A stretch of 64,000 bases of DNA from Comamonas resistens (GTDB lineage: Bacteria; Pseudomonadota; Gammaproteobacteria; Burkholderiales; Burkholderiaceae_C): contig NZ_CP125947.1 of the NCBI RefSeq assembly GCF_030064165.1, positions 5,084,001 to 5,148,000 of the forward strand, written 5' to 3'. The translations under genes and the position numbers were made by a program. Below are positions 1 to 64,000 of this stretch, piece after piece. How positions within the stretch are numbered: position 1 is the stretch's first letter; every line of letters starts with the position of its first letter. Under the pieces are notes generated by a model. That model saw only the letters and a program-made list of their open reading frames with translations. It ran no database searches and was not told the origin of the DNA.

Positions 1-1
1 G

Positions 2-367
2 TGGGACGACCAGCACGCCATGGTCTGGGGCATCACCGTGGTCGAGTGCGCGGCCATCGTGGTGCTGCTGGCCGTGCAAAAGCCTTCGGGCCTGGTCTAT
101 GAAATGCTGACCGCACCGCTGCTGGTGCGCCTGGGCAAGCTGTCCTACGGCATCTACCTCTGGCATTACCCCGTGGTGCGCTATCTGCGTGCCGACTATT
201 CCTGGCAGGTGACCGTGATTGCGGGCCTGCTGATCTCCACAGCGCTGTCCGCCCTGTCCTTCTACACGGTCGAGCGCTGGGCTCTGCGCCGCCGCGATAC
301 CAGCCAGCGCCCGGCTCCCCAACCCCGGCAGGAGCCGGGGCTGCGCGAAGCTACGCGCGGGTCTTAG
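2..367 (+). CDS. Acyltransferase 3 family protein, C-terminal part
   Basis: Only the last ~121 residues lie in the window; the reading frame is open from base 2 and the start is upstream. It contains the GKLSYGIYLWHYPVV block, a hallmark of the OafA/YrhL acyltransferase-3 family of multi-pass inner-membrane proteins that acylate sugars or cell-surface glycans. Hydrophobic segments flank this block (VVECAAIVVLLAV before it, VIAGLLISTALSALSFY after it), followed by an Arg/Pro-rich cytoplasmic tail. The TAG stop (365-367) overlaps the first bases of the inverted repeat of the structured repeat that follows, so the repeat may have set the present C-terminus. The substrate cannot be inferred. Confidence 0.8.
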   Translation, partial: WDDQHAMVWGITVVECAAIVVLLAVQKPSGLVYEMLTAPLLVRLGKLSYGIYLWHYPVVRYLRADYSWQVTVIAGLLISTALSALSFYTVERWALRRRDTSQRPAPQPRQEPGLREATRGS

Positions 368-633
368 AGCGTGTTCACGACCTTCTCGCGCCGCGACAGC
401 GGCTTTGCGGGAGGGGATGCAAGACGCAATACCGCAGCAATAGCCATGCTATTGCGAGGATTTGCAACGCCGCAGACTGCCCGCAAAGCCACCGTCCCGA
501 AGGGTTGAAGCGAAATCGGGCGATTTCTGCGCGTTGACTCTTGCTTGCACCCCGGTGCAAGCGGCGAGCCACCGCTTCGAACTCATCCCGATTGCGCTTC
601 AACGCGGCTGCGTAGAGATCGTGAACACGCTCT
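366..633. repeat. Structured 268-bp repeat element, copy A
   Basis: A 268-bp element with 15-bp perfect terminal inverted repeats (AGAGCGTGTTCACGA at 366-380 and its complement at 619-633). It fits exactly between two convergent genes; both stop codons (365-367 and 633-635) overlap its ends. Internal pairing is extensive: a hairpin at 437-455 (GCAATAGC arms), 401-411 pairing with 480-490, a hairpin at 543-562 (GCTTGCAC arms), and 505-520 pairing with 587-602. A second copy lies at 6211-6479. Where the copies differ in paired regions, several changes occur on both sides of the stem. No convincing protein is encoded. It could be a MITE-like non-autonomous element, a structured RNA or a bidirectional terminator. 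Confidence 0.85.
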
Positions 634-1295
634 TAAAACCCCGAGCCTGGCTGGGCCAGATATTCCTCCTCCCGGGCCGTATTGACACGGCCCAGGATGG
701 GGTTGCGGTGCGGAAAGCGTCCAAAACGCGCAATCACATCCTGATGACGGTGGGCATAGTCCAGGGTGCCCGCCAGATATTCGCGAGTCTCTGCATCCGG
801 GGCCATCTGCGCCAAGGCCTCGAAAGCCGCCACGCTGCGCTGCTGCATGGCGGGGTCTTCGGCGTGTTCCAGCGGTAGATACATGAACACGCGTACCACT
901 TCGGGCAGCTCCATGTCAGCCCCGCTGTCCAGCGCTTCCAGCGCCAGCGTCAGCGCCTGGGCGTCCCCGGCAAAGCTCTTGGGCGTGTTGCGGTGAATGT
1001 TGCGGGTGAACTGATCGAGCAGCAGCACCAGAGCCAGATGTCCCCAGGGTCCCTCGTTCCTCCAATGCTGCAGTGCGCCGCCCAGGGCCGCCTCCACTGC
1101 CAGGCCAAAGCGCTCGCGCAGCTGTTCGTCAAAAGCAGGCGATTTGGTGAACCACTGTGCCTTGTGCTGCAGGGCTTCGCCGTTGCTGGGCCGGGCACTG
1201 CCTAGCCACTGGGTCAACACCTGATCGGGCAGCGTTGCATCCGCAACAACCGCGCTCAGCGCCTGAAGATAGGAGGGGTTTGCATTGTCAGTCAT
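633..1295 (-). CDS. DUF924 family protein
   Basis: 220 residues, full length for the DUF924 family (TPR-like alpha-helical proteins, function unknown). Recognisable family features are WFTKSPAFDEQLRERF (about residues 48-63), the LVLLLDQFTRNIHRNTPKSF block (about 88-107), the VFMYLPLEHAED segment and the C-terminal RFGRFPHRNPILGR motif. It is cytosolic, with no signal peptide. Its stop codon overlaps the end of repeat copy A. About 290 bp of non-coding sequence separate it from the divergent lipoprotein gene downstream, in which I see no tRNA or clear RNA element. No function beyond family membership can be offered. Confidence 0.85.
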   Translation of the reverse strand: MTDNANPSYLQALSAVVADATLPDQVLTQWLGSARPSNGEALQHKAQWFTKSPAFDEQLRERFGLAVEAALGGALQHWRNEGPWGHLALVLLLDQFTRNIHRNTPKSFAGDAQALTLALEALDSGADMELPEVVRVFMYLPLEHAEDPAMQQRSVAAFEALAQMAPDAETREYLAGTLDYAHRHQDVIARFGRFPHRNPILGRVNTAREEEYLAQPGSGF

Positions 1296-1588
1296 GCAAG
1301 CATTGTGACTTCAGGACCCTGCCAACCAGGGCAGGCCAACCTTGGCCGCAGGCAAAGTTGTCAGCCCGGCTTCAGCCATGTCAACGAATTGACGCTCCGG
1401 ACGTTAGAAAACGCCGTCCCCAGATGCCGGATTGGTACGGAAACCTGGAACTTCAATCATCCACTGGGACTCAGGGGATTAGAGTCAGGAGAGAAAATGA
1501 CTGACTCAAAAAACATAGCGCCATGCGCTGATGTTTCAACAGGTTTCAAGGCATCGGGTTTATTTGTTTGCGGAGTCAGGCTGTTGTG

Positions 1589-2164
1589 ATGAATAGGCGC
1601 TCATGGTTGGTATTGGCAGTGGTCGGCGCAGGCTTGGCCGCCACAGGTTGTTCTGGCAAATCCATGCCCAGCAGCGTAAGCGTGAGCCAGCAAAAGCTGC
1701 AGGAAATGGTCTCCTCCCGCTTTCCCCGACAGTTCCCCGTCGCAGGGCTGCTGCATCTCAATCTGAGTGCCCCGCAACTGCTCATGGTGCCCGAGCGCAA
1801 TGCCATCAATGCCCAGATTCCGGCCGAGCTCAGCGGCAAGGTGCTCAAGGAAAAATACAGCGGCCTGCTCAATGTGGATTTTTCCCTGCGCTACGAGCCC
1901 ACGGACCGCACGCTGCGCGCCTATCAGATCAAGGTCAACAGCCTGAGCATGGACGGGCTGGCCCCGGCTCTCAGCGATATGCTGGCCACCTACTCCACGG
2001 CTCTGGCGGAGCAGGCCATGGGCCAGGTCGTGCTGTATCAGCTGCAGGACAAGGAGCTGGCCCTGGTCGAAGCCATGGCCATGGAGCCCGGCACCATCAC
2101 CGTCACGCCGCAAGGCCTGACCGTGCAGCTGCTGCAGAAAACCCCGCAGGACGCCAAGCGCTGA
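1589..2164 (+). CDS. DUF1439 family lipoprotein
   Basis: 191 residues, with a lipoprotein signal peptide: a basic MNRR start, a hydrophobic stretch and the lipobox AATGC placing the lipidated Cys at residue 21. The mature part matches the DUF1439 (YceB-like) outer-membrane-associated lipoproteins, which are predominantly beta-strand (the VSVSQQKLQEMVSSRFP, LMVPERNAINAQIPAEL and LNVDFSLRYEPTDRTLRAYQIKVNS regions). The ATG at 1589 was chosen because it gives a compact signal peptide; a TTG 21 bases upstream is in frame but less likely. A rho-independent terminator follows 15 bp after the stop. It is monocistronic. The family function is not established. Confidence 0.8.
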   Translation: MNRRSWLVLAVVGAGLAATGCSGKSMPSSVSVSQQKLQEMVSSRFPRQFPVAGLLHLNLSAPQLLMVPERNAINAQIPAELSGKVLKEKYSGLLNVDFSLRYEPTDRTLRAYQIKVNSLSMDGLAPALSDMLATYSTALAEQAMGQVVLYQLQDKELALVEAMAMEPGTITVTPQGLTVQLLQKTPQDAKR

Positions 2165-2178
2165 ACCGCCGCACCGCC

Positions 2179-2215
2179 AAAAGCCCGCCAGGCCACAGCC
2201 ATGCGGGCTTTTTTG
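2179..2215 (+). terminator. Rho-independent terminator
   Basis: Arms AAGCCCGC and GCGGGCTT enclose a short loop and are followed by TTTTTT. It lies between the convergent DUF1439 lipoprotein and ModA-like genes and probably ends the former; the A run on the other side allows some function in both directions. Confidence 0.8.
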
Positions 2216-2230
2216 TTGTCGAGACCGGAC

Positions 2231-3049
2231 TCAGCGCGGCTTGGCGACAGGCTCCAGCCCCGTGTCGCGAATCGCCTTGGCCGCAGCGGGCGAGGTATAG
2301 AACTTGAGCAATTGCTCCAGCCCCTGGGGGTTGGTCGATGTGCTGGCTGTACCGGCCGAAAAGAAGGTGTAGTGCTGTACCGAATCGGGCAGCGTTCCCA
2401 CATAGCTGACACCCTCGATCGGCAGCAGCTCGCTGACCTGCTGCAGGCCGATTTCCGCCTCGCCGCGCGCAACTATGGTGCCCACACGCTCGGTCACGAT
2501 CTTCTTGCTCTTGGGCATGACCTGGTCGTGAATGCCCAGCTTCTTGAGCATCTGCGTTTCGTAGTAGGTACCGCTGGCGCTGGCCGAATAGGCAATGCTC
2601 TTGGCGTTCAGCAGCACCTGGCGCAGCTTGTCCTCGCTGCTGATGTCGGGGATGGGTGCACCCTTCTTTACCGCCACTCCCACGGCCGAGCGCACCAGGT
2701 CGATCTGGGTTCCTGGTACCACCAGGCCCTGGGCCGCGAGCTGGTCCAGCGCACCCCGCGCGAGGATCACCACATCGGCCTTCTCGCCCTGGCTCAGACG
2801 GTTGGGAATCGAGGTCGGCGATGCGCCCATGGACGAGCCATAGGCCGACTCGACCGCGATGCCGGTCTGGGCCGTGAACTGGGGTGCCAGCAATTTGTGC
2901 GCCGCAGTAAAGCCGCCCGAAGTCATGAGGCGCACAGGTTCCGGTGCCGGCTGCGGCTTCGGGGCCTGCTGGGCACAACCGGCGGCCAGGGCCACGGCGC
3001 TGATCAGCAGCGCGCGGCGGGCCGTCAAAAAGGTAAAGGGCTTGTTCAT
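2231..3049 (-). CDS. ModA-like periplasmic substrate-binding lipoprotein
   Basis: 272 residues. The N-terminus MNKPFTFLTARR, a hydrophobic stretch and the lipobox ALAAGC (Cys25) indicate an exported lipoprotein. The body fits the molybdate-type extracellular solute-binding superfamily (SBP_bac_11): TSGGFTAAHKLLAPQFTAQTG near residue 43, ADVVILARGALDQL, SIAYSASASGTYYETQMLKKLGI and the C-terminal ARGEAEIGLQQVSELLPIEGV. No permease or ATPase gene is adjacent, so it is either an orphan binding protein or a sensor. The divergent LysR gene 163 bp away may control it. True molybdate binding is not shown: proteins of this orphan type are often annotated ModA without the transporter. Confidence 0.75.
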   Translation of the reverse strand: MNKPFTFLTARRALLISAVALAAGCAQQAPKPQPAPEPVRLMTSGGFTAAHKLLAPQFTAQTGIAVESAYGSSMGASPTSIPNRLSQGEKADVVILARGALDQLAAQGLVVPGTQIDLVRSAVGVAVKKGAPIPDISSEDKLRQVLLNAKSIAYSASASGTYYETQMLKKLGIHDQVMPKSKKIVTERVGTIVARGEAEIGLQQVSELLPIEGVSYVGTLPDSVQHYTFFSAGTASTSTNPQGLEQLLKFYTSPAAAKAIRDTGLEPVAKPR

Positions 3050-3068
3050 CGCTATGTCTCCGTATTGT

Positions 3069-3118
3069 TTTAAGTTGAAATGGCTTCAAACCTTTGCGCA
3101 GCAAACGCAAACAGCTAT
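3069..3118. repeat. Degenerate copy of the dispersed AGCTAT palindrome
   Basis: The stretch from GTTGAAATGG to AACAGCTAT resembles the right half of the palindrome at 8225-8310 (CTGAAATCCTTTGCC...CAGACAGCTAT). It lies between the divergent ModA-like and LysR genes. The match is partial, so this copy is tentative. Confidence 0.4.
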
Positions 3119-3212
3119 GTTTGTCATAGCTTCTCAACGGAGCACATTGTGAAAATCCACGGCCCGTCCGTCCAATACCGTTTGCGTCTGGACTTGATAC
3201 GAAAATCGTCCT

Positions 3213-4094
3213 ATGGATTTGCGTCGCCTTACCTGTTTTCTGGCCGTGGCCGAGGAACTGAATTTCAGCCGTGCGGCCCAGCGCCTGCATATGAGCCAGC
3301 CCCCGCTGAGCCAGCAGATCCGCCTGCTGGAGCAGGAGATGGGGGCGCAGTTGTTCGAGCGCTCACGCCGCGCCGTGGCACTGACGCCTGCAGGCCTGCT
3401 GCTGCAGGAAAAAGCGCGGCAGATCGTGGAGCTGCACCAGCAGGCGGGCGAGCTGGTGCGCATGGCGGCCCATGGCCTGGCCGGGCGGCTGCGCATTGCC
3501 TTCACGGCATCGGTGCCGCTGTTCGACGAGTTCTCGGCCATGCTGCGCGACTTCCGCAGCCGCCACCCGCAGGTGGAGCTCGATCTGCAGCACATGACCA
3601 CGGGCGAGCAGATCGCGGCGCTGACGGCCGGGCAGATCGACATCGGCTTTATGCGGCCCTCGCCAGCCTTTCGCATTCCCGTGCCGATCCGCGAACAGAC
3701 TTTGTGGCGTGACGAGCTGATGCTGGCCATGCCCGCCAGCCAGGCAGCAGCGGTGAATCACCCCATCGCACTGAGCGATCTGGCCGATCAGGCTTTTGTG
3801 CTGCATCCGGCCGTGCTCGGTGGCGGTCTGCACGAACATATTCTGGCGCTGTGCAGCGAAGCGGGCTTTGTGCCGCGCATCGCCCAGCCGGCGCGCGAGA
3901 CCTCGACCATGCTGGCACTGGTGGCCGCCGGGCTGGGCCTGTCCATCGTGCCCAGCGTCTATCAGCGCATCTGCCCGCCCGGCGTGGTGCTGCTGCCGCT
4001 GACCGATGCCGCGCGCCACTCGCGCATTGCACTGGTCAGCATGCAGCAGGCGCCATCACCCTGCGTGCAGATGTTCTGGCAGCTGCTGCGCTGA
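3213..4094 (+). CDS. LysR-type transcriptional regulator
   Basis: 293 residues, standard LysR length. The N-terminal winged helix-turn-helix (residues 1-60) carries the classic pattern FLAVAEELNFSRAAQRL, then SQPPLSQQIRLLEQEMG and LFERSRR. The effector-binding domain follows from about residue 90 (GRLRIAFTASVPLFDEF onward). Sequence flavour is closest to the BenM/CatM/CbnR branch that controls aromatic degradation (HPQVELDLQHMTTGEQIAAL, VAAGLGLSIVPSVYQ), but effector specificity cannot be read from sequence. It is divergent from the ModA-like lipoprotein gene and convergent with a Bug receptor gene; LysR members usually regulate the divergent neighbour. Confidence 0.9.
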   Translation: MDLRRLTCFLAVAEELNFSRAAQRLHMSQPPLSQQIRLLEQEMGAQLFERSRRAVALTPAGLLLQEKARQIVELHQQAGELVRMAAHGLAGRLRIAFTASVPLFDEFSAMLRDFRSRHPQVELDLQHMTTGEQIAALTAGQIDIGFMRPSPAFRIPVPIREQTLWRDELMLAMPASQAAAVNHPIALSDLADQAFVLHPAVLGGGLHEHILALCSEAGFVPRIAQPARETSTMLALVAAGLGLSIVPSVYQRICPPGVVLLPLTDAARHSRIALVSMQQAPSPCVQMFWQLLR

Positions 4095-4111
4095 GCAGTC
4101 CGTGTCGCGCA

Positions 4112-5155
4112 TCAGTCCGCGCGAATATCGGCAGCCCGGATGACTTCGCCGAGCTGCCGGGTCTCGGCCTGTATGAAGCTGCCGAACTGGGCCGGTGTTC
4201 CGCCCATGGGCGTGGCTCCCATATCGGCCAGCGTCTGAGTGACTGCCGGCGTGGTCAGCGCCTTGTTGAGCGCTGCGTTCAGGGCCTGTACCACGGCCTC
4301 GGGTGTTCCCTTGGGTGCCACCAGGCCCCACCATACGGTGGCCTGCACATCCACACCCAGGGAGCGCGCAGTAGGCACCTGGGGCAATAGGCGCGAGCCA
4401 TCCTTGTTGAGCACCGCCAAGGCGCGCAGGCTGCCGCTGCTCACATGGCCCGCCACCTCCAGCGGGTTGATCGCCATGAAGTCCAGACGTCCGCCCAGCA
4501 GATCTGTCACGGCGGTGGAGCCACCTTTGTAGGGAACATGCACGCCCTTGAACTGCCCTGCCTTTTCCAGCAAGGCACTGGCCATATGGCCCGAACTGCC
4601 CACGCCTGCCGTGCCATAGGACAGGGCGCCGGGCTTGGCCTTGCCCGCGGTGATGAGTTCGGCCAGGCTTTTGTACGGCGATTTGGCGTTGACCACGACG
4701 ACCAGCGGCGCCTCGCCTATGCGCCCCACCGGAATCAGGTCGGTCGCCGGATCGAAGCTGAGCTTGGAGTACAGCGCCTTGTTGGTGGTCAGCGTATTCG
4801 AGGCCGTCAGCAGCGTATAGCCATTGGGCGTGGCGCGTGCCACCGCCGCCATGCCGATATTGGTGCCGCCGCCGGGCTTGTTTTCCACCACGATGGACTG
4901 GCCCAGAAACTCCGCCATGGGCGTGGTGACCAGCCTGGTCACGATGTCCACGCCACCGGCTGGCGAATACGGCACGACGACCGTCACGGCACGTTCTGGA
5001 AATCCTGCAGCCACTGCAGCACCGCTGACCAGCGCCAGCCCCGCACCCAGTGCGGCAGCGCCCAGTCCCAGCGCTTGCCGCCGAGACAGCAAAGCGCAAG
5101 AAGAAACCTCTTCATCCATGAAGAAAGAATGGGGGCTGCGGGGAAGCTGATGCAT
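4112..5155 (-). CDS. Bug/TctC-family periplasmic solute-binding protein
   Basis: 347 residues. The start ATG at 5155 has GGAG seven bases upstream. The leader contains SRRQALGLG followed by an Ala/Gly-rich hydrophobic segment, which looks like a twin-arginine signal rather than the usual Sec signal of this family. The mature protein has the Bug fold signatures: FPERAVTVVVPYSPAGGVDIVTRLV, VVENKPGGGTNIG, the HVPYKGGSTAVTDLLGG block and the C-terminal GSFIQAETRQLGEVIRAA. Bug proteins bind carboxylates or related small molecules in the periplasm. No TctA/TctB membrane genes are adjacent, as is common for the many orphan Bug genes in this family of bacteria. Confidence 0.9.
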   Translation of the reverse strand: MHQLPRSPHSFFMDEEVSSCALLSRRQALGLGAAALGAGLALVSGAAVAAGFPERAVTVVVPYSPAGGVDIVTRLVTTPMAEFLGQSIVVENKPGGGTNIGMAAVARATPNGYTLLTASNTLTTNKALYSKLSFDPATDLIPVGRIGEAPLVVVVNAKSPYKSLAELITAGKAKPGALSYGTAGVGSSGHMASALLEKAGQFKGVHVPYKGGSTAVTDLLGGRLDFMAINPLEVAGHVSSGSLRALAVLNKDGSRLLPQVPTARSLGVDVQATVWWGLVAPKGTPEAVVQALNAALNKALTTPAVTQTLADMGATPMGGTPAQFGSFIQAETRQLGEVIRAADIRAD

Positions 5156-5391
5156 GTCATGTCTCCGTGATTCACTTCTTATGAAGCACCCAATATCACC
5201 CCGTGAAGCGCCGCCCCTGATGAGGGAATCTGCGTACCCGCATCTGCCCCCCATCTCCAATTGGCATCGCTGCCTGCAAGCCCGCATGACAACAGGTAGG
5301 ATGATCGAGAGCTTTGCGCCGCGGCCTGCCAGCCCACGCCAACTGCCCCTGCGGGGGCCAAGAGATTGCCAACACGCTCCGAAGGAAACTC

Positions 5392-6114
5392 ATGACGCAA
5401 CCCCAAGTACTCGCCGAATTTTCCGTGACCCGTAAATGGCCTGCGCAGCACCCCGAGCGCATCCAGCTGTACTCGCTGCCCACGCCCAACGGCGTGAAGG
5501 TGTCGATTGCGCTGGAGGAAATGCAGCTGCCTTACGAGGCGCATCTGGTCAGCTTCCAGACCAACGACCAGCTCACGCCCGAGTTTGTGGGCACCTTCCC
5601 CAACAACAAGATTCCCGCCATCATCGATCCGCAAGGCCCGGGCGGCCTGCCGCTGGCCCTGTTCGAGTCGGGCGCCATCCTGATCTATCTGGCCGAAAAA
5701 TCCGGCAGCCCCTTGCTGCCTGCAGCACCCGCAGCGCGCTACGAAACGCTGCAGTGGCTGATGTTCCAGATGGGCGGCGTAGGTCCCATGTTTGGCCAGG
5801 TAGGCTTCTTCCACAAGTACGGCGGCAAGGACTTCGAGGACAAGCGCCCGCGCGACCGCTACATCAACGAATCCAAACGCCTGCTGGGCGTGCTGGAGCA
5901 GCGCATGCTGGGCCGCCCGTGGATCATGGGCGAGCAGTTCACGATTGCCGACATCGCCATCTGGCCCTGGGTGCGCAATATGGTGGAGGAAAGCGGCTAC
6001 GACGCCGGCGAGCTGGTCGGCTGGAAGAACTTCCCGCAGCTGCAGCGCGTGCTGGCCTCCTTTGTGGCGCGGCCCGGAGTGCAAAAAGGTCTGAACATTC
6101 CGCCACGCGGCTGA
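5392..6114 (+). CDS. Glutathione S-transferase, YfcG/YghU (nu-class) type
   Basis: 240 residues; start chosen at 5392 because GAAGGA lies six bases upstream. The N-terminal thioredoxin-like domain starts IQLYSLPTPNGVKVSIALEEM, in which TPNG is the glutathione-contacting Thr/Asn motif of YfcG/YghU-type enzymes, followed by NNKIPAIID with the conserved cis-Pro and FESGAILIYLAEK. The C-terminal helical domain has the GEQFTIADIAIWPWVRN helix-cap motif. Nu-class members reduce disulfides or peroxides with glutathione. It is cytosolic. It lies divergent to the Bug gene and is followed after about 100 bp by repeat copy B. Confidence 0.88.
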   Translation: MTQPQVLAEFSVTRKWPAQHPERIQLYSLPTPNGVKVSIALEEMQLPYEAHLVSFQTNDQLTPEFVGTFPNNKIPAIIDPQGPGGLPLALFESGAILIYLAEKSGSPLLPAAPAARYETLQWLMFQMGGVGPMFGQVGFFHKYGGKDFEDKRPRDRYINESKRLLGVLEQRMLGRPWIMGEQFTIADIAIWPWVRNMVEESGYDAGELVGWKNFPQLQRVLASFVARPGVQKGLNIPPRG

Positions 6115-6210
6115 TCAGCAGCGTCCCGAGACGGGCCAACTGTTGCAGAAACGGCTGGCACTGTCCCACCGATGGTGTCTTTCAACGGGCGTGCCTGGCC
6201 TTATCTTCTG

Positions 6211-6479
6211 AGAACGTGTTGACGATCTCCTCGCGCCGCGACAGCGGCTTTGCGGGATGGGATGCAAGGCGCAATACCGCAGCAATAGCCGTGCTATTGC
6301 GAGGATTTGCAACGCCGCAGACCGCCCGCAAAGACACTGTCCCGAAGGGTTGGAGCGAAATCGGGCGATTTCTGCGCGCTGTCTCTTGCTTGCACCCCGG
6401 TGCAAGCGGCGAGCCATCCGCTTCGAACTCGTCCCGATTGCGCTCCAACGCGGCGGCGTAGAGATCGTCAACACGTTCT
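6211..6479. repeat. Structured 269-bp repeat element, copy B
   Basis: Second copy of the element at 366-633, in the same orientation. The terminal inverted repeat is AGAACGTGTTGACGATCTC, 19 bp and perfect at both ends (6211-6229 and 6461-6479). Against copy A the terminal repeat differs at positions 4 and 11, and both ends carry the matching change, so pairing is kept. The internal stem also covaries (TTGGAG at 6350-6355 with CTCCAA at 6443-6448, versus TTGAAG/CTTCAA in copy A). Local hairpins with GCAATAGC and GCTTGCAC arms are conserved. The copy fills most of the 410 bp between the GST and pirin genes. Confidence 0.85.
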
Positions 6480-6524
6480 GAGAGTCAGGCTTTGCGGATG
6501 GCAATAGCCCACAAGGAGATCACC

Positions 6525-7577
6525 ATGACCACGACCCACCCGATTCTGGAAAGCGCCCCTCTGGGCCCACGCTGGCCCTGCCTGGACCCTTTCCTGTTCT
6601 GCGCTCACCACGATGACAGCTACCCTGCCAGCGACGGCAAGATGGGCGTGCAGGCCGTGGAGTTCGAAGGCCGCGAAATGGGCAGCGACTTCAGCGCCAA
6701 GGATGGCTTTTCCATGTACCACGGCGAGCAGATCCCCGGCTTTCCCGGCCACCCCCATCGCGGCTTCGAGACCGTGACTCTGGTGCGCAAGGGCCGCATC
6801 GACCATGCGGATTCGCTGGGCGCGGCCGCACGCTTCGGCGGCGGCGACGTGCAGTGGCTGACGGCCGGCAAGGGCATCCAGCACTCGGAGATGTTTCCTT
6901 TGCTCAACAGCGACCAGCCCAATCCGCTGGAGCTGTTCCAGATCTGGCTGAACCTGCCTGCGAGGAACAAGATGGTGGAGCCCCACTTCACCATGTTCTG
7001 GAACGAGCAGATTCCGCGCCTGAGCTTCGGCGATGCGGCGGGCAGGAAAACCACTGTTACCGTGGTGGCAGGCTCGCTGGACGGTGCGGACAAGGCCTTG
7101 CCGCCGCCGCCCGAATCCTGGGCCTCCCAGGCTGACAGCGATGTGGCCATCTGGACACTGGCGCTGGAACCCGGCGCCCGCTGGACCATGCCCAAGGCTG
7201 CAGGTGCCGAAACCCATCGCATGCTCTACTTCTTTGTGGGCCAAAGCATGAGCGTGGATGGCGAAGCCGTGAACGAACATCTGGCCATGCATATAGCCGC
7301 GCAGCGCGACCTGGAGCTGGTCAACACCGGCAAGGACACCGTGGAGCTGCTTCTGCTGCAGGGCAAGCCGATCGGCGAAACCGTGGCCCAGTACGGCCCC
7401 TTCGTCATGAATACGCAACAGGAAATCATGCAGGCCATGCAGGACTATCGCCGTACCCAGTTCGGCGGCTGGCCCTGGAAGGACAACGACCCTGTGCATG
7501 GTGCCGAGAACCGCCGCTTTGCGCGCTACCCCGGCGCGACCGAGGACGACCTGCCCCCGCTGGCCGCTACCGCCTGA
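6525..7577 (+). CDS. Pirin family protein (long form)
   Basis: 350 residues. The ATG at 6525 is preceded by AAGGAG at good spacing. The N-terminal cupin carries the pirin metal-site pattern: GHPHRGFETVTLVRKGRIDHADSLG (His ligands) and GDVQWLTAGKGIQHSEMFP (His/Glu ligands), about residues 80-125. A second cupin follows, ending in VAQYGPFVMNTQQEIMQAMQDYRRTQFGGWPW, the usual pirin C-terminal signature. Bacterial pirins are Fe-binding; some are quercetinases and others bind metabolic enzymes, so the activity here is open. At 350 residues it is longer than the second pirin of this window (311 residues at 28176-29111), with an extended N-terminus and a Pro-rich insertion. Confidence 0.9.
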   Translation: MTTTHPILESAPLGPRWPCLDPFLFCAHHDDSYPASDGKMGVQAVEFEGREMGSDFSAKDGFSMYHGEQIPGFPGHPHRGFETVTLVRKGRIDHADSLGAAARFGGGDVQWLTAGKGIQHSEMFPLLNSDQPNPLELFQIWLNLPARNKMVEPHFTMFWNEQIPRLSFGDAAGRKTTVTVVAGSLDGADKALPPPPESWASQADSDVAIWTLALEPGARWTMPKAAGAETHRMLYFFVGQSMSVDGEAVNEHLAMHIAAQRDLELVNTGKDTVELLLLQGKPIGETVAQYGPFVMNTQQEIMQAMQDYRRTQFGGWPWKDNDPVHGAENRRFARYPGATEDDLPPLAATA

Positions 7578-7735
7578 AAATGGCACTGTCGGCGGCGGTT
7601 GTTCAAACGCTGCCACAATGTGCGCCTGACCGCCACGACCTTTGCGGGCCGTGGCTGCTTTGTTTTGGAGCCGCTCAAACCGCAGCCTGCGATGGGCCTA
7701 TGGGTATGAGCCGCTCGCGGAATCTCCAGACTGTC

Positions 7736-8221
7736 ATGAACATCACCAAAGACACTGCCGTCACCATCAATTACAAGATTCACGAGCTGCTCGCGGGCGG
7801 CGTGGCCGTCAAACTGCTGGACAAGGGCGATGTGGCCTATCTGCACGGCGGCTATGACAACATCTTCGCCAAGGTCGAAGCCGCTCTGGACGGCAAGCAA
7901 AAAGGCGATACCGTGACCGTGGACCTGGCCGTGGCAGACGCCTTCGGCGAGCGCGACGAGAGCCTCAAGCGCACCATTCCCAAGGGCGAGTTCCCCGCGG
8001 GCGTGAAGGTGGGCGGCCAGCTGCGCGGCACCAACGACCAGGGCCTGCCCCAGATCTACAACGTGGTGAAGATCAAGGGCCCCGTGGTGCTGCTGGACGG
8101 CAACCACCCTCTGGCCGGTTTTGCACTGCGCTTCAGCGCGGTGGTCAACGAGGTGCGTGCAGCTTCGGAAGAAGAAATCGCCCACAAGCATGTGCATGGC
8201 GGCCACGGCCATCACCATTGA
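7736..8221 (+). CDS. slyD: FKBP-type peptidyl-prolyl isomerase SlyD
   Basis: 161 residues. The start at 7736 (MNITKDTAVTINYKI) is the natural family start; the open frame extends upstream without family similarity. The FKBP domain contains LLDKGDVAYLHGGYDNIF and GERDESLKRTIPKGEFP, with the insert-in-flap domain between about residues 65 and 125. The tail ends HKHVHGGHGHHH, a short His-rich metal-binding tail typical of SlyD, which acts as a cytosolic prolyl isomerase, chaperone and Ni/Zn-binding protein. A strong bidirectional terminator and a dispersed palindrome lie downstream, before the convergent purC gene. Confidence 0.9.
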   Translation: MNITKDTAVTINYKIHELLAGGVAVKLLDKGDVAYLHGGYDNIFAKVEAALDGKQKGDTVTVDLAVADAFGERDESLKRTIPKGEFPAGVKVGGQLRGTNDQGLPQIYNVVKIKGPVVLLDGNHPLAGFALRFSAVVNEVRAASEEEIAHKHVHGGHGHHH

Positions 8222-8224
8222 AAA

Positions 8225-8310
8225 CATAGCTGCCAGCGCACACCCTTAAAGGACTTCAGCATTATTTCCAACTGAAATCCTTTGCCAGCGAGCGCAGACA
8301 GCTATCAAAA
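8225..8310. repeat. Dispersed palindrome, nested hairpin form
   Basis: Outer arms ATAGCTGCCAGCGCA and AGCGCAGACAGCTAT enclose an inner stem AAAGGACTTCAG / CTGAAATCCTTT. This is the longest of the copies in the window and lies immediately before the slyD/purC terminator. Confidence 0.65.
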
Positions 8311-8350
8311 CAAAAGGCCCCCGGATTTTTGTCCGGGGGCCTTTTGTTTT
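8311..8350. terminator. Bidirectional rho-independent terminator
   Basis: Arms CAAAAGGCCCCCGG and CCGGGGGCCTTTTG around a short T-rich loop give a GC-rich stem flanked by A and T runs. It serves the convergent slyD and purC genes. Confidence 0.9.
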
Positions 8351-8364
8351 CGGGGGTGACTCAC

Positions 8365-9282
8365 TCAGGCCGTCAGGCGATCCAGAGCTTCGCGGTACTT
8401 GGCAGCGGTCTTGTCGATCACTTCCTTGGGCAAGCGGGGTGCGGGAGCCTTCTTGTCCCAGGCCTTGCCGTTGACCTGCGCCTGCTCCAGCCAGTCGCGC
8501 ACGAACTGCTTGTCGTAGCTGGGAGGGTTCTCGCCCTTGGCCAGCGCGTCCTCATAGCCTTCCACGGGCCAGTAGCGCGAGCTGTCGGGAGTCAGCACCT
8601 CGTCCATCAGCACCAGGGTGCCGTCTTCGGTCAGGCCGAACTCGAACTTGGTGTCGGCAATGATCATGCCCTTGGTCAGCGCAATTTCAGCTGCTTCCTT
8701 GTAGATGCGGATGGCGGTGTCGCGGATCTGGGCAGCGAGCTTCTCGCCCACCATTTCCACTGTGCGCTCGTAGGTGATGTTCTCGTCGTGATCACCCATT
8801 TCGGCCTTGGCCGCAGGGGTGTAGATGGGTTCAGGCAGCTTGGCCGCATTGGTCAGGCCGGCGGGCAGCTTCACGCCGCAGACCGATTGCGATTCCTGGT
8901 ATTCCTTCCAGCCGCTGCCGGCCAGATAGCCGCGCACCACGGCCTCGATCAGCACGGGCTTGAGGCGCTTGACCAGCATGGAGCGGCCTTCGACCTGCTT
9001 GACTTCCTCTGGCTTGACCACGGACTCGGGCGCTTCGCCGGTCAGGTGGTTGGGGCAGATATGACCGAGCTTGTCGAACCAGAACAGCGCCATCTGCGTC
9101 AGCAGCACGCCCTTGCCGGGGATGGGCTCGCCCATGATCACGTCAAAGGCCGACAGGCGGTCGGAGGCCACCATCAGGATGCGGTCATCGCCCACGGCGT
9201 AGTTGTCGCGGACCTTGCCACGTGCAAGCAGGGGCAGCGAGGCAATGTTGGAGGTATGCAGGGCGGAGGGCTGGGTGGTCAT
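8365..9282 (-). CDS. purC: Phosphoribosylaminoimidazole-succinocarboxamide synthase
   Basis: 305 residues from the ATG at 9282, the only ATG start near the family N-terminus. SAICAR synthase catalyses the ATP-dependent joining of CAIR and aspartate in purine biosynthesis. Family blocks are [30 protein letters not shown], the substrate-site region [30 protein letters not shown], and [32 protein letters not shown]. The length and domain order match the longer purC type of betaproteobacteria and yeast ADE1. Transcribed alone, convergent with slyD and divergent from hpf. Confidence 0.95.
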
Positions 9283-9725
9283 ATCGAGATAGGGGCTGTC
9301 AGGCAATTCAGGCGTGCAGTCGGTCAGCAGGCGCCTGAAAGCCCAAGGGGCTGCCAGCGTCGCAGGCCCGAGAGGCGGCTGCGTAAAAACGCGATTTTAA
9401 TGGCGCAGGCAGGGGTTTGGACCGTCACGGTCTTTGGCTGCCTGCGGGCGCAGCAATAGAGCTCATGCGGGCGACAAGGCAAGACCTGCCCAGACCACCC
9501 AAAGCCGCTCATTGTGGAGCCAAAACGGCCAGCCATCAAACTGGAACACAAGGCCCCTGACTAGCCTGCGCTATCACCGTTTTTTCGTTGCCTTTGCCCC
9601 AGCCCGGGCGCATAGTGGGTTCACAGGCAAAGACGAATGCGCATTCCGAACTGCAAGGCTGTGGCACAGCACCAAACCGCTGTAAATCCACAGTGATTTC
9701 ACCGAAAGCCAAGGAGTGTTTTGTT
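9283..9725. other. 443-bp divergent intergenic region purC/hpf
   Basis: No credible protein is encoded on either strand. The region must carry promoters for purC (minus) and the hpf-ptsN-hprK block (plus). GCCAAGGAGTG at 9708-9718 is the hpf ribosome-binding region. A TGGCAC at 9661-9666 suggests a sigma-54 -24 element, but the -12 TTGC at proper spacing is absent. No riboswitch was recognised. Confidence 0.5.
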
Positions 9726-10085
9726 ATGAATTTGACGATTAGCGGTCACCATCTGGAGGTCACTCCCTCGCTGCGCAGTTACGTCATGGCCAAGCTGGAC
9801 CGCATTCTCAGGCACTTCGATCAGGTCGTGGACGTCAAGGTCCTGCTGACAGTCCACAAGCAAAAGGAAAAAGACAAACGACAACGCGCCGGTTGCACCG
9901 TACGCGTAAAAGGGCAAGACTTGTTCGTTGAAACCCAGCACTTCGACCTCTATGCCGCCGTGGATGCACTGGCAGACAAGCTCGACCGTGTGGTGATCCG
10001 ATACAAGACCCGGCAGCAGGGCGGTCGCTCTGTCGCCAAACGCTTGACTGCAACGGAGGCACAACTGTCAGCGGTGTCAGTTTGA
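9726..10085 (+). CDS. hpf: Ribosome hibernation promoting factor
   Basis: 119 residues; AAGGAG precedes the ATG at 9726. Short-type [35 protein letters not shown], then a basic [25 protein letters not shown] stretch and the [18 protein letters not shown] helix. It binds the decoding centre of idle ribosomes and supports 100S dimers in stationary phase. It is followed by ptsN and hprK, the conserved proteobacterial order; rpoN, often directly upstream in related genomes, is not here. A second HPF-family gene is present at 18351-18728. Confidence 0.9.
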
Positions 10086-10158
10086 TGACAGCGAGGCGCA
10101 AGCCAAGCGTTTGCGCCGGTTTGTTGCAAGGCTGTAGCCTTGTTACAACGCCAAAAGC

Positions 10159-10181
10159 GCCGCCCTACGGGGCGGTTTTTG
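10159..10181 (+). terminator. Terminator or attenuator between hpf and ptsN
   Basis: CCGCCC-TAC-GGGCGG stem followed by TTTTTG, 70 bp after the hpf stop. It probably lowers read-through into ptsN. Confidence 0.7.
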
Positions 10182-10241
10182 ATGGTGATCAGGGTTTCCC
10201 CACGGTTTTCAGCGCTGCGGTGCATAATTGTTGATCACACC

Positions 10242-10715
10242 ATGAATCGCCTAGCTTCTATCCTTCCCGCCGCTCAAGTGCTTGTGAGCGTTGATGTCAC
10301 CAGCAAGAAACGCGCTTTTGAGGAAGCGGGTTTGCTCTTTGAGAGCTTGCATGGTCTGTCACGTGCCCTGATTACCGATAGCCTGTTCGCGCGCGAGCGC
10401 CTGGGCTCCACGGGACTGGGGCACGGAGTTGCCATTCCCCATGGCCGCATCAAAGGCCTGACAGCCCCCATGGCTGCAGTCTTCCAACTGGGCACCCCCA
10501 TCGGTTTTGACGCCCCGGATGAACAACCCGTCAATCTGCTGATCTTCCTGCTGGTGCCCGAAGCGGCCACCCAAAAGCATCTGGAAATCCTCTCCGAGAT
10601 TGCCGAGCTGCTCAGCGACAGTCAGTTGCGCGAGCGCCTGAAGTCCTCTTCCGACGCGCAGCAGCTCTACAACATGATTGCCACCTGGCAGTCCTCCGCC
10701 GCTCCAGCGGTCTGA
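10242..10715 (+). CDS. ptsN: PTS IIA-like nitrogen regulatory protein PtsN
   Basis: 157 residues from the ATG at 10242 (MNRLASILPAAQVLVSVDVTSKKRAFEEAG). The phosphorylatable histidine is His67 in LGHGVAIPHGRI. The C-terminal helix LEILSEIAELLSDSQLRERL matches the family. PtsN (EIIA-Ntr) receives phosphate from NPr/EI-Ntr and regulates nitrogen, potassium and carbon functions rather than sugar uptake. Neighbours hpf upstream and hprK downstream form the expected cluster; no EI-Ntr gene lies in this window. Confidence 0.93.
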   Translation: MNRLASILPAAQVLVSVDVTSKKRAFEEAGLLFESLHGLSRALITDSLFARERLGSTGLGHGVAIPHGRIKGLTAPMAAVFQLGTPIGFDAPDEQPVNLLIFLLVPEAATQKHLEILSEIAELLSDSQLRERLKSSSDAQQLYNMIATWQSSAAPAV

Positions 10716-10726
10716 GATGACTGAAA

Positions 10727-10762
10727 CCCCGGACACTGGATCAGCGTTCCGGGTCGTTTTTT
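10727..10762 (+). terminator. Probable terminator after ptsN
   Basis: CCCCGGA and TCCGGG arms around a ~13-nt loop, followed by CGTTTTTT, 11 bp after the ptsN stop and before hprK. The stem is short and imperfect, so termination is probably partial. Confidence 0.55.
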
Positions 10763-10834
10763 CCTGCAAGGGCCTTTGCCCGGTGCCTGCGGTGCCGGCC
10801 AGAGGCCTTTTCCTTGTGCCACAAGAGGCTCGCC

Positions 10835-11794
10835 ATGAGACCCAGCGCCATCAGTGCCGACGTATTGTTTGAGGCCTTTCGCAACTCCAGCCTGCGCTGG
10901 CAATGGGTTGCAGGCCTGGGCGCCTCGGAGCGCCGCTTTGACGAAATGGCCGTGCGCTCGGCCCGCTCGGGCGCCGACCTCGTGGGCTATCTCAACTACA
11001 TCCACCCTTACCGGCTGCAGGTGCTGGGCGAGCGTGAAATCGCCTATCTGACCAACGCCACCTCCCAGGACTGCCTGCGCCGCATCGCCCGCATCGTGAC
11101 GCTGGAGCCCCCCGTGCTGGTGCTGGCCGACGGCCAGGAAGCTCCGGACGAGCTGATTTCCATGTGCGAGCGTTCGCACATTCCGCTGTTTGCCACCAAG
11201 GAGCAGTCAGCCTTCGTCATCGACGTGCTGCGCGCCTATCTGTCCAAGCATTTCGCCGACCGCCTCACCATGCATGGCGTCTTTATGGACATTCTGGGCA
11301 TGGGCGTGCTGCTGACGGGCGAGTCTGGCCTGGGCAAGAGCGAGCTGGGGCTGGAGCTGGTCACGCGCGGCAATGGCCTGGTGGCCGACGATGCGGTGGA
11401 CCTGTACCGCATCAACCAGACCACCATCGAAGGCAAGTGCCCCGAGCTGCTGCAGAACCTGCTTGAGGTGCGCGGCATCGGCCTGCTGGACGTGCGCGCC
11501 ATCTTTGGCGAGACCGCCGTGCGCCGCAAGATGCGACTCAAGCTCATCGTGCATCTGGTGCGCAAGGAAACCATGGAGCGCGAATACGAGCGCCTGCCGG
11601 CCGAGCCGCTGACCCAGGACGTGCTGGGCGTGCCCGTGCGCAAGGTGGTGATCCAGGTGGTGGCGGGCCGAAACATCGCCGTGCTGGTGGAAGCTGCCGT
11701 GCGCAACGCCATCCTGCAGCTGCGCGGCATCGACACCTACCAGGAATTCGTGATGCGCCACCGCCGTGCCATGGAAAGCGGCGAGTCGTTCTAG
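10835..11794 (+). CDS. hprK: HPr kinase/phosphorylase
   Basis: 319 residues; the start ATG at 10835 has AGAGG upstream. The N-terminal domain is followed by the catalytic P-loop GESGLGKS at residues 163-170 and the HprK signature [26 protein letters not shown] (about 183-193) lies in the kinase core. In proteobacteria HprK phosphorylates an HPr/NPr serine, linked here to the PtsN branch. The 3-prime end overlaps the convergent DUF1501 gene by four bases, so both transcripts run into each other without an obvious terminator. Confidence 0.95.
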
Positions 11795-13011
11795 ACCAGC
11801 TGCAGCTTTCCGGGCGCTGCAGCCGGGAAGACCTGCTGCAGTTGCTGGCGGCTCAGGCCATACATGCGGCCGAACAGCCCGCCGAGCACCGCACGATATT
11901 CATTGAGCACCGGATAGTCCCGGTTCTGGAACAGCGTTTTCTCGCTGACCTCCTGCTGCTCGCCCAGCACATTGCCGCCGGCCTGGGCCGACAGGCCGCC
12001 GCCCAGAAACCAGTACACCGTGCCATGGCCGTGATCCGTTCCCTTGTTGCCGTTCTCGCGGAAGGTGCGGCCGAACTCGCTGATCACGGCCACTACCGTG
12101 TGGCGCCAGGCTTCGGGCTCCATGGTCTGGGCAAACGTGGCCAGCCCCTGGCTCAGATCCGTCAACCGATTGGCCAGATTGCCGCTGGCGCCCCCCTGGT
12201 TCACATGGGTGTCCCAGCCGCCCACATCGACAAAACCCAGGTCGTATTGCTCACGCATCAATAGCGCCATGCGCTGGGCCACCAGACTGAAGCCCTTGGC
12301 ACTGATGGCATCGCGGCCCGCCTTGTCCATTTCTTCCTGGATGCTGCGCTGCACGGCACTTTGCGTGGCAAAGCCCTCGCGCACGGCGGCATCCAGGCTC
12401 GTCCCCTGATACATGGAGCTGATGAGCTGGCTGCGCTTGCCATCTGTCGTCGCAAACCGCCCCGAGGTCAGCGCCATATTGGCCACCTGGGCGCTGCCGC
12501 GCAGGGACAGCGGCAACTGTGCCGTAAAGGCCATGGGCAGCGTCTGCACATGCGAACGGCTGTCTTTTTGCAACACCTGGGCCAAGCGGTTGAGAAAGCC
12601 CGAAGGGTCGCTGCTGCGGCCTTCCAGCGGCTGGCCCAGCTCGATCGAATCCTGCGTTTCAAAGTGACTGCGGGATAAATCATTGCTGCCCGCAAACGGC
12701 ACAAAGCAGGCCTGCTTTTGCTCGAACAACGGCAGCAGACTACCCTGCAGCGCAGGATGCAGGCCCCATTGCCCGTTCAAGGCCAGGGCGCCATTGGCCT
12801 CGCCCGGCCGGGCAATAGCAATCGTGGGTCTGGCCTGGTAGTAAAAGTCGCTGTGCGTAGGTACGAGCAGGCTGTTGCAGTCATAGGCACCGCGCAGGAA
12901 CACCAGCAAAAAGCGTGGCGAGTTGCTTTGCAGCGGCCCCGCCAGCGCCTTGCGCAGATGAAAGGCCAGCGGCAGCGTCGCACTCAGGCTCAGGAATTGA
13001 CGTCTTTGCAT
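11791..13011 (-). CDS. DUF1501 family exported protein
   Basis: 406 residues. The N-terminus [17 protein letters not shown] is a twin-arginine-type signal. The alkaline-phosphatase-superfamily-like DUF1501 domain shows [46 protein letters not shown] (conserved GGWDTH) and [33 protein letters not shown] (conserved EFGRT and DHG). It starts 10 bp after the DUF1800 stop, so the two form an operon, the well-known DUF1800-DUF1501 pair. Members are thought to be periplasmic hydrolase-like proteins; the substrate is unknown. Confidence 0.88.
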
Positions 13012-13021
13012 GCGGCTCTCC

Positions 13022-14611
13022 TCAACGGAACATCATCTCGGGCGCGGCCAGGAAAAAGCTGTTCCAGTCCGCCGGATTTTTGGCCTGGGCCAGCGTGGCC
13101 TGTGTGGACGGGCTCAGCACCGGCAGGCGGGCCCTGACGCTGGCGCGTCCGGCAAGATCGGGGTATGGCGGCTTTTCCAGCGGCGCCTTGGGATCGCTGC
13201 GAAACAGCACGGCGCCGCGCGCACCTATCTGCTGGGCCACGGCAAAGCGGCTCATCATCTGGCCGGAACTGGACCAGTCCGACTGCGCCTGCGGATAGCC
13301 GTTTGGCGTTTCATAGCCATAAAGCGGCTGGCCCAGCTGGTTGATCCAGCTCTGCACCGGCCCCACATCACTGGCCACGCGCTGGTCATAAGCCAGGCGC
13401 ACGGCGCCCAGCACATAGTGCATGGGGTCCTTGAAGCGCTGCCCGTACTGCTGGGCCTGCGGATCGCCCAGCAACTGGGCCAGCGTGGCTGCGATATCGC
13501 CATGGCTGCGCGCAAAGGCCTGGGCCGTACGCTCCACCAAGGCCGGCTGCGGGTTATCGCCCAGGAAATACACAGCGAGCTTGCGCGCTATGAAATGTGC
13601 AGTGGCTGGAGCAGCCACGATGCGGTCCAGCGCCTCATTGAGCTGGGCATAGCCGGTTTTCTGCAAAGGCTTGCCCAGAAAGATCTGGGGCGCGTAGTCA
13701 TGGCGGTTGGGGTTGAACTCGAAGAAACCCTGGCGCAGATAGTCGCCCTGGCGCTCGGGCCTCAGCCTGGGCGGCGGAGCATCGGCATCACGCGTGGTGA
13801 AGCCCACACCCGTCAGCACATGGGCCATGGCCTGCACATCGGCCTGGGTGTAACCACTGCCCACGCCCATGGTGTGCAGCTCCAGCAGCTCGCGCGCATA
13901 GTTCTCGTTGATATGTCCTGCTGCATTGCTGGCATTGTCCAGATACAGCTGCATGGCAGGGTGGCGCATGCTGGCGGTCAGCAGATCGCGAAAATTGCCC
14001 AGCGCATGGGGGCGTATGGCCTGCTCTTCATAGTCGCCCACCCACAGCCGCACATCGCCTTTGCGGGTGCTGACGTTGAAGTGGTTCATCCAGAACCAGG
14101 TCATCTGCTCCTGCAGCTGATGGGGCGAGTACAGAGCGCGCCAGATATGGCGCTGCTGGGCCTCGGTGCTCAGCTGGTTCAGTTGGCTCTGCACCTGCTG
14201 GCGCAGTTTGGCGGCCTCGTCGGGGTTCTGCTCGGCGCGAATCTGTTGGCGCAGATCGGCTATCTCGCGCTGAATCTGAGCCATGGGCTTTTGACTGATG
14301 CTCAGCGCATCGATGCGCTGCTGCACCTCGGCCGGCATGGGCTGGGTCGAGGCCGTGAGTTGCGCACTCAGCCATCGTTTCAGACCTTGCTGCTGCAACT
14401 GGGCCGCTTCATGATCGGTAGCTCCCCAGCTCACGCGGTCCAGCCACTGCTGGCGCTGCAGATCGGTCAAGCGATCCGGCAGCGGGCTGGCCCGCAGCGT
14501 CTGCTCTGCCTCGGCACTGAGCCTGGATGGCGCCAGCGGCGCACAGGCCGTCAGCAAGGCCGCACCCAGACAGGCCAGAGCCTCGATACTCAAAACACGC
14601 CGCAATTGCAT
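13022..14611 (-). CDS. DUF1800 family lipoprotein
   Basis: 529 residues from the ATG at 14611, which has GGAGGC at about eight bases; upstream in-frame ATGs lack one. The leader ends ALLTAC, a lipobox with Cys23. Family blocks are DRVSWGATDHEAAQLQQQGLKRWLSAQL, MTWFWMNHFNVSTRKGD, NYARELLELHTMGVGSGYTQADVQAMAHVLTGVGF and FIARKLAVYFLGDNP. A Q/E/R-rich helical segment around residues 110-160 probably forms a coiled coil. First gene of the two-gene DUF1800-DUF1501 operon. The function is not established; the pair is presumed to act together in the periplasm. Confidence 0.87.
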   Translation of the reverse strand: MQLRRVLSIEALACLGAALLTACAPLAPSRLSAEAEQTLRASPLPDRLTDLQRQQWLDRVSWGATDHEAAQLQQQGLKRWLSAQLTASTQPMPAEVQQRIDALSISQKPMAQIQREIADLRQQIRAEQNPDEAAKLRQQVQSQLNQLSTEAQQRHIWRALYSPHQLQEQMTWFWMNHFNVSTRKGDVRLWVGDYEEQAIRPHALGNFRDLLTASMRHPAMQLYLDNASNAAGHINENYARELLELHTMGVGSGYTQADVQAMAHVLTGVGFTTRDADAPPPRLRPERQGDYLRQGFFEFNPNRHDYAPQIFLGKPLQKTGYAQLNEALDRIVAAPATAHFIARKLAVYFLGDNPQPALVERTAQAFARSHGDIAATLAQLLGDPQAQQYGQRFKDPMHYVLGAVRLAYDQRVASDVGPVQSWINQLGQPLYGYETPNGYPQAQSDWSSSGQMMSRFAVAQQIGARGAVLFRSDPKAPLEKPPYPDLAGRASVRARLPVLSPSTQATLAQAKNPADWNSFFLAAPEMMFR

Positions 14612-14703
14612 AAGCCACGCCTCCATGAGCACCAAGCATAGGCCGCCGCGCTGAACATCGGCTTAACACAATCGGTGCGCGCGTAACAAGCTCAGTAAAA
14701 CGT

Positions 14704-14740
14704 AAAAGGGGCGAGGCACTCAACATGCCTCGCCCCTTGA
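14704..14740. terminator. Terminator, fur side
   Basis: Thirteen-base arms AAGGGGCGAGGCA / TGCCTCGCCCCTT around CTCAACA; read on the minus strand the stem is followed by a T-rich stretch, so it probably ends fur transcription. Confidence 0.75.
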
Positions 14741-14758
14741 AATGTCAAACGCTGCGGT

Positions 14759-15184
14759 TTACTTGGCCGCGCGCGCCACGCATTCCGCGCATTGGCCGTA
14801 CAGGGCCATGGAGTGATCCTGAATCACCCAGCCCTTGTCCTTGGCGATCAGGTTCTGGCGCTTTTCAATCTCGGCGTCATAGAACTCCTCGACCTTGCCG
14901 CAGCTGGTGCAGACCAGATGGTCATGGTGCTGGCCTTCGTTGAGCTCGTAGACGGCCTTGCCGCTTTCGAAGTTGCTGCGGATCAGGATGCCTGCCTGCT
15001 CGAACTGCGTGAGCACGCGATAGACCGTGGCCAGACCGATGTCCGAGCGCTCGTCCAGCAGCACGCGAAACACGTCTTCAGCCGTCATGTGGCGCTGTGC
15101 GCCGGTCTGAAAGATCTCCAGGATCTTCAAACGCGGCAAGGTGGCTTTGAGGCCTGTGCTTTTCAGTTCATCAATATTTTTCAT
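14759..15184 (-). CDS. fur: Ferric uptake regulator
   Basis: 141 residues. The N-terminal winged helix has [15 protein letters not shown] and [20 protein letters not shown]; the dimerisation domain has [18 protein letters not shown], the metal-site region with the CxxC of the structural zinc site, and the second CAEC near the C-terminus. Fur represses iron-uptake genes with Fe(II). It is divergent from bamE (139 bp between starts), the usual betaproteobacterial order. No Fur box was identified with confidence in this window. Confidence 0.95.
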
Positions 15185-15322
15185 GTCGGTATCTCTTGGT
15201 GGACTCAGGGCACATGCGCAAGGCCTGTCCAGACAGAACCGGGGAGAGCTTTACACCCTGGTGCGAGGGAATCTCCGGGGTCCGACAGAGCCTGCCGCTA
15301 CAATGAACCTGATCATATCCCT

Positions 15323-15880
15323 ATGCCATTACCCATGCATGTTCAAGCCCGTAGCCGCGCAGGTCTGGCCCTGACGTTGGCAATCGCAGCGGCACTGGCC
15401 GGCTGCAACAGTCTCGATGGCGCGGCACACCGTGTCGCCAATACCATCACCCCCTACAAAGTGGAGGTCGTGCAGGGCAACTTCGTCTCCAAGGAGCAGG
15501 TCGAAGCGCTGCAGCCCGGCATGAGCCGCCAGCAGATCCGCGACATCCTCGGTACACCGCTGGTCACCAGCGTCTTTCACTCCGACCGCTGGGAATATGT
15601 ATTCACCATCCAGCGCCCCGGCGTGGAGCCGCAGGTACGCAAGCTGACTGTCTTCTTCAATGGTGACAGCTTTGCCCGTGCCGAAGGTGACGAAATGCCT
15701 TCCGAATCCGAATTCGTGGCCAGCCTGCAGGGCATGAAGGGCAAGCCCAAGGTCCCTCAGCTCGAAGCCACCGAGGCGCAACTGGCCAAGTACCCCGCCC
15801 GCCAGGCGGATGACGGCGCGGAAGCCACCGTCAACACCGCGCCTGCTGCGGCCAGCTACCCTCCGCTGGAATCCCGCTAA
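15323..15880 (+). CDS. bamE: Outer membrane assembly factor BamE
   Basis: 185 residues. The signal peptide ends with lipobox AALAGC (Cys28). The SmpA/OmlA domain shows VEVVQGNFVSKEQVEALQPGMSRQQIRDILGTPLV and DRWEYVFTIQRPG, followed by FFNGDSFARAEGDEMPSESEF. BamE is a small lipoprotein of the BAM complex that inserts beta-barrel proteins. The C-terminal ~60 residues beyond the fold are Ala/Pro/Glu-rich and longer than in E. coli. TACAAT at 15299-15304, 19 bp before the start, could be a -10 hexamer. Divergent from fur, followed by dapB. Confidence 0.92.
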   Translation: MPLPMHVQARSRAGLALTLAIAAALAGCNSLDGAAHRVANTITPYKVEVVQGNFVSKEQVEALQPGMSRQQIRDILGTPLVTSVFHSDRWEYVFTIQRPGVEPQVRKLTVFFNGDSFARAEGDEMPSESEFVASLQGMKGKPKVPQLEATEAQLAKYPARQADDGAEATVNTAPAAASYPPLESR

Positions 15881-16006
15881 GCGCAGCAGATTCAGCATGA
15901 AAACGCGCTGAACCCGGCTTGCGACAAGCGAAGTACGCTCCTTTTTTCGTCGTGACTGTGCGTCTGCCGGTCACTGCACTGTTTTCCCAGATCAAGTGAT
16001 AGCGCC

Positions 16007-16837
16007 ATGACCGCATCCCCCTCCTCCACACCCCGTCAGCGCGTTGCCGTCGCCGGAGCCTCCGGCCGCATGGGCCACATGCTGATCGAAGCCATCCTGA
16101 ACAGCAGCGACTGCGAGCTGGCTGCGGCACTGGACCGTGCGGACAGCCCCGCCATCGGCAGCGATCCCTCGGCCTTTCTGGGCAAGCCCAGCGGCCTGAA
16201 GATTGAAAGCGACCTGCGCGCAGCGCTGTCCAAGGCCGACTGCCTGATCGACTTCACCCGCCCCGAAGGCACGATGGAACATCTGACCGTGGCTGCCGAG
16301 CTGGGCGTGAAGGTCGTCATCGGCACCACCGGTTTTTCCGACGAGCAGAAGGCTCAGATTGCCGAGTTTGCCAAGAAGACCGCCATCATGTTCTCGCCCA
16401 ATATGAGCGTGGGCGTGAACGTCACCTTCAAGCTGCTGGAGCTGGCCGCCAAGGCCTTGCAGCAAGGCGGCTACGACATCGAAATCATCGAAGCCCACCA
16501 CAAGCACAAGGTCGACGCCCCTTCGGGCACCGCGCTGAAGATGGGCGAAGTCATCGCCGAAGCCCAGGGCACCCAGCTAGCCGACCGCGCTGTTTACGAA
16601 CGCTTTGGCCACACCGGCGAGCGCAAGGCCGACACCATCGGCTTTGCCACCGTGCGCGGCGGCGACATCGTGGGCGACCACACCGTGCTGTTCGCCGGCA
16701 CGGGCGAGCGCATCGAGATCTCGCACAAGTCCAGCAGCCGCGCCGGCTATGCCAATGGCAGCCTGCGCGCCGTGGGCTACCTGGCCGACAAGAAAACCGG
16801 CCAGTACGATATGTACGATGTGCTGAACCTGCGCTGA
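16007..16837 (+). CDS. dapB: 4-hydroxy-tetrahydrodipicolinate reductase
   Basis: 276 residues. The N-terminal Rossmann motif is [16 protein letters not shown], followed by [14 protein letters not shown] and [12 protein letters not shown]. The C-terminal signature [23 protein letters not shown] contains the catalytic His and Lys. It reduces HTPA with NAD(P)H in diaminopimelate/lysine synthesis. It lies downstream of bamE and upstream of exbBD, separated from exbB by a clear terminator. Confidence 0.96.
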
Positions 16838-16849
16838 TGCGCTGATTGC

Positions 16850-16880
16850 AAAAGGGCCGCAATGGCCCTTTTTGTTTTTT
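16850..16880 (+). terminator. Rho-independent terminator after dapB
   Basis: AAAAGGGCC-GCAAT-GGCCCTTTTT stem-loop followed by GTTTTTT, 12 bp after the dapB stop. Confidence 0.9.
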
Positions 16881-16894
16881 GAGCGAGGTGGTCA

Positions 16895-17569
16895 ATGTCC
16901 GCAGCAACCTGGCAGTGGCTGGCACAGGGCGATAGCGTCACACGCAGCACGGCAGCGGTGATGCTGCTCATGTCCGTGCTCAGCTGGATCGTCATCCTCT
17001 ACAAGCTCTGGTTCATGGCCAGGGCACGCCGCAGCGTCCCCCGCGCCATGGATGCCTTCTGGCAGATGCCCGACCTGCCCCAGGCCCGGGCCCGTGTACA
17101 GGCCCTCGACACCCAAGGCCTGGTGCGCCCCCTGGCGGACGCCGTGGCCGACACCACGGCTCAAGTCCGGGGCACCGCGCAAACCGGCTCTCTGGGCCTG
17201 AGCGCAGGCCAGGGCCAGCGCCTCATGCGCCAGCTGCGCGCCGCGCTCGGGGCGTCGGCACGCCAGCTGCAATGGGGCCAGACCTTGCTAGCCACCATCG
17301 GCACCACAGCCCCGTTCGTCGGGCTGCTGGGCACCGTCTGGGGCATACACCATGCGCTGGGCACACTGGCCGGCAGTGGCCAGGTCGATATTGCCCAGCT
17401 GGCCGGCCCCGTGGGCGAAGCCCTGGTCATGACCGCCGCCGGTCTGGCCGTGGCCCTGCCCGCCGTTCTGGCCTACAACCTGCTGGGCCGTGCGGCCAGC
17501 ACGCTCGAAGCCCTGCTCGAAGGCTTTGCCCACGACCTGCAGGAACAATTCGGGCAGAACGCCCACTGA
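16895..17569 (+). CDS. exbB: ExbB/TolQ/MotA-type proton channel protein
   Basis: 224 residues. Three membrane segments are visible: VMLLMSVLSWIVILYKLWF (about 22-40), LLATIGTTAPFVGLLGTVWGIHHAL (about 130-154) and ALVMTAAGLAVALPAVLAYNLL (about 170-191), the last two with the polar Thr residues and GLLGTVWG motif of the family. With ExbD it would use the proton gradient to energise TonB-dependent receptors. No tonB gene is adjacent. Start GAGGTGGTCAATG carries a usable RBS. The ExbB versus TolQ choice rests on the partner and position next to dapB. Confidence 0.88.
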   Translation: MSAATWQWLAQGDSVTRSTAAVMLLMSVLSWIVILYKLWFMARARRSVPRAMDAFWQMPDLPQARARVQALDTQGLVRPLADAVADTTAQVRGTAQTGSLGLSAGQGQRLMRQLRAALGASARQLQWGQTLLATIGTTAPFVGLLGTVWGIHHALGTLAGSGQVDIAQLAGPVGEALVMTAAGLAVALPAVLAYNLLGRAASTLEALLEGFAHDLQEQFGQNAH

Positions 17570-17581
17570 GCGGGAGCCGCC

Positions 17582-18025
17582 ATGTCATTCGGACGCATGA
17601 GCAGCCGCACCCGCAGCGACGCCCCCATCAACAGCATCAACGTCACCCCCCTGGTGGACGTGATGCTGGTGCTGGTCGTCATCTTCATCCTCGCCGCGCC
17701 CATGCTGGCCGCCAGCCTGCGCGTGCAGCTGCCCAAGGCCCAGGCCGCTGCGCCGCAAACCCAGGTCGCCCAAGGCGACATGCTGATGCTGGAGATCAGC
17801 CCGCAGGGCGAAATCTGGCTGCAGGGCGCAGCCCGCGATGACGCGGCCGTGCAGCAGCAACTGCAAAGCCTGGGCCAACGCAACCCGCAGGCCGAAGTTC
17901 AGCTGCGCGCCGACACCAGCGTGCCCTACGGCCGCGTCGTGCAAATCATGGGCTGGGCCCATGCGGCGGGCCTGACCCGCATCGGCTTTGTCACCGATCC
18001 CCAGCCCCAGGCACCTGCACGCTGA
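17582..18025 (+). CDS. exbD: ExbD/TolR-type biopolymer transport protein
   Basis: 147 residues. The single N-terminal membrane anchor contains INVTPLVDVMLVLVVIFILAAPM with the conserved protonatable Asp of ExbD/TolR. The periplasmic part ends VPYGRVVQIMGWAHAAGLTRIGFVTDP, the family C-terminal domain. It follows exbB by 12 bp and forms the motor complex with it. Confidence in the family is high; ExbD rather than TolR is inferred because no tolA, tolB or pal gene is near. Confidence 0.9.
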   Translation: MSFGRMSSRTRSDAPINSINVTPLVDVMLVLVVIFILAAPMLAASLRVQLPKAQAAAPQTQVAQGDMLMLEISPQGEIWLQGAARDDAAVQQQLQSLGQRNPQAEVQLRADTSVPYGRVVQIMGWAHAAGLTRIGFVTDPQPQAPAR

Positions 18026-18350
18026 CAGTGACTGACGGTCGGCACGGCAAAAAATGCGTCCGCACCGACCGCCGCATCCCGCGCAACTTGCGCTGTCTCA
18101 AGCGGCTTGCAGATAAGACACCCTCAGAAGCAGATCAGGCTTGGCGCGGCGCCACGGCTGCGCACAATGATCAAAAGCCCCTCGGATCAACTAACGTAAC
18201 AACTCCTGATGTGCAGGGCCTGATTCTGGCGTTACGATGGTCTGACCCGATCAAGAGTGCGTGACCAACTCTCCTCGGCCACGCGCTTCAGGGTACCCCG
18301 ACAACTCTTTCGCCGCAGTGGTGCGGCATTTGGTGACTAGGAGGATTTGC
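18026..18350. other. 325-bp intergenic region after exbD
   Basis: No gene seen. CGGTCGG (18036-18042) and CCGACCG (18066-18072) form the base of an imperfect hairpin just after exbD and may act as a weak terminator. The downstream half carries the leader of the next gene, with AGGAGG at 18339-18344 as its ribosome-binding site. Confidence 0.5.
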
Positions 18351-18728
18351 ATGCAAGTACAGGTTCATGCCGACGATTCCATCCAGGGTGGTGAGTCTCT
18401 GGCGCAATGGGCACAGGAGGAGATCAATAGCAAGTTGGCTCGCCTGAAGGAATACGTGGTGCGTGTGGAGGTCTTCCTCACAGGAGTCGATGCCCTCAAA
18501 TCCACCGGAGGCCCGGGCAAGCGCTGCGTACTGGAAACCCGAGCCACAGGCCGGCCGCCCATCGCTGTCAACGCCGAAGCGGAAAAGGTCAAGGAGGCCT
18601 TCAGCGCGGCCATCGACAAGCTCAAGCGTGCTGTGGAAACAGACTTGGGCAAGCTCAAGGACAAGAATCTGCGCGAAAGCGTAAGGGGTGTGGATGACCC
18701 CAGTGCGGAGAATGCCGCGACGGCCTGA
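18351..18728 (+). CDS. HPF/RaiA-family ribosome-associated protein
   Basis: 125 residues; AGGAGG lies six bases before the ATG at 18351. The fold pattern is that of HPF/RaiA: MQVQVHADDSIQGGESLAQWAQEEINSKLARLKEYVVRVEVFLTGV, then GKRCVLETRATGRPPIAVNAEAEKVKEAFSAAIDKLKRAVETDLGKL. It differs from the canonical hpf at 9726 and belongs to a divergent subgroup with an RCVLE motif. A role in stress-time ribosome protection is plausible but not shown. It is monocistronic, ended by a strong terminator, and marks the left edge of the accessory island. Confidence 0.78.
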   Translation: MQVQVHADDSIQGGESLAQWAQEEINSKLARLKEYVVRVEVFLTGVDALKSTGGPGKRCVLETRATGRPPIAVNAEAEKVKEAFSAAIDKLKRAVETDLGKLKDKNLRESVRGVDDPSAENAATA

Positions 18729-18749
18729 TGGCCTTCGTTAGTACGCTCT

Positions 18750-18786
18750 AAAAAAATGCCACTCAGATTGCTGGGTGGCATTTTTT
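18750..18786 (+). terminator. Rho-independent terminator
   Basis: AAAAAATGCCACTCAG - ATTG - CTGGGTGGCATTTTTT: a strong A/T-flanked stem 21 bp after the HPF-family gene; works in either direction. Confidence 0.9.
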
Positions 18787-18835
18787 ATGGGCACTTTGTT
18801 TGGATTGCTGCGTTGCTAAAGGTTTTAGCCAAATG

Positions 18836-18876
18836 TGGCTCTATCGCTTATCTATAAAGCGCGAGTAGCTATCAAA
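18836..18876. repeat. Dispersed AGCTAT palindrome
   Basis: GGCTCTATCGCTT - ATCTAT - AAAGCGCGAGTAGCTATC: imperfect palindrome of the dispersed family, at the left edge of the island. Confidence 0.6.
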
Positions 18877-18890
18877 ATTATTCTTGTTGC

Positions 18891-19225
18891 TTGGCTTGCG
18901 ACAGAGGCCGGGTCTCGCCCCAGCAGGCGAGTTACCTTTCTTGCCCGCACAAGAAACGTAACCCAAAGAATGCGACCCGATTGCCTGCGTCCCTGCGCTT
19001 CGCTCCGGGCAAACCTGCGTCACGCAATTCAGGCTGCGGTACGGCAAAACTCACTTCAAGCTTCGCTCTCCGTTCAAACACGTTGCCGTAAATTTGATCA
19101 CGAAGCATTGGCACTCTTCGGTGCCAATGCCCGCATCCTGAACCGCGTGCCGCAGGCGCAGCCAGACGGGCGGGAGCGGGTACGGACGGCCTACGAAAGT
19201 TATGACGAAATTGGCTTCTAGTGTT
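18891..19225. repeat. GC-rich structured non-coding repeat next to the IS element
   Basis: An open frame runs through this 335-bp block, but the Arg/Ala/Cys-rich translation looks like non-coding repeat sequence. It contains a 13-bp near-perfect hairpin at 18931-18962 (GTTACCTTTCTTG / CAAGAAACGTAAC) and an 8-bp perfect hairpin near 19114-19135 (ATTGGCAC / GTGCCAAT). From memory, blocks of this type, beginning GGTCTCGCCCC with a TTTCTTG hairpin, recur in intergenic regions of Comamonadaceae and Xanthomonadaceae; I could not verify this here. The IS element begins 25 bp downstream. Confidence 0.5.
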
Positions 19226-19249
19226 TACACATCAAGCAACACGATAAGA

Positions 19250-20754
19250 AGTCCACCCTGAACAACCTGTAAGTCGTTGATCTGACTCGCGGTTCTTCGG
19301 ATTGATAGGCGCAGGATTTGCAAGGTATGGTTTTGCCAGTACCTGTTTTCTTGCAAATTCCTCCGAGGAGTCCGATGCGCCCGAAGCTTTCCCTGCCCCA
19401 GAGCGGCGAGTTGTTCCGCCCGCGCCTGGACGAGCAGATCAATATGCGCCACCCGCTGGTACGCTTGGCTGGCTTGATGGACTGGGAGCAGATCGAGCGG
19501 CACTTTGCCAGCCACTTCACCTCGGGCCGTGGCCGCCCGGCGCTGCCACCGCGTCTGGTCGCCGGTTTGCTGTACTTGCAGCACGCCAACGATGCTTCTG
19601 ACGAGGCAGTTGTGAACACCTGGGTGGAGAACCCGTACTGGCAGTTCTTCTGCGGCGAGACCTACCTGCAAACCGAGTTGCCCATCGATCCCAGCAGCCT
19701 GACGCGCTGGCGCCAGCGCATCGGCGAGGAAGGCGTGGAGGTGCTATTGGCGATAACCATCGAGGCCGCTAAGGCCGCAGGGCTGATCAACAAGGCCAGC
19801 GTGCAGCGGGTCATCGTGGACACCACCGTCATGCCCAAGGCCGTGGCGCACCCCACCGACAGCCGGCTGCTGGACAAGAGCCGCCAGCACTTGGTCAAGG
19901 CGGCCGAAGACAACGGACTACGGCTGCGCCAGAACTACAACCGCGTGGCCCCACGGCTGGCTGCGCAGATCGGGCGCTACGCACACGCTAAGCAGTTCAA
20001 GCGCATGCGCCGGGCGGTGCGCACGCTGCGCACCCGTGTCGGCCGCGTGCACCGCGAGGTGGCCCGCCAACTGCATATGCTGCCCGAATCGGCCAAGGCG
20101 AAGGTCCAGGACCTATTGCAGCGCACCGGCCGCATCCTGACCCAACGCACCAAGGACAAGAACAAGCTGTACGCCCTGCACGCGCCGGAGGTGGAGTGCA
20201 TCAGCAAGGGCAAGGCCAGGACACCCTACGAGTTCGGCGTGAAGGTCAGCATTGCCATCACGCTCAAGGAAGGCTTGGTGGTGGGCATGCGCTCCATGCC
20301 TGGCAACCCCTACGACGGCCACACCCTGGCCGAGACGCTGGAGCAGGTGGGCATCCTCACCGGCACGGACAGGCCGCCCCCCACGGCCATCGTGGACAAG
20401 GGCTACAAGGGCGTGAAGCTTGAAGGGGTACGCATCCTGATGTCAGGCCAAAAGCGAGGCATCACCCGAACGCTCAAGGCCATGATCAAAAGGCGTAGCG
20501 CCATCGAGCCGGCCATCGGGCACATGAAGATGGACGGGCGGCTGGGCCGTAATCCGCTCAAGGGAGCGCTGGGCGATGCGCTGCATGCGGTGATGTGCGG
20601 CGCCGGGCACAACCTGCGCCTGATCCTGGCCGCGCTGCGGCTTCTATGTGCCCGATTCGAGCTGTCAGTGCAGGAGATCATCACGGCACTGATCGCCGCT
20701 GCGGTCCAGCGCCGACCAGCCCGCGGCTGAGAACTGAATTGTTCAGGGCGGACT
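19250..20754 (+). mobile_element. IS5-family insertion sequence, apparently intact
   Basis: A 1505-bp element with 16-bp terminal inverted repeats AGTCCRCCCTGAACAA (19250-19265; complement at 20739-20754; one mismatch). It is flanked by a 4-bp direct repeat AAGA (19246-19249 and 20755-20758), the expected target duplication. A single full-length transposase fills it. The preserved duplication shows a simple insertion with no later rearrangement at its ends, so the AT-rich DNA to the right and the repeat to the left were already joined when it landed. Confidence 0.9.
19375..20730 (+). CDS. IS5-family transposase (DDE)
   Basis: 451 residues from the ATG at 19375, preceded by GAGGAG. The N-terminal DUF772-type region holds HPLVRLAGLMDWEQIE and GRPALPPRLVAGLLYLQH. 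Catalytic candidates are the Asp of VIVDTTVMPKAV, the Asp of TAIVDKGYKG and the Glu of RRSAIEPAIGHMK, matching the DDE_Tnp_1 fold. A basic segment (FKRMRRAVRTLRTRVGRVHREVARQL) lies between the first and second Asp. No frameshift is seen, so the enzyme is likely functional. It moves only its own element. Confidence 0.92.
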   Translation: MRPKLSLPQSGELFRPRLDEQINMRHPLVRLAGLMDWEQIERHFASHFTSGRGRPALPPRLVAGLLYLQHANDASDEAVVNTWVENPYWQFFCGETYLQTELPIDPSSLTRWRQRIGEEGVEVLLAITIEAAKAAGLINKASVQRVIVDTTVMPKAVAHPTDSRLLDKSRQHLVKAAEDNGLRLRQNYNRVAPRLAAQIGRYAHAKQFKRMRRAVRTLRTRVGRVHREVARQLHMLPESAKAKVQDLLQRTGRILTQRTKDKNKLYALHAPEVECISKGKARTPYEFGVKVSIAITLKEGLVVGMRSMPGNPYDGHTLAETLEQVGILTGTDRPPPTAIVDKGYKGVKLEGVRILMSGQKRGITRTLKAMIKRRSAIEPAIGHMKMDGRLGRNPLKGALGDALHAVMCGAGHNLRLILAALRLLCARFELSVQEIITALIAAAVQRRPARG

Positions 20755-20758
20755 AAGA

Positions 20759-20918
20759 AGCTATCCAGCTTCACTTGCTCTTTTTCCCGAAGGTGCAGCA
20801 GTAGAGATAGTTTTCTTAAAAAATCTCTTTTCAAGAATCCGTGATAAATACTTTTATAGAGTTTTTCTCCTCTAAGAAAGTAAATTTTATTACTTGATAA
20901 ATTTTAACATTCACAATT
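20759..20918. other. AT-rich non-coding segment between the IS and the PARIS-like pair
   Basis: 160 bp of strongly AT-rich DNA downstream of the TOPRIM gene. No gene or clean terminator hairpin is visible. Its composition matches the PARIS-like genes, not the IS element or the chromosome. Confidence 0.5.
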
Positions 20919-21659
20919 TCAGACAAAAACCTTTTCTACACCAGAATATATTTTCTCAACTAAAGAACCAGGACGACTAACAGCATGCTCCATTATTGAA
21001 TGATGATTATGCCTAACAGGTCTCCCTTTATAAGAAAGATTTCTAATTGCTAATGCAAAAAGTGACTTCCCTCTTAATTTCACAGAATAATCCCGAAGAA
21101 TTTCATCATGCAATTCATTAGGAAATATTTCATTGTCATTAAGTCTTATCATTCTGTCAAATTCGTTATCATCATCCAAAACTTGATTAGGGTGAATTTT
21201 AAGCTCAGAACAATCTCCATTCAAATTTCTACTCAGCGCTATTGAAAACCATTTCAAAAATCTCTCCAACTCCTTACCAAAGCTTTCTTTCTCGGCATTA
21301 GTCATTAAATTCAGAACATTGACGTCTCGAAAAACATCATTTTCTATCGAATAACCATCTGTGAATATCAAATTTCTTGATTGATAGTTAGAAGGTATTC
21401 CAGTCAAAACCCATAAATCCTTATCTGCAATAAATGCCACGCTTTTATCTATGAATTCGTCCCTACGATCATAGATAGACAATACATTATCACGCCCTCC
21501 TACTGGAAGTAAGGAAATAAATCCATCACCAATATCCTCCACTTTTCTATAAACAATCACATCATCCAAGCCCTCAATAACAACCGTCGGCAAAAATGAT
21601 TTCTTTATTACGGCAATAGCCTCATCCACTGTTAACTGTGTTTTCCCTGAGCCAACCAT
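20919..21659 (-). CDS. DUF4435 TOPRIM protein, AriB-like PARIS effector
   Basis: 246 residues from the ATG at 21659, chosen because GGAG lies six bases upstream and the ATPase stop is one base away (coupled translation). It fits DUF4435, a TOPRIM/OLD-like nuclease domain: VVIEGLDDVIVYRKVE carries the catalytic Glu (E29), FIADKDLWVL the DxD pair (D79, D81) and YSIENDVF the further conserved Glu (E106). Known AriB proteins are released by the ATPase AriA when a phage anti-restriction protein is sensed and then cleave host tRNA; that role is inferred here by family and pairing. At 246 residues it is shorter than I recall for characterised AriB. AT-rich codon use sets it apart from the chromosome. 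Confidence 0.75.
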   Translation of the reverse strand: MVGSGKTQLTVDEAIAVIKKSFLPTVVIEGLDDVIVYRKVEDIGDGFISLLPVGGRDNVLSIYDRRDEFIDKSVAFIADKDLWVLTGIPSNYQSRNLIFTDGYSIENDVFRDVNVLNLMTNAEKESFGKELERFLKWFSIALSRNLNGDCSELKIHPNQVLDDDNEFDRMIRLNDNEIFPNELHDEILRDYSVKLRGKSLFALAIRNLSYKGRPVRHNHHSIMEHAVSRPGSLVEKIYSGVEKVFV

Positions 21660-21660
21660 T

Positions 21661-22848
21661 TTATTCTCCATTATCCCCACGATCACTATCTACCGCAACT
21701 TCCTTTTCAGGGTATTTGTTGTACACAAATGGGGAATGTGTCGCCACAAGAAACTGGTTGCTTGGATTTTGCTCAGTGAGAATCTTGAAAAATATTCTTT
21801 GCCAATCAACATGTAAGCTTAATTCAGGCTCGTCAATAACAAATACAGAATTATTTAGAAAAGCGTTATAACAAATGAACGAAAGCAGTTGCTTTTCCCC
21901 TGCTGACATCTGGTCAGAATTAATTGCATTAGCTGCATCTCCAAAATTAAGCCGACCTCCAATTTTAATACCCGTATTGGAAAATATTTTTGAAACTATT
22001 TTCTGTACAGCATCCATTGGCCGCATTATTTCCGTTCTTTTATCTTCAATTTCTTCAATTCTTTTTCTAATATCTATCAATAATGCCCTTTCACTTACAG
22101 GCCCAATCAATTCATCATCGCCAGATTCATATTTTTTAATATGCTCAATTATCTCTTGGCTTTTATTATTCTGATAACTTGAAGCTTTATCATTTAAGTT
22201 CGTATATTGCCTCAACAAAAGCTGAACAATATCTTGGGTAGAAAGTGATGCAACAAACTTATGATCTTTTCTACTAAATTTCTCAGAGAGCGCTACCATT
22301 GCCTCTTCAATATCGCTTGAACTTTTTCTTCTTAAGCCAGACCCAAAAATTGAAGAGGCTTTCATTGAAAATCCGCCTTCAATTCGTCTAAATGTCGGAA
22401 AAAAAATTGATGACCCTGTATCTCTCAAAAAGGCAGATACATTGTTCATCACACTGTCCAACTCCTCCTGATCAAGCCACTCTTCATGATCATCCCCAAA
22501 GAACAGGTCATCATTCAAATTTCTTTGAACAGAGTTTTCACTTAGCTCTCTTTTTTTAAATTCAATTGAATTATCATCAGTCGTTAAACACATAGTCTTA
22601 ACGCCACGACTTGAAGTCAATTCAATTTTTATGGAATACAGGTCAGTTTCCAGATAAAGTTTTTTAAATAAAACCTCATCCAATGCTTGCGCGATATTTC
22701 CGCTGACTACAAACCAAAGCAATTTCAGAAAAGTTGTTTTTCCAGAACCATTTCTTCCGGTAATTATATTAATATCATTATTGAAATTTGCATTTATTAA
22801 TCCAATTTTCCCATTCAAATTTTCAACATTGAAGTTTTTTATTTTCAT
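21661..22848 (-). CDS. ABC-type ATPase, AriA-like PARIS sensor
   Basis: 395 residues; AAGGATGAG precedes the ATG at 22848. Walker A is GRNGSGKT (31-38), the ABC signature is SAGEKQ (315-320), Walker B VFVIDEPELSLH (335-346) and the switch THSPF (370-374). The middle is a predicted helical or coiled-coil insertion. This is the AAA_15/AAA_21 architecture found with DUF4435 in PARIS defence systems, where AriA holds the effector AriB in a cage until triggered. Typical AriA is somewhat longer, so this may be a compact variant. It is first in the two-gene operon, and its promoter must lie in the ~60 bp before it. Confidence 0.78.
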   Translation of the reverse strand: MKIKNFNVENLNGKIGLINANFNNDINIITGRNGSGKTTFLKLLWFVVSGNIAQALDEVLFKKLYLETDLYSIKIELTSSRGVKTMCLTTDDNSIEFKKRELSENSVQRNLNDDLFFGDDHEEWLDQEELDSVMNNVSAFLRDTGSSIFFPTFRRIEGGFSMKASSIFGSGLRRKSSSDIEEAMVALSEKFSRKDHKFVASLSTQDIVQLLLRQYTNLNDKASSYQNNKSQEIIEHIKKYESGDDELIGPVSERALLIDIRKRIEEIEDKRTEIMRPMDAVQKIVSKIFSNTGIKIGGRLNFGDAANAINSDQMSAGEKQLLSFICYNAFLNNSVFVIDEPELSLHVDWQRIFFKILTEQNPSNQFLVATHSPFVYNKYPEKEVAVDSDRGDNGE

Positions 22849-22866
22849 CTCTCATCCTTATCAAAA

Positions 22867-22879
22867 AACCAAATTGGTT
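22867..22879. promoter_or_regulatory. Perfect palindrome in the PARIS-like promoter region
   Basis: AACCAAATTGGTT, two 6-base arms around one base, centred 25 bp upstream of the ATPase start. It could be an operator or part of the promoter; chance is not excluded in AT-rich DNA. Confidence 0.35.
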
Positions 22880-22887
22880 AAAGAAAA

Positions 22888-24691
22888 TTACAATAAAATT
22901 GCCTTTAAAATTGCCCGCGTCGAGGCCACATAAACCAACCTAGCCTCCAACGCCCCATCCTTCTCAACATCCTTAACCCGGCGCTCTTCCTCCGAAGTAA
23001 CCACCGCAACCACAGGCCACTCCAACCCCTTGCTCGCATGCATGGTCATGACCTTGATGGAATCGTGTTCGGGTTTGAAGTCGCCAGACTTCTGCCGCAC
23101 GCGGTAAGGCAGGCCTTTGCGGCGCAAGGCATCGGCGCAGACAAACATTTCGTCCTTATGGCGGCATAGCACCGCCATCTCACCCCAGGCATGGCCCTGG
23201 GCATGCTGGTCGGCCAGCAGTTCGGCCACGCGGGCAGCGTTCGGGCAGGGTGGGCAGGTCGATAACGATGGGCTCTGGGCCTTCGCGGCCGCAGCTTAGC
23301 GGTTTGAGCAGGGGGATGCCGTCTTCGTCCTTGGCATCCTCGGGTGTGAGCATGTCGCCTGCCACACGGTGGGCCAGTTGCAGTATCTGGCGCGTGTTGC
23401 GGTAGTTGATCTTGAGAATGGTGGTACGGCCAGACGCCTGTATGCCCACGCTTTTAAGGCTGAAGTTGCGCTTCTGGCCCCGGTCGTAAATGCTTTGCGC
23501 GTCGTCGTAGAGCAGCAGCAGGCTGTTGGTGCTTGGGTCCACCATTTGCGTGACCAGCTTCAGCCATTCGGGTGCGAAGTCATGACCTTCGTCGATAAGC
23601 ACTGCGTGGTATTGGCCTGCGGGGATGTGTTTGTCATCCACGCCTTTGATGACGCGCAGCACAAACTCTTCCATGGCCTTGCCTACGGGCCATTTGTTGA
23701 CGTCTTCGGGCAGCAGGTTGTAGGTCACCAGCTGATCGCGGCACCATTTGTGAAAGTGGCGCACATGGACGCGGTCCTGCAGGCCTTTGGTTTCCATGCT
23801 TGCGGCCAGTTTCACGCCCAGCGGCTCGTTGTAGCAAAGCACCAGAATCGGCTTGCTGCCCGCAGTCTGGGTCTGTGCCAGATGCTCGGCGCGGTAGCCG
23901 AGGATCATGGTCTTGCCCGAGCCTGCCACGCCGTGAATGACGCGGTGGCCGTCGCCCAGGCTGCGCGCCAGTTGCTCCTGCTGCAGGTCCATGACGCGCA
24001 TGATGTCGGGCAGGTCTTCCTCATCATGCGCCTCGTCGCCAAACAGATTTTGCTGCTGGGGCACGCGAATTTCGGGAAACAGTATCCAGCGTATGCGGTC
24101 CAGCTGGGGCAGGCTGATGGCGCGGCCAAAGCTGTGGGGAAACATATTCCATAGCCGCTGCTGAAAGGCCTCGGCGTCAACGGTTTCGACCATTTCATCC
24201 TGGCAGATGACCAGATGGCCGGGCAGCGCATCGCCCAGGCCCGCCGCATCAAACTGCTTGCGCGTGATGCGGGTGAAGACCACGCCATGGCCCCAGGGAA
24301 AGGCCAGCTTGCCCTGGTGTGGGCCGTCGCCCTGCACCAGTTGCGAATCGCGCTCCAGCGCGTTGATGACCTGAATCGCGCAATGGCGGGCCTGCTGCAG
24401 CGGACTGATCACGACCTTGGGCTGACCGGTGCCACTGTCAAGAATCTCGAAATATTCGCGCGTGGCCTTGCGAATGGTTTCCAGATGCCAATCCTTAGTT
24501 TCCAGAATCAGCGCACCCCGGCGCGGGTGCACCACCACAAAATCGGGCCGCGTCTGCTTGGGGCCAATCGGCACATCCCACCACAGCAAATAATCGTTTT
24601 CAAGTTTCTGCTGCAAACGTTCTGCCAGCCGTTTTTCTCCGCTGGTCATCCGCCCCGCGCAACTGCCGAGCGCGGGTATTAATACCGCCAT
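22888..24691 (-). pseudogene. NERD-domain UvrD-like helicase, frameshifted and 3-prime truncated
   Basis: The N-terminal NERD nuclease-related domain shows RPDFVVVHPRRGALILETKDW (ExK); the helicase core has Walker A HGVAGSGKTMILG, motif II AVLIDEGHDFAPEW, LLLLYDDAQSIYDRG and LKINYRNTRQI. Near 23240 the frame changes: the plus-one frame reads on as AARVAELLADQHAQGHAWGEMAVLCRHKDEM and VMTMHASKGLEWPVVAVV. A second break follows at 22911, right after YVASTRA of the last helicase motif, where AT-rich DNA begins and a stop follows seven residues later. The rest of the C-terminus is not found in the window. NERD-helicases are nuclease-helicases often linked to defence. Start 24691 is the ATG; an upstream GTG is possible. 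Confidence 0.82.
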
Positions 24692-24999
24692 TGCCTCCAC
24701 CTTTTACATGTATCTTCTTGTTTCAAGAATGAGGTGTTTATAGCCGATGAACCCTTTCTGAATCTTGCAAAGACGATAAAAGCTGTCGCTCACATTGGCG
24801 AGATGCGGGTTTGCATTTATTTGGGGTAGCTCAGGGATTTACTTCCAGAACCTTTATCTCAGATCTCAGGCCTTTTTCTTCCGGCATATGCCAGAAACCG
24901 GGCTTCGACCCATTTCTGAAAACAGATCGGGCATGTGATCCACAAAGAATCACATGCCCGATTCGCTTCAAATCAAGACGCAGATAGCGTCATCAGCGA
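24692..24999. other. 308-bp intergenic region, right edge of the island
   Basis: No gene seen. It holds the 14-bp terminator-like stem at 24927-24963 and the helicase upstream region. Composition is intermediate between the island and the chromosome. No tRNA or attachment site was recognised. Confidence 0.5.
24927..24963. terminator. Terminator-like hairpin after the dehydrogenase
   Basis: Perfect 14-bp arms ATCGGGCATGTGAT / ATCACATGCCCGAT around CCACAAAGA. On the minus strand a CTGTTTT stretch follows, so it probably ends the dehydrogenase transcript. Confidence 0.7.
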
Positions 25000-26007
25000 T
25001 CAATATTCCAGGCAAATCTTGCCGAAATGCCGGGCCGAGCGCTGATGCAGAAAGGCATCGGCCATGCGCTCCAGCGGGTAGCGGCTGTCGATCACGGGCT
25101 TCCAGCCAAACAGGTCCAGAGCGCGCACCATGTCCTGCTGCTGTTCGCGGCTGCCGACGATCAGGCCTTTGAGGATTTGCTGCTTGCGCATCAGCTCCAG
25201 CGTGGGCACGGCGCCCGCAATGCCGGTGAGCACGCCGATCAGCGCGATATGGCCGCCGGGCGCGCAGGCGCGGATGGACTGGGGCAAGGTACCCGGGCCG
25301 CCGACTTCGACCACGATGTCGGCACCGCGCCCGCCGGTGGCGGCCAGCACGGCGTCGCCCCATTCGGGAGTGTCCTTGTAGTTGATGACCACATCGGCCC
25401 CCAGGGCCTGGAGCCGCTCGGCCTTGGCCGCGCTGGAGGTGGTGCCGATGACTTTCGCGCCCATGCTTTTGGCCATTTGCAGCGCGAAGATGGAGACGCC
25501 GCCCGTGCCCAGCACCAGCACGGTGTCGCCAGCCTGAATACCGCCGTCCACGACCAGGGCGCGCCAGGCAGTCAGGCCCGCGGTGGTCAGCGTGGCGGCT
25601 TCGGCGTGGCTCCAGCCCTTGGGAGCATGGGTGAAGCTGGTGGCAGGCAGGGTGATGGATTCACGGGCAAAACCGTCTACACCGTCGCCAGGCACGAGCT
25701 GGAAGTCGGTAGGCACGTTGCGGCCCGCAAGCCATTGGGGAAAGAAGGTGGAGACCACCGCATCGCCGACGGCGAATTCGGCCACACCCGCACCGACGGC
25801 CATGACCACGCCCGCGCCATCGGCCATGGGGATGCGGCCATCGGCGGCGGCGCCAGGGCGGGAGACCACGCCAAGGTCGTGATAGTTGAGCGAGCTGGCG
25901 TGAATGCGCACCTGAATCTGGCCTGCCCCAGGCGCGGCAGCGGCGGGCAGCTCTACCAGTTTCAGGTTGTCCAGGCCGCCGGGGGCGGCAAGTTGCATGG
26001 CTTTCAT
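25000..26007 (-). CDS. Zinc-type medium-chain alcohol dehydrogenase/quinone oxidoreductase
   Basis: 335 residues. The N-terminal GroES-like domain has SLNYHDLGVVSRPG (in place of the catalytic Cys of true zinc alcohol dehydrogenases) and IPMADGAGVVMAVGAGVAEFAVGDAV; the nucleotide-binding domain has VLVLGTGGVSIFALQMAKSMGAKVIGTTSS, the GxGGVxxF coenzyme loop. Absence of the zinc-ligand set suggests an NADPH-dependent quinone or enoyl reductase. The divergent HxlR-type gene and the intervening inverted repeat suggest redox- or quinone-responsive control, as for YodB/QorR systems. Confidence 0.87.
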   Translation of the reverse strand: MKAMQLAAPGGLDNLKLVELPAAAAPGAGQIQVRIHASSLNYHDLGVVSRPGAAADGRIPMADGAGVVMAVGAGVAEFAVGDAVVSTFFPQWLAGRNVPTDFQLVPGDGVDGFARESITLPATSFTHAPKGWSHAEAATLTTAGLTAWRALVVDGGIQAGDTVLVLGTGGVSIFALQMAKSMGAKVIGTTSSAAKAERLQALGADVVINYKDTPEWGDAVLAATGGRGADIVVEVGGPGTLPQSIRACAPGGHIALIGVLTGIAGAVPTLELMRKQQILKGLIVGSREQQQDMVRALDLFGWKPVIDSRYPLERMADAFLHQRSARHFGKICLEY

Positions 26008-26053
26008 AGCAATCCTTGGTCGTGAAAATGCGAACAGCGGCTATCTTGCAGGC

Positions 26054-26094
26054 CTACGGCACAATCCACCAGAACCAACATATTTGTGCCGTAG
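26054..26094. promoter_or_regulatory. Inverted repeat between dehydrogenase and HxlR genes, candidate operator
   Basis: Perfect 11-bp arms CTACGGCACAA (26054-26064) and TTGTGCCGTAG (26084-26094), centres 30 bp apart, i.e. about three helical turns. Position between divergent genes fits an operator for the dimeric HxlR regulator. Confidence 0.55.
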
Positions 26095-26175
26095 TATTAA
26101 AAAGGGAAGTATTGGATAAACAGTGGCTTTGCGGTTAGGCTGCAGGCCCCGGCCCCAGCCAGAAACGGAGCGATG

Positions 26176-26580
26176 ATGAAGCGACTGAACAGCAAAAGCG
26201 GCTGCGCCGTGGAGGTGACCCTGTCCGTGATGGGCGGCACCTGGAAGCCCGTCATCCTGTTTCATCTGCTGCCCGGCAAAAAGCGCTTCAGCGAGCTGAG
26301 CCGCACGATTGGCGGCATCACCCAGCGCATGCTGACGCTGCAGCTGCGTGAGCTGGAAGACGCAGGCATTGTGCTTCGCACCGTCCATGCCGAGGTGCCG
26401 CCGCGCGTGGACTATGAGCTGACCGAGCTGGGCCACAGCCTGCAGCCGGTGCTGATTGCCATGCGCAACTGGGGCGTGCAGTACGCCCGCCGCCATGACG
26501 CAGCCGGCGGGCGGCATGACGATGCATGTGCTGCAGCGATGCCCAGCGACGCAGCGGATTCAAAGCAAAAAGTGGCTTGA
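26176..26580 (+). CDS. HxlR-family transcriptional regulator
   Basis: 134 residues. The second ATG of the ATGATG pair is preferred because GGAG lies five bases before it; the first (26173) is nearly too close. The HxlR winged helix shows CAVEVTLSVMGGTWKPVILFHLLPGKKRFSELSR, GGITQRMLTLQLRELEDAGIV and RVDYELTELGHSLQPVLIAM. The conserved N-terminal Cys (Cys10 or Cys9) is the thiol switch in YodB/HypR/QorR-type members that sense quinones, aldehydes or hypochlorite. The C-terminal ~25 residues are family-atypical and low complexity. It likely represses the divergent oxidoreductase gene. Confidence 0.88.
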   Translation: MKRLNSKSGCAVEVTLSVMGGTWKPVILFHLLPGKKRFSELSRTIGGITQRMLTLQLRELEDAGIVLRTVHAEVPPRVDYELTELGHSLQPVLIAMRNWGVQYARRHDAAGGRHDDACAAAMPSDAADSKQKVA

Positions 26581-26614
26581 GCGCTTGCTGATCAAGCGCT
26601 ACAAGCTATCAAAA
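26573..26614. repeat. Dispersed AGCTAT palindrome
   Basis: GAGCGCTTG - CTGAT - CAAGCGCTAC, then AAGCTATCAAAA. It overlaps the HxlR stop codon. Confidence 0.65.
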
Positions 26615-26631
26615 GCAGAGAATTTCTTCAT

Positions 26632-26670
26632 AAAAAAGCCCGCAGGCTGCAGCAGCTTGCGGGCTTTTTT
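26632..26670. terminator. Bidirectional rho-independent terminator
   Basis: AAAAAAGCCCGCA arms paired with TGCGGGCTTTTTT around CGAGC-like loop sequence; serves the convergent HxlR and isochorismatase-like genes. Confidence 0.9.
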
Positions 26671-26688
26671 GCCTAGGCTCACGGCCGC

Positions 26689-27318
26689 TTATTTGCCAGC
26701 CGTCAGGGTGCTGTAGCTGTTCATCAGGTTGCGGTAGTCGGGGATATGGTTGGAGAACAGCGTACCCAGGCCCTCGATATCGTTGCGCCAGTCACGGTGC
26801 AGCTCGCAGGCCGCGCCGAACCAGGTCATGAGCTGGGCGCCTGCCTGCTCCATACGGCTCCAGGCGGCCTGCTGGGTCATGGAGTTGAAGGTGCCCGAGG
26901 CGTCGGCGATCACGAACACCTCGAAGCCTTCGGCCAGGGCCGACAGCACGGGGAAGGCCACGCAGACCTCGGTCACCACACCGGCGACGATGAGCTGCTT
27001 CTTGCCCGTGGCCTTGACGGCCTTGACGAAGTCTTCGTTGTCCCAGGCGTTGATCTGGCCGGGGCGGGCGATATAGGGCGCCGTGGGGAATTTTGCCTTG
27101 AGCTCAGGCACCAGCGGACCGTTGGGGCCGTTCTCGAAGCTGGTGGTCAGAATGGTCGGCAGCTTGAAGTACTCGGCCATGTCGGCCAGCGCCAGCACAT
27201 TGTTCTTGAACTTGTCGGGGTCGATATCACGCACCAGGGACAGCAGGCCGGTCTGGTGGTCCACCAGCAGCACGGCGGCGTTGTCTTTGTCGAGACGGAT
27301 ATAGGGCTTGTTGCTCAT
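26689..27318 (-). CDS. Isochorismatase-like cysteine hydrolase, YcaC type (first copy)
   Basis: 209 residues, with AAGGAGA before the ATG at 27318. The fold pattern is AAVLLVDHQTGLLSLVRDI (catalytic Asp), LPTILTTSFENGPNGPLVPEL, GKKQLIVAGVVTEVCVAFPVL (nucleophilic Cys), and VIADASGTFNSMTQQAAWSRM. YcaC-type members are octameric cytosolic hydrolases with unknown substrates. It lies 33 bp after a related gene (27352-28047) and is probably co-transcribed with it and the pirin gene. Its paralogue shares the same core; functional overlap is likely but not shown. Confidence 0.88.
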   Translation of the reverse strand: MSNKPYIRLDKDNAAVLLVDHQTGLLSLVRDIDPDKFKNNVLALADMAEYFKLPTILTTSFENGPNGPLVPELKAKFPTAPYIARPGQINAWDNEDFVKAVKATGKKQLIVAGVVTEVCVAFPVLSALAEGFEVFVIADASGTFNSMTQQAAWSRMEQAGAQLMTWFGAACELHRDWRNDIEGLGTLFSNHIPDYRNLMNSYSTLTAGK

Positions 27319-27351
27319 GACGATCTCCTTCAGGGCGGTTGGGGTGAAAAA

Positions 27352-28047
27352 TCAGGCGCGCTGGGAATCCAGCACTTCATGGTTCTGAATCACTTCCTGG
27401 GCCTTGGCATAGCTTTCGATCAGCAACTGGTAGTTGGGGAAGATGCCGGTGTAGGCCTTGGCCCATTCGGCGGCGTCCTCGCGGTTCCAGGTCTTTTGCA
27501 GCTCTGAGGCCACGGCTGCGGTGTCTATGGGCACCACTCCGGCCTGCAGCATGCGGGCCAGGGTGATTTCCTCGGCCATCTTGGAGTAAGTGCCCGACGC
27601 GTCGATGACAGCAAACACTTGGTAACCATCGGCCACGGCAGCAATGGAGGGGAAGGCCATGCAGACGCTGGTGATGGTGCCGGCAATGATGAGCTGCTTC
27701 TTGCCGGTGTCCTTCACCGCTTGCACGAATTCGGGGTTGTCCCAGGCGTTGATTTCTCCCTTGCGGGCGATGTACTTCGCATGGGGCGCGTTCTGGTGGA
27801 TCTCGGGGATCAACGGACCGTTGGGGCCCTGGGGCACCGAGGCCGTGGTGATCACCGGAATCCTGGCCAGCGAAGCGATCTTGGCCAGGGTGCTGGCCAG
27901 CATGCGCAAGGTGGTGAACGGCATGTCGTGCACGGTCTGGAACAGGCCGCTTTGGTGGTCGATCAGCAGCATGGCGACGTTGTCGGGGTCGATCACGGGC
28001 TTGGCGCCGTTGAAGTTGGCGGGTATGGCGACGGATTGAACGGACAT
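27352..28047 (-). CDS. Isochorismatase-like cysteine hydrolase, YcaC type (second copy)
   Basis: 231 residues from the ATG at 28047, which has AAGGAG seven bases upstream; the frame extends further without family sequence. Motifs: VAMLLIDHQSGLFQTVHDMPF (catalytic Asp), IPVITTASVPQGPNGPLIPEI, GKKQLIIAGTITSVCMAFPSIA (nucleophilic Cys) and VIDASGTYSKMAEEITLARM. It has ~20 extra residues at the N-terminus and a longer C-terminal helix than the neighbouring copy at 26689. The tandem arrangement and conserved active site suggest ancient duplication with divergence. Confidence 0.88.
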   Translation of the reverse strand: MSVQSVAIPANFNGAKPVIDPDNVAMLLIDHQSGLFQTVHDMPFTTLRMLASTLAKIASLARIPVITTASVPQGPNGPLIPEIHQNAPHAKYIARKGEINAWDNPEFVQAVKDTGKKQLIIAGTITSVCMAFPSIAAVADGYQVFAVIDASGTYSKMAEEITLARMLQAGVVPIDTAAVASELQKTWNREDAAEWAKAYTGIFPNYQLLIESYAKAQEVIQNHEVLDSQRA

Positions 28048-28175
28048 GGGTGCTCCTTGGGCTTCGGAAAGCCTGGTTGATGGAACGGGAGGGAAAGATG
28101 CCGACCCGTTTTGTGGGCAGGTCGGCATCGGGATGCGCAGACGCCTGGCGCGACTGCGAATGCCTGGATCAGCGC

Positions 28176-29111
28176 TTAGTGAGCCGGGCCTGCGGCTCTG
28201 GCATGGCGCTCGGCGGGCGGGATGCGCCCGAAGCGGCCGCTGCGGAAGTCGTCCATGGCCTGGGCGATTTCCGCGTCACTGTTCATGACGAAGGGGCCAT
28301 AGCCGACCACGGGTTCGTCGATAGGCTCGCCCGACAGCCACAGCAGCGTGACGTCGTTGTTGGCCTCCAGGTGCACCGTGTCGGCGGCGCGGTCCATATG
28401 CACCAGTTGACCGGCACGGGCTACGTCCGTGCCGTTGATGAGCAGCGTGCCGTGCAGCACCACCAACGCCAGCGTGTGACCGGGCTGGGCCTTGAGCTCG
28501 GTGGCGGCCCCGGCCTTGATGCGTACATCCCAGACATTGATGGGCGTGAATGTCCTGGCCGGGCCGCGTGAGGCCGGGCCACGAGAGGCCGGGCCATGGG
28601 CCGCTTCAAAGTCACCGGCAATCACGCGCACCGAGCCGGCTCCATCGGGCAGGGCCACTTGCGGAATGCCCGCATTCAGCAACGTCTGGTAGCCGGGCGC
28701 GGCCATCTTGTCCTTGGCAGGCAGATTGACCCACAGCTGCACCATCTCGAACGGGCCGCCCGTCCTGGCATAGGCTTCGGAGTGGAACTCCTCGTGCAAT
28801 ATGCCCGAGGCGGCCGTCATCCACTGCACATCGCCGGGGCCTATGGTGCCGCCAGCACCCGTGGAGTCTCGGTGGGCCACCTCGCCTTCGTAGACGATGG
28901 TCACGGTCTCGAAGCCGCGGTGCGGGTGCGTGCCTACGCCACGTTGTTCGGTCGTGGGTGTGAACTGATGGGGACCGGCGTGGTCCAGCAGCAAAAAGGG
29001 GCTCAGCGCCTTGCCGTGATCGCCATAGCTGAACAGCGAACGCACTGGAAAGCCATTGCCCACCCAGTGAGGGCGTGGGGCTTCGTAGACACCCAGGATT
29101 TTCTTGAGCAT
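28176..29111 (-). CDS. Pirin family protein
   Basis: 311 residues from the ATG at 29111 (AAGGAG upstream); the frame continues upstream but not as pirin. The metal site is in THPHRGFETVTIVYEGEVAHRDSTG and GDVQWMTAASGILHEEFHSE; the pirin C-terminal cupin carries GQLVHMDRAADTVHLEANNDVTLLWLSGEPIDEPVVGYGPFVMNSDAEI. A short in-frame repeat RGPASRGPASRGPA around residues 190-200 is unusual. It is followed by the two isochorismatase-like genes on the same strand, with a LysR gene divergent, so it probably is the first gene of a LysR-controlled operon. Confidence 0.9.
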   Translation of the reverse strand: MLKKILGVYEAPRPHWVGNGFPVRSLFSYGDHGKALSPFLLLDHAGPHQFTPTTEQRGVGTHPHRGFETVTIVYEGEVAHRDSTGAGGTIGPGDVQWMTAASGILHEEFHSEAYARTGGPFEMVQLWVNLPAKDKMAAPGYQTLLNAGIPQVALPDGAGSVRVIAGDFEAAHGPASRGPASRGPARTFTPINVWDVRIKAGAATELKAQPGHTLALVVLHGTLLINGTDVARAGQLVHMDRAADTVHLEANNDVTLLWLSGEPIDEPVVGYGPFVMNSDAEIAQAMDDFRSGRFGRIPPAERHARAAGPAH

Positions 29112-29244
29112 GGTGATTTCTCCTTGCGACGGGCCTGCAGCTCGTGAAAAACAGAGCAGGCGTTGAACATGGATGAAGTATGAATCTGGAACATCGACTT
29201 GAGTAGTCCACAATATTCAGCCTCAGAGTTCCACTTTTGAAACG

Positions 29245-30156
29245 ATGAAACTGCCAGACCTCAACGAGCTCTACTACTTCGCCCAGGTGGTGGAACATGG
29301 CGGCTTTGCCGCTGCGGGCCGCGCACTGGGCATTCCCAAATCCAAGCTCAGCCGCCATGTGGCGGCGCTGGAAGAGCGCCTGGGCGCCCAGTTGCTGCTG
29401 CGCTCCACACGTAGCTTTGCCGTCACCGAAGTCGGCAAACGCTATTACGAGCATTGCCGCGCCATGCTGACCGAGGCCCAGGCGGCAGAGGAGTCCGTGG
29501 CCGTGCTGCATACCGCGCCCTGCGGCCTGGTGCGCCTGAGCTGTCCCGTGGCCCTGCTGTCCACGCGCCTGGGCAGCATGCTGGCGGACTTCATGGCCCA
29601 GTATCCCGAGGTTCGGTTGCAGGTTGATGAAACCAACCGCCGCGTGGATGTGGTGGCCGAGGGGCTGGACCTTGCGATACGCGTGCGCCCGCCGCCACTG
29701 CAGGACAGCGAGCTGGTGCTGCGCCACCTGGCAGAGCGCCGCCAGTGCCTGGTTGCCGCTCCGGCCCTGATTGCCCGGTACGGCCAGGCCGCCGGTCCCA
29801 TGGATCTCGGACATTGGCCCAGCCTGGATCTGGGCCCGCCACGGGAAACACATCGCTGGCAGCTCTATGGGCCGGACAATATCCATGCCGAGGTACGCCA
29901 CAGCCCGCGCTATGTCACCCAGTCCATGCGGGCGCTGCGCGAGGCCGCCATCCAGGGGGTCGGCGTGGTGCAGCTGCCCAGCATGTTTGTGCTCGATGAC
30001 CTGCGCAGTGGCTCTCTGGTGCAGGTGCTGCCCGGCTGGGAACCCCGGCGCGAGATCATCCATGCGGTCTACGCCTCACGCCGCGGCCAGTTGCCTGCGG
30101 TGCGCGCCTTGCTCGACCATCTGGCGCAATCCTTCAGGGCCTTGACCGAGGAATAA
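29245..30156 (+). CDS. LysR-type transcriptional regulator
   Basis: 303 residues. The N-terminal wHTH has LYYFAQVVEHGGFAAAGRALGIPKSKLSRHVAALEERLGAQLLLRSTR (LysR of the CrgA/DsdC-like Dsb branch). The effector domain from about residue 90 starts LVRLSCPVALLSTRL and contains ALREAAIQGVGVVQLPSMF. It is divergent from the pirin operon (133 bp between starts) and probably regulates it. Related regulators of aldehyde- or thiol-stress operons often sit next to pirin plus isochorismatase-like genes, which is the basis of that inference. Confidence 0.9.
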   Translation: MKLPDLNELYYFAQVVEHGGFAAAGRALGIPKSKLSRHVAALEERLGAQLLLRSTRSFAVTEVGKRYYEHCRAMLTEAQAAEESVAVLHTAPCGLVRLSCPVALLSTRLGSMLADFMAQYPEVRLQVDETNRRVDVVAEGLDLAIRVRPPPLQDSELVLRHLAERRQCLVAAPALIARYGQAAGPMDLGHWPSLDLGPPRETHRWQLYGPDNIHAEVRHSPRYVTQSMRALREAAIQGVGVVQLPSMFVLDDLRSGSLVQVLPGWEPRREIIHAVYASRRGQLPAVRALLDHLAQSFRALTEE

Positions 30157-30167
30157 GCATCAAAAAT

Positions 30168-30204
30168 GCCTCAAACGCTTTATACACAAGCGCCAGCAGC
30201 TATC
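30168..30204. repeat. Dispersed AGCTAT palindrome
   Basis: AACGCTT - TATACAC - AAGCGCC, then AGCAGCTATC, between the convergent LysR and glutathione peroxidase genes. Confidence 0.6.
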
Positions 30205-30224
30205 ACTTTGATCAAGGCTGAGGT

Positions 30225-30710
30225 TCAGGCCAGCGCGGCCTGGATATCCGCAGCCAGTTTTTCAGGCTTGTCCTGGGGTGCATAACGGCGGATGACCTGG
30301 CCGTCGCGCCCCACCAGAAACTTGGTGAAGTTCCACTTGATGGACTTGGTGCCCAGCACGCCGGGTGCCTCGGCCGTGAGCCAGCGGTACAACGGGTGCG
30401 CACCCTCGCCGTTGACCTCGATCTTGTGCATCAACGGGAAGGTGACACCGAAGTTCAGCTCGCAAAAGCTGGCGATTTCATCGTCCGAGCCTTTTTCCTG
30501 GGCCCCGAACTGGTTGCAGGGAAAGCCCAGCACCACCAAGCCCTGGTCGGCGTACTGCTCGTGCAGGGCTTGCAGGCCTTTGTACTGCGGCGTGAAGCCG
30601 CAGGCGCTGGCGGTGTTGACGATCAGCAGCACCTTGCCCTGGTACTGCGACAGAGGAACACTGCGCCCCTGGATGTCGGTGGCCTCAAAGTCATAAACGC
30701 TGTTTGTCAT
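30225..30710 (-). CDS. Glutathione peroxidase (cysteine type)
   Basis: 161 residues. NTASACGFTPQYKGLQALHEQY has the active-site Cys in place of Sec, LGFPCNQFGAQEKG is the second conserved block, and IKWNFTKFLVGRDG carries the WNFTKF motif with the catalytic Trp/Asn. Cys-type bacterial GPx proteins usually draw electrons from thioredoxin as well as glutathione. The protein is cytosolic, with no signal peptide. It is transcribed alone, toward the LysR gene. Confidence 0.93.
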   Translation of the reverse strand: MTNSVYDFEATDIQGRSVPLSQYQGKVLLIVNTASACGFTPQYKGLQALHEQYADQGLVVLGFPCNQFGAQEKGSDDEIASFCELNFGVTFPLMHKIEVNGEGAHPLYRWLTAEAPGVLGTKSIKWNFTKFLVGRDGQVIRRYAPQDKPEKLAADIQAALA

Positions 30711-30889
30711 GCTGCACTCCCGCCAATGCGAAGCTGCAAGCTTAAGGCAGTCAGCAACCTATCTCACAGCTAGAAACAACCCTGCTCAACCACACCACGG
30801 AGACAATACCGGGGCTGCGACCATAGAAAAACCGATCTTCGCAAGCAGAGCGCCTGTTTTTTGGGCATTCTTCGCAGTCTTGCCTCTCT

Positions 30890-33445
30890 GTGGCCCTTGG
30901 CGGGCTGCCTTGCAACGTGCGTTTGTCCTTTCAAGAAATCCAAGAAAAATGTGTCACGCAGGCCCGGGCACTGTGGGCGCGCTGGCGCGCCTCGGCGCTG
31001 GGCCAGAAAGTGACCGCCTTGCCCTGGTGGCATCGCTGGCCCACCCGCCAGGAATGGCTGCGCGTGCTGGTCGCCCTGCCCGTGCTGTTTCTGCTGTACG
31101 TGCTGCTGCTGATTCCGTTCACCCCCAGCATCAGCGACCTGCGCAAGGCCAAGCTGGAGCAGCCCGCGCAGATCATGAGTGCCGACGGCAAGCTGATCGG
31201 CGAGTTCAAGCGCAGCAACCGCCAGTGGGTGCCGCTGGAGCAGATCTCGCCTTCCGTCGTCAAGGCCCTGGTCGCCACGGAAGACCATCGCTTCTATCAG
31301 CACCATGGCATGGATTTCACGCGCACCATGGGCTCGGTCCTCCATACCCTCCAGGGCAATCCTCAGGGCGGCTCCACCATCACCCAGCAACTGGCGCGCA
31401 ATCTCTACCCCACTGAAATCGGCCGCGCCCGCAATATCAACCGCAAGCTCAAGGAAGCCATCACGGCCTTCAAGATCGAGGCGCTCTACACCAAGGACGA
31501 GATCCTCGAGACCTATCTGAACACCGTGCCCTTTCTCTACAACGCCTACGGTATAGAGATGGCGGCACGCACCTATTTCGACAAGCCGGCCGCCAGGCTC
31601 ACGGTGCTGGAGAGCGCCACGCTGGTGGGCATGCTCAAGGGCAATGCCTATTACAACCCCGTCATCAACCCGGACCGCGCGCTGGCCCGGCGCAACACCG
31701 TGCTGAGCCAGATGGTCAAGCGCGGCGAGCTGAAAGATGACGAGTTCGAGCGCCTGAAAAAGCGCCCCATGCGTCTGGACTTCGAACGCCAGGAGGAGCC
31801 TGTAGGCATGGCGCCGCACTTTGCGCAGCAGCTGCGCAAATGGCTGATCACCTGGGCCGACAAGAACGACTACAACATCTACGCCGATGGTCTGGTGGTA
31901 CGTACCACCATTGATTCACGGCTGCAGAACTGGGCGCAGCAATCGGTGAACCGCCAGATGCGCACGCTGCAGAACATCGCCAACACCAACTGGAGCCACC
32001 GTGACGGCTGGAGTGCCGACAACGACCTGGTGTTGCAGCTGGTGCGCGAGACGCCAACCTATCGCAAGCTGGTGCAAACAGGCCCTCAGAGCGCCGAGGA
32101 AACCCTCAAGAAACTGCTGGCCGACAAGGCCTTCATGAAACAGCTGCGGGACGACAAGACACGGGTGCAGGCCGGTTTCCTGGCCATGGATCCACGCAAC
32201 TCCGCCGTGCTGGCCTGGGTGGGCAGCCGCGACTATGCGCTGGATGCATTCGACCATGTTGCCCAGGCGCATCGCCAGCCTGGTTCCACCTTCAAGCCCT
32301 TTGTCTATGGCGCTGCGCTGCGGCAAGGCTCCAGGCCTGACGACACGCGCAAGGATGAAGAAGTCGAGATCAAGCTGCCGGGCGGCGAAATCTGGCGCCC
32401 CAGCGACGCCGTCGAGCCCACGGGCGTGCCCATGACGCTCAGCGATGCCCTCGCTTATTCCAAGAACACGATTACCGCCGAGCTGATGCAGGAGGTGGGC
32501 GTGGACCGGGTCATCAAACTGGCCCGGGCACTGGGCGTGCGCCAGAGTCCGCTGGAAGCCGTGCCCTCGCTGGCCCTGGGCTCCAGCCCCGTCACGCTGC
32601 TGGAGATGGTCAACGCCTACGGCAGCATCGCCAATGCCGGCCGCTACACGCCCCCCCAGCTGGTCACCCGCATCGAGAGCGCCGATGGCCAGGTACTGGC
32701 CGAATTCACGCCACCCAAACCTGACGAGGCCTGGGATGAGGAGCACAACTACCATTTGCTGGAGATGATGCGCACCGTGATCGACAAGGGCACGGGCCGC
32801 GCCATCCGCAAGCAATACGGCATACGTGCCGATGTGGCGGGCAAGACCGGCACCACCCAGGGCAATGCCGACGGCTGGTTCATCCTCATGCATCCGCAGA
32901 TCGTGGTCGGTGCCTGGGCGGGCTTCAACGACGCACGCATCACCCTCAAGAGCGACCAATGGGGCCAGGGTTCGCGCAGTGCCCTGCCCATGGTGGGGGA
33001 CTTCATGTCCCGGGCGCTGCACAGCCCCCTGCTCAATGCCAAGGCACGCTTTGCCGAGCCCAATGCCTCGCACTGGTGGAGCAATTTCGTGAGCCGCCTG
33101 CGAGACAGGATGCAGCAATGGGGCAGCAATGACAGCGGCAACGATGCTGGAGATCATGAGGGCACTCACCAGCCCCCGGCTGCTCCTCATACCCCCGGCA
33201 CCGCGCCCTCTGGCCCGGACAACAACGATGCCGACATCACCGAGAGCACACCGGCCCTACCTGCCAGCCCGGCAGGCAGCCGCTCGCCCGCCCCCGACAG
33301 CAGCGCACCGGCACCCGATACCGACAGCAGCCCCGGACTGGCGCCTGCCGATCCTCCTCCCGCCCCTAACCCGGCAAACTGGAGCGATATAGGTACGGCG
33401 CTGCCGCCAGCCGCGCCCTTGAATGCGCCGCAAGACGCCCAGTAG
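30890..33445 (+). CDS. Penicillin-binding protein 1A-type bifunctional glycosyltransferase/transpeptidase
   Basis: 851 residues from the GTG at 30890; an in-frame later start is possible because no clear RBS precedes it. One N-terminal anchor (LVALPVLFLLYVLLLIPF) is followed by the glycosyltransferase domain with ALVATEDHRFYQHHGMDFTR (catalytic Glu), GGSTITQQLARNL and RKLKEAITAFKIEALYTKDEILETYLNTV. The transpeptidase domain has the nucleophile motif QPGSTFKPFVYG (SxxK), SKN in YSKNTITAELM and KTGT in AGKTGTTQGNADGWF. The last ~85 residues are Pro/Ser/Ala-rich and disordered. It polymerises and cross-links peptidoglycan. A terminator follows the stop. Confidence 0.92.
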   Translation: MALGGLPCNVRLSFQEIQEKCVTQARALWARWRASALGQKVTALPWWHRWPTRQEWLRVLVALPVLFLLYVLLLIPFTPSISDLRKAKLEQPAQIMSADGKLIGEFKRSNRQWVPLEQISPSVVKALVATEDHRFYQHHGMDFTRTMGSVLHTLQGNPQGGSTITQQLARNLYPTEIGRARNINRKLKEAITAFKIEALYTKDEILETYLNTVPFLYNAYGIEMAARTYFDKPAARLTVLESATLVGMLKGNAYYNPVINPDRALARRNTVLSQMVKRGELKDDEFERLKKRPMRLDFERQEEPVGMAPHFAQQLRKWLITWADKNDYNIYADGLVVRTTIDSRLQNWAQQSVNRQMRTLQNIANTNWSHRDGWSADNDLVLQLVRETPTYRKLVQTGPQSAEETLKKLLADKAFMKQLRDDKTRVQAGFLAMDPRNSAVLAWVGSRDYALDAFDHVAQAHRQPGSTFKPFVYGAALRQGSRPDDTRKDEEVEIKLPGGEIWRPSDAVEPTGVPMTLSDALAYSKNTITAELMQEVGVDRVIKLARALGVRQSPLEAVPSLALGSSPVTLLEMVNAYGSIANAGRYTPPQLVTRIESADGQVLAEFTPPKPDEAWDEEHNYHLLEMMRTVIDKGTGRAIRKQYGIRADVAGKTGTTQGNADGWFILMHPQIVVGAWAGFNDARITLKSDQWGQGSRSALPMVGDFMSRALHSPLLNAKARFAEPNASHWWSNFVSRLRDRMQQWGSNDSGNDAGDHEGTHQPPAAPHTPGTAPSGPDNNDADITESTPALPASPAGSRSPAPDSSAPAPDTDSSPGLAPADPPPAPNPANWSDIGTALPPAAPLNAPQDAQ

Positions 33446-33509
33446 GCGCGTTTTCAGCCACATGCCTCACTGGGCTGTCGAATAACTGGTCAAATCGCCC
33501 CCTGACACC

Positions 33510-33552
33510 CGCCAGCAGGCCTCCCAACAGGAGACCGCTGGCGGCTTTGTTT
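33510..33552 (+). terminator. Rho-independent terminator after PBP1A
   Basis: CGCCAGCAGGCCTCC / GGAGACCGCTGGCGG arms with a CAACA loop, followed by TTTGTTTT; two bulges in the stem. Confidence 0.7.
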
Positions 33553-33607
33553 TCGCTCAGCATGAAACCCACATGCTGATAGCGCGCTGCGCCGACCCGG
33601 AGCCGAC

Positions 33608-35098
33608 ATGACCGCCAATACGCCAACCATAGTCACCTTTGCCATCTATCTGCTGGGCATGTTTCTCATCGGCTGGATGGGCTACAGGGCCACATCCAGC
33701 CTGTCCGATTACATTCTGGGCGGCCGCAGTCTTGGCCCGGTCGTGACTGCCCTGTCTGCAGGTGCTTCGGACATGAGCGGCTGGCTGCTCATGGGCCTGC
33801 CCGGCGAGGTGTTCAGCAAGGGGCTGTCGGCCTCATGGATTGCGATCGGCCTGTGCCTGGGCGCCTGGTGCAACTGGCGCTTCGTGGCGGCGCGACTGCG
33901 CGTCTACACCGAGAAGGTGGGCAATGCGCTGACGCTTCCCGACTACTTCACCAACCGCTTCGAAGACCGCAGCAATCTGCTGCGCATCGTCACGGCGCTG
34001 GTGATTCTGGTGTTCTTCACCGTGTACTGCGCCTCGGGCGTGGTCGCGGGCGCCCGCCTGTTCGAGTCCATGTTCGGCATGGACTACCAGACTGCCCTGT
34101 GGGTGGGCGCCGTGGCCACCATGGCCTATGTGTTCATCGGCGGTTTTCTGGCCGTGAGCTGGACCGACACCATCCAGGCTTCGCTGATGATTACCGCACT
34201 GATTCTGGCGCCGCTGATGGTCATCTACGCCGACGGCGGCATCGGCGCCAGCACCGCCATCATCGAAAGCGCACGCAGCGGCGCCTTCGACATGTTCCAG
34301 GGCCAGACCATCGTTGCCATCATCTCCCTGCTGGCCTGGGGCCTGGGCTACTTCGGCCAGCCGCATATTCTGGTGCGCTTCATGGCCGCCGAATCGGTTG
34401 CAACCATCCCTAACGCCCGCCGCATCGGCATGAGCTGGATGGCCCTATGCCTGGGCGGCGCCGTGGCCGTGGGCTTTTTCGGCATTGCCTTTTTCGGCAG
34501 TCGCCCCGATCTGGCCGCAGGCGTGAATGCCAACTCTGAAAACGTGTTCCTGGAAGTCGCCAAGCTGCTGTTTAACCCCTGGATCAGCGGCGTGCTGCTG
34601 GCCGCCGTGCTGGCGGCCGTGATGAGTACCCTGTCCTGCCAGTTGCTGGTGTGCTCCAGCGCACTGACCCAGGATATCTACAAGGCCTTTCTGAACAAGA
34701 ACGCCTCGCAGAAGCAGCTGGTCTGGTTTGGCCGCGCCATGGTGTTTGCCATTGCCGTCATCGCCATCATCATCGCCCAGGACCCCAAGGCCAAGGTGCT
34801 GGGCATGGTCAGCAATGCCTGGGCCGGCTTTGGCGCCGCTTTCGGCCCCCTGGTCCTGCTGTCGCTGCTCTGGGGCCGCATGACCCGCAACGGCGCGCTG
34901 GCCGGCATGGTCGTGGGCGCCCTGACCGTGCTGGTCTGGCAATATTTCCAGTGGCTGGCGATCTATGAAATCATTCCCGGCTTTGTGCTCTCCACACTCG
35001 CCATCGTCGTGGTGAGCCTGCTGGACAAACAGCCTTCCTCGTCCATGCAGGACATTCATCGGCAGGTGAATGTCGAAATCGCGACACACGGCGAATAA
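33608..35098 (+). CDS. putP: Sodium/proline symporter
   Basis: 496 residues, GGAG six bases before the ATG. The solute:sodium symporter fold is clear: 13 membrane segments, the first IVTFAIYLLGMFLIGWMGYRA, then SDYILGGRSLGPVVTALSAGASDMSGWLLMGLPGEVF (sodium/proline-site region of PutP), GYFGQPHILVRFMAAES and STLSCQLLVCSSALTQDIYKAF. It brings proline into the cell with sodium. No putA or other proline gene is adjacent, and it stands alone with its own terminator. Confidence 0.93.
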   Translation: MTANTPTIVTFAIYLLGMFLIGWMGYRATSSLSDYILGGRSLGPVVTALSAGASDMSGWLLMGLPGEVFSKGLSASWIAIGLCLGAWCNWRFVAARLRVYTEKVGNALTLPDYFTNRFEDRSNLLRIVTALVILVFFTVYCASGVVAGARLFESMFGMDYQTALWVGAVATMAYVFIGGFLAVSWTDTIQASLMITALILAPLMVIYADGGIGASTAIIESARSGAFDMFQGQTIVAIISLLAWGLGYFGQPHILVRFMAAESVATIPNARRIGMSWMALCLGGAVAVGFFGIAFFGSRPDLAAGVNANSENVFLEVAKLLFNPWISGVLLAAVLAAVMSTLSCQLLVCSSALTQDIYKAFLNKNASQKQLVWFGRAMVFAIAVIAIIIAQDPKAKVLGMVSNAWAGFGAAFGPLVLLSLLWGRMTRNGALAGMVVGALTVLVWQYFQWLAIYEIIPGFVLSTLAIVVVSLLDKQPSSSMQDIHRQVNVEIATHGE

Positions 35099-35117
35099 AT
35101 CGTCAACACCGACCCAC

Positions 35118-35153
35118 AGCCCCATCCGCTTGGAAAGCAGGTGGGGCTTTTTC
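35118..35153 (+). terminator. Rho-independent terminator after putP
   Basis: AGCCCCA / TGGGGCT stem with an internal loop, followed by TTTTTCC, 20 bp after the putP stop. Confidence 0.75.
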
Positions 35154-35307
35154 CTGCCTGGAGCAGACCATGGCGGCCTGTCCGCGCCAGTAAACAGCCA
35201 CTCTTGAGCGGTACAAACGCAAGGCGTCCTTGCAATTTCGGGGCCTATCCGTCACACTCACGGGTCGAAATTTCAGGGATTCCCTGAGATTCTGAAAGGT
35301 TTAGTGA

Positions 35308-35727
35308 ATGCTCAAGGCCACTGCAGCCAAGGTGTACCGGACGGGCTTGACGCTTGTACTGGGTGCCGCTTTCTCGCTGGCATCATCATCGGCTTTGGCG
35401 CGCAAAGCGCCCGAAGCCGGTATGGCTGTCCCCGGCTTCGAAACGATTGCTCTGGCCGACCTGCCGCGTGACGGCCGCAGCACCTACGCCCGCATACTGC
35501 AAGGTGGCCCGTTCACCAACGACAAGGACGGCTCTGTTTTCGGCAATCGCGAGCGCATCCTGCCCCGGCAGGCCCGTGGCTATTACCGGGAGTACACCGT
35601 ACGCACTCCCGGAGCCCGCAACCGGGGCGCCAGGCGCATCGTCTGCGGCGGCCTGCAGCCACAAACCCCGGATGCCTGCTTCTATACCGGCGATCACTAC
35701 AACAGCTTCCAACAGATCGTCGAATAG
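35308..35727 (+). CDS. Secreted guanyl-specific ribonuclease (barnase/RNase Sa family)
   Basis: 139 residues; GAAAGG lies eight bases before the ATG. The leader MLKATAAKVYRTGLTLVLGAAFSLASSSALA is a Sec signal peptide. The mature domain matches microbial N1/T1-type RNases: ALADLPRDGRSTYARILQGGPF, FGNRERILPRQARGYYREYTV (catalytic Glu in YREY), GARRIVCGG (Arg) and FYTGDHYNSF (catalytic His in GDHY). It would cleave RNA at G residues outside the cytoplasm. The next gene encodes a barstar-type inhibitor that would protect the producing cell. Confidence 0.9.
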   Translation: MLKATAAKVYRTGLTLVLGAAFSLASSSALARKAPEAGMAVPGFETIALADLPRDGRSTYARILQGGPFTNDKDGSVFGNRERILPRQARGYYREYTVRTPGARNRGARRIVCGGLQPQTPDACFYTGDHYNSFQQIVE

Positions 35728-35844
35728 AGATATGGGCTGTACAGCTTCCTTCATCCGGGCAGCGACGGATCGCGCCAATGACCTACAGCGTCGTCAGCGG
35801 CGCATCTGCCAACCCATTTGATGTTTTTAGAAAGAATCACGGAG

Positions 35845-36270
35845 ATGGACACGCCACTTCGTAAGCCCACCGAAACGCCTCTGCGCAACGTTCGCACCAA
35901 TATCGTGCAGGCCATACGCGCCTACCGTATTCCGGACCTGCAGGCAGCCGCCGAGTCTCTGGGTGCCCATTTCCTCTATGCCAACCTGGCGCATGCCCAG
36001 ACCAAGGCGGACATCTTCGAGCTGCTGTCCACGCAGTTTCACCTGCCCGCCCATTTCGGCAAGAACTGGGATGCGCTGTATGACTGCCTGACCGACCCCA
36101 TCAGCAAAGCAGGCCCCCAGCCCGGCTTTGTCGTGGTGCTGGACCAGATCCCCACCACACCCAAGTTCGACAAGGAAATCCGCGAGCAGCTGCTCGATGT
36201 GTTCCGCGATACCGCCGAGTTCTGGGCCGAGCGCAAGATCGCCTTCCGCTGCTTCTACTCGTTCCTGTAA
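35845..36270 (+). CDS. Barstar family ribonuclease inhibitor
   Basis: 141 residues from the ATG at 35845; an in-frame ATG at 35821 is an alternative. The barstar fold appears in RAYRIPDLQAAAESLGAHFLYANLA, TKADIFELLSTQFHLPAHFGKNWDALYDCLTD (the HFGKNWDAL motif that meets the RNase active site) and FVVVLDQIP. It lacks a signal peptide, so it acts in the cytoplasm to block RNase that fails to be exported. It starts 117 bp after the RNase gene, on the same strand, and probably shares its transcript. Confidence 0.9.
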   Translation: MDTPLRKPTETPLRNVRTNIVQAIRAYRIPDLQAAAESLGAHFLYANLAHAQTKADIFELLSTQFHLPAHFGKNWDALYDCLTDPISKAGPQPGFVVVLDQIPTTPKFDKEIREQLLDVFRDTAEFWAERKIAFRCFYSFL

Positions 36271-36286
36271 GCAAGGCCTGAGCCGC

Positions 36287-36313
36287 AAAATGCCCGCATC
36301 TTGCGGGCGTTTT
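36287..36313. terminator. Bidirectional terminator between barstar and TerC genes
   Basis: AAAATGCCCGCA and TGCGGGCGTTTT-like arms around TCT, between convergent genes. Confidence 0.8.
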
Positions 36314-36323
36314 CATTGGCGGC

Positions 36324-37025
36324 TCAATGTGCTCGGGCGCCGACCGCCTCACCACTGCCTCGCATCTGCAGCCACTTGCCAACCGTCACCACCAACACCG
36401 CACCCACGGCGGCCGCCGCGTAATGCAGCCAGGGCATGGCCTGCACCATGGCCTCCATCACATGATCGCTGGTAATGGTCTCGCCTGCGACCCAGCCAAT
36501 CAGAGCTGCGCCCAGCGTGACAATGACGGGGAATCGCCCCATGAGCTTGATCATCAGCGTGGAGCCAAAGATCACCAGCGGAATGCTGATCGCCAAGCCC
36601 AGAATCAATAGCAGCATATCGCCGCCAGCCGCTGCAGCCACGGCAATGACGTTATCCAGGCTCATAACCAGGTCGGCCAGCAAGATGGTGCGAACCGCAG
36701 CCATCATGCCCTGCTTGGCGACATGGCCGGAATCCTCTTCTTCGTCTTCACCCTTGAGCAGGCCCACGCCTATCCACAGCAGCAGCAATCCGCCGATCAC
36801 CTCGACGAAAGGCAGCTGCATCAACTTGGCAGCCACCACCGTCAGTGCGATGCGCAGCACCACCGCAGCGCCGGAACCGAACATGACGGCTTTCTTCTGC
36901 TGCGCGGCAGGCAGCCCCCGGGCGGCCAGTGCGATCACGACCGCGTTGTCTCCCGAGAGAATGATGTTGATCCAGACGATTTTGAGCAGGCCGATCCAGA
37001 AGTCGGCACCCAGCAAGGCATCCAT
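36324..37025 (-). CDS. TerC family integral membrane protein (YjbE type)
   Basis: 233 residues, about seven membrane segments. TerC signatures are WINIILSGDNAVVIALAARGLP near the N-terminus and LLADLVMSLDNVIAVAAAAGGD near residue 120, each with the conserved Asp-Asn pair (GDNAV and LDNV) proposed to bind metal. The cytoplasmic loop KGEDEEEDSGHVAKQG is acidic. YjbE-type TerC proteins export or load manganese. A yybP-ykoY Mn riboswitch, common upstream of such genes, is not recognised in the 279-bp intergenic region. Confidence 0.85.
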   Translation of the reverse strand: MDALLGADFWIGLLKIVWINIILSGDNAVVIALAARGLPAAQQKKAVMFGSGAAVVLRIALTVVAAKLMQLPFVEVIGGLLLLWIGVGLLKGEDEEEDSGHVAKQGMMAAVRTILLADLVMSLDNVIAVAAAAGGDMLLLILGLAISIPLVIFGSTLMIKLMGRFPVIVTLGAALIGWVAGETITSDHVMEAMVQAMPWLHYAAAAVGAVLVVTVGKWLQMRGSGEAVGARAH

Positions 37026-37304
37026 GGCAAACAGTCCTGAGCGATCAGTCCGTCACAGTCTGTACGGACAAACGCCCGGCAACAAATGGCCGGGCGTTAT
37101 AACTGGGCAAAAGTTTAGTCCTTTGCTCGCCGCGCGGGCAGTCCGTGTATTGCTGCTGGCAGCATGGTAATTGGAGCCGCTGCGACCAGGAAACCAGATG
37201 CATACCGCCCAAAAAGACTGCAAATTACCAGTTTTCAGTGATGTGCAGGAACGGCAATCCTGTTCACAGTCTTCCCCATAGCATTTGCAGAGCCTTTTCA
37301 GAAA
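37026..37304. other. Intergenic region between terC-like gene and response regulator
   Basis: A perfect 10-bp inverted repeat AACGCCCGGC / GCCGGGCGTT lies at 37073-37100, in the leader of the TerC gene; it could be an operator or a leader hairpin. No other feature is supported. Confidence 0.4.
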
Positions 37305-37994
37305 ATGAACCAGTTTTCCATCCTTCCCACCGAATCGACTCTCCCCAGCCCGCTGCTGGTGGTAGAGGACGAGCCCTTGATCCGGAAAAGGCTGGAAGGC
37401 ATTCTGCGCGGCCTGGGATATACGGATGACGCTCTCATTTTTACTGCATCCATTTCAGAAACCCGCGCTCGCCTGCAAGAGCACCCCGTCGCGATGGCGC
37501 TGGTGGACCTGGGCCTGCCCGACGGCAATGGCATCGACCTGATCGCCGAGCTGCGCCAGGCCGACCCTGGCATGGGCATTCTGGTGATTTCGGCCTGGAG
37601 TACCGAAGACGCCATCCTCGCGGCCCTGCGCGCCGGCGCCAACGGCTATGTACTCAAGGAGCGCGACGACCTGGAGGTCACCCTGTCCATTCGCAGCGTG
37701 CTGCGCGGTGGCGCCCCCATCGATCCCTTTATCGCCCGCCGCATCATTGCCGAGCTGCAGCCAAGCACCCCGGCGGCCAACAAGGAGCTGCCTGCCGAGA
37801 GCGTGCTCAGCGTGCGCGAGGTACAGATTCTCAAGCTGGTGGCCGACGGGCTGACCAACCGCGAAATTGCCGAGTCATTGTTTCTCTCGCGCTATACCGT
37901 GGAGTGCCATATCAAGAACATCTACCGCAAGCTCTCCGTGCCATCGCGCACCAAGGCGGTCAGCGAAGCACGCGCACGCGGTCTGCTGTCCTGA
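37305..37994 (+). CDS. NarL/FixJ-type response regulator
   Basis: 229 residues. Receiver domain: LLVVEDEPLIRKRLEGIL with acidic pocket, ALVDLGLPDGNGIDLI with the phospho-acceptor Asp (about residue 69) and ANGYVLKERDD with the conserved Lys. The C-terminal LuxR-type HTH (about 165-225) shows LSVREVQILKLVADGLTNREIAESLFLSRYTVECHIKNIYRKLSVPSRTKAVSEARARGL. It is followed two bases later by its histidine kinase, in an operon. The signal and targets are unknown. Confidence 0.93.
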   Translation: MNQFSILPTESTLPSPLLVVEDEPLIRKRLEGILRGLGYTDDALIFTASISETRARLQEHPVAMALVDLGLPDGNGIDLIAELRQADPGMGILVISAWSTEDAILAALRAGANGYVLKERDDLEVTLSIRSVLRGGAPIDPFIARRIIAELQPSTPAANKELPAESVLSVREVQILKLVADGLTNREIAESLFLSRYTVECHIKNIYRKLSVPSRTKAVSEARARGLLS

Positions 37995-37996
37995 GC

Positions 37997-39934
37997 ATGA
38001 GCAAACGCCAGTTCAGCCACTGGGGTCTATGGCTCTGCATCTGCTGTGCGCTCTGGCTGTCAGGCACCGCACATGCGCAGAGTGCACCGTCCTGCGAGCC
38101 GCGCATCACCGGCAGCTTTGTAGCCAAGGCGCAGACGGAAGGGCCACCACCCATTCGCGAAAACCTGGACTGGCAGCCTGTCACCTTGCGTCACCACTGG
38201 CGAGACCTCTGGACCGACTACGATGGCGCGGCCTGGTACCGGATTGACTGGGAACTCCCCTGCGCAGACCAGCCCGTGGCACTGATGCTCAAATCCATCG
38301 TCATGGCGGGAGAAGTCTTTGCCAATGAATCCCTGCTGTGGCAGGACGCGCATCTGAGCGAGCCACTGAGCCGCAGCTGGAACAAACCCCGCTACTGGCT
38401 GCTGCCGCAGGCCACCCTGCAGCCAGGCCGGAACCAGATATGGATTCGCGTTCACGGCCGCGCTGGCGATAGCGCGGGCATGGGAGCCGTGAAAATTGGC
38501 GATCCGCAGCGGCTGCATGAGCAGTTCGAACAGGCCGAATGGAGCAATCGCACCGTCCTGGTCATCAGCGTGACGGTGTCTCTGGTCCTGTCGGTGCTGT
38601 TCGGCTTCGCCTGGCTGCAAAACCGCAGCCATGAGGTCTTCGGCTGGTATGCGCTCAATGCCCTGCTCTGGGCCCTGCTGATGGGCAGCGCACTCAGCAC
38701 CAGCAGTTGGCCCTTCCCCTCGTCTGCGGCAGTAGAGCGAGCCACTGCGCTGATTTTCATGGCCTTTACGCTGAGCTTTTGCCTGTTTGTCTGGCGTTTT
38801 GCCGGTCTTCGCCTACCCAGAACCGAATGGGCGCTGTGGTCACTCTCTGCCCTGGTCGCAGCCGGCATCATCTTCACGCCGCAACCATGGCTTCCCCTGG
38901 CCAAGCTGTCCGTCCTGCCGTACCTGCCGCTGGTAACGGGCATATGCCTGTGGTTTCCCTGGCACGCCTGGAAGACCCGCAGACTTGACCACGCCGTCTT
39001 TGCTGCCTGCGTACCGATCTTTCTGATATTGGGTCTGCATGATTTTCTGCATCTGCATGGCTTTTTCAGCCAAAGCCACATCCTGATGCCCTACTCCATT
39101 CCCGTCACCATGCTGGCACTGGCACTGGTACTGGGTCGCCAGCTCACGCTCAATATGCAGCGCATCGAGCAGTTCAATGTGGAGCTGACAGACAGCATCA
39201 CCCGCGCTTGCGAAGATCTGAGCTCCACGCTGGAGCGGGAACACTCGCTGGCCATGCGCCACAACCTGCTGCAAGAGCGCATGCAGATATCCCACGACCT
39301 GCACGACAGCCTGGGCGGCTCTCTGGTGCGCTCGATTGCCTATGTCGAGCAGTCGCGCACACCGCTGCCCAACACCCAGGTGCTATCCATGCTCAAGCTG
39401 ATGCGGGACGATCTGCGTCAGATGATCGACAACGGGGCCAGCGCCAATCTACAGGTTCCCGAAACCCCTGCGCAATGGATTGCCCCTTTACGCCACCGTT
39501 TCAGCATGCTGTTCGAAGAGCTGGACCTCAAGGCCAGCTGGAACCTGCCCGCACACTGGCAGCAATGCCCCAGCGCCATTCAATGCCTGACACTGACGCG
39601 CGTTCTGGAAGAAGCGCTGACCAATGTGATCAAGCACAGCCGCGCCAGCCAGGTCAGTATTGCACTGGAGCTGCATCAGCCTCAGGAGCTGAAGCTGGTG
39701 ATTGCGGACAATGGCCTGGGCTTTGATGTGCACTCCACCCAGATCAACAGCATGGGCGTCGGCATGCGCAGCATGCTGGCACGTATGGAGCGGGTTCACG
39801 GCAGCTTGCTGATTCAATCGAAACCCGGCCACACCATGCTGCAAGCCACCATGTCGCTGGATTCGCGTTCACAGATCTCTCTGAACACGGAAAAATCCAC
39901 GCGGTATGCTGACAGCCATGCCCATATTGATTGA
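37997..39934 (+). CDS. Sensor histidine kinase, 7TM-DISM type
   Basis: 645 residues from the ATG at 37997, two bases after the response-regulator stop. A signal peptide (MSKRQFSHWGLWLCICCALWLSGTAHA) precedes a periplasmic beta-rich region (about 30-190) and a seven-helix 7TM-DISM domain (about 190-410). The kinase part follows: QERMQISHDLHDSLGGSLVRSI (HisKA_3, phospho-His in SHDLHD), LTRVLEEALTNVIKHSRAS (N box) and LVIADNGLGFDV (G1 box) and MGVGMRSMLARM (G2 box). The 7TM-DISM class binds carbohydrates or other ligands outside the membrane. It is paired with the upstream NarL-type regulator. Confidence 0.9.
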   Translation: MSKRQFSHWGLWLCICCALWLSGTAHAQSAPSCEPRITGSFVAKAQTEGPPPIRENLDWQPVTLRHHWRDLWTDYDGAAWYRIDWELPCADQPVALMLKSIVMAGEVFANESLLWQDAHLSEPLSRSWNKPRYWLLPQATLQPGRNQIWIRVHGRAGDSAGMGAVKIGDPQRLHEQFEQAEWSNRTVLVISVTVSLVLSVLFGFAWLQNRSHEVFGWYALNALLWALLMGSALSTSSWPFPSSAAVERATALIFMAFTLSFCLFVWRFAGLRLPRTEWALWSLSALVAAGIIFTPQPWLPLAKLSVLPYLPLVTGICLWFPWHAWKTRRLDHAVFAACVPIFLILGLHDFLHLHGFFSQSHILMPYSIPVTMLALALVLGRQLTLNMQRIEQFNVELTDSITRACEDLSSTLEREHSLAMRHNLLQERMQISHDLHDSLGGSLVRSIAYVEQSRTPLPNTQVLSMLKLMRDDLRQMIDNGASANLQVPETPAQWIAPLRHRFSMLFEELDLKASWNLPAHWQQCPSAIQCLTLTRVLEEALTNVIKHSRASQVSIALELHQPQELKLVIADNGLGFDVHSTQINSMGVGMRSMLARMERVHGSLLIQSKPGHTMLQATMSLDSRSQISLNTEKSTRYADSHAHID

Positions 39935-41111
39935 CGGAACTTCACACGAAGATGGCGTATTTCCGCTGCAGCTGACCGAGGGTCCACCTCATCGCCTCAA
40001 GACCAGCCCCGGCCAAGGCGGCCTGAGCATGGGCCCGCGTTCCAGCACTCCCAAGGCCGATCTTTGGGTCGATGCAGACGCGCGGCTTCACTGGGCATGT
40101 TTCGAGCCCTTTGCCACGCCCGCAGGCTCCCCCTGGCCGCGCCAGTTCTATTACAGTGGCAATGATTCAACGTTCTTTGCCTGGTCTCGCCAGCGTCCCA
40201 TAGAGGGCTTCAAGTGGCAGCCGCGGCTCTCAGGGCCGCTGGAGATCGACGCCAGTCAATCCCGGATCAGAGAGCTGTCTCTTTATCTGCAGGGCAACCA
40301 AGGGCATATCAGCCTCAAGCTCCCCTCCCGCGAAATGCGGCTGCATCTGCACGGCGACCTGAGCCAGATCAGCGTGACAGCAGGCCTGCCCGAGAGTCTG
40401 AGCTTGAGCCCCGCCACCAGCAAGCGCGGCACGGACGCGGCACTGCAACTGCCCGACATGGGTGGACTGACGCAGGTCAGCAGCCTGGAGCTGTGCAACA
40501 ACGCGGGCCATCAACCCATTTCGCTGCAGCACCTGTCGCTGTTTCCCCGGTTAGAGTCTTTGTCGCTCTGGGGAAACTTCTGCAACCTGGAGCAGCTTGC
40601 CCAGTGCACTGAGCTGAAATCGCTGTCGCTGCGCTTTATGCCGAATCTGCAGAGCCTGCCGCCGCTGCAAAGCTGGCCCGGCCTTGATAGTTTCATCGCC
40701 TACAACGTGGAAGAGGCCACCGGCAAGCGCCTGCGCCAGCAGCTCAAGGAGCGCGCAAAAACACGCGCCTGGGACAAATACGCCAGCGTCAGCCAGCTGC
40801 GCAAACCTGAATGGTGGAGCAAGCACTACGGAAGGCCTTTTTCCAGCTGGCCGCCGGCACGCGCCAAACTGGCCCATGCCGCTTTCGATTTGGCAGAGCA
40901 GCAAATCCATGCCGCGCAGACACTGAACGACATTCAGGCCGCTCTGACCACCTTCTGCACACGCTTCAATACCGTCAAAGGCATCGAAACCAGCGAGCGT
41001 GAGGACCTCGGAGAATCCATATGGCAACTGGCGCAGTTGCCCACAGCCCTGTCACTGGGCGCAAGTGATGCGCTGGCCCAGCAATGGTTTGATGCCTGCC
41101 GCGACTATTGA
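39918..41111 (+). CDS. Leucine-rich-repeat-like hypothetical protein
   Basis: 397 residues from the ATG at 39918 (an ATG at 39906 is also in frame); it overlaps the kinase stop. The N-terminal 170 residues are beta-rich without a known domain. Residues ~190-270 look like leucine-rich repeats: [67 protein letters not shown]. The C-terminal 130 residues are helical and basic. No signal peptide or membrane segment is seen. The four-base-plus overlap suggests a third member of the two-component operon. The function is unknown. Confidence 0.7.
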
Positions 41112-42235
41112 GCCGCGTCAGGATCCACCTGCGCGATGATGCCGCCGCCCAGGCAGACCTCGCCGTCATAGAGCACGGCGGACTGACCGGGCGTGACGGC
41201 CCATTGCGCCTCGGGGAAGTCCAGGCGGAAGCCCGCATCCGTGGCCTGGGAGATCAACGCCGGAGAATCGGGCTGACGGTAGCGGGTCTTGGAGCCATAC
41301 TCCTTTCCCTCGGCCGGTGCATGGCCGGCCACCCAGCTGACCTGATCGGCCAGCAAGGCATGTGACAGCAGCCAAGGGTGGTCATGGCCCTGAACCACGC
41401 GCAACTGGTTCTTGTCCAGGTCCTTGCGCGCCACAAACCAGGGCGCATGGTCGCCCGCGCCACGGGCGGCGCCCTTTTCCTTCACGCCGCCAATGCCCAG
41501 CCCCGAGCGCTGGCCCAGCGTGTAGAAGCTCAGGCCCACATGCTTGCCCAGCTTGCGGCCCCGGTCATCCAGCATCAGGCCTGGCTCCTTGCTGATATAG
41601 CGATTCAGAAAATCGCGGAAAGGCCGCTCGCCAATGAAGCAGATGCCGGTCGAATCCTTCTTCTTGGCATTGGGCAGGCCGATCTCCTCGGCAATGCGGC
41701 GCACCTCGGTCTTGTGCAGCTCGCCCACGGGGAACATGGCCTTGGATAGCTGGGCCTGGTTCAGACGGTGCAGAAAATAGCTCTGGTCCTTGCTGTTATC
41801 CAGCCCCTTGAGCAGCTCGAACAGCTGGGTGGAGGGGTTCTGGCGCACGCGCGCATAGTGGCCGGTAGCGATCTTTTCTGCGCCCAGGCGCATGGCGTGG
41901 TCGAGGAAGGCCTTGAACTTGATCTCGGCATTGCACAGCACGTCGGGGTTGGGTGTGCGGCCCGCCTGATATTCGCGCAGGAACTCGGCGAACACGCGGT
42001 CCTTGTAGTCGGCGGCAAAGTTCACATGCTCGATCTCGATGCCGATCACGTCGGCCACGGCCGCCGCATCGACAAAGTCGATATTCGACGAGCAGTATTC
42101 GCTGTCGTCGTCATCTTCCCAGTTCTTCATGAAGATGCCGACGACCTCATGGCCCTGCTGTTTGAGAAGATAGGCGGTGACGGCGGAATCCACACCGCCC
42201 GACAAACCCACCACGACACGCTGCTTATTGCTCAT
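41105..42235 (-). CDS. mnmA: tRNA-specific 2-thiouridylase MnmA
   Basis: 376 residues. The PP-loop ATPase motif [32 protein letters not shown] is at the N-terminus; the catalytic Cys in [12 protein letters not shown] and the second in [12 protein letters not shown] are both present, as is the tRNA-binding HYARV and the C-terminal beta-barrel ending [16 protein letters not shown]. It inserts sulfur at C2 of the wobble uridine of tRNA-Lys/Glu/Gln. Divergent from the LysR gene, with 53 bp between the starts, and convergent with the LRR-like gene (7-bp overlap). Confidence 0.95.
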
Positions 42236-42288
42236 AGGTATGCGATTATCCCAGCGCCCGTCAACTGCTGCGGGCGTGAGGACTTGCC

Positions 42289-43227
42289 ATGGAACTGCGC
42301 CAGCTGCGCTACTTTGTACGAATTGTTGAACTGGGCTCCATGAGCCGGGCGGCGCTGGATCTGGACATGGTGCAGTCGGCGCTGAGCCAGCAGATCAGCC
42401 GCCTGGAGTCGGAACTCTCGACCCGGCTGCTGCAGCGCACACCACGCGGCGTCATCCCCACCGAGGCCGGCCAGGCCTTTTTCCACCAGGCCCAGCTCAC
42501 CCTGCGCCATGCAGAACAGGCCATCCATGCAGCCCAGCAGGCGCGGCTGTCCGGTGCGGTCAGCATGGGGCTCTCACCGACCATCGCCAATGTGCTGGGC
42601 CTGCCGCTGATGCGCGCCATGCGCGAGCGCTACCCCGATGTGCGCCTGCATATGGTATCAGCCCTCTCGGGGCATCTGACCAGTCTTCTCAACGCCAGAC
42701 AGCTGGATCTGGCTATCCTTTTCGATACTCAGAGCGCCCGGCGATGGAGCGTGATGCCGCTGCTCGAAGAGCAGCTGTTTCTGATTCAGTCGCGCCAGCA
42801 ACCGGTGGCGCCGCAGATCCAGCATGAAGTGCCCATCAGCCTGGAGCAGCTGCAGCAGGTGCCTCTGATCCTGCCCTCGGGCAGCCACGGCCTGCGCAGC
42901 TCCATCATGGCCTCGTTCACCAGCGCCGGTTTCCAGTCGCAGATGGCCATGGAAATCGACTCGCTGTCCCTGCTGATGGAAGCGGTCGCGGCCGGCATGG
43001 GCGCCACGGTCCAGCCCTGGTCGGCCGTGGGCATGTACCGTGATGCGGCCGAACGCTTCCAGTGGTCGCAAATCGCCGATGACTCGGTGCGGCGCAAGGC
43101 CGCGCTGTGCGCGCTGTCGGAGGACGAACTTTCCCCGGCAGCGCTGGCCTCGCGCGTGGTACTTATGGATTGCGTCAAGCAATTGGTGCAGTCGGGCAAC
43201 TGGGTGGGGGCTACGCTGGAGACATAA
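42289..43227 (+). CDS. tcuR: LysR-type regulator, TcuR-like
   Basis: 312 residues; wHTH in [52 protein letters not shown], effector domain from [25 protein letters not shown]. This is the LysR subgroup that includes TcuR and Nac-like proteins. In related genomes this gene lies directly upstream of tcuA; here it is separated from tcuA by the antiparallel DUF2075 gene, whose stop overlaps its own by 17 bp. It probably controls the tricarballylate genes. The symbol is by family and context only. Confidence 0.75.
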
Positions 43228-45235
43228 CCGGTACCTCCGGGATACCCAAATGTGCAAGGTATTTCCAAGTTGGGTCATAAAACTCAGGGCTACGCGTGGG
43301 ATCTTGGGTATCACCTTCAGGCACCACGATCACCATGCCTTGTCGTGCTCGTGTTAACAACACCCGGTAAGCATTTAAGCGATAGCGCTGGTCAACCAGT
43401 TGCCGTATTTCTTGCCACTTCGTACCACTGAAATTGCGATAACGCCAGGACCCCAAAGCCTTATCAAGCTGGGCAATAAGGTCACCATCCCAGACCACCA
43501 TCGTCCAATCAAGCTCAAGGCCCTGCACATCAAACTCGCTGCCGGCATCCTCCAGGTAATAAGACGATCTGATATCCGAGGCATCGTTCAAAAACCAAGC
43601 GCAAGGGTCAATTTTGACGCCCATATTCAAGCCCAGCGGCTTGAGACGCTTTGCCCCTGATGAGGCCAACGCGCCATAGCGCTCACTGCCACGAGCTTTC
43701 GCTTTCACCCATTGCTTCGCGACAACCAAAGAGCGTGTTCGCACGATAGGGTAGTTTTTCAAAACTTGCTCCAACTGAGTTCTCGCTTCTGCCAACTCAC
43801 CAGACATCACGGCAGCAATCGCCTGGGATAAGCGCTCAGAGCGAAAAGATCGTAGCGAGACACCCAAGTGCAATGCTGGCAGGCGCACAACTTGACTGTC
43901 TTTCAGCTCCGCAAGCTGGAGGCTAGGTAGGTAACCTCCCTCCTCCAGTTGCGCTGGCAGGTATATGTCCCAATGAGCAAATCGATCTCGTAGGGCGCGC
44001 AGCCATTCCTCCAATCCTGCTTCGCCGGTATTGATCTCTTGCCCACCGCCAATCAAGCAAACAATGGCAGCCCAGCCATCGTGTCTATCCATGACATCGA
44101 TCAAAAACTCAGGCTCTGATTGATCAAAGTCCAGTTGATCGCGCTTGGTTCGCATGAACTTGCTGGCTTGCTCCCGGCTCCATGCTCGCTGAGCTTCGTC
44201 AAACACCACAACCCGCTCGATTGGCGCAGCGGTCGTTTTTAAGTTGTCGTCTCGAAAGTGATGAATGTTCTGAATAAATGCTTTGGCTTTGCGCTCTGCA
44301 TCCGTCTTTTTGACTGGCTGAGCCCCTTTTTTGCTCTGCGTAACCTCGTCACGAGCCAACGCTTCACGCAACACGTCGACCAACGGTCCGTTGCCCGATA
44401 AAAAGACTGCGTGCTCCTGGTCTCTCTCATCATGCTTTCTGCGTTCACACACCAAATTCAGGCCTGCCAAGGTTTTGCCCGCTCCAGGCACGCCAGACAC
44501 AAAGCAGATGACTTTGCGATTTAACGACCTAGCCTTGTCAATAGCGACAGTTAACGCCTCTGTTGTCGCACCCAAGTTTTCGGCACCCGCTTCGGAATGC
44601 GTGATTTCTGCCACCCCATGGCCTTTGTAGAGCGCCTGAGAAGCTTCCACGATGGTTGGGGTTGGGCGATACCCAGCCTTAAGCCATGCCTGGTAGTCCA
44701 ACGTTTGCTCCGGCGAAGAGCTCGCAAACTGGGCCAACACCGTGCGCAAAGTGGATGCATTGACCTTCATGACTGGGAAAACGCCTGCAATGGGTTGCAT
44801 ATCGGCTTGCTCCACAACCTCTCGCGCAGCCGTCGCAATCAAGATGGGGGCAATCAACGCGTCGTGGCTGCCCGCGTGGAAATTCTTTAGATCCAAGGCG
44901 TAGTCCATCACCTGCGTTTGAGCTGCCGCGTCGTAAGACTTCGAGCCCACCTTGAACTCGAGGACCAGCACTTTTTGCCCCAATAGCAATAAGTTATCCA
45001 CACGCCTGCCAATACGGGGAATCACAAACTCAAAACAAAGAACCCCCTCCATTGAGGGATTCAGAGCACCTCTAAGGATCTCCACCTGTTTTTCCCAAGC
45101 ACTAATTTGCTCTGCCGCCACGTCCCCATCTGACGCTCTAGAAAGTACTCCAATAATGGCGCAGGGTTCCGCAGCAAAAAACGCTTGGATAGTGGCGGCG
45201 TATGCGGCTCGGTTCGCAATGATGTTGATGTTCAT
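43211..45235 (-). CDS. DUF2075 nuclease-helicase-like protein
   Basis: 674 residues from the ATG at 45235 (an upstream ATG at 45268 also fits). The N-terminal ~200 residues contain RRVDNLLLLGQKVLVLEFKVGSK, a D-(x)n-ExK arrangement of PD-(D/E)xK nucleases. The DUF2075/Schlafen-3-like helicase part has Walker A CFVSGVPGAGKTLAGLN, motif II VVVFDEAQRAW, and C-terminal FDVQGLELDWTMVVWDGDL and YRVLLTRARQGMVIVV (motif V/VI). Codon use and GC are less GC-rich than in tcuR and tcuA. It interrupts the tcuR-tcuAB locus and looks acquired; defence is possible but not shown. Confidence 0.78.
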   Translation of the reverse strand: MNINIIANRAAYAATIQAFFAAEPCAIIGVLSRASDGDVAAEQISAWEKQVEILRGALNPSMEGVLCFEFVIPRIGRRVDNLLLLGQKVLVLEFKVGSKSYDAAAQTQVMDYALDLKNFHAGSHDALIAPILIATAAREVVEQADMQPIAGVFPVMKVNASTLRTVLAQFASSSPEQTLDYQAWLKAGYRPTPTIVEASQALYKGHGVAEITHSEAGAENLGATTEALTVAIDKARSLNRKVICFVSGVPGAGKTLAGLNLVCERRKHDERDQEHAVFLSGNGPLVDVLREALARDEVTQSKKGAQPVKKTDAERKAKAFIQNIHHFRDDNLKTTAAPIERVVVFDEAQRAWSREQASKFMRTKRDQLDFDQSEPEFLIDVMDRHDGWAAIVCLIGGGQEINTGEAGLEEWLRALRDRFAHWDIYLPAQLEEGGYLPSLQLAELKDSQVVRLPALHLGVSLRSFRSERLSQAIAAVMSGELAEARTQLEQVLKNYPIVRTRSLVVAKQWVKAKARGSERYGALASSGAKRLKPLGLNMGVKIDPCAWFLNDASDIRSSYYLEDAGSEFDVQGLELDWTMVVWDGDLIAQLDKALGSWRYRNFSGTKWQEIRQLVDQRYRLNAYRVLLTRARQGMVIVVPEGDTQDPTRSPEFYDPTWKYLAHLGIPEVPVMSPA

Positions 45236-45307
45236 CGATGGAAATAGATAGGAAATCTCACCAAGCATAGAGCCTGCTATCGGGCAGAGAAATCAACGTC
45301 AAAAAAC

Positions 45308-45322
45308 ATCACTAATAGTGAT
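45308..45322. promoter_or_regulatory. Perfect inverted repeat upstream of tcuA and the DUF2075 gene
   Basis: ATCACT-AAT-AGTGAT, 15 bp, between the divergent DUF2075 and tcuA genes; a possible operator for either. Confidence 0.4.
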
Positions 45323-45490
45323 ACCCCTATCCCTGTGGCCCACTGCACGAGTGAGGCGGTGCTCACTACATTCAGGTTCAACACTTACCTTACTGGGTTT
45401 AGCAACTGAAATTTGCAGCGATAGAGACTCAGGCAAGGCGATATTCCCCCACGTTGAACCGCCACCGGCATGCGCTTGTGGCAGCCCATC

Positions 45491-46942
45491 ATGAAAACTG
45501 AAGCCTTTGACACCGATGTACTCGTCATCGGTGGTGGCAATGCCGCCCTGTGCGCTGCGCTGATGGCGCGCGAAGCCGGCAGCCGCGTGCTGCTGCTTGA
45601 ATCCGCTCCGCGCGCCTGGCGCGGCGGCAACTCCGGCCACACCCGCAATCTGCGCTGCATGCACGACGCTCCCCAGGACGTTCTGGTCGAGGCCTATCCC
45701 GAAGAAGAGTACTGGCAGGACTTGCTCAAGGTCACGGGCGGCATCACCAACGAGCATCTGGCGCGCATGGTGATCCGGGCCTCCTCGACCTGCCGCAACT
45801 GGATGCGCAGGCATGGCGTGCACTTCCAGCCGCCGCTGTCGGGCGCGCTGCATGTGGCGCGCACCAATGCCTTCTTCATGGGCGGCGGCAAGGCGCTGGT
45901 GAATGCCTATTTCCGCAGCGCCGAAAAGCTGGGCGTGGAAATCCGCTACGAATCGCCCGTGGACAAGCTCGAAATCGAGAACGGCCGGTTCCAGGCTGCC
46001 TGGGTCAAGACCACGGACGGGAGCCAGCGCATCACGGCCAAGAGCTGCGTGCTGGCGGCGGGCGGCTTCGAATCCAACCGCGAATGGCTGCGCGAGGCCT
46101 GGGGCCAGAACGAGCGCGGCGAATGGCCGGCCGACAACTTCATCATCCGCGGCACGGCCTTCAACCAGGGCGTGCTGCTCAAGCACATGCTGGAAGTGCA
46201 GCAGGCCGACGGCCTGGGCGATCCCACGCAGGCGCACATGGTGGCCATCGATGCCCGCGCTCCGCTGTACGACGGCGGAATCTGCACGCGTATCGACTGC
46301 GTCTCGCTGGGCGTGGTGGTGAACCGCGATGCCCAGCGCTTTTATGACGAGGGCGAGGACTTCTGGCCCAAGCGCTATGCAATCTGGGGCCGCCTGGTGG
46401 CCCAGCAGCCCGGCCAGATCGCCTACTCCATCATCGATAGCAAGGCCATAGGCCGCTTCATGCCGCCGGTGTTCCCCGGCGTGAAGGCCGACTCCCTGCC
46501 CGAGCTCGCGCAGAAGCTGGGCCTGGACGTGGACACCTTCATGGCCACGCTCGACGCCTACAACCGCAGCTGCAAGGTCGGCCACTTCGACCATACCGCG
46601 CTGGACGACTGCCACACCGAAGGCCTGGCTCCGGCCAAGACGCACTGGGCGCGCCCGCTCGATACCGGCCCTTACTACGGCTATGCGTTGCGCCCCGGCG
46701 TGACCTTCACCTACCTGGGCCTGGAGACCGACGACACGGCCGCCGTGCGCTTTGCCGACCAGCCCAGCCAGAACCTGTTCGTGGCCGGCGAAATGATGGC
46801 CGGCAATGTGCTGGGCAAGGGCTACACGGCCGGTGTGGGCATGTCGATCGGCACGGCCTTTGGCCGCATTGCTGGGCGCAATGCCGCCCTGGCGGCTGCT
46901 GGCAAACCCGCTATCCATGGCGCCGTAAAGGACGAGGTCTAA
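45491..46942 (+). CDS. tcuA: FAD-dependent tricarballylate dehydrogenase TcuA
   Basis: 483 residues. The FAD-binding FixC/succinate-dehydrogenase-type fold starts TDVLVIGGGNAALCAALMAREAGSRVLLLE (GxGxxG-like, Glu binding ribose); SCVLAAGGFESNREWLREAWG and the C-terminal LFVAGEMMAGNVLGKGYTAGVGMSIGTAFGRIAG close the FAD site. TcuA oxidises tricarballylate to cis-aconitate and passes electrons to TcuB. The start at 45491 was chosen by family; an ATG seven codons upstream is possible, and neither has a strong RBS. It is followed after three bases by tcuB. Confidence 0.88.
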   Translation: MKTEAFDTDVLVIGGGNAALCAALMAREAGSRVLLLESAPRAWRGGNSGHTRNLRCMHDAPQDVLVEAYPEEEYWQDLLKVTGGITNEHLARMVIRASSTCRNWMRRHGVHFQPPLSGALHVARTNAFFMGGGKALVNAYFRSAEKLGVEIRYESPVDKLEIENGRFQAAWVKTTDGSQRITAKSCVLAAGGFESNREWLREAWGQNERGEWPADNFIIRGTAFNQGVLLKHMLEVQQADGLGDPTQAHMVAIDARAPLYDGGICTRIDCVSLGVVVNRDAQRFYDEGEDFWPKRYAIWGRLVAQQPGQIAYSIIDSKAIGRFMPPVFPGVKADSLPELAQKLGLDVDTFMATLDAYNRSCKVGHFDHTALDDCHTEGLAPAKTHWARPLDTGPYYGYALRPGVTFTYLGLETDDTAAVRFADQPSQNLFVAGEMMAGNVLGKGYTAGVGMSIGTAFGRIAGRNAALAAAGKPAIHGAVKDEV

Positions 46943-46945
46943 ATC

Positions 46946-48154
46946 ATGAGCATCCAATCCCTGCAAGAACTGGGCAAGGAAGCCCAGACCCTGGCCACCG
47001 GCAAGGTGATTCTCATCCTCCCGGCACCCACGCAAACCGCTGCCGAGGACGAAGTGGCGCGCGTGATGCAGATCTGCAATGCCTGCCGCTATTGCGAAGG
47101 TTTCTGCGCCGTGTTCCCGGCCATGACGCGCCGTCTGGAGTTCGGCAAGGCCGATGTGCATTACCTGGCCAATCTCTGCCACAACTGCGGCGCCTGCCTG
47201 CACGCCTGCCAGTACGCACCGCCGCACGAATTCGGCATCAACATCCCCAAGTCCATGGCCGAGGTGCGCGGCCAGACCTATGCCGACTATGCCTGGCCGC
47301 CCGTCATGGGCAGGCTCTACCAGAGGAACGGCCTGACGCTATCGCTGTCCCTGGTGGCCGGACTGTTCCTGTTCCTGGCGCTGGCCGTGGCGGCACAAGG
47401 AGGCCTGGGCCAGCTGTGGAACCACAATCTGGGCAACAACTTCTACCACCTGTTCCCGCACAATCTGCTGGTAGGCATCTTTGCGCCCGTGTTCCTGTTC
47501 GTGGTGTTTGCGCTGTTCATGGGCGTGCGCCGCTTCTGGAAGGACGTGAGGCCCGCCACCAGCAACGTGGATGTCAGCGGCCCGGCGGCGGCTGAAGCCA
47601 CGCACGACGTGCTGCGCCTCAAGTACCTGGATGGCGGCCACGGTGACGGCTGCCACAACGAGGACGACGAATACACGCTCAAGCGCCGCCGTTTCCACCA
47701 TTTCACCTTCTACGGTTTCATGCTGTGCTTTGCGGCCACAGGGCTGGCCACGGTCTATCACTACGTCTTTAACCTACATGCACCTTACGAGCTGCCCAGC
47801 CTGCCCAAGGTCCTCGGCGCCCTGGGCGGTGTGAGCCTGATGACAGGCACGGCCGGCCTCTGGGTGCTGAACCGCGCGCGTCACCCGCTGCACGGCGATG
47901 CCAGGCAAAAGCCCATGGACCTGGGCTTCATCGCCCTGTTGTTCCTGGTCGCGGCCAGCGGTCTGGCGCTGTGGCTGGGTCGTGGCACTCCGGCTCTTGC
48001 CTTGCTGCTGTGCCTGCATCTGGGCGCCGTGATCGCGCTGTTTGCCACCTTGCCTTACGGCAAGTTCGCCCACGGCATCTTCCGCACTGCGGCGCTGCTG
48101 CGCCACAACGCCGAAAAGCGCGAGCCCAGCCCCATTGGCCTGGGCGCCGATTGA
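46946..48154 (+). CDS. tcuB: Tricarballylate electron-transfer protein TcuB
   Basis: 402 residues. Two ferredoxin-type clusters are visible: [15 protein letters not shown] and [16 protein letters not shown] (about residues 45-95). The rest has about six membrane segments ([18 protein letters not shown] onward) with a His-rich cytochrome b-like region ([24 protein letters not shown]). It accepts electrons from TcuA and passes them to the quinone pool at the inner membrane. It lies three bases after tcuA. The canonical third gene, the transporter tcuC, is replaced by a Bug receptor gene. Confidence 0.88.
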
Positions 48155-48168
48155 CCCGATACCAAAAA

Positions 48169-48205
48169 GATAGCTGCCAGTGCTTGCCAGACAAGCGCCC
48201 AAGCT
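48169..48205. repeat. Dispersed AGCTAT palindrome
   Basis: ATAGCTGCCAGTGCTTG - CCAGA - CAAGCGCCCAAGCT, in the gap between tcuB and the Bug gene. Confidence 0.65.
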
Positions 48206-48231
48206 CAATTCCCACATCAAGGAGACCCACC

Positions 48232-49209
48232 ATGCAAAAACGCACTCTGCTCCAGGCCGCCGTGCTGGCAGCCACCTCGCTGGCTCTTGCCGCTCCCGCG
48301 CAGGCACAGGGCTTTCCGCCCAACAAACCCGTGACCCTCGTCGTGGGCTTTGCGGCCGGCGGCGCCGCTGATGCAGCCGCGCGCCTGATTGCCAAGAAGC
48401 TGGGCGAGAACATCGGCCAAACCGTGGTGGTGGACAACAAGGGCGGCGCGGGCGGCAATATCGCCCATCAGTTCGTGTCCAAAGCACCGGCCGATGGCTC
48501 GGTGCTGCTGTTCGGCTCGGTCGGCCCGCTAACCATCGCGCCCCACATCATGAAGGTGGGCTACAACCCCTTCACCGATCTGGCGCCGATCTCGGGCGGC
48601 GTGAACTTCCCCAACGTGCTGGTGGTGCACAAGGGCGCGGGCGTGAAGACCCTGGCCGAATTCGTGGCCAAGGCCAAGAAGGAGCCCGGCAGTGTGGACT
48701 ATGCCTCCACCGGCGCAGGCTCGGCCTCGCACCTGGCCGGCGAACTGTTCAACCAACGCGCGGGCGTGGAGATGGTGCACGTGCCCTACAAGGGCGGTGC
48801 GCCAGCGCTGCAGGACCTGCTGGGCGAGCGCGTCACCTCCTATTTCGCGCCCCCCCCGACGGCCCTGCCGCATATCGAAACCGGCAAGCTGATTCCGCTG
48901 GCCACCACAGGCCTGACCCGTCCCGCCTACATGCCCAATATTCCTACAGTGGCCGAGGCCGGCTATCCGGGCTTCGAAGCGTTGAACTGGTATGCCTTCG
49001 TCGCACCAGGCAAGACCCCCACGCCCGTGCTGGATCGCTGGAATACGGAGATCGTCAAGGTGCTCAAGGACCCCGGCGTGGCCGAAGCCCTCAAGCAGCA
49101 CGGCCTGACCCCCCAGCCCACCACGCGCCCCGAATTTGCCGCCTTCATGAAGAAGGAATACGAGCAATGGGGCAAGGTGGTCAAGGAACGCAATATCACC
49201 CAGAACTAA
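48232..49209 (+). CDS. Bug/TctC-family solute-binding protein of the tcu locus
   Basis: 325 residues; AAGGAGA precedes the ATG. The Sec signal MQKRTLLQAAVLAATSLALAAPAQAQ is followed by FPPNKPVTLVVGFAAGGAADAAARLIAKKL, VVVDNKGGAGGNIAHQFV, HVPYKGGAPALQDLLGERV and the C-terminal FAAFMKKEYEQWGKVVKERN. It binds a carboxylate, probably tricarballylate or citrate given its position 77 bp after tcuB. No TctA/TctB permease genes accompany it. Convergent with the CMD-like gene. Confidence 0.9.
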   Translation: MQKRTLLQAAVLAATSLALAAPAQAQGFPPNKPVTLVVGFAAGGAADAAARLIAKKLGENIGQTVVVDNKGGAGGNIAHQFVSKAPADGSVLLFGSVGPLTIAPHIMKVGYNPFTDLAPISGGVNFPNVLVVHKGAGVKTLAEFVAKAKKEPGSVDYASTGAGSASHLAGELFNQRAGVEMVHVPYKGGAPALQDLLGERVTSYFAPPPTALPHIETGKLIPLATTGLTRPAYMPNIPTVAEAGYPGFEALNWYAFVAPGKTPTPVLDRWNTEIVKVLKDPGVAEALKQHGLTPQPTTRPEFAAFMKKEYEQWGKVVKERNITQN

Positions 49210-49226
49210 GGGCGGTGTGCCGGTAT

Positions 49227-49724
49227 TCAGAGAGTGATCGGCTTCTTTTCCACAGGCGCGGCAAAGCCCACGCACAGACGGTTCCAGACATTGATGCAAC
49301 CGATGGCGTAGCTGAGCTCCACCATCTCGCGCTCGCTGAAGTAGGGGCGCAGGGCCTCGAAGTCCTGCGGCCCGGGGTGGGCCTGGCTCAGCTGCGTGCA
49401 GCGCTCGGCCCAGTTCAAGGCGGCGCGCTCGCGCATCTCGAAGAAGTCCACCTCGCGCCAGGTCACCACGCTGTTGATGCGCTGCAGGTCCTCGCCACGC
49501 GACAGCAGCTCGCGCACATGCATGTCCACGCAAAAGGCGCAGCCATTGATCTGCGAGACGCGCAGATAGACCAGCTCCAGCAGTTGCACGCCCAGGCTGG
49601 AACGGGCCAGCAGCGCGTTGATGCTGCCCTGGGCCTTGTAGAGCTCGGGCGCGAGGGAGTGGAAGTCCAGGCGCGGCGTTGGGATGGCAATCGGATTAGC
49701 GGTGGGGTTGGCGATATCGGTCAT
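49227..49724 (-). CDS. Carboxymuconolactone decarboxylase-like (AhpD-type) protein
   Basis: 165 residues. The AhpD/CMD domain shows SLGVQLLELVYLRVSQINGCAFCVDMHVREL with the CxxC redox pair (CAFC), EREMVELSYAIGCINVWNRLC at the end. It is the partner usually found with ECF41 sigma factors. It is transcribed toward the sigma-factor gene's own 3-prime side, from the ECF41 promoter at 49781-49807. The natural reductant or substrate is unknown; AhpD-like disulfide reductase activity is plausible. Confidence 0.9.
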   Translation of the reverse strand: MTDIANPTANPIAIPTPRLDFHSLAPELYKAQGSINALLARSSLGVQLLELVYLRVSQINGCAFCVDMHVRELLSRGEDLQRINSVVTWREVDFFEMRERAALNWAERCTQLSQAHPGPQDFEALRPYFSEREMVELSYAIGCINVWNRLCVGFAAPVEKKPITL

Positions 49725-49780
49725 GCAAACACTCCTTGGGTAATGCGAGCCCGCCCCAATGGCGCGCTCTTATCTCTCTA

Positions 49781-49807
49781 GACGAGTGGCCCATCGCTTT
49801 TGTGACA
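49781..49807 (-). promoter_or_regulatory. ECF41-type promoter of the CMD-like gene
   Basis: On the minus strand: TGTCACA (49807-49801), exactly 16 bases, then CGTC (49784-49781). This fits the published ECF41 -35/-10 pattern, about 60 bp upstream of the CMD-like start codon. Confidence 0.8.
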
Positions 49808-49860
49808 AGAAACGAAAAAATAGTCTGAAAACCGTGCGGCGACACCGCCCATGGCTTGCC

Positions 49861-50793
49861 TCAGACCGCTGAACCGTCTGGCAGCGCCAGGTCGGCCAGC
49901 TTGTCGGGATTGCGCAGCGTATAGACGCAACACACCAGCCCGTTCTCGACCAGCAAGGTCTGTACTGACTCCACTTGCCCGCCGATACAACGCACCAGGC
50001 CGGGCAGGCCGTTCACGCGCACCAGATGCATGGTCTGCGCCTGCCCTTCGCGCCGCACGCGCCGGGCCGTGGCGAAGTACAGCAGCGCCAGGCGTCGACC
50101 GCTCTCCAGCACCTTGCCGAAGGACGGCACCTTGCCACCCCCGTCACTGATCAGCACGGCATCGGGGGCGAACAGCGCCTGGATCTGCGCCAGATTCCCG
50201 CCCTGCACGGCCTGGGCAAAGCGGCGCAACAGCTCGGCATGGGCTTCGGCCGGCGCATCGAAGCGCGGCCGCCCGGCCTTCACATGGGCCCGCGCGCGAT
50301 GCACCAGCTGACGGCAGGCCGCCTCGCTGCGACCCAGGGCCTGGGCCATCTCGTCATAGTCGGCATCGAACACTTCGCGCAGCAAAAAGGCCGCGCGCTC
50401 CTCGGGCGTGAGTTGCTCCAGCACGAACAGCAACGCGGTGGAGACGTCGTGGGCACGCTCCAGCAAGTCCTCGGATGAAGGTGCCGCCTCGGTCCAGGGC
50501 TGAATCAGGGGCTCGGGCAGCCAGAAGCCCGCGTAATGCTCACGCTCCACACGCAGGCGCCGCAGCCGGTCGATGGCCAGCCGCGTGGCCGTGGCCACCA
50601 GCCAGGCCTCGGGCTGGGCCACGGCGGCGTGATCGCTGTCCTGCCAGCGCAGCCAGACGTCCTGCACCAGATCTTCGGCCTCGGCCCGCTGGCCCAGCAT
50701 GCGATAGGCGAGCCCGAACAGGCGTGGGCGATGGCGCTGGAATTCCTGCAGTCCCGCATCGGCGGACGGCGCAGCATGGGAAGGGGTGTTCAC
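49861..50793 (-). CDS. ECF41-type RNA polymerase sigma factor
   Basis: 310 residues from the GTG at 50793, which has AGGAGA eight bases upstream. Sigma-2 region: FQRHRPRLFGLAYRMLGQRAEAEDLVQDVWLRW; sigma-4 region: LEQLTPEERAAFLLREVFDADYDEMAQALGRSEAACRQLVHRARAHV. The linker holds FWLPEPL and the C-terminal SnoaL-like extension holds DGGGK and NPDKL, all three ECF41 hallmarks. In this family the extension controls activity in place of an anti-sigma factor. Its own promoter (50854-50880) and that of the CMD-like gene carry the ECF41 consensus, so autoregulation is expected. Confidence 0.9.
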   Translation of the reverse strand: MNTPSHAAPSADAGLQEFQRHRPRLFGLAYRMLGQRAEAEDLVQDVWLRWQDSDHAAVAQPEAWLVATATRLAIDRLRRLRVEREHYAGFWLPEPLIQPWTEAAPSSEDLLERAHDVSTALLFVLEQLTPEERAAFLLREVFDADYDEMAQALGRSEAACRQLVHRARAHVKAGRPRFDAPAEAHAELLRRFAQAVQGGNLAQIQALFAPDAVLISDGGGKVPSFGKVLESGRRLALLYFATARRVRREGQAQTMHLVRVNGLPGLVRCIGGQVESVQTLLVENGLVCCVYTLRNPDKLADLALPDGSAV

Positions 50794-50853
50794 GGGAGGT
50801 CTCCTGCAAAAAGGCTGGGGGCCGGCCACCCAGTGTGACAGGCCCCAGCCTTA

Positions 50854-50880
50854 GACGCAGAAGCAGCGTACTTTGTGACA
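50854..50880 (-). promoter_or_regulatory. ECF41-type promoter of the sigma-factor gene
   Basis: On the minus strand: TGTCACA (50880-50874), exactly 16 bases, then CGTC (50857-50854), 61 bp upstream of the sigma start codon. Same spacing as the CMD-like promoter. Confidence 0.78.
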
Positions 50881-50911
50881 GCGGGGAAGCGGCGCAGCCA
50901 CCCAGGAGGGA

Positions 50912-52513
50912 TCAATAGGCCACGGCGCAGCCGTCCTTGCGCGGATCGGAGCCCGCGATGTAATGGTCGCCGTCGCGCAGCACCAGCTGGGCGCCGCCAA
51001 AGGCGAACACGCCGTGGCCGGCCTCGACGGTGACTTCGTGGCCACGCGCGCGCAGCTGCTCGACGACGGCGGCGTCGAAGGCCGGCTCCACCGCCACGCC
51101 CTTGCCGCCGGTCACGCGCCAGCGCGGCGCATCGGCCGCGGCCTGCGGGTTCTGGCCGTAGCGCAGCACGCGCAGCGCCATCTGCAGGTGGCCCTGGCTC
51201 TGCATGGGGCCGCCCATCACGCCGAAGGCCATCTGGGGCGTGCCGTCGGCATTCATCGCAAAGGCCGGGATGATGGTGTGCGAGGGGCGCTTGCGCGGGC
51301 CGACCTCGTTGGCGTGGCCGGCCTCGGTGGTGAAGCCCTTGCCGCGGTTCTGCAGGCTGATGCCGGTGCCCGGCACGACCACGCCCGAGCCGAAGCCCAT
51401 GTAGTTGGACTGGATGAACGAGACCATCATGCCGCTGGCATCGGCCGCCGCCAGGTAGACCGTGCCGCCGGGCCGGGGCGCGCCGTAGCGAGGGTCGCTG
51501 ACCTTCTCGCGGTCAATCAGCCGGGCGCGTTCGCGCAGGTAGCCGCGGTCCAGCAGCTGCGCGGGGGTGACGCGCATATGGTCCAGATCGGCGTTGTACT
51601 GGTGCAGGTCGGCAAAGGCCAGCTTCATGGCCTCGATCTGCAGGTGCACGCTGTCCACGCCGTCCAGCAACTGCTGGCCCACGCCCAGCTCGTCCAGCAT
51701 GCCCAGCGCCATCAGCGCGGCAATGCCCTGGCCGTTGGGCGGGATCTCGTGGATCACCGAGTCGCCGAACTTCTGCGATACCGTGCCCACCCAGTCTGCC
51801 TGGTGCGCAGCGAGGTCTTCCTCGGTCATCACGCCGCCGCAGGCGCGCGAATGCGCAGCCATCTTTTTGGCCAGCGCGCCGCGGTAGAACGACTCGCCCA
51901 TGGTGGCGGCAATCTCCTCCAGCGTGCGCGCATGGGCTTCGCTCTTGAACACTTCACCGGCCTTGGGTGCGCGGCCGCCGGGCAGAAAGCACTCGGCAAA
52001 GCCGGGCTGGTCGCCGAGCTTCTGGCCACCCAGCTCCCACAGCGTGGCGATGGTGGGCGAGACCGCGAAACCGTGGCGCGCATAGTCGATGGCGGGCTGC
52101 GCCACCTGCGCGAAAGGCAGCTTGCCGAAGCGCCTGGACAGCGCCACCCAGGCCGACACGGCGCCGGGCACGGTCACGCCGTTCCAGCCTTTTTCCGGGA
52201 TGCCGCCGAGCTGGGCGAAGTACTCGGGCGTCCAGCCCGCGGGCGAACGGCCCGAGGCGTTGAGGCCGTGCAGCTCCTTGCCGTCCCAGACGATGGCGAA
52301 GCCGTCGCTGCCGATGCCGCAGCCCGTGGGCTCGACCACCGTGAGCGTCATCGCCGCAGCCAGCGCTGCGTCCACCGCGTTGCCGCCGGCCAGCAGCATG
52401 CGCAGGCCGGCCTGCGCGGCCAGCGGCTGCGAGGTGCTGACCATGTTGCGCCCCAGCACCGGCGAGCGGTGCGAGGCATAGGGAAGCGTCCAGTCCTTGA
52501 TGGCGTTTGTCAT
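50912..52513 (-). CDS. ggt: Gamma-glutamyltransferase family protein
   Basis: 533 residues. Start ATG at 52513, two bases after the Bug stop TAG, so translation is probably coupled. The Ntn-hydrolase fold shows SRSPVLGRNMVSTSQPLAAQAGLRMLLAGGNAVDAALAAAMTLTVVEPTGCGIGSDGFAIVWDG and the autoprocessing site PGGTVYLAAADASG, with nucleophile Thr351 starting the small subunit. Because the leader is not a signal peptide, this is a cytoplasmic type (or non-classically exported) member; such members act on gamma-glutamyl or N-acyl amides. The partner Bug receptor suggests uptake and cleavage of one amide-type substrate. Confidence 0.88.
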   Translation of the reverse strand: MTNAIKDWTLPYASHRSPVLGRNMVSTSQPLAAQAGLRMLLAGGNAVDAALAAAMTLTVVEPTGCGIGSDGFAIVWDGKELHGLNASGRSPAGWTPEYFAQLGGIPEKGWNGVTVPGAVSAWVALSRRFGKLPFAQVAQPAIDYARHGFAVSPTIATLWELGGQKLGDQPGFAECFLPGGRAPKAGEVFKSEAHARTLEEIAATMGESFYRGALAKKMAAHSRACGGVMTEEDLAAHQADWVGTVSQKFGDSVIHEIPPNGQGIAALMALGMLDELGVGQQLLDGVDSVHLQIEAMKLAFADLHQYNADLDHMRVTPAQLLDRGYLRERARLIDREKVSDPRYGAPRPGGTVYLAAADASGMMVSFIQSNYMGFGSGVVVPGTGISLQNRGKGFTTEAGHANEVGPRKRPSHTIIPAFAMNADGTPQMAFGVMGGPMQSQGHLQMALRVLRYGQNPQAAADAPRWRVTGGKGVAVEPAFDAAVVEQLRARGHEVTVEAGHGVFAFGGAQLVLRDGDHYIAGSDPRKDGCAVAY

Positions 52514-52515
52514 GC

Positions 52516-53535
52516 CTACTCCAGAGTGATGTGGTTGTCCTTGATGACCTTGGCCCAGCGCGCGCTGTCGGCCTTCACCATCGCCGCGAACTCCTTCGGC
52601 GTCTGCGCCTTGGCCGGCTCCACGCCCTGCTTGGCCAGGTTGGCGATCACGTCCGGATTCTGGACGGCCTGGTTGAAGGCCTGGTTGATCCGCTCCACCA
52701 GCTCGGGCTTCATGCCGGCCGGGCCGTAGACGCCGAACCAGGTGACCGACGAGTAGCCCGGCAGGCCCGATTCGGCCAGCGTCGGCAGGTTGGGCGCGAG
52801 CGCGCTGCGCTGCTCGCCGGTGACGGCCAGCGCGCGCAGCCGGCCGCTGGCCACATGGGGCATGCCGGTGGGGATCGAGTCGAACAGCAGGTGCACCTGG
52901 CCCGCGGCCAGGTCGGTGATGGACTGGGCCGTGCCCTTGTAGGGCACGTGGGTGAGCCGGATGCCCGCCTGCGCGGCAAAGGCGGCGGTGTTCAGGTGCA
53001 CGATGGTGCCGTTGCCGCTGCTGGCGTAGTTGAGCTGGCCGGGGTTGGCCTTGGCGTAGGCGATCAGCTCCTGCACGGTGCGCACCGGCAGCGAAGGCGT
53101 GACCAGCAGCATGCTGGCCGCATCGGCCGTGTGGGCGATGGGGGTGAAGTCCTTGTCCACCTTGTAGCTCAGCTTGGGCATCAGGTGCGGCGAGATGGCG
53201 TGCGTGCTGCTGGTGGTGAACAGCAGCGTGTAGCCGTCGGGCGCGGCCTTGGAGGCCTCGCCGGCGCCTATGGTGCCGCCGGCGCCGGGCCGGTTGTCGA
53301 TGATCAGCTGCTGGCCCAGCTCCTGCGACACGCGCTGCGCGATCACGCGCGCCACCAGGTCGGTCGCGCCGCTGGGCGGGAAGGGCACGATCACCCGCAC
53401 CGGGCGGCTGGGCCAGGGGGCTTCGCCCTGGGCCTGGGCCGGTAGTGACACCTGGGCCAGCAGGCCACCGGCCAGGACCGCGGCGGCCTGAATCCACTGG
53501 CGACGCGAAGATGAAATAGCAGACCGTGCCGGCAT
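52516..53535 (-). CDS. Bug/TctC-family solute-binding protein paired with ggt
   Basis: 339 residues; AGGAG eight bases before the ATG at 53535. The leader MPARSAISSSRRQWIQAAAVLAGGLLAQVSLPAQAQ has SRRQW, a Tat-like motif. Body motifs: PSRPVRVIVPFPPSGATDLVARVIAQRVSQEL, LIIDNRPGAGGTIGAGEASKAAPDGYTLLF, HVPYKGTAQSITDLAAGQV and PTLAESGLPGYSSVTWFGVYGPAGM. It lies directly upstream of ggt and divergent from a LysR gene. The ligand is probably related to the GGT substrate. Confidence 0.9.
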   Translation of the reverse strand: MPARSAISSSRRQWIQAAAVLAGGLLAQVSLPAQAQGEAPWPSRPVRVIVPFPPSGATDLVARVIAQRVSQELGQQLIIDNRPGAGGTIGAGEASKAAPDGYTLLFTTSSTHAISPHLMPKLSYKVDKDFTPIAHTADAASMLLVTPSLPVRTVQELIAYAKANPGQLNYASSGNGTIVHLNTAAFAAQAGIRLTHVPYKGTAQSITDLAAGQVHLLFDSIPTGMPHVASGRLRALAVTGEQRSALAPNLPTLAESGLPGYSSVTWFGVYGPAGMKPELVERINQAFNQAVQNPDVIANLAKQGVEPAKAQTPKEFAAMVKADSARWAKVIKDNHITLE

Positions 53536-53706
53536 GGCAACACTCCTGGTGAGATGGCGGGTTGGCGAATCGGATGGCCGCAGCCGGGCGGCACTGGAAC
53601 AGGCCATCTTAGAAAACGGACGCGTTTGCCGCCATCGGCAAATTTGCAAGCCATCCTTGCCGCAACGGCAAACCGAGCACAATGGGAACCTCTTCCATTC
53701 GCTGCC

Positions 53707-54627
53707 ATGCCCGATCCGCTCCACCTGCTGCTGCAAGACACCGCATTGCGCTACTTCCATGAAGTCGCGCAATGCGGCTCGCTGACCGAAGCCTCGGCCC
53801 GGCTGCATGTGGCGGCCTCGGCCATCAGCCGCCAGATCGCGGCGCTGGAGGCGCGGCTGGGCACGCCGCTGTTCGAGCGCCACCCGCGCGGCATGGTGCT
53901 CAATGCCGCCGGAGAGATCTTGGCCGACCACGCGCGCCGCGCAGGCCTGGATGCCGAGCGTGCCCTGGGCGAAATCCAGGCCCTGCAGGGCCTGCGCAGC
54001 GGCAAGGTGCGCATTGCCAGCTCCGACGCCTTTGCCAGCGAATTCCTGCCGCGCCTGTGCGCGGCCTTCCAGCGCGAGCATGCCGGCATCGTCTTCGAGG
54101 TCAACGTGCTGCCCACACCCGAGGTTTCCGGTGCCGTGCGCACCGGCACGGCCGACATAGGCCTGTGTTTCAGCCGGGTGCCAGAGCCCGGCATTGCCGT
54201 CGCCTGCCGCGTGGCGGCGCCCGTGCTGGCCCTGGTGGCGCCCGGCCATGCGCTGGCCCAGGAACGCAGCGTGGCACTGGCCAGGCTGGCGCGCTATCCG
54301 CTGGCCCTGCCGCCGCCGAGCACGGCGGTGCGCCAGTTGCTGGACGCTGCCTGCAGCCGACAGGGGTTGATGCTGGTGCCGGCGCTGGAGAGCAATCACG
54401 GCAAGACGCTGCTGAACTTCGCGGCCCAGGGCACGGCGGTGGCCGTGGCCAGCGAGATCGCCGCACGCAACATGGTGGCCACGGGAGCCCTCGCGGCCGT
54501 GCCGCTCAGCGACCGCGGCATGGACCTGCGCGACATCGAGGTGCAGACCCTGGCCGGCCGCACGCTGCCGCATGCGGCGCAGTCCTTTCTGGAGCTTTTG
54601 CAGCTGCGCCTGCCCGCCGCCTGGTGA
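53707..54627 (+). CDS. LysR-type transcriptional regulator
   Basis: 306 residues from the ATG at 53707. Its wHTH shows LRYFHEVAQCGSLTEASARLHVAASAISRQIAALEARLGTPLFERHPRG; the effector domain starts GKVRIASSDAFASEFLPRL. The intergenic distance to the divergent Bug-ggt operon is 171 bp, so it is the likely regulator. The shift in residue pattern (AASAISRQI instead of SQPALSQQI) is normal for the family. Convergent with the DMT transporter gene. Confidence 0.9.
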   Translation: MPDPLHLLLQDTALRYFHEVAQCGSLTEASARLHVAASAISRQIAALEARLGTPLFERHPRGMVLNAAGEILADHARRAGLDAERALGEIQALQGLRSGKVRIASSDAFASEFLPRLCAAFQREHAGIVFEVNVLPTPEVSGAVRTGTADIGLCFSRVPEPGIAVACRVAAPVLALVAPGHALAQERSVALARLARYPLALPPPSTAVRQLLDAACSRQGLMLVPALESNHGKTLLNFAAQGTAVAVASEIAARNMVATGALAAVPLSDRGMDLRDIEVQTLAGRTLPHAAQSFLELLQLRLPAAW

Positions 54628-54649
54628 AGCGAAGGCCGCTCGCGCCGGC

Positions 54650-55555
54650 TCAATCCGCCTTGGGGCGCAGCACCAGCCATAGCGACAGCGCAATCAGCCC
54701 GCCCCCCATGGCATGTGCGACTGTCAAGGACTCATCGAGCAGGGCCCAGCCCCAGAGCACGGCGAACACGGGCACGATGAAGGTCACGGTCAGCGCCTTC
54801 TGCGGCCCCTCGTCGGCAATCAGCCTGAAGTACAGCACATAGGCCAGAGCCGTGCTCAGCAGGCCCAGCACCGCCACATTGCCCCATGCCAGCAGCGGCG
54901 CGGCCTGCAGCCTGGCCAGCATGCCGGGCTCCAGCGCCATGTCGAGGAGCAGCGCCGGTGTCAGCACCATCAGCGCACCCAGCTGGCTGATGAAAACGGC
55001 AGCGCGCGTGTCCACGGACGCATTGGCACCCGCAAGCCTGAGCGTCAGATAGCTGGAAAACGCATAGCAGACCGTGGCCACAAAACAGGCCGCCATGCCG
55101 CCCAGCACAGCTGCGCTGAGATCCAGCGGCCCGGCCTGGGCCAGCACCGCCACGCCGCCAATCCCCAGCAGTACCGCAGCCACGCGCGCGGGCGTGATCG
55201 CCTCGGCAAACACCAGCGCCCCCACCACAGTGGCCACCAGCGGCGTGGTGGCATTGAAGATGGCGCTATAGCCCGATGGCAGCACCTGGGCCGCCAGCGC
55301 GTACATAAGAAAGGGAATGCCGGAATTGATGACGCCCAGTGCCAGCAAAGGCCAGAGATAACGCCCCAGCCGCGGCCGATAGCCCATGATGGCCAGCGTG
55401 GCCCCCAGGCCCAGCGTGGAAAACAGCCCCCGCCCCACGGCCGTGGGCACGGCCCCCAGGTGCGGCACGGCGACGCGCATGAAAAGGAAACTGCCGCCCC
55501 AGAGGGCGGCAAGTGCAAGCAGTCGGATCAGGCTGGCCAGGGACATGCCGTGCAT
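54650..55555 (-). CDS. EamA/DMT superfamily transporter
   Basis: 301 residues with ten hydrophobic segments in two EamA repeats (about 5-135 and 150-290). Markers are ALAALWGGSFLFMRVAVPHLG at the start, SGYSAIFNATTPLVATVVGALVFAEAIT near residue 100, and ALTVTFIVPVFAVLWGWALLDESLTVAHAMGGGLIALSLWLVL at the end. These are metabolite or drug exporters of the inner membrane. The substrate cannot be assigned. Start could also be the ATG at 55546. It is 22 bp from the convergent LysR gene. Confidence 0.88.
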   Translation of the reverse strand: MHGMSLASLIRLLALAALWGGSFLFMRVAVPHLGAVPTAVGRGLFSTLGLGATLAIMGYRPRLGRYLWPLLALGVINSGIPFLMYALAAQVLPSGYSAIFNATTPLVATVVGALVFAEAITPARVAAVLLGIGGVAVLAQAGPLDLSAAVLGGMAACFVATVCYAFSSYLTLRLAGANASVDTRAAVFISQLGALMVLTPALLLDMALEPGMLARLQAAPLLAWGNVAVLGLLSTALAYVLYFRLIADEGPQKALTVTFIVPVFAVLWGWALLDESLTVAHAMGGGLIALSLWLVLRPKAD

Positions 55556-55605
55556 TGTGCACAGCCCGGGCCGTGCATGCCTGTCACGGCTGCTTCAAAC
55601 AGGGC

Positions 55606-56163
55606 TTAGTGAATCTGGGCCAGCACATCATCCAGCGTGGCACCCGCATCCTGCGGTACTGCTGGTGTCGGCAGAGGCGGCCGATAGATGCTGGAATCCG
55701 CATGAACCAGGCCCAGATCATGGCGCTGACCGGCTAGATAGTCGCCCACGGACTCCAGCACGATAGGACTGCGGTGCAGATGGGCCGTGGCCTTGAGTTC
55801 ATCCAGCGTGAGCCAGACGCTGCGCACAATGCCTTCGTCAAGATGGCTTTGCGCATGGTGCATGCCCAGTTCGCCCGTAAAGGCAAAGCGCAGATAGGTG
55901 ATGTCGGCTCCGGTGCGGGTACGCACAAAGCGGTTCATATAGATGCCGACCAGTGCCGTGGGAGTAAAGCTGTAGGCCGTCTCTTCCATGACTTCACGCA
56001 CACAGGCATCGATAGGCGTCTCGGCAGGGTCCAGATGACCTGCGGGCGTATTCAGACGCAGTCCATCCGCCGTTTGTTCTTCCACCAGCAAAAAGCGGCC
56101 ATCGCGCTCGATGATGGCCGAGACTGTCACATTGGGTTTCCAGCGATTGGGCATGGGCGGCAT
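55606..56163 (-). CDS. NUDIX hydrolase, NudJ-type
   Basis: 185 residues; AAGGA just before the ATG. The NUDIX box is GHLDPAETPIDACVREVMEETAY (about residues 40-62), matching GX5EX7REUXEEXGU apart from A for the final G. VTVSAIIERDGRFLLVEEQTADGLRLNTPAGH is the typical NudJ start. NudJ hydrolyses nucleoside tri- and diphosphates and thiamine phosphates. Its ~45-residue C-terminal extension (IYRPPLPTPAVPQDAGATLDDVLAQIH) is not part of the fold. Confidence 0.88.
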   Translation of the reverse strand: MPPMPNRWKPNVTVSAIIERDGRFLLVEEQTADGLRLNTPAGHLDPAETPIDACVREVMEETAYSFTPTALVGIYMNRFVRTRTGADITYLRFAFTGELGMHHAQSHLDEGIVRSVWLTLDELKATAHLHRSPIVLESVGDYLAGQRHDLGLVHADSSIYRPPLPTPAVPQDAGATLDDVLAQIH

Positions 56164-56189
56164 TATCCTTGCCCTGCCCGGCAGGCATG

Positions 56190-56702
56190 TCAGATTAATC
56201 CCTCCATATAGACGGCATCTTCGCCATAACTGGCCAAGTGTTGCTGCTGCGCAGCATTTTCAAGATTCACCCTCGCATAGCCTTGGCCTTCCCAATAGGC
56301 CTGTGACCCCTGCACCGACACCAGGGCAGTGCGCGCAATGCCTCGTGCCCTGGCTTGCTCGCGTGCGGCCTGCACCATACGTCCGGCCAGACCCTGCCCG
56401 GCAGCTTCGGGGGACACCGCCATATCGTGCAGATAGAGCACGCTGGCATCTGCGTAGTCCGCAAAGTCGCCGCCAAACGGCGTGACTGCACCGGGCCGCG
56501 ACCAATAGGCGGCCAGATAGGCCAGTATCAGCGGCCCGCGCACGGCGGCCCAGGAACAGTGCCCCGCCATGGCCAGACGCCGGGCATACACATCGCGTGA
56601 CTCCAGAAAGTCCTGGCCGTAGCACTGCGCCTGTATGCGCAGCACGGCTTCCACATCGGCTGCCGCCAGCGGGCGCAGCTGGATCTGCATCAACTCCGTC
56701 AT
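56190..56702 (-). CDS. GNAT family N-acetyltransferase
   Basis: 170 residues. The GNAT fold is seen in IQLRPLAAADVEAVLRIQAQCYG at the start, SVLYLHDMAVSPEAAGQGLAGRMVQAAREQARARGI (acetyl-CoA binding motif A, QGLAGRM) and LVSVQGSQAYWEGQGYARV. The substrate is unknown. It lies 26 bp upstream of the NUDIX gene on the same strand, in a probable two-gene unit. Confidence 0.87.
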   Translation of the reverse strand: MTELMQIQLRPLAAADVEAVLRIQAQCYGQDFLESRDVYARRLAMAGHCSWAAVRGPLILAYLAAYWSRPGAVTPFGGDFADYADASVLYLHDMAVSPEAAGQGLAGRMVQAAREQARARGIARTALVSVQGSQAYWEGQGYARVNLENAAQQQHLASYGEDAVYMEGLI

Positions 56703-56720
56703 CAGAAACTCATCAATTCA

Positions 56721-56758
56721 CAGCTGCCAGCGCTTATCTACAAAGGGCTTGCAAGCAA
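56721..56758. repeat. Dispersed AGCTAT-type palindrome
   Basis: CAGCTGCCAGCGCTT - ATCTACAAA - GGGCTTGCAAGC: imperfect form between the divergent GNAT and DUF2061 genes. Confidence 0.55.
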
Positions 56759-56900
56759 TTTTTCTTAAAAATCAGCCCTACCAGCTTAGCAAGAGCACAA
56801 AAGCACAGCCGACACGCCATCTATCGCAACAGTAATAATTCTCAATTATATCTTTGCATTCGATATTCATACCATTGAGCCAACGCATCTGGAGAACCCC

Positions 56901-57155
56901 ATGACCCGTCTGATTCAAGCCCTGAGCCACAATCGTCTGACCCTGGCCAAGACGGCCAGCTACTACTGTATTCACATCACGGTCGCTGCCTGCGTGGCCT
57001 ATGCCGTCACGGGCAATCTGATCGCTTCGCTGACACTGAGCCTGCTGGAGCCCACGGTTCAGGCCTTTGCCTTCTTCTTCCACGAGAAGGCCTGGGAACG
57101 CCGCCTGAAAAAGCAGCAACCGTCGCAGCAACCAGCCGAGGCTCTGGCCGTATGA
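56901..57155 (+). CDS. DUF2061 family small membrane protein
   Basis: 84 residues; TGGAGA before the ATG. Matches DUF2061: LAKTASYYCIHITVAACVAYAVTG (first membrane segment) and SLTLSLLEPTVQAFAFFFHEKAWERR (second segment followed by the conserved HEKAWER). The C-terminus is Lys/Gln-rich. It is an inner-membrane protein of unknown function, probably expressed alone. Confidence 0.88.
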   Translation: MTRLIQALSHNRLTLAKTASYYCIHITVAACVAYAVTGNLIASLTLSLLEPTVQAFAFFFHEKAWERRLKKQQPSQQPAEALAV

Positions 57156-57379
57156 ACCTGCGAATCCCTACCGGCTTTCCGCAATGGCTGATGCAATCAC
57201 TGGCAGCCATCGGCGACTGTGCAGGCCATCTGGAGTGATGGAAGAAAAGCTGTGCATAAGTATTCAAATTGCATTGAACAAATGAACACTTCTGCATCTA
57301 CTTTCTCTTTGACGATTGAGAATTGAATAACTTCACCTCCATATCTGTGCATAACTCAAACCGCCTGTCATCGAAATGA

Positions 57380-57394
57380 CAAACCATGGGTTTG
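57380..57394. promoter_or_regulatory. Perfect inverted repeat upstream of the transaminase
   Basis: CAAACC-ATG-GGTTTG, 58 bp before the transaminase start, next to a second small palindrome GTCAT-CGAA-ATGAC at 57367-57380. Candidate operator. Confidence 0.4.
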
Positions 57395-57452
57395 CGGCTA
57401 TTTCGTCTCAACGGGCGCTGTCCAACAATGGACGGGAATTCAAGGAGTTCCC

Positions 57453-58820
57453 ATGCAGATCGCAGACACCGAGGCCCGGAGCCTCGCCAGCCCGCAAGAT
57501 GCCCAATGGCTGAGCGCCCACTGGATGCCTTTCACGGGCAACCGCAACTTCAAGGCCCAGCCGCGCATCATCACGGCCGCCAAAGGCGCTTACTACACCG
57601 ACGCAGACGGGCGGCAGATCTTCGACGGCCTCTCCGGCCTGTGGTGCAGCGGTCTTGGCCATGGTCGCAGCGAAATCGCCGAGGCCATCGGCAAGGCCGC
57701 GCAGCAACTGGACTATTCACCGGCGTTTCAGTTCGGGCACCCGGCCTCCTTCGAGCTGGCCAATCGCATCGTGGGCCTGATGCCCGAGGGACTGGAGCAT
57801 GTGTTCTTTACCGGTTCAGGCTCTGAAGCTGCAGACACCTCACTCAAGATGGCTCGTGCCTATTGGCGTGCCAAGGGTCTGGGCAGCAAGACAAGGCTGA
57901 TAGGGCGCGAGAAGGGCTATCACGGCGTGAACTTCGGCGGCATCTCGGTGGGCGGCATGGGCGGCAACCGCAAGACGTTTGGCCAAGGCATAGAAGCCGA
58001 CCATCTGCCCCACACTCAGCCACCCATGGGCTCTTTCTGCAAGGGCCAGCCGCAAACCATAGCCCACAGCGACGGCCGGGCACTGGCCGACCGGCTGCTG
58101 GACATCATCGCCCTGCATGACGCCAGCAATATCGCCGCCGTGATCGTGGAGCCCATGTCGGGCTCGGGCGGCGTGGTGATTCCTCCCGATGGCTATCTGC
58201 AGCGGCTGCGCGAAATCTGTACCCAGCACGACATTCTGCTGATCTTTGACGAGGTCATCACCGGCTTTGGCCGCCTGGGCGCCATGACGGCCGCCGAGGC
58301 CTTTGGCGTGACGCCCGACATCATGAACATTGCCAAGCAGGTCACCAACGGCGCCCAGCCGCTGGGCGCCTGCGTGGTCACGCCCGAGATCTACAAGCAG
58401 TTCATGGATGCGGGCGGCCCGCAATACATGCTGGAATTTGCCCACGGCTATACCTACTCGGCCCACCCAGTGGCCTGCGCTGCGGGCATTGCGGCCCTGG
58501 ATTTGCTGACACAGGAGGACGGGCCATGCCGCGTGCGGGCGCTGGCACCGTTTTTCGAGCAGGCCGTGCACAGCCTGAAAGGAGCGAAGCATGTGCTCGA
58601 TATCCGCAATATCGGGCTGGCGGCAGGCCTTTCCATCGCGCCCGCACCCGGCGAGCCTGCCAAGCGCCCCTACGAGATCGCCATGAAATGCTGGGACCTG
58701 GGCTTTTATGTGCGCTACGGCGGCGACACAATCCAGCTGGCCCCACCGTTCATCAGCGAACAGGCCGAGATCGAGCGCCTGGTCAATGCCCTGGGCGATG
58801 CACTGCAAGCGACCGCCTGA
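57453..58820 (+). CDS. Omega-amino acid:pyruvate (beta-alanine:pyruvate) transaminase
   Basis: 455 residues; AAGGAGT precedes the ATG. Class-III PLP aminotransferase: WMPFTGNRNFKAQPRIITAAKGAYYTDADGRQIFDGLSGLWCSGLGHG, the PLP-phosphate region SGSEAADTSLKMARAY, YHGVNFGGISVGGMGGNRKTFG, IFDEVITGFGRLGAM (Asp contacting the PLP ring N) and NIAKQVTNGAQPLGA with the Schiff-base Lys. The FTGNRNFK start and AKQxTNGA are typical of beta-alanine:pyruvate aminotransferase. It transfers the amino group of beta-alanine or related omega-amines to pyruvate. It is monocistronic. Confidence 0.92.
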   Translation: MQIADTEARSLASPQDAQWLSAHWMPFTGNRNFKAQPRIITAAKGAYYTDADGRQIFDGLSGLWCSGLGHGRSEIAEAIGKAAQQLDYSPAFQFGHPASFELANRIVGLMPEGLEHVFFTGSGSEAADTSLKMARAYWRAKGLGSKTRLIGREKGYHGVNFGGISVGGMGGNRKTFGQGIEADHLPHTQPPMGSFCKGQPQTIAHSDGRALADRLLDIIALHDASNIAAVIVEPMSGSGGVVIPPDGYLQRLREICTQHDILLIFDEVITGFGRLGAMTAAEAFGVTPDIMNIAKQVTNGAQPLGACVVTPEIYKQFMDAGGPQYMLEFAHGYTYSAHPVACAAGIAALDLLTQEDGPCRVRALAPFFEQAVHSLKGAKHVLDIRNIGLAAGLSIAPAPGEPAKRPYEIAMKCWDLGFYVRYGGDTIQLAPPFISEQAEIERLVNALGDALQATA

Positions 58821-58831
58821 CTTCTAAAATC

Positions 58832-58873
58832 AATAGCTGCAAACGCTTTACCAACAACCTTTTGCAGCTATTT
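58832..58873. repeat. Dispersed AGCTAT palindrome
   Basis: AATAGCTGCAAA / TTTTGCAGCTATT arms around CGCTTTACCAACAACC, between the convergent transaminase and rsmA genes; with its T runs it may serve as terminator. Confidence 0.7.
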
Positions 58874-58883
58874 TCATATAGAT

Positions 58884-59645
58884 TCAGGAAAACTGTGCGG
58901 CCAATGCTTCGTACTCGGCCACCGGGACTTCCTCGGCGCGGCGCTGCAGATCAAACTCGCCCGAGAAGCCTTTTTCCTCCAGCCATTTGCCCAGGGTGTT
59001 GCGCAAGATCTTGCGGCGCTGGCTGAAGGCCACCTGCACCAGCTCTTCGAGCAACTTGGGGTTGAGCTCCGCAGGCTTTTCGCGCGGAATCATGCGCACC
59101 ACGGCGCTGTCGACCTTGGGCGGCGGGTTGAAGCTGCCCGGCGGCACGAACAGCACATCCTCCATGGCATAGCGCCACTGCAGCATCACCGACAGGCGGC
59201 CATAGGCCGAGTTGCCAGCATCGGCCACCATCCGGTCGATCACCTCTTTCTGCAACATGAAGTGCTGGTCCTGCACCACATCGACCTGCTCAAGCAGATG
59301 GAACAGGATGGGGCTGGAGATGTTGTAGGGCAGATTGCCGACCACACGCAGCTTGGGCACGCCCAGGCGCGCGGCCAGCGCCCGGAAGTCCACCTTGAGC
59401 ACGTCGGACTCGACCACGTCCAGGTCGTCACGCAGACGCAGGCGTGCGGCCAGATCACGGTCCAGTTCGATCACCGTGAGCTTGCCCAGGCGCTCGACCA
59501 GAGGCTGGGACAGGGCCATCAGGCCTGGGCCGATTTCGACCATGGGCTCGCCAGCCTTGGGGTCGATAGCCTCAACAATGTTGTCGATGATGGCGCCATC
59601 GGTCAGAAAGTTCTGGCCAAAGCGCTTGCGGGGAATATGTTTCAT
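58884..59645 (-). CDS. rsmA: 16S rRNA (adenine1518/1519-N6) dimethyltransferase
   Basis: 253 residues. [42 protein letters not shown] (SAM-binding GxGxG-like motif I), [28 protein letters not shown] (the NLPY catalytic motif) and the C-terminal [16 protein letters not shown]. It dimethylates two adenines near the 3-prime end of 16S rRNA during 30S maturation. It is the last gene of lptD-surA-rsmA. A 10-bp hairpin lies between surA and rsmA, close to its start codon, which has no obvious Shine-Dalgarno sequence. Confidence 0.94.
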
Positions 59646-59653
59646 GAATGCGA

Positions 59654-59675
59654 AAGCGGTGCCTGGGCACCGCTT
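59654..59675. promoter_or_regulatory. Perfect hairpin immediately upstream of rsmA
   Basis: AAGCGGTGCC-TG-GGCACCGCTT, 10-bp arms, ending about nine bases before the rsmA ATG on the minus strand. It may modulate rsmA translation or stop surA transcripts partially. Confidence 0.5.
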
Positions 59676-59751
59676 GAAATGAGAGAGGGTGACTTGAGTG
59701 CCCGATGCGCAATGATGACATTACCGGGCACATCAAGCAGATTGCACGGAC

Positions 59752-61176
59752 TTATTGCGGTGGCTCGCGGTACTCGACAAATGCCTTGCCGCGCAGTTCC
59801 TTGAGCCAGGTTTCGTAGTCCTGCTCTGCCTTGCGCTCACGCACCACGTTGCGCACCATTTCGCGCTGTTCGCGCTCGGTCAGCTTTTCCTGGCGGCGCT
59901 CGATCAGCTGAATCAGGTGCACGCCAAAGCGCGAAACCACGGGGTTGCTGATCTGGCCGGGCTGGAGGCCGTCTAGCACGCGCTCGAACTCGGGCACGAA
60001 CTGGCCGGGCGAGGACCAGCCCAGATCGCCGCCATTGCGAGCGCTACCGTCCTTGGAGAACTCCTGGGCCAGTTGCTGGAAGGTGGCCTGACCCGCTTCC
60101 ACACGGCGCTTGTAATCCTCCAGGCGCTTGGCTGCCTGGGCTTCCGTCAGATTCTTGTCCACCAGCAGCAGAATGTGACGCGCATGGTTTTGCGTGATGT
60201 AGACAGGGGCGCCGGACTGGGACTTGCCCAGCACCTTGAGCACGTGAAAGCCCGCATCGGAGCGGAAGGGGCCAACGATGCTGCCCGTGGCGGCCGAGCC
60301 AACCTGCTTGGCAAACAGCTCGGGGTACTCGCTCATGGGGCGCATGCCCATGGAGCCACCGCCTTGTCCATTGGGTACGTCCGAGAACTCACGCACGGAG
60401 GCGATGAAGTCGGGGTTCTTGCGCGCGGCTTCCGCCGCCTGCTTGGCCTTGGCCTCGCGCTCGGCCACGACGGCTGGGCTGGCGTTTTCGGGCACAAGGA
60501 TCAGGATATGGCCCAGGTCCACCATGGCCGATGCAGCAGCGGCTTCGCCAGGGCGCTTTTGTTCCTTGAGGAAACGGTCGATGTCAGCCTCGCTCACCTT
60601 GACCTTGCCGTCCACCTCGCGCTCACGCACGCGCTGCATGGTCATCTGGTTGCGGATCTCCGCGCGGAACTGCGCTTCGGACAGGCCCTCGGCCTTCAGA
60701 CGCGACAGCAGCCCCGGCAGGTCCGTGCTGTTCTGGCGCGCCACATTGTCCATTGCCTGATTGACCGTCAGGTCATCCACCTTGAGGCCCGTATCCGAAG
60801 CCTCCTGCAGTTGCACGCGCTCGACGATCAGACGCTCCAGCACCTGGCGTGCCAGCTCGGACTGTGGCGGCAATTGACCGCCTTGCTCGCTCACATTTTG
60901 AGTCACGCGCGCCATGCGGGCACGCACCTCGTTATTGGTGATGGGTTCGGAATTGACCACGGCAACGATGTAGTCCGCCGAACGAGGTCCAGCGGCCGGC
61001 AACTGCCGTCCCGAGGCCTGCACGGTTGCATCCAGCGCACGGGAGATGGAAGCGTCAGTGCCCTTGGACTTGCCAGTACCAGGACTCTTGAGGCCCTGCG
61101 CCTGTGCAACCGCGGCCAGCATGAACAAGGCCGCAGCCATGCCGCAAACGCTCGATGATTTGGGGGAGAAACGCAT
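59752..61176 (-). CDS. surA: Periplasmic chaperone/peptidyl-prolyl isomerase SurA
   Basis: 474 residues. The signal peptide MRFSPKSSSVCGMAAALFMLAAVAQAQ is followed by the N-terminal chaperone domain (VAVVNSEPITNNEVRARM at about 70-90), the first parvulin domain (LGHILILVPENASPAVVAE onward, ending ADxGFHVLKVL) and a second parvulin domain (QNHARHILLLVDKNLTEAQA to VVSRFGVHLIQLIER). It escorts outer-membrane proteins such as LptD. It lies 12 bp after lptD on the same strand, the classic operon. The AMGTGKSKGTDASIS region after the signal is low complexity. Confidence 0.94.
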   Translation of the reverse strand: MRFSPKSSSVCGMAAALFMLAAVAQAQGLKSPGTGKSKGTDASISRALDATVQASGRQLPAAGPRSADYIVAVVNSEPITNNEVRARMARVTQNVSEQGGQLPPQSELARQVLERLIVERVQLQEASDTGLKVDDLTVNQAMDNVARQNSTDLPGLLSRLKAEGLSEAQFRAEIRNQMTMQRVREREVDGKVKVSEADIDRFLKEQKRPGEAAAASAMVDLGHILILVPENASPAVVAEREAKAKQAAEAARKNPDFIASVREFSDVPNGQGGGSMGMRPMSEYPELFAKQVGSAATGSIVGPFRSDAGFHVLKVLGKSQSGAPVYITQNHARHILLLVDKNLTEAQAAKRLEDYKRRVEAGQATFQQLAQEFSKDGSARNGGDLGWSSPGQFVPEFERVLDGLQPGQISNPVVSRFGVHLIQLIERRQEKLTEREQREMVRNVVRERKAEQDYETWLKELRGKAFVEYREPPQ

Positions 61177-61188
61177 GAAAAACCTTGA

Positions 61189-63708
61189 TCAATCGTAATT
61201 GGTGAAGCGGCTGGGCGGAGATACCGCCTCACGCAGATATTGGTAGCGCGGCACGTTGCGCTTGAGGCTGGCCGTGGGGTCTGCACCAAAGCTCAGGCGC
61301 GAGAAGCCCACGAACTCCATCTGGAACAGCAGTTGCAGATTGGACTGAGTCACCGAGCTTTGCAGACGCTGCAGCACCACGCGGCCAATCCAGCAGCAGC
61401 CGTCATATTCAAGGCCGACCACGGTATCCACCATCTGTCGGTCCTTGATCGAATAGTTGAGACGGCCGACCGCATACCAGCGACCGCCGCCCTGGCCTCG
61501 GCCTGCGCCCAGGTCCTTGCCCTTGTCACCCCAGAGATCGTTGATGGGCCACTGCCAGCCCACATCCACCAGTTCGCTGGAAGGCTTCTTGGTCACCGTA
61601 TCCAGCTGCGTGCGATAGCCGATGTTGAAGGTGCGATAGTTGCCCGGACTGTAGCGGGCCGTGGCCGTGGTCCGCACCGTTCGCCCCAGATCCTTGTTGT
61701 ACTGAGTTGTGCCTTCCAGAGACCATTTATCGGTCCAGTTGATGGCCGCACCCAGCAGGATGTCGGACAACTTGCTGGTCGCGGCCACTTCACCGGGCAG
61801 CAGCACGCGCTGGTCAGAAAGGCGCACGCGCTGGGCAATGGCCAGCTTGAGCTTTTCCGCCCCGCTTTCCGGATCGATAAAGCGCGATGTGGCACCCAGC
61901 GTCACCAGGTGATTGTCGGCAATACGGTCCTGGCCGACATAGTCGTTCTCGGAAAAAATACTCGAGAAATTGAAGTCGCTGCGACCGGTGTCATACAGCG
62001 GCAGCATGCTCTGATCGCGATAGGGCGTATAGGTGTAGAAGGCACGCGGCTCGAAAGTCTGCAGCAGCTTCTTGCCAAACCAGGAGGTATCACGTTCGAA
62101 AACGAGGCCGCTGTCCAGACTGAAGGTCGGCAGCGTGCGATTGGCGCTCTTGCTGCCATTGCTCATCATGCTGTCCGTGTCATACCTCGACGTATGCAAC
62201 ATGAGCTTGGGTGTGATGAAGGCTCCAGGCGACAGAAAGGGACGGCTCAGCTGAGCCTGCACATAGCTGCGCTGGCCATTGTTCACCGCCTGGCCTGTCA
62301 ACGGCCGGATCAGCTCAAAGCGCGTGGTATCCGCGACCAGACTGAAGTCCAACCCATGCGGCAGCTCCTGCGGCGTGTAGCGGTACTGGAGCTGGGGCAC
62401 CATGCTGTAGGGTGGTGCGATCAGCGCATCAGGATCCTGCAGCGTCTGGTAGCGCGTCATATTGAGGCTCAACGCACCATCGCCCTTGGCCCAGCTCAGG
62501 CTGGCCGTGCTGGGCAGCAGACGCTGGCGCATCGCAACCGGAGCCAGTCTGAAATCCCGCCAGTAATCATCATCGCTGACACGATTCAGATTCAGGTTCA
62601 GACCCAGCCCGCCAACAGGCGAATCAATCACGGCCCTGTGCTGCCAGGAATAGCCCCAGCGATCCCGGCTACGCAGATTGTCGCCAGGCATGTAGCTGGC
62701 GTATGTCTCACCTGAGTAGCTGGGTTCCATATAGCGGAACAGGCCGGTCAGATTGACGCCACGCTTGGTCATCACCGTCGGAGTGACCGTCAGATCGCGA
62801 TTGGGTGCAATATTCCAGTAATAGGGCTGGGAATATTCGATGCCGCCGAGCTTGTCCATGCCGATCATGGGAGGCAGCAGGCCGGATTTGCGCTTGTCCG
62901 ATAGCGGAAAGCTCATGCGCGGCACGGGCAAGACAGTGACACCCTTGAATTGCAGCTTGGCATTGTGTGCCACGCCCACTTCCTCGGCCATGTCCAGCTC
63001 GATGGTCTCGGCCTTGAGCATCCAGCTGGGCTGCCAGCTGGCCTCATCATCACGCTGGCAAGTGGTGTAGGTGGCGTTGTGGACTACCGAATGGTCCTTG
63101 TCGATGAAATCCACACGCGAGGAGTCACCATAGGCACCATTGGCCAGGAAACGGTAATCGGCGTTGTCGAACTGCCCCTTGAAGGCATCCACCTGCAAAT
63201 CCAGTGCGGTTCCCTTGTAGATATTGCCCGCCTGGTTGATATAGACCGAACCCACCGCGTTGACCTTGTCGTCAGGCAGGGCGTAATCGAGCTTGTCGGC
63301 ACGGATCATGGTATCGCCACGGCGCAGCTCCGCCTCGCCATGCACCGAAGCGTTGATGTCAGGCTGACCGGCCAGGCTGTCGCCCTTGATATAGATGGGC
63401 TGCTGATCGCGTACTTCCTGCGGATAGGTCTCTTGCAGCAAAGAGCTGGACTTGAGCTTGAGCGCGGGCAGCCCATCGGCCATCAGCGCCGCCTCCTGCC
63501 CGGCAGTTGCCTCGGGAACAGCGGACTCCTGCGCCTGGACATGCAGACCTGCGCCGGCCCAGGCCAGAGCCACCGCCCAGGCCAGAGGGCGAATCGCCGG
63601 ACGCACGCTCACTGCCCGCGAAGCGGGTAAAGAGCTGGCGGCCAGGGAGTCTTGCAGAGAATTAGGGGATTGCACGGTGGTCAATAGCGCGCGTGCGCAG
63701 GCATACAT
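61189..63708 (-). CDS. lptD: LPS-assembly protein LptD
   Basis: 839 residues from the ATG at 63708; the start is uncertain because a GTG about 12 codons in, or one just before VRPAIRPLAWAVALAWAGAGLHVQAQ, would give a more usual signal peptide. The N-terminal OstA beta-jellyroll (about 95-220) shows QQPIYIKGDSLAGQPDINASVHGEAELRRGDTMIRADKLDYALPDDKVNAVGSVYI. The C-terminal barrel has SFPLSDKRKSGLLPPMIGMDKLGGIEYSQPYYWNIAPNRDLTVTPTVMTKRGVNL and ends YDGCCWIGRVVLQR, the conserved Cys pair. LptD with LptE places LPS in the outer leaflet. Divergent from the amgK-like gene. Confidence 0.93.
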   Translation of the reverse strand: MYACARALLTTVQSPNSLQDSLAASSLPASRAVSVRPAIRPLAWAVALAWAGAGLHVQAQESAVPEATAGQEAALMADGLPALKLKSSSLLQETYPQEVRDQQPIYIKGDSLAGQPDINASVHGEAELRRGDTMIRADKLDYALPDDKVNAVGSVYINQAGNIYKGTALDLQVDAFKGQFDNADYRFLANGAYGDSSRVDFIDKDHSVVHNATYTTCQRDDEASWQPSWMLKAETIELDMAEEVGVAHNAKLQFKGVTVLPVPRMSFPLSDKRKSGLLPPMIGMDKLGGIEYSQPYYWNIAPNRDLTVTPTVMTKRGVNLTGLFRYMEPSYSGETYASYMPGDNLRSRDRWGYSWQHRAVIDSPVGGLGLNLNLNRVSDDDYWRDFRLAPVAMRQRLLPSTASLSWAKGDGALSLNMTRYQTLQDPDALIAPPYSMVPQLQYRYTPQELPHGLDFSLVADTTRFELIRPLTGQAVNNGQRSYVQAQLSRPFLSPGAFITPKLMLHTSRYDTDSMMSNGSKSANRTLPTFSLDSGLVFERDTSWFGKKLLQTFEPRAFYTYTPYRDQSMLPLYDTGRSDFNFSSIFSENDYVGQDRIADNHLVTLGATSRFIDPESGAEKLKLAIAQRVRLSDQRVLLPGEVAATSKLSDILLGAAINWTDKWSLEGTTQYNKDLGRTVRTTATARYSPGNYRTFNIGYRTQLDTVTKKPSSELVDVGWQWPINDLWGDKGKDLGAGRGQGGGRWYAVGRLNYSIKDRQMVDTVVGLEYDGCCWIGRVVLQRLQSSVTQSNLQLLFQMEFVGFSRLSFGADPTASLKRNVPRYQYLREAVSPPSRFTNYD

Positions 63709-63869
63709 CAACGAATCACGACTTACGCAAATCAGGCTTAAGCCAGTGCCTTGCCTTCAGGAAACCGCCTTGGCACACCCTTGTTTGTGTAAGTCCTACG
63801 AATAAGACCGAGAGCCTAGCATCACTGTCCGGTGATGCGCCGGCATCGGTTTGTAAAATCCGATTATCC

Positions 63870-64000
63870 ATGACCGCTTCAAACCTCTCCAATGTCGGCG
63901 TTGTCTGGGCAGATGCTGCCCGCCACGCCGCTTTCGACGCCTGGCTGGCTCCCCTGGCTGCCCGCTTTCAGCTGCGCCCTGAAACCCTGCGCCCTGCCTC
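63870..64000 (+). CDS. Aminoglycoside phosphotransferase-family kinase, N-terminal part (AmgK-like)
   Basis: Only the first 43 codons are present: MTASNLSNVGVVWADAARHAAF, then a W-rich stretch. The assignment rests mainly on position: a gene divergent from lptD in betaproteobacteria is commonly amgK (N-acetylmuramate/N-acetylglucosamine kinase), followed by murU. The start ATG has no strong RBS, and the short sequence itself is not diagnostic, so the call is tentative. Confidence 0.45.
   Translation, partial: MTASNLSNVGVVWADAARHAAFDAWLAPLAARFQLRPETLRPA

Follow-up and report, generated by a model that had tools for sequence, protein, structure and literature searches.

The window analysed here, a stretch of 64,000 nucleotides from Comamonas resistens, contains two copies of a repeat, A at 366-633 (268 bp) and B at 6211-6479 (269 bp), placed exactly as in a preliminary description made from the sequence alone. 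The copies are 93% identical and form the sole direct-repeat family of at least 40 bp reported within the window with 16-base seeds. The true mobile unit was found to span 367-632 (266 bp) in A and 6212-6478 (267 bp) in B, and the following features were assigned.

364..366, no strand: target duplication TTA, left flank of copy A (identical TNA duplications in family rows; empty sites)
366..384, + strand: left terminal inverted repeat of A; outer stem, partner 615-633
367..632, + strand: MITE copy A, 266 bp inside the duplications
408..483, + strand: core hairpin module of A, sense on the + strand (87.0 bits, model R1)
484..516, no strand: linker joining the two inverted hairpin modules of A; includes the right-stem foot
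517..590, - strand: diverged second module copy of A, inverted (34.0 bits)
615..633, + strand: right terminal inverted repeat of A
633..635, no strand: target duplication TTA, right flank of copy A
6209..6211, no strand: target duplication TGA, left flank of copy B
6212..6478, + strand: MITE copy B, 267 bp inside the duplications
6253..6328, + strand: core hairpin module of B (97.6 bits)
6362..6436, - strand: inverted second module of B (26.0 bits with filters off; unreported under default filters)
6479..6481, no strand: target duplication TGA, right flank of copy B

The inverted termini are perfect inside each copy and differ between them in a compensated manner, position 4 being G in A and A in B and position 11 C in A and G in B, with the complementary bases at the opposite end. 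An internal stem shifts jointly (505-510 TTGAAG with 597-602 CTTCAA in A, TTGGAG with CTCCAA in B), and local hairpins are present at 437-455 and 543-562, all as first described. The copies fold better than chance, with z values of -9.6 and -11.8 against dinucleotide shuffles, none of 200 shuffles being equally good. The sequence GAAATCGGG (512) does face both a local CGATTTC and a distant CCCGATT (587), as had been noted, and two exclusive folds had been proposed on this basis. A conserved two-fold switch was rejected, however: in a deep set of 28 elements (27 places) from 13 genera other than Comamonas, the distant pairing was kept (AATCGGG in 28/28 rows, CCCGATT in 25/28), whereas the local CGATTTC occurred in only three. 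Among the Comamonas rows, 81 of 110 had the full GAAATCGGGCGATTTC.

A and B each constitute a MITE, a non-autonomous transposon, as one of the early proposals had it. Identical TNA target duplications flanked 76 of 126 rows, and the middle base of the duplication was equal in 91 of the 126 (shuffled mean 45, maximum 62). Congeners hold empty sites at both the A and the B locus. Perfect 19-base terminal matches were found in only 47 of the 127 full-length rows (121 distinct sequences, with at least five places doubled: L070/L237, L079/L276, L093/L262, L137/L271 and L151/L274), so that perfect ends are not a rule of the family. Nonetheless, the mean terminal match out of 19 was 18.1 within a copy versus 16.1 between copies, and the two main end types, ACGA and AAAG, were never mixed in one row (0/127), AAAG-type ends standing on both sides in 19. 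In related genomes, IS5-family elements of 842-843 bp (NF033580 group) carry the sister ends GARCSTGTTCAAAGTCT, of the AAAG type borne by those 19 MITE rows, and use the same TNA target; 11 of 30 transposase loci were such elements bounded by sister ends and identical TNA duplications. For the ACGATC end type of A and B, just one insertion-sequence end came to light, on a truncated contig (L178), and the element's own genome yielded no intact partner transposase. Ends like those of an autonomous insertion sequence, a duplication of fixed kind, dispersed copies devoid of transposase and empty sites, as expected of an IS5-family MITE, were all found. A and B probably move by another element's enzyme. 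An IS5-family transposase would act on A- and B-type MITEs in trans and would demand two matching ends, which would account for the covariation of the outer stem.

Movement does not require the body, because elements of 51-71 bp that consist of ends alone (15 among 120 named loci) also spread. Relative to tandem genes, copies showed no clear orientation bias (18 one way, 14 the other) in crude ORF calls that classed 48 of 60 loci (five too far, four with no call, three within a predicted ORF); L022 and L137 represent the same place. A coding role was rejected, as the lengths of full-length copies vary in single-base steps, and so was phage cargo, since a search of 50,697 phage records gave no match; three plasmid records matched the element.

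The body of the element consists of two inverted copies of one hairpin of about 76 nt, whose stems covary and whose asymmetric loops are fixed. That the two local hairpins are one module in inverted orientation had escaped the preliminary description, as had the occurrence of the module throughout the class beneath unrelated ends. The inverted two-module layout was present in 18/18 related loci and 19/51 distant loci, the remaining distant loci having one module. In a class-wide sample of 274 genomes, covariance model R1 matched 69, and further counts gave 84/250 and 53/398; a DNA match was found in 117 of 299 genomes of the family. Match counts per genome are lower bounds, because the searches scored a capped number of candidates. 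In 39 non-Comamonas loci the best R1 match reached 18.3 bits (E 0.03, on a short calibration), and a module read in reverse can itself score up to about 15 bits. Around the module, 44 ends (39 distant loci and five representatives) fell into 12-17 terminal-repeat classes, with one random control set per cut-off; at a 62.5% clustering cut-off nearly all ends chained into one class, and that grouping was set aside. The classed ends are those remaining once five loci without an end match, loci with inner-arm matches only, repeated places, L458 and two matches in L441 had been set aside. A known RNA family was rejected, since searches of Rfam 15 with window positions 1-8000, 12 loci and 17 loci gave no matching family, and such weak matches as appeared fell far short of the gathering scores.

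Comparisons across the family indicate that selection on pairing extends beyond the element ends, bearing out the original suggestion. At least two Watson-Crick types were seen at 59 of 115 pairs of the deep set (28 of 34 matches, the six shorter ones being excluded; L334 and L341 represent a single place), several loops being invariant. It had been stated that a majority of single uncompensated changes would make the pairing incidental. By parsimony on short, probably recombining sequences (110 Comamonas rows below 97% identity, pairs 172-175 and 35/126 left out), such changes did prevail on terminal branches, with 268 single breaks versus 34 compensated changes, while internal branches had 47 compensated changes versus 37 single breaks. 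Class-wide, the module gave a covariation score of 0.676 versus 0.171 when shuffled and 0.04-0.07 when slid, and both sides had changed in 23 of its 26 pairs (mean of shuffles 18.3), in an alignment (A2) that was fitted to the model and therefore favours pairing; in an unfitted alignment this held for 16 of the 26 versus 6.2. Covarying helices, a criterion for structured RNA, were thus found both in the deep set and class-wide. On internal branches the outer stem holds most double changes (27 across its 19 pairs, compared with 20 across the 78 other pairs), as would be the case for an ordinary MITE in which pairing is kept only for the matching ends that the transposase needs and the interior covaries by descent of a few subfamilies. 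The deep covariation of the interior pairs already contradicts this explanation, and we consider it very improbable.

Covariation could also arise by homogenisation of the arms, if the palindrome extruded or folded as it was replicated and one arm was copied to the other by template switching or mismatch repair, with no selection on structure. Some 1x1 mismatches are indeed paired in part of the Comamonas copies (37/124 in 38 of 110, 169/207 in 20 and 148/229 in 13), and the agreement of end types at both ends would be expected. The single mispairs that persist are T-C, A-G and C-T, which are poorly repaired types. Other loops nevertheless remain mismatched, including the two-by-two loops 20-21/248-249 (CT/TA in 106/110) and 51-52/110-111 (GA/GA in 88/110), as well as 159/217 (T/C in 105/110), and loop bases 57-60 and 101-103 are nearly unchanging although other loop bases change often. 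Wholesale arm conversion as the sole cause was rejected on these grounds. Nor does homogenisation predict the strand bias described below, and as a general explanation we regard it as unlikely.

Class-wide, module pairs read on one strand broke from Watson-Crick to G-T 34 times and to A-C eight times (p 7e-5, pairs 16-18/123-125 left out), and such a preference for G-U over A-C is as expected of a folded single strand. The bias belongs to the module, whose GT:AC counts were 34:8, 26:12 and 15:4, and 41:16 when compared with 46:68 in the outer stem (p 1e-4). The whole element showed no wobble bias (GT 93 and AC 108 in Comamonas, 42 and 49 in the deep set, leaving out 172-175, 35/126, junction pairs and, in the deep set, 157/224, which contributes 28 of the 122 A-C cells when all pairs are kept). 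The left basal stem leans to A-C (6:15 and 5:13), as does the right upper stem (0:9 and 3:19, for uncertain pairs). In the right basal stem (25:16 and 8:0) the mirroring predicted from inverted orientation is lacking. The module's bias keeps alive the early suggestion of a structured RNA.

We therefore favour, with a probability of roughly 0.6, a MITE chassis in which ends that adapt to changing transposases enclose a folded module under selection, of putative function. Selection would act on the folded single strand of the module. The likeliest form is RNA in read-through transcripts, for which we would give about even odds. A single-stranded DNA hairpin, recognised by a host or transposition protein as REPINs or attC sites are, is the less likely form. 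Its REPIN-like geometry of two inverted hairpins, the strand-specific wobble bias and the lack of clear orientation towards genes would suit this form, whereas the spread of ends-only elements without the module argues against it, as does the distribution of its obvious candidate, Y1/RAYT: PF01797 had no match in G012, which has at least 12 element matches, and was present in G010 and G016, which have zero. RAYT was accordingly rejected as partner.

Under the favoured reading, the module would work in either landing orientation because its inverted copies give each strand one sense module. It may insulate or process transcripts, making insertions tolerable, and lineages might therefore keep the body while the ends change for new transposases. 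A bolder form of this idea, to which we give slightly less than even odds, is that the hairpin represents a selfish nucleic-acid module, present class-wide, which survives longer than its transposases and persists as folded RNA or single-stranded DNA. Its host MITEs would meanwhile repeatedly swap terminal repeats to parasitise new insertion-sequence families; such swapping would explain one body under a dozen or more unrelated ends.

MITEs are usually viewed as leftovers of one insertion sequence and are defined by their ends; in the present element the interior is conserved and the ends are variable. Should the module function as RNA or as folded DNA, it would count as a structured element of wide occurrence with no counterpart found in Rfam 15, and both the persistence of palindromic MITEs and their change of transposase would become testable. 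It is also a warning that covariation searches for new RNAs may land on mobile DNA.

No description of the module was found in the open-licence literature that we surveyed. With IS5-family MITEs (IS427/IS1031-like groups), the element shares terminal inverted repeats of IS5 kind, TNA duplications, dispersal and the lack of a transposase gene, but it has a conserved two-hairpin body that is found also under unrelated ends. REPIN/BIME elements with RAYT, as presented in PMC3116915, likewise comprise two inverted hairpins in many copies that form a dissemination unit; here, in contrast, hairpins of about 76 nt lie inside transposon ends with target duplications, and RAYT presence is not tracked by the element. 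Correia and ERIC elements are MITEs with folded transcripts, reportedly processed by RNase III and RNase E, respectively; the passages of PMC10969869 considered here describe no module common to unrelated terminal repeats. QMITE1 and QMITE2 are gammaproteobacterial MITEs with folded transcripts, some yielding small RNAs; for QMITE1, PMC5896051 reports no orthologues in other genomes, whereas the present module is class-wide, a distinction made by description and not by sequence. Finally, the GTAG/CGTC palindromic repeats are also dispersed hairpins, often in inverted dimers, but PMC3733652 gives them stems of 5-13 bp and a 4-nt tag, compared with 26 pairs and internal loops inside a transposon here.

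The repeat at 366-633 (A) and 6211-6479 (B) is a mobile element. The preliminary description of two copies of one structured repeat with matched differences in their stems was upheld when the sequence was checked, and the two copies of this MITE are listed here:

366-633: MITE copy A, flanked by TTA on both sides; mobile unit 367-632 once the 3-bp duplications are set aside
6211-6479: MITE copy B, flanked by TGA on both sides; mobile unit 6212-6478 once the 3-bp duplications are set aside

Copy A sits in the gap between two converging genes, one an acyltransferase-like ORF (PF01757, under its cut-off) and the other a DUF924 gene; B is flanked by a GST-like and a pirin gene. The genome of C. 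resistens holds at least 13 DNA matches to the element, nine of them full-length. We assembled a full-length set of 127 rows (9 loci from this genome, 99 stretches from relatives and 19 named loci; 121 distinct sequences). Target duplications were identical in 76 of the 126 rows readable on both sides, every one TNA, and the middle base agreed in 91/126 against a mean of 45 after shuffling. When the flanks were joined without the element, 8 congeners matched the locus A query over 1-398 or 1-400 and 11 matched that of locus B over 1-400, 2-400 or 8-400, two of the latter at 67-69% identity. The aligned empty sites (8 for A, 9 for B) had diverged, with small gaps totalling 4-27 bases, and carried no element-sized insert. 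Gene context, classed crudely at 48 loci, was tandem at 32, convergent at 11 and divergent at 5, with element orientation in tandem pairs split 18 to 14. The element junction coincided with the stop codon of an adjacent gene at 18 of the 48 (raw count), as at window positions 364-367 and 633-635, the TNA targets being TAA, TGA or their complements.

Pairing was Watson-Crick in 10,593/11,192 cells across 102 pairs and 110 Comamonas representatives. Parsimony over 97 pairs in the same representatives gave 34 double Watson-Crick changes against 268 single breaks on terminal branches, and 47 against 37 (10 G-T, 12 A-C, 15 other) on internal ones. With all kinds counted, internal branches showed 59 doubles and 47 singles for the true pairing, and 8-19 doubles versus 137-217 singles when partners were slid by 1-3 columns. 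Recent copies thus mostly lose pairs through single changes, while in established lineages compensation outweighs breakage, the pattern expected if dead copies decay alongside active ones. In a deep set from outside Comamonas (28 rows from 27 places, 18 genomes and 13 genera), 2,906/3,173 cells were Watson-Crick, and 59 and 35 of 115 pairs showed at least two and at least three Watson-Crick types, respectively. Covariation could also arise by the copying of one arm onto its partner. As the sole source, such copying would erase mismatched loops, but several are kept in 88 to 106 of the 110 copies, certain loop bases being almost frozen and others often altered. Correction of this kind may nevertheless contribute, since some single mismatches are paired in a share of copies.

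When the left hairpin, a module of about 76 nt, was turned into a covariance model (R1; 39 sequences, 26 pairs), this model also matched the right hairpin, on the other strand, at 34.0 bits in A and 26.0 in B (filters off) and at 25-41 bits in 18/18 further loci tested; the first module read in reverse scored at most about 15 bits. In order, the element comprises one end, the module, a linker, the module inverted, and the second end. A pair of modules in inverted orientation, separated by 27-48 nt, was found at 19 of 51 distinct distant loci and an end match at 46, with lengths of 150-170 (10), 235-245 (6), 255-275 (17) and others (13, several being inner arms). The element or its left hairpin occurred in 117/299 genomes and 68/141 genera of the family, and R1 matched in 84/250 genomes sampled from the order, 69/274 from the class and 53/398 from the phylum; of the last, 32 lay outside the class, 27 of them in a single family. 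Six more fully searched genomes gave 11 to 60 module matches and C. resistens at least 11, per-genome counts being lower bounds. Class-wide, 92.4% of module cells pair, versus 63.9% shuffled and 28-41% slid.

An RNA is expected to tolerate G-U but not A-C, and on one strand only. The module gained 34 G-U against 8 A-C class-wide (26:12 within Comamonas, 15:4 in the deep set). The outer stem, which a transposase should see as double-stranded DNA, gave 26:42 in Comamonas and 1:5 in the deep set; for the inner portion of this stem the ratios were 9:13 and 10:8. But still other stems were biased in the opposite direction to the module, and sums over the whole element were even (93:108 and 42:49). 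We take these counts as moderate support for strand-specific folding of the module, short of any proof of RNA.

By eye, the same hairpin lies within five kinds of ends in the family, one resting on two loci, one on a single locus and one similar to the termini of an IS5_4 (NF033581) element. Clustering of 44 ends gave 12 classes at 66% similarity and 17 at 72%, compared with 39 and 43 for one random set per cut-off. The ends of module-bearing elements at loci L375 and L369 (CTAGTACAGCAACC..) and L462, L472 and L457 (CTAGTGTA..) are of a CTAG type reminiscent of IS630-like elements. Fifteen palindromes of 51-71 bp (eight of 57 bp) contain hardly anything beyond both ends of the element, for example:

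L062:1572-1628, L117:7658-7714, L126:808-864 and L146:2278-2334: ends-only palindromes

They were found in 120 named loci; contigs of Comamonas composti supplied 14 and a record titled Pantoea sp. 18069 the remaining one, and 10/15 have identical 3-bp flanks. Because such palindromes occur in number, the body is not needed for movement.

Congeners hold IS5-family elements of 842-843 bp with ends GARCSTGTTCAAAGTCT and TNA duplications, both ends being visible at 11/30 loci from one transposase search. In L190, the sole IS examined whole, matches to DUF4096 and DDE_Tnp_1 lie in two overlapping frames, of which the second scores above the NF033580 cut-off (144 vs 110 bits); the other tested frames score below it. 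The transposase is divided between these frames (L190:900-1800), whose overlap holds an A-run, which suggests programmed frameshifting, a feature typical of some IS5 groups. MITE ends in the 127 rows were G/ACGA in 103, C/AAAG in 15 and G/AAAG in 4, both AAAG groups bearing IS-type ends on both sides; the remaining 5 were one class-defining base off on one side, and ACGA and AAAG ends were combined in none of the 127. For the ACGATC type, to which A and B belong, a single IS end was seen, at L178, where the contig is cut. Both DUF4096 matches in C. resistens are interrupted or partial, and a search of its genome gave no relative of the L178 transposase. Mobilisation of the MITE in trans by such an IS5-family transposase is therefore inferred. 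At L215:1369-2479 a MITE copy adjoins an 842-bp IS, one TTA separating them. Separately, the number of Y1_Tnp (RAYT-like) matches is exactly one in 21/24 searched genomes of the genus, and in one of them the match falls under the family cut-off (example at G000:C1:807465-807761, a genome contig).

MITEs are a known kind of element. In the literature searched, we found no description of a structured body that elements with many classes of ends share across a bacterial class, and the stretches submitted to Rfam 15 matched no family. Since movement does not require the body, a role after insertion is favoured, and we conjecture that it might insulate or process read-through transcripts. A role of this kind is reported for Correia and ERIC elements (PMC10969869).
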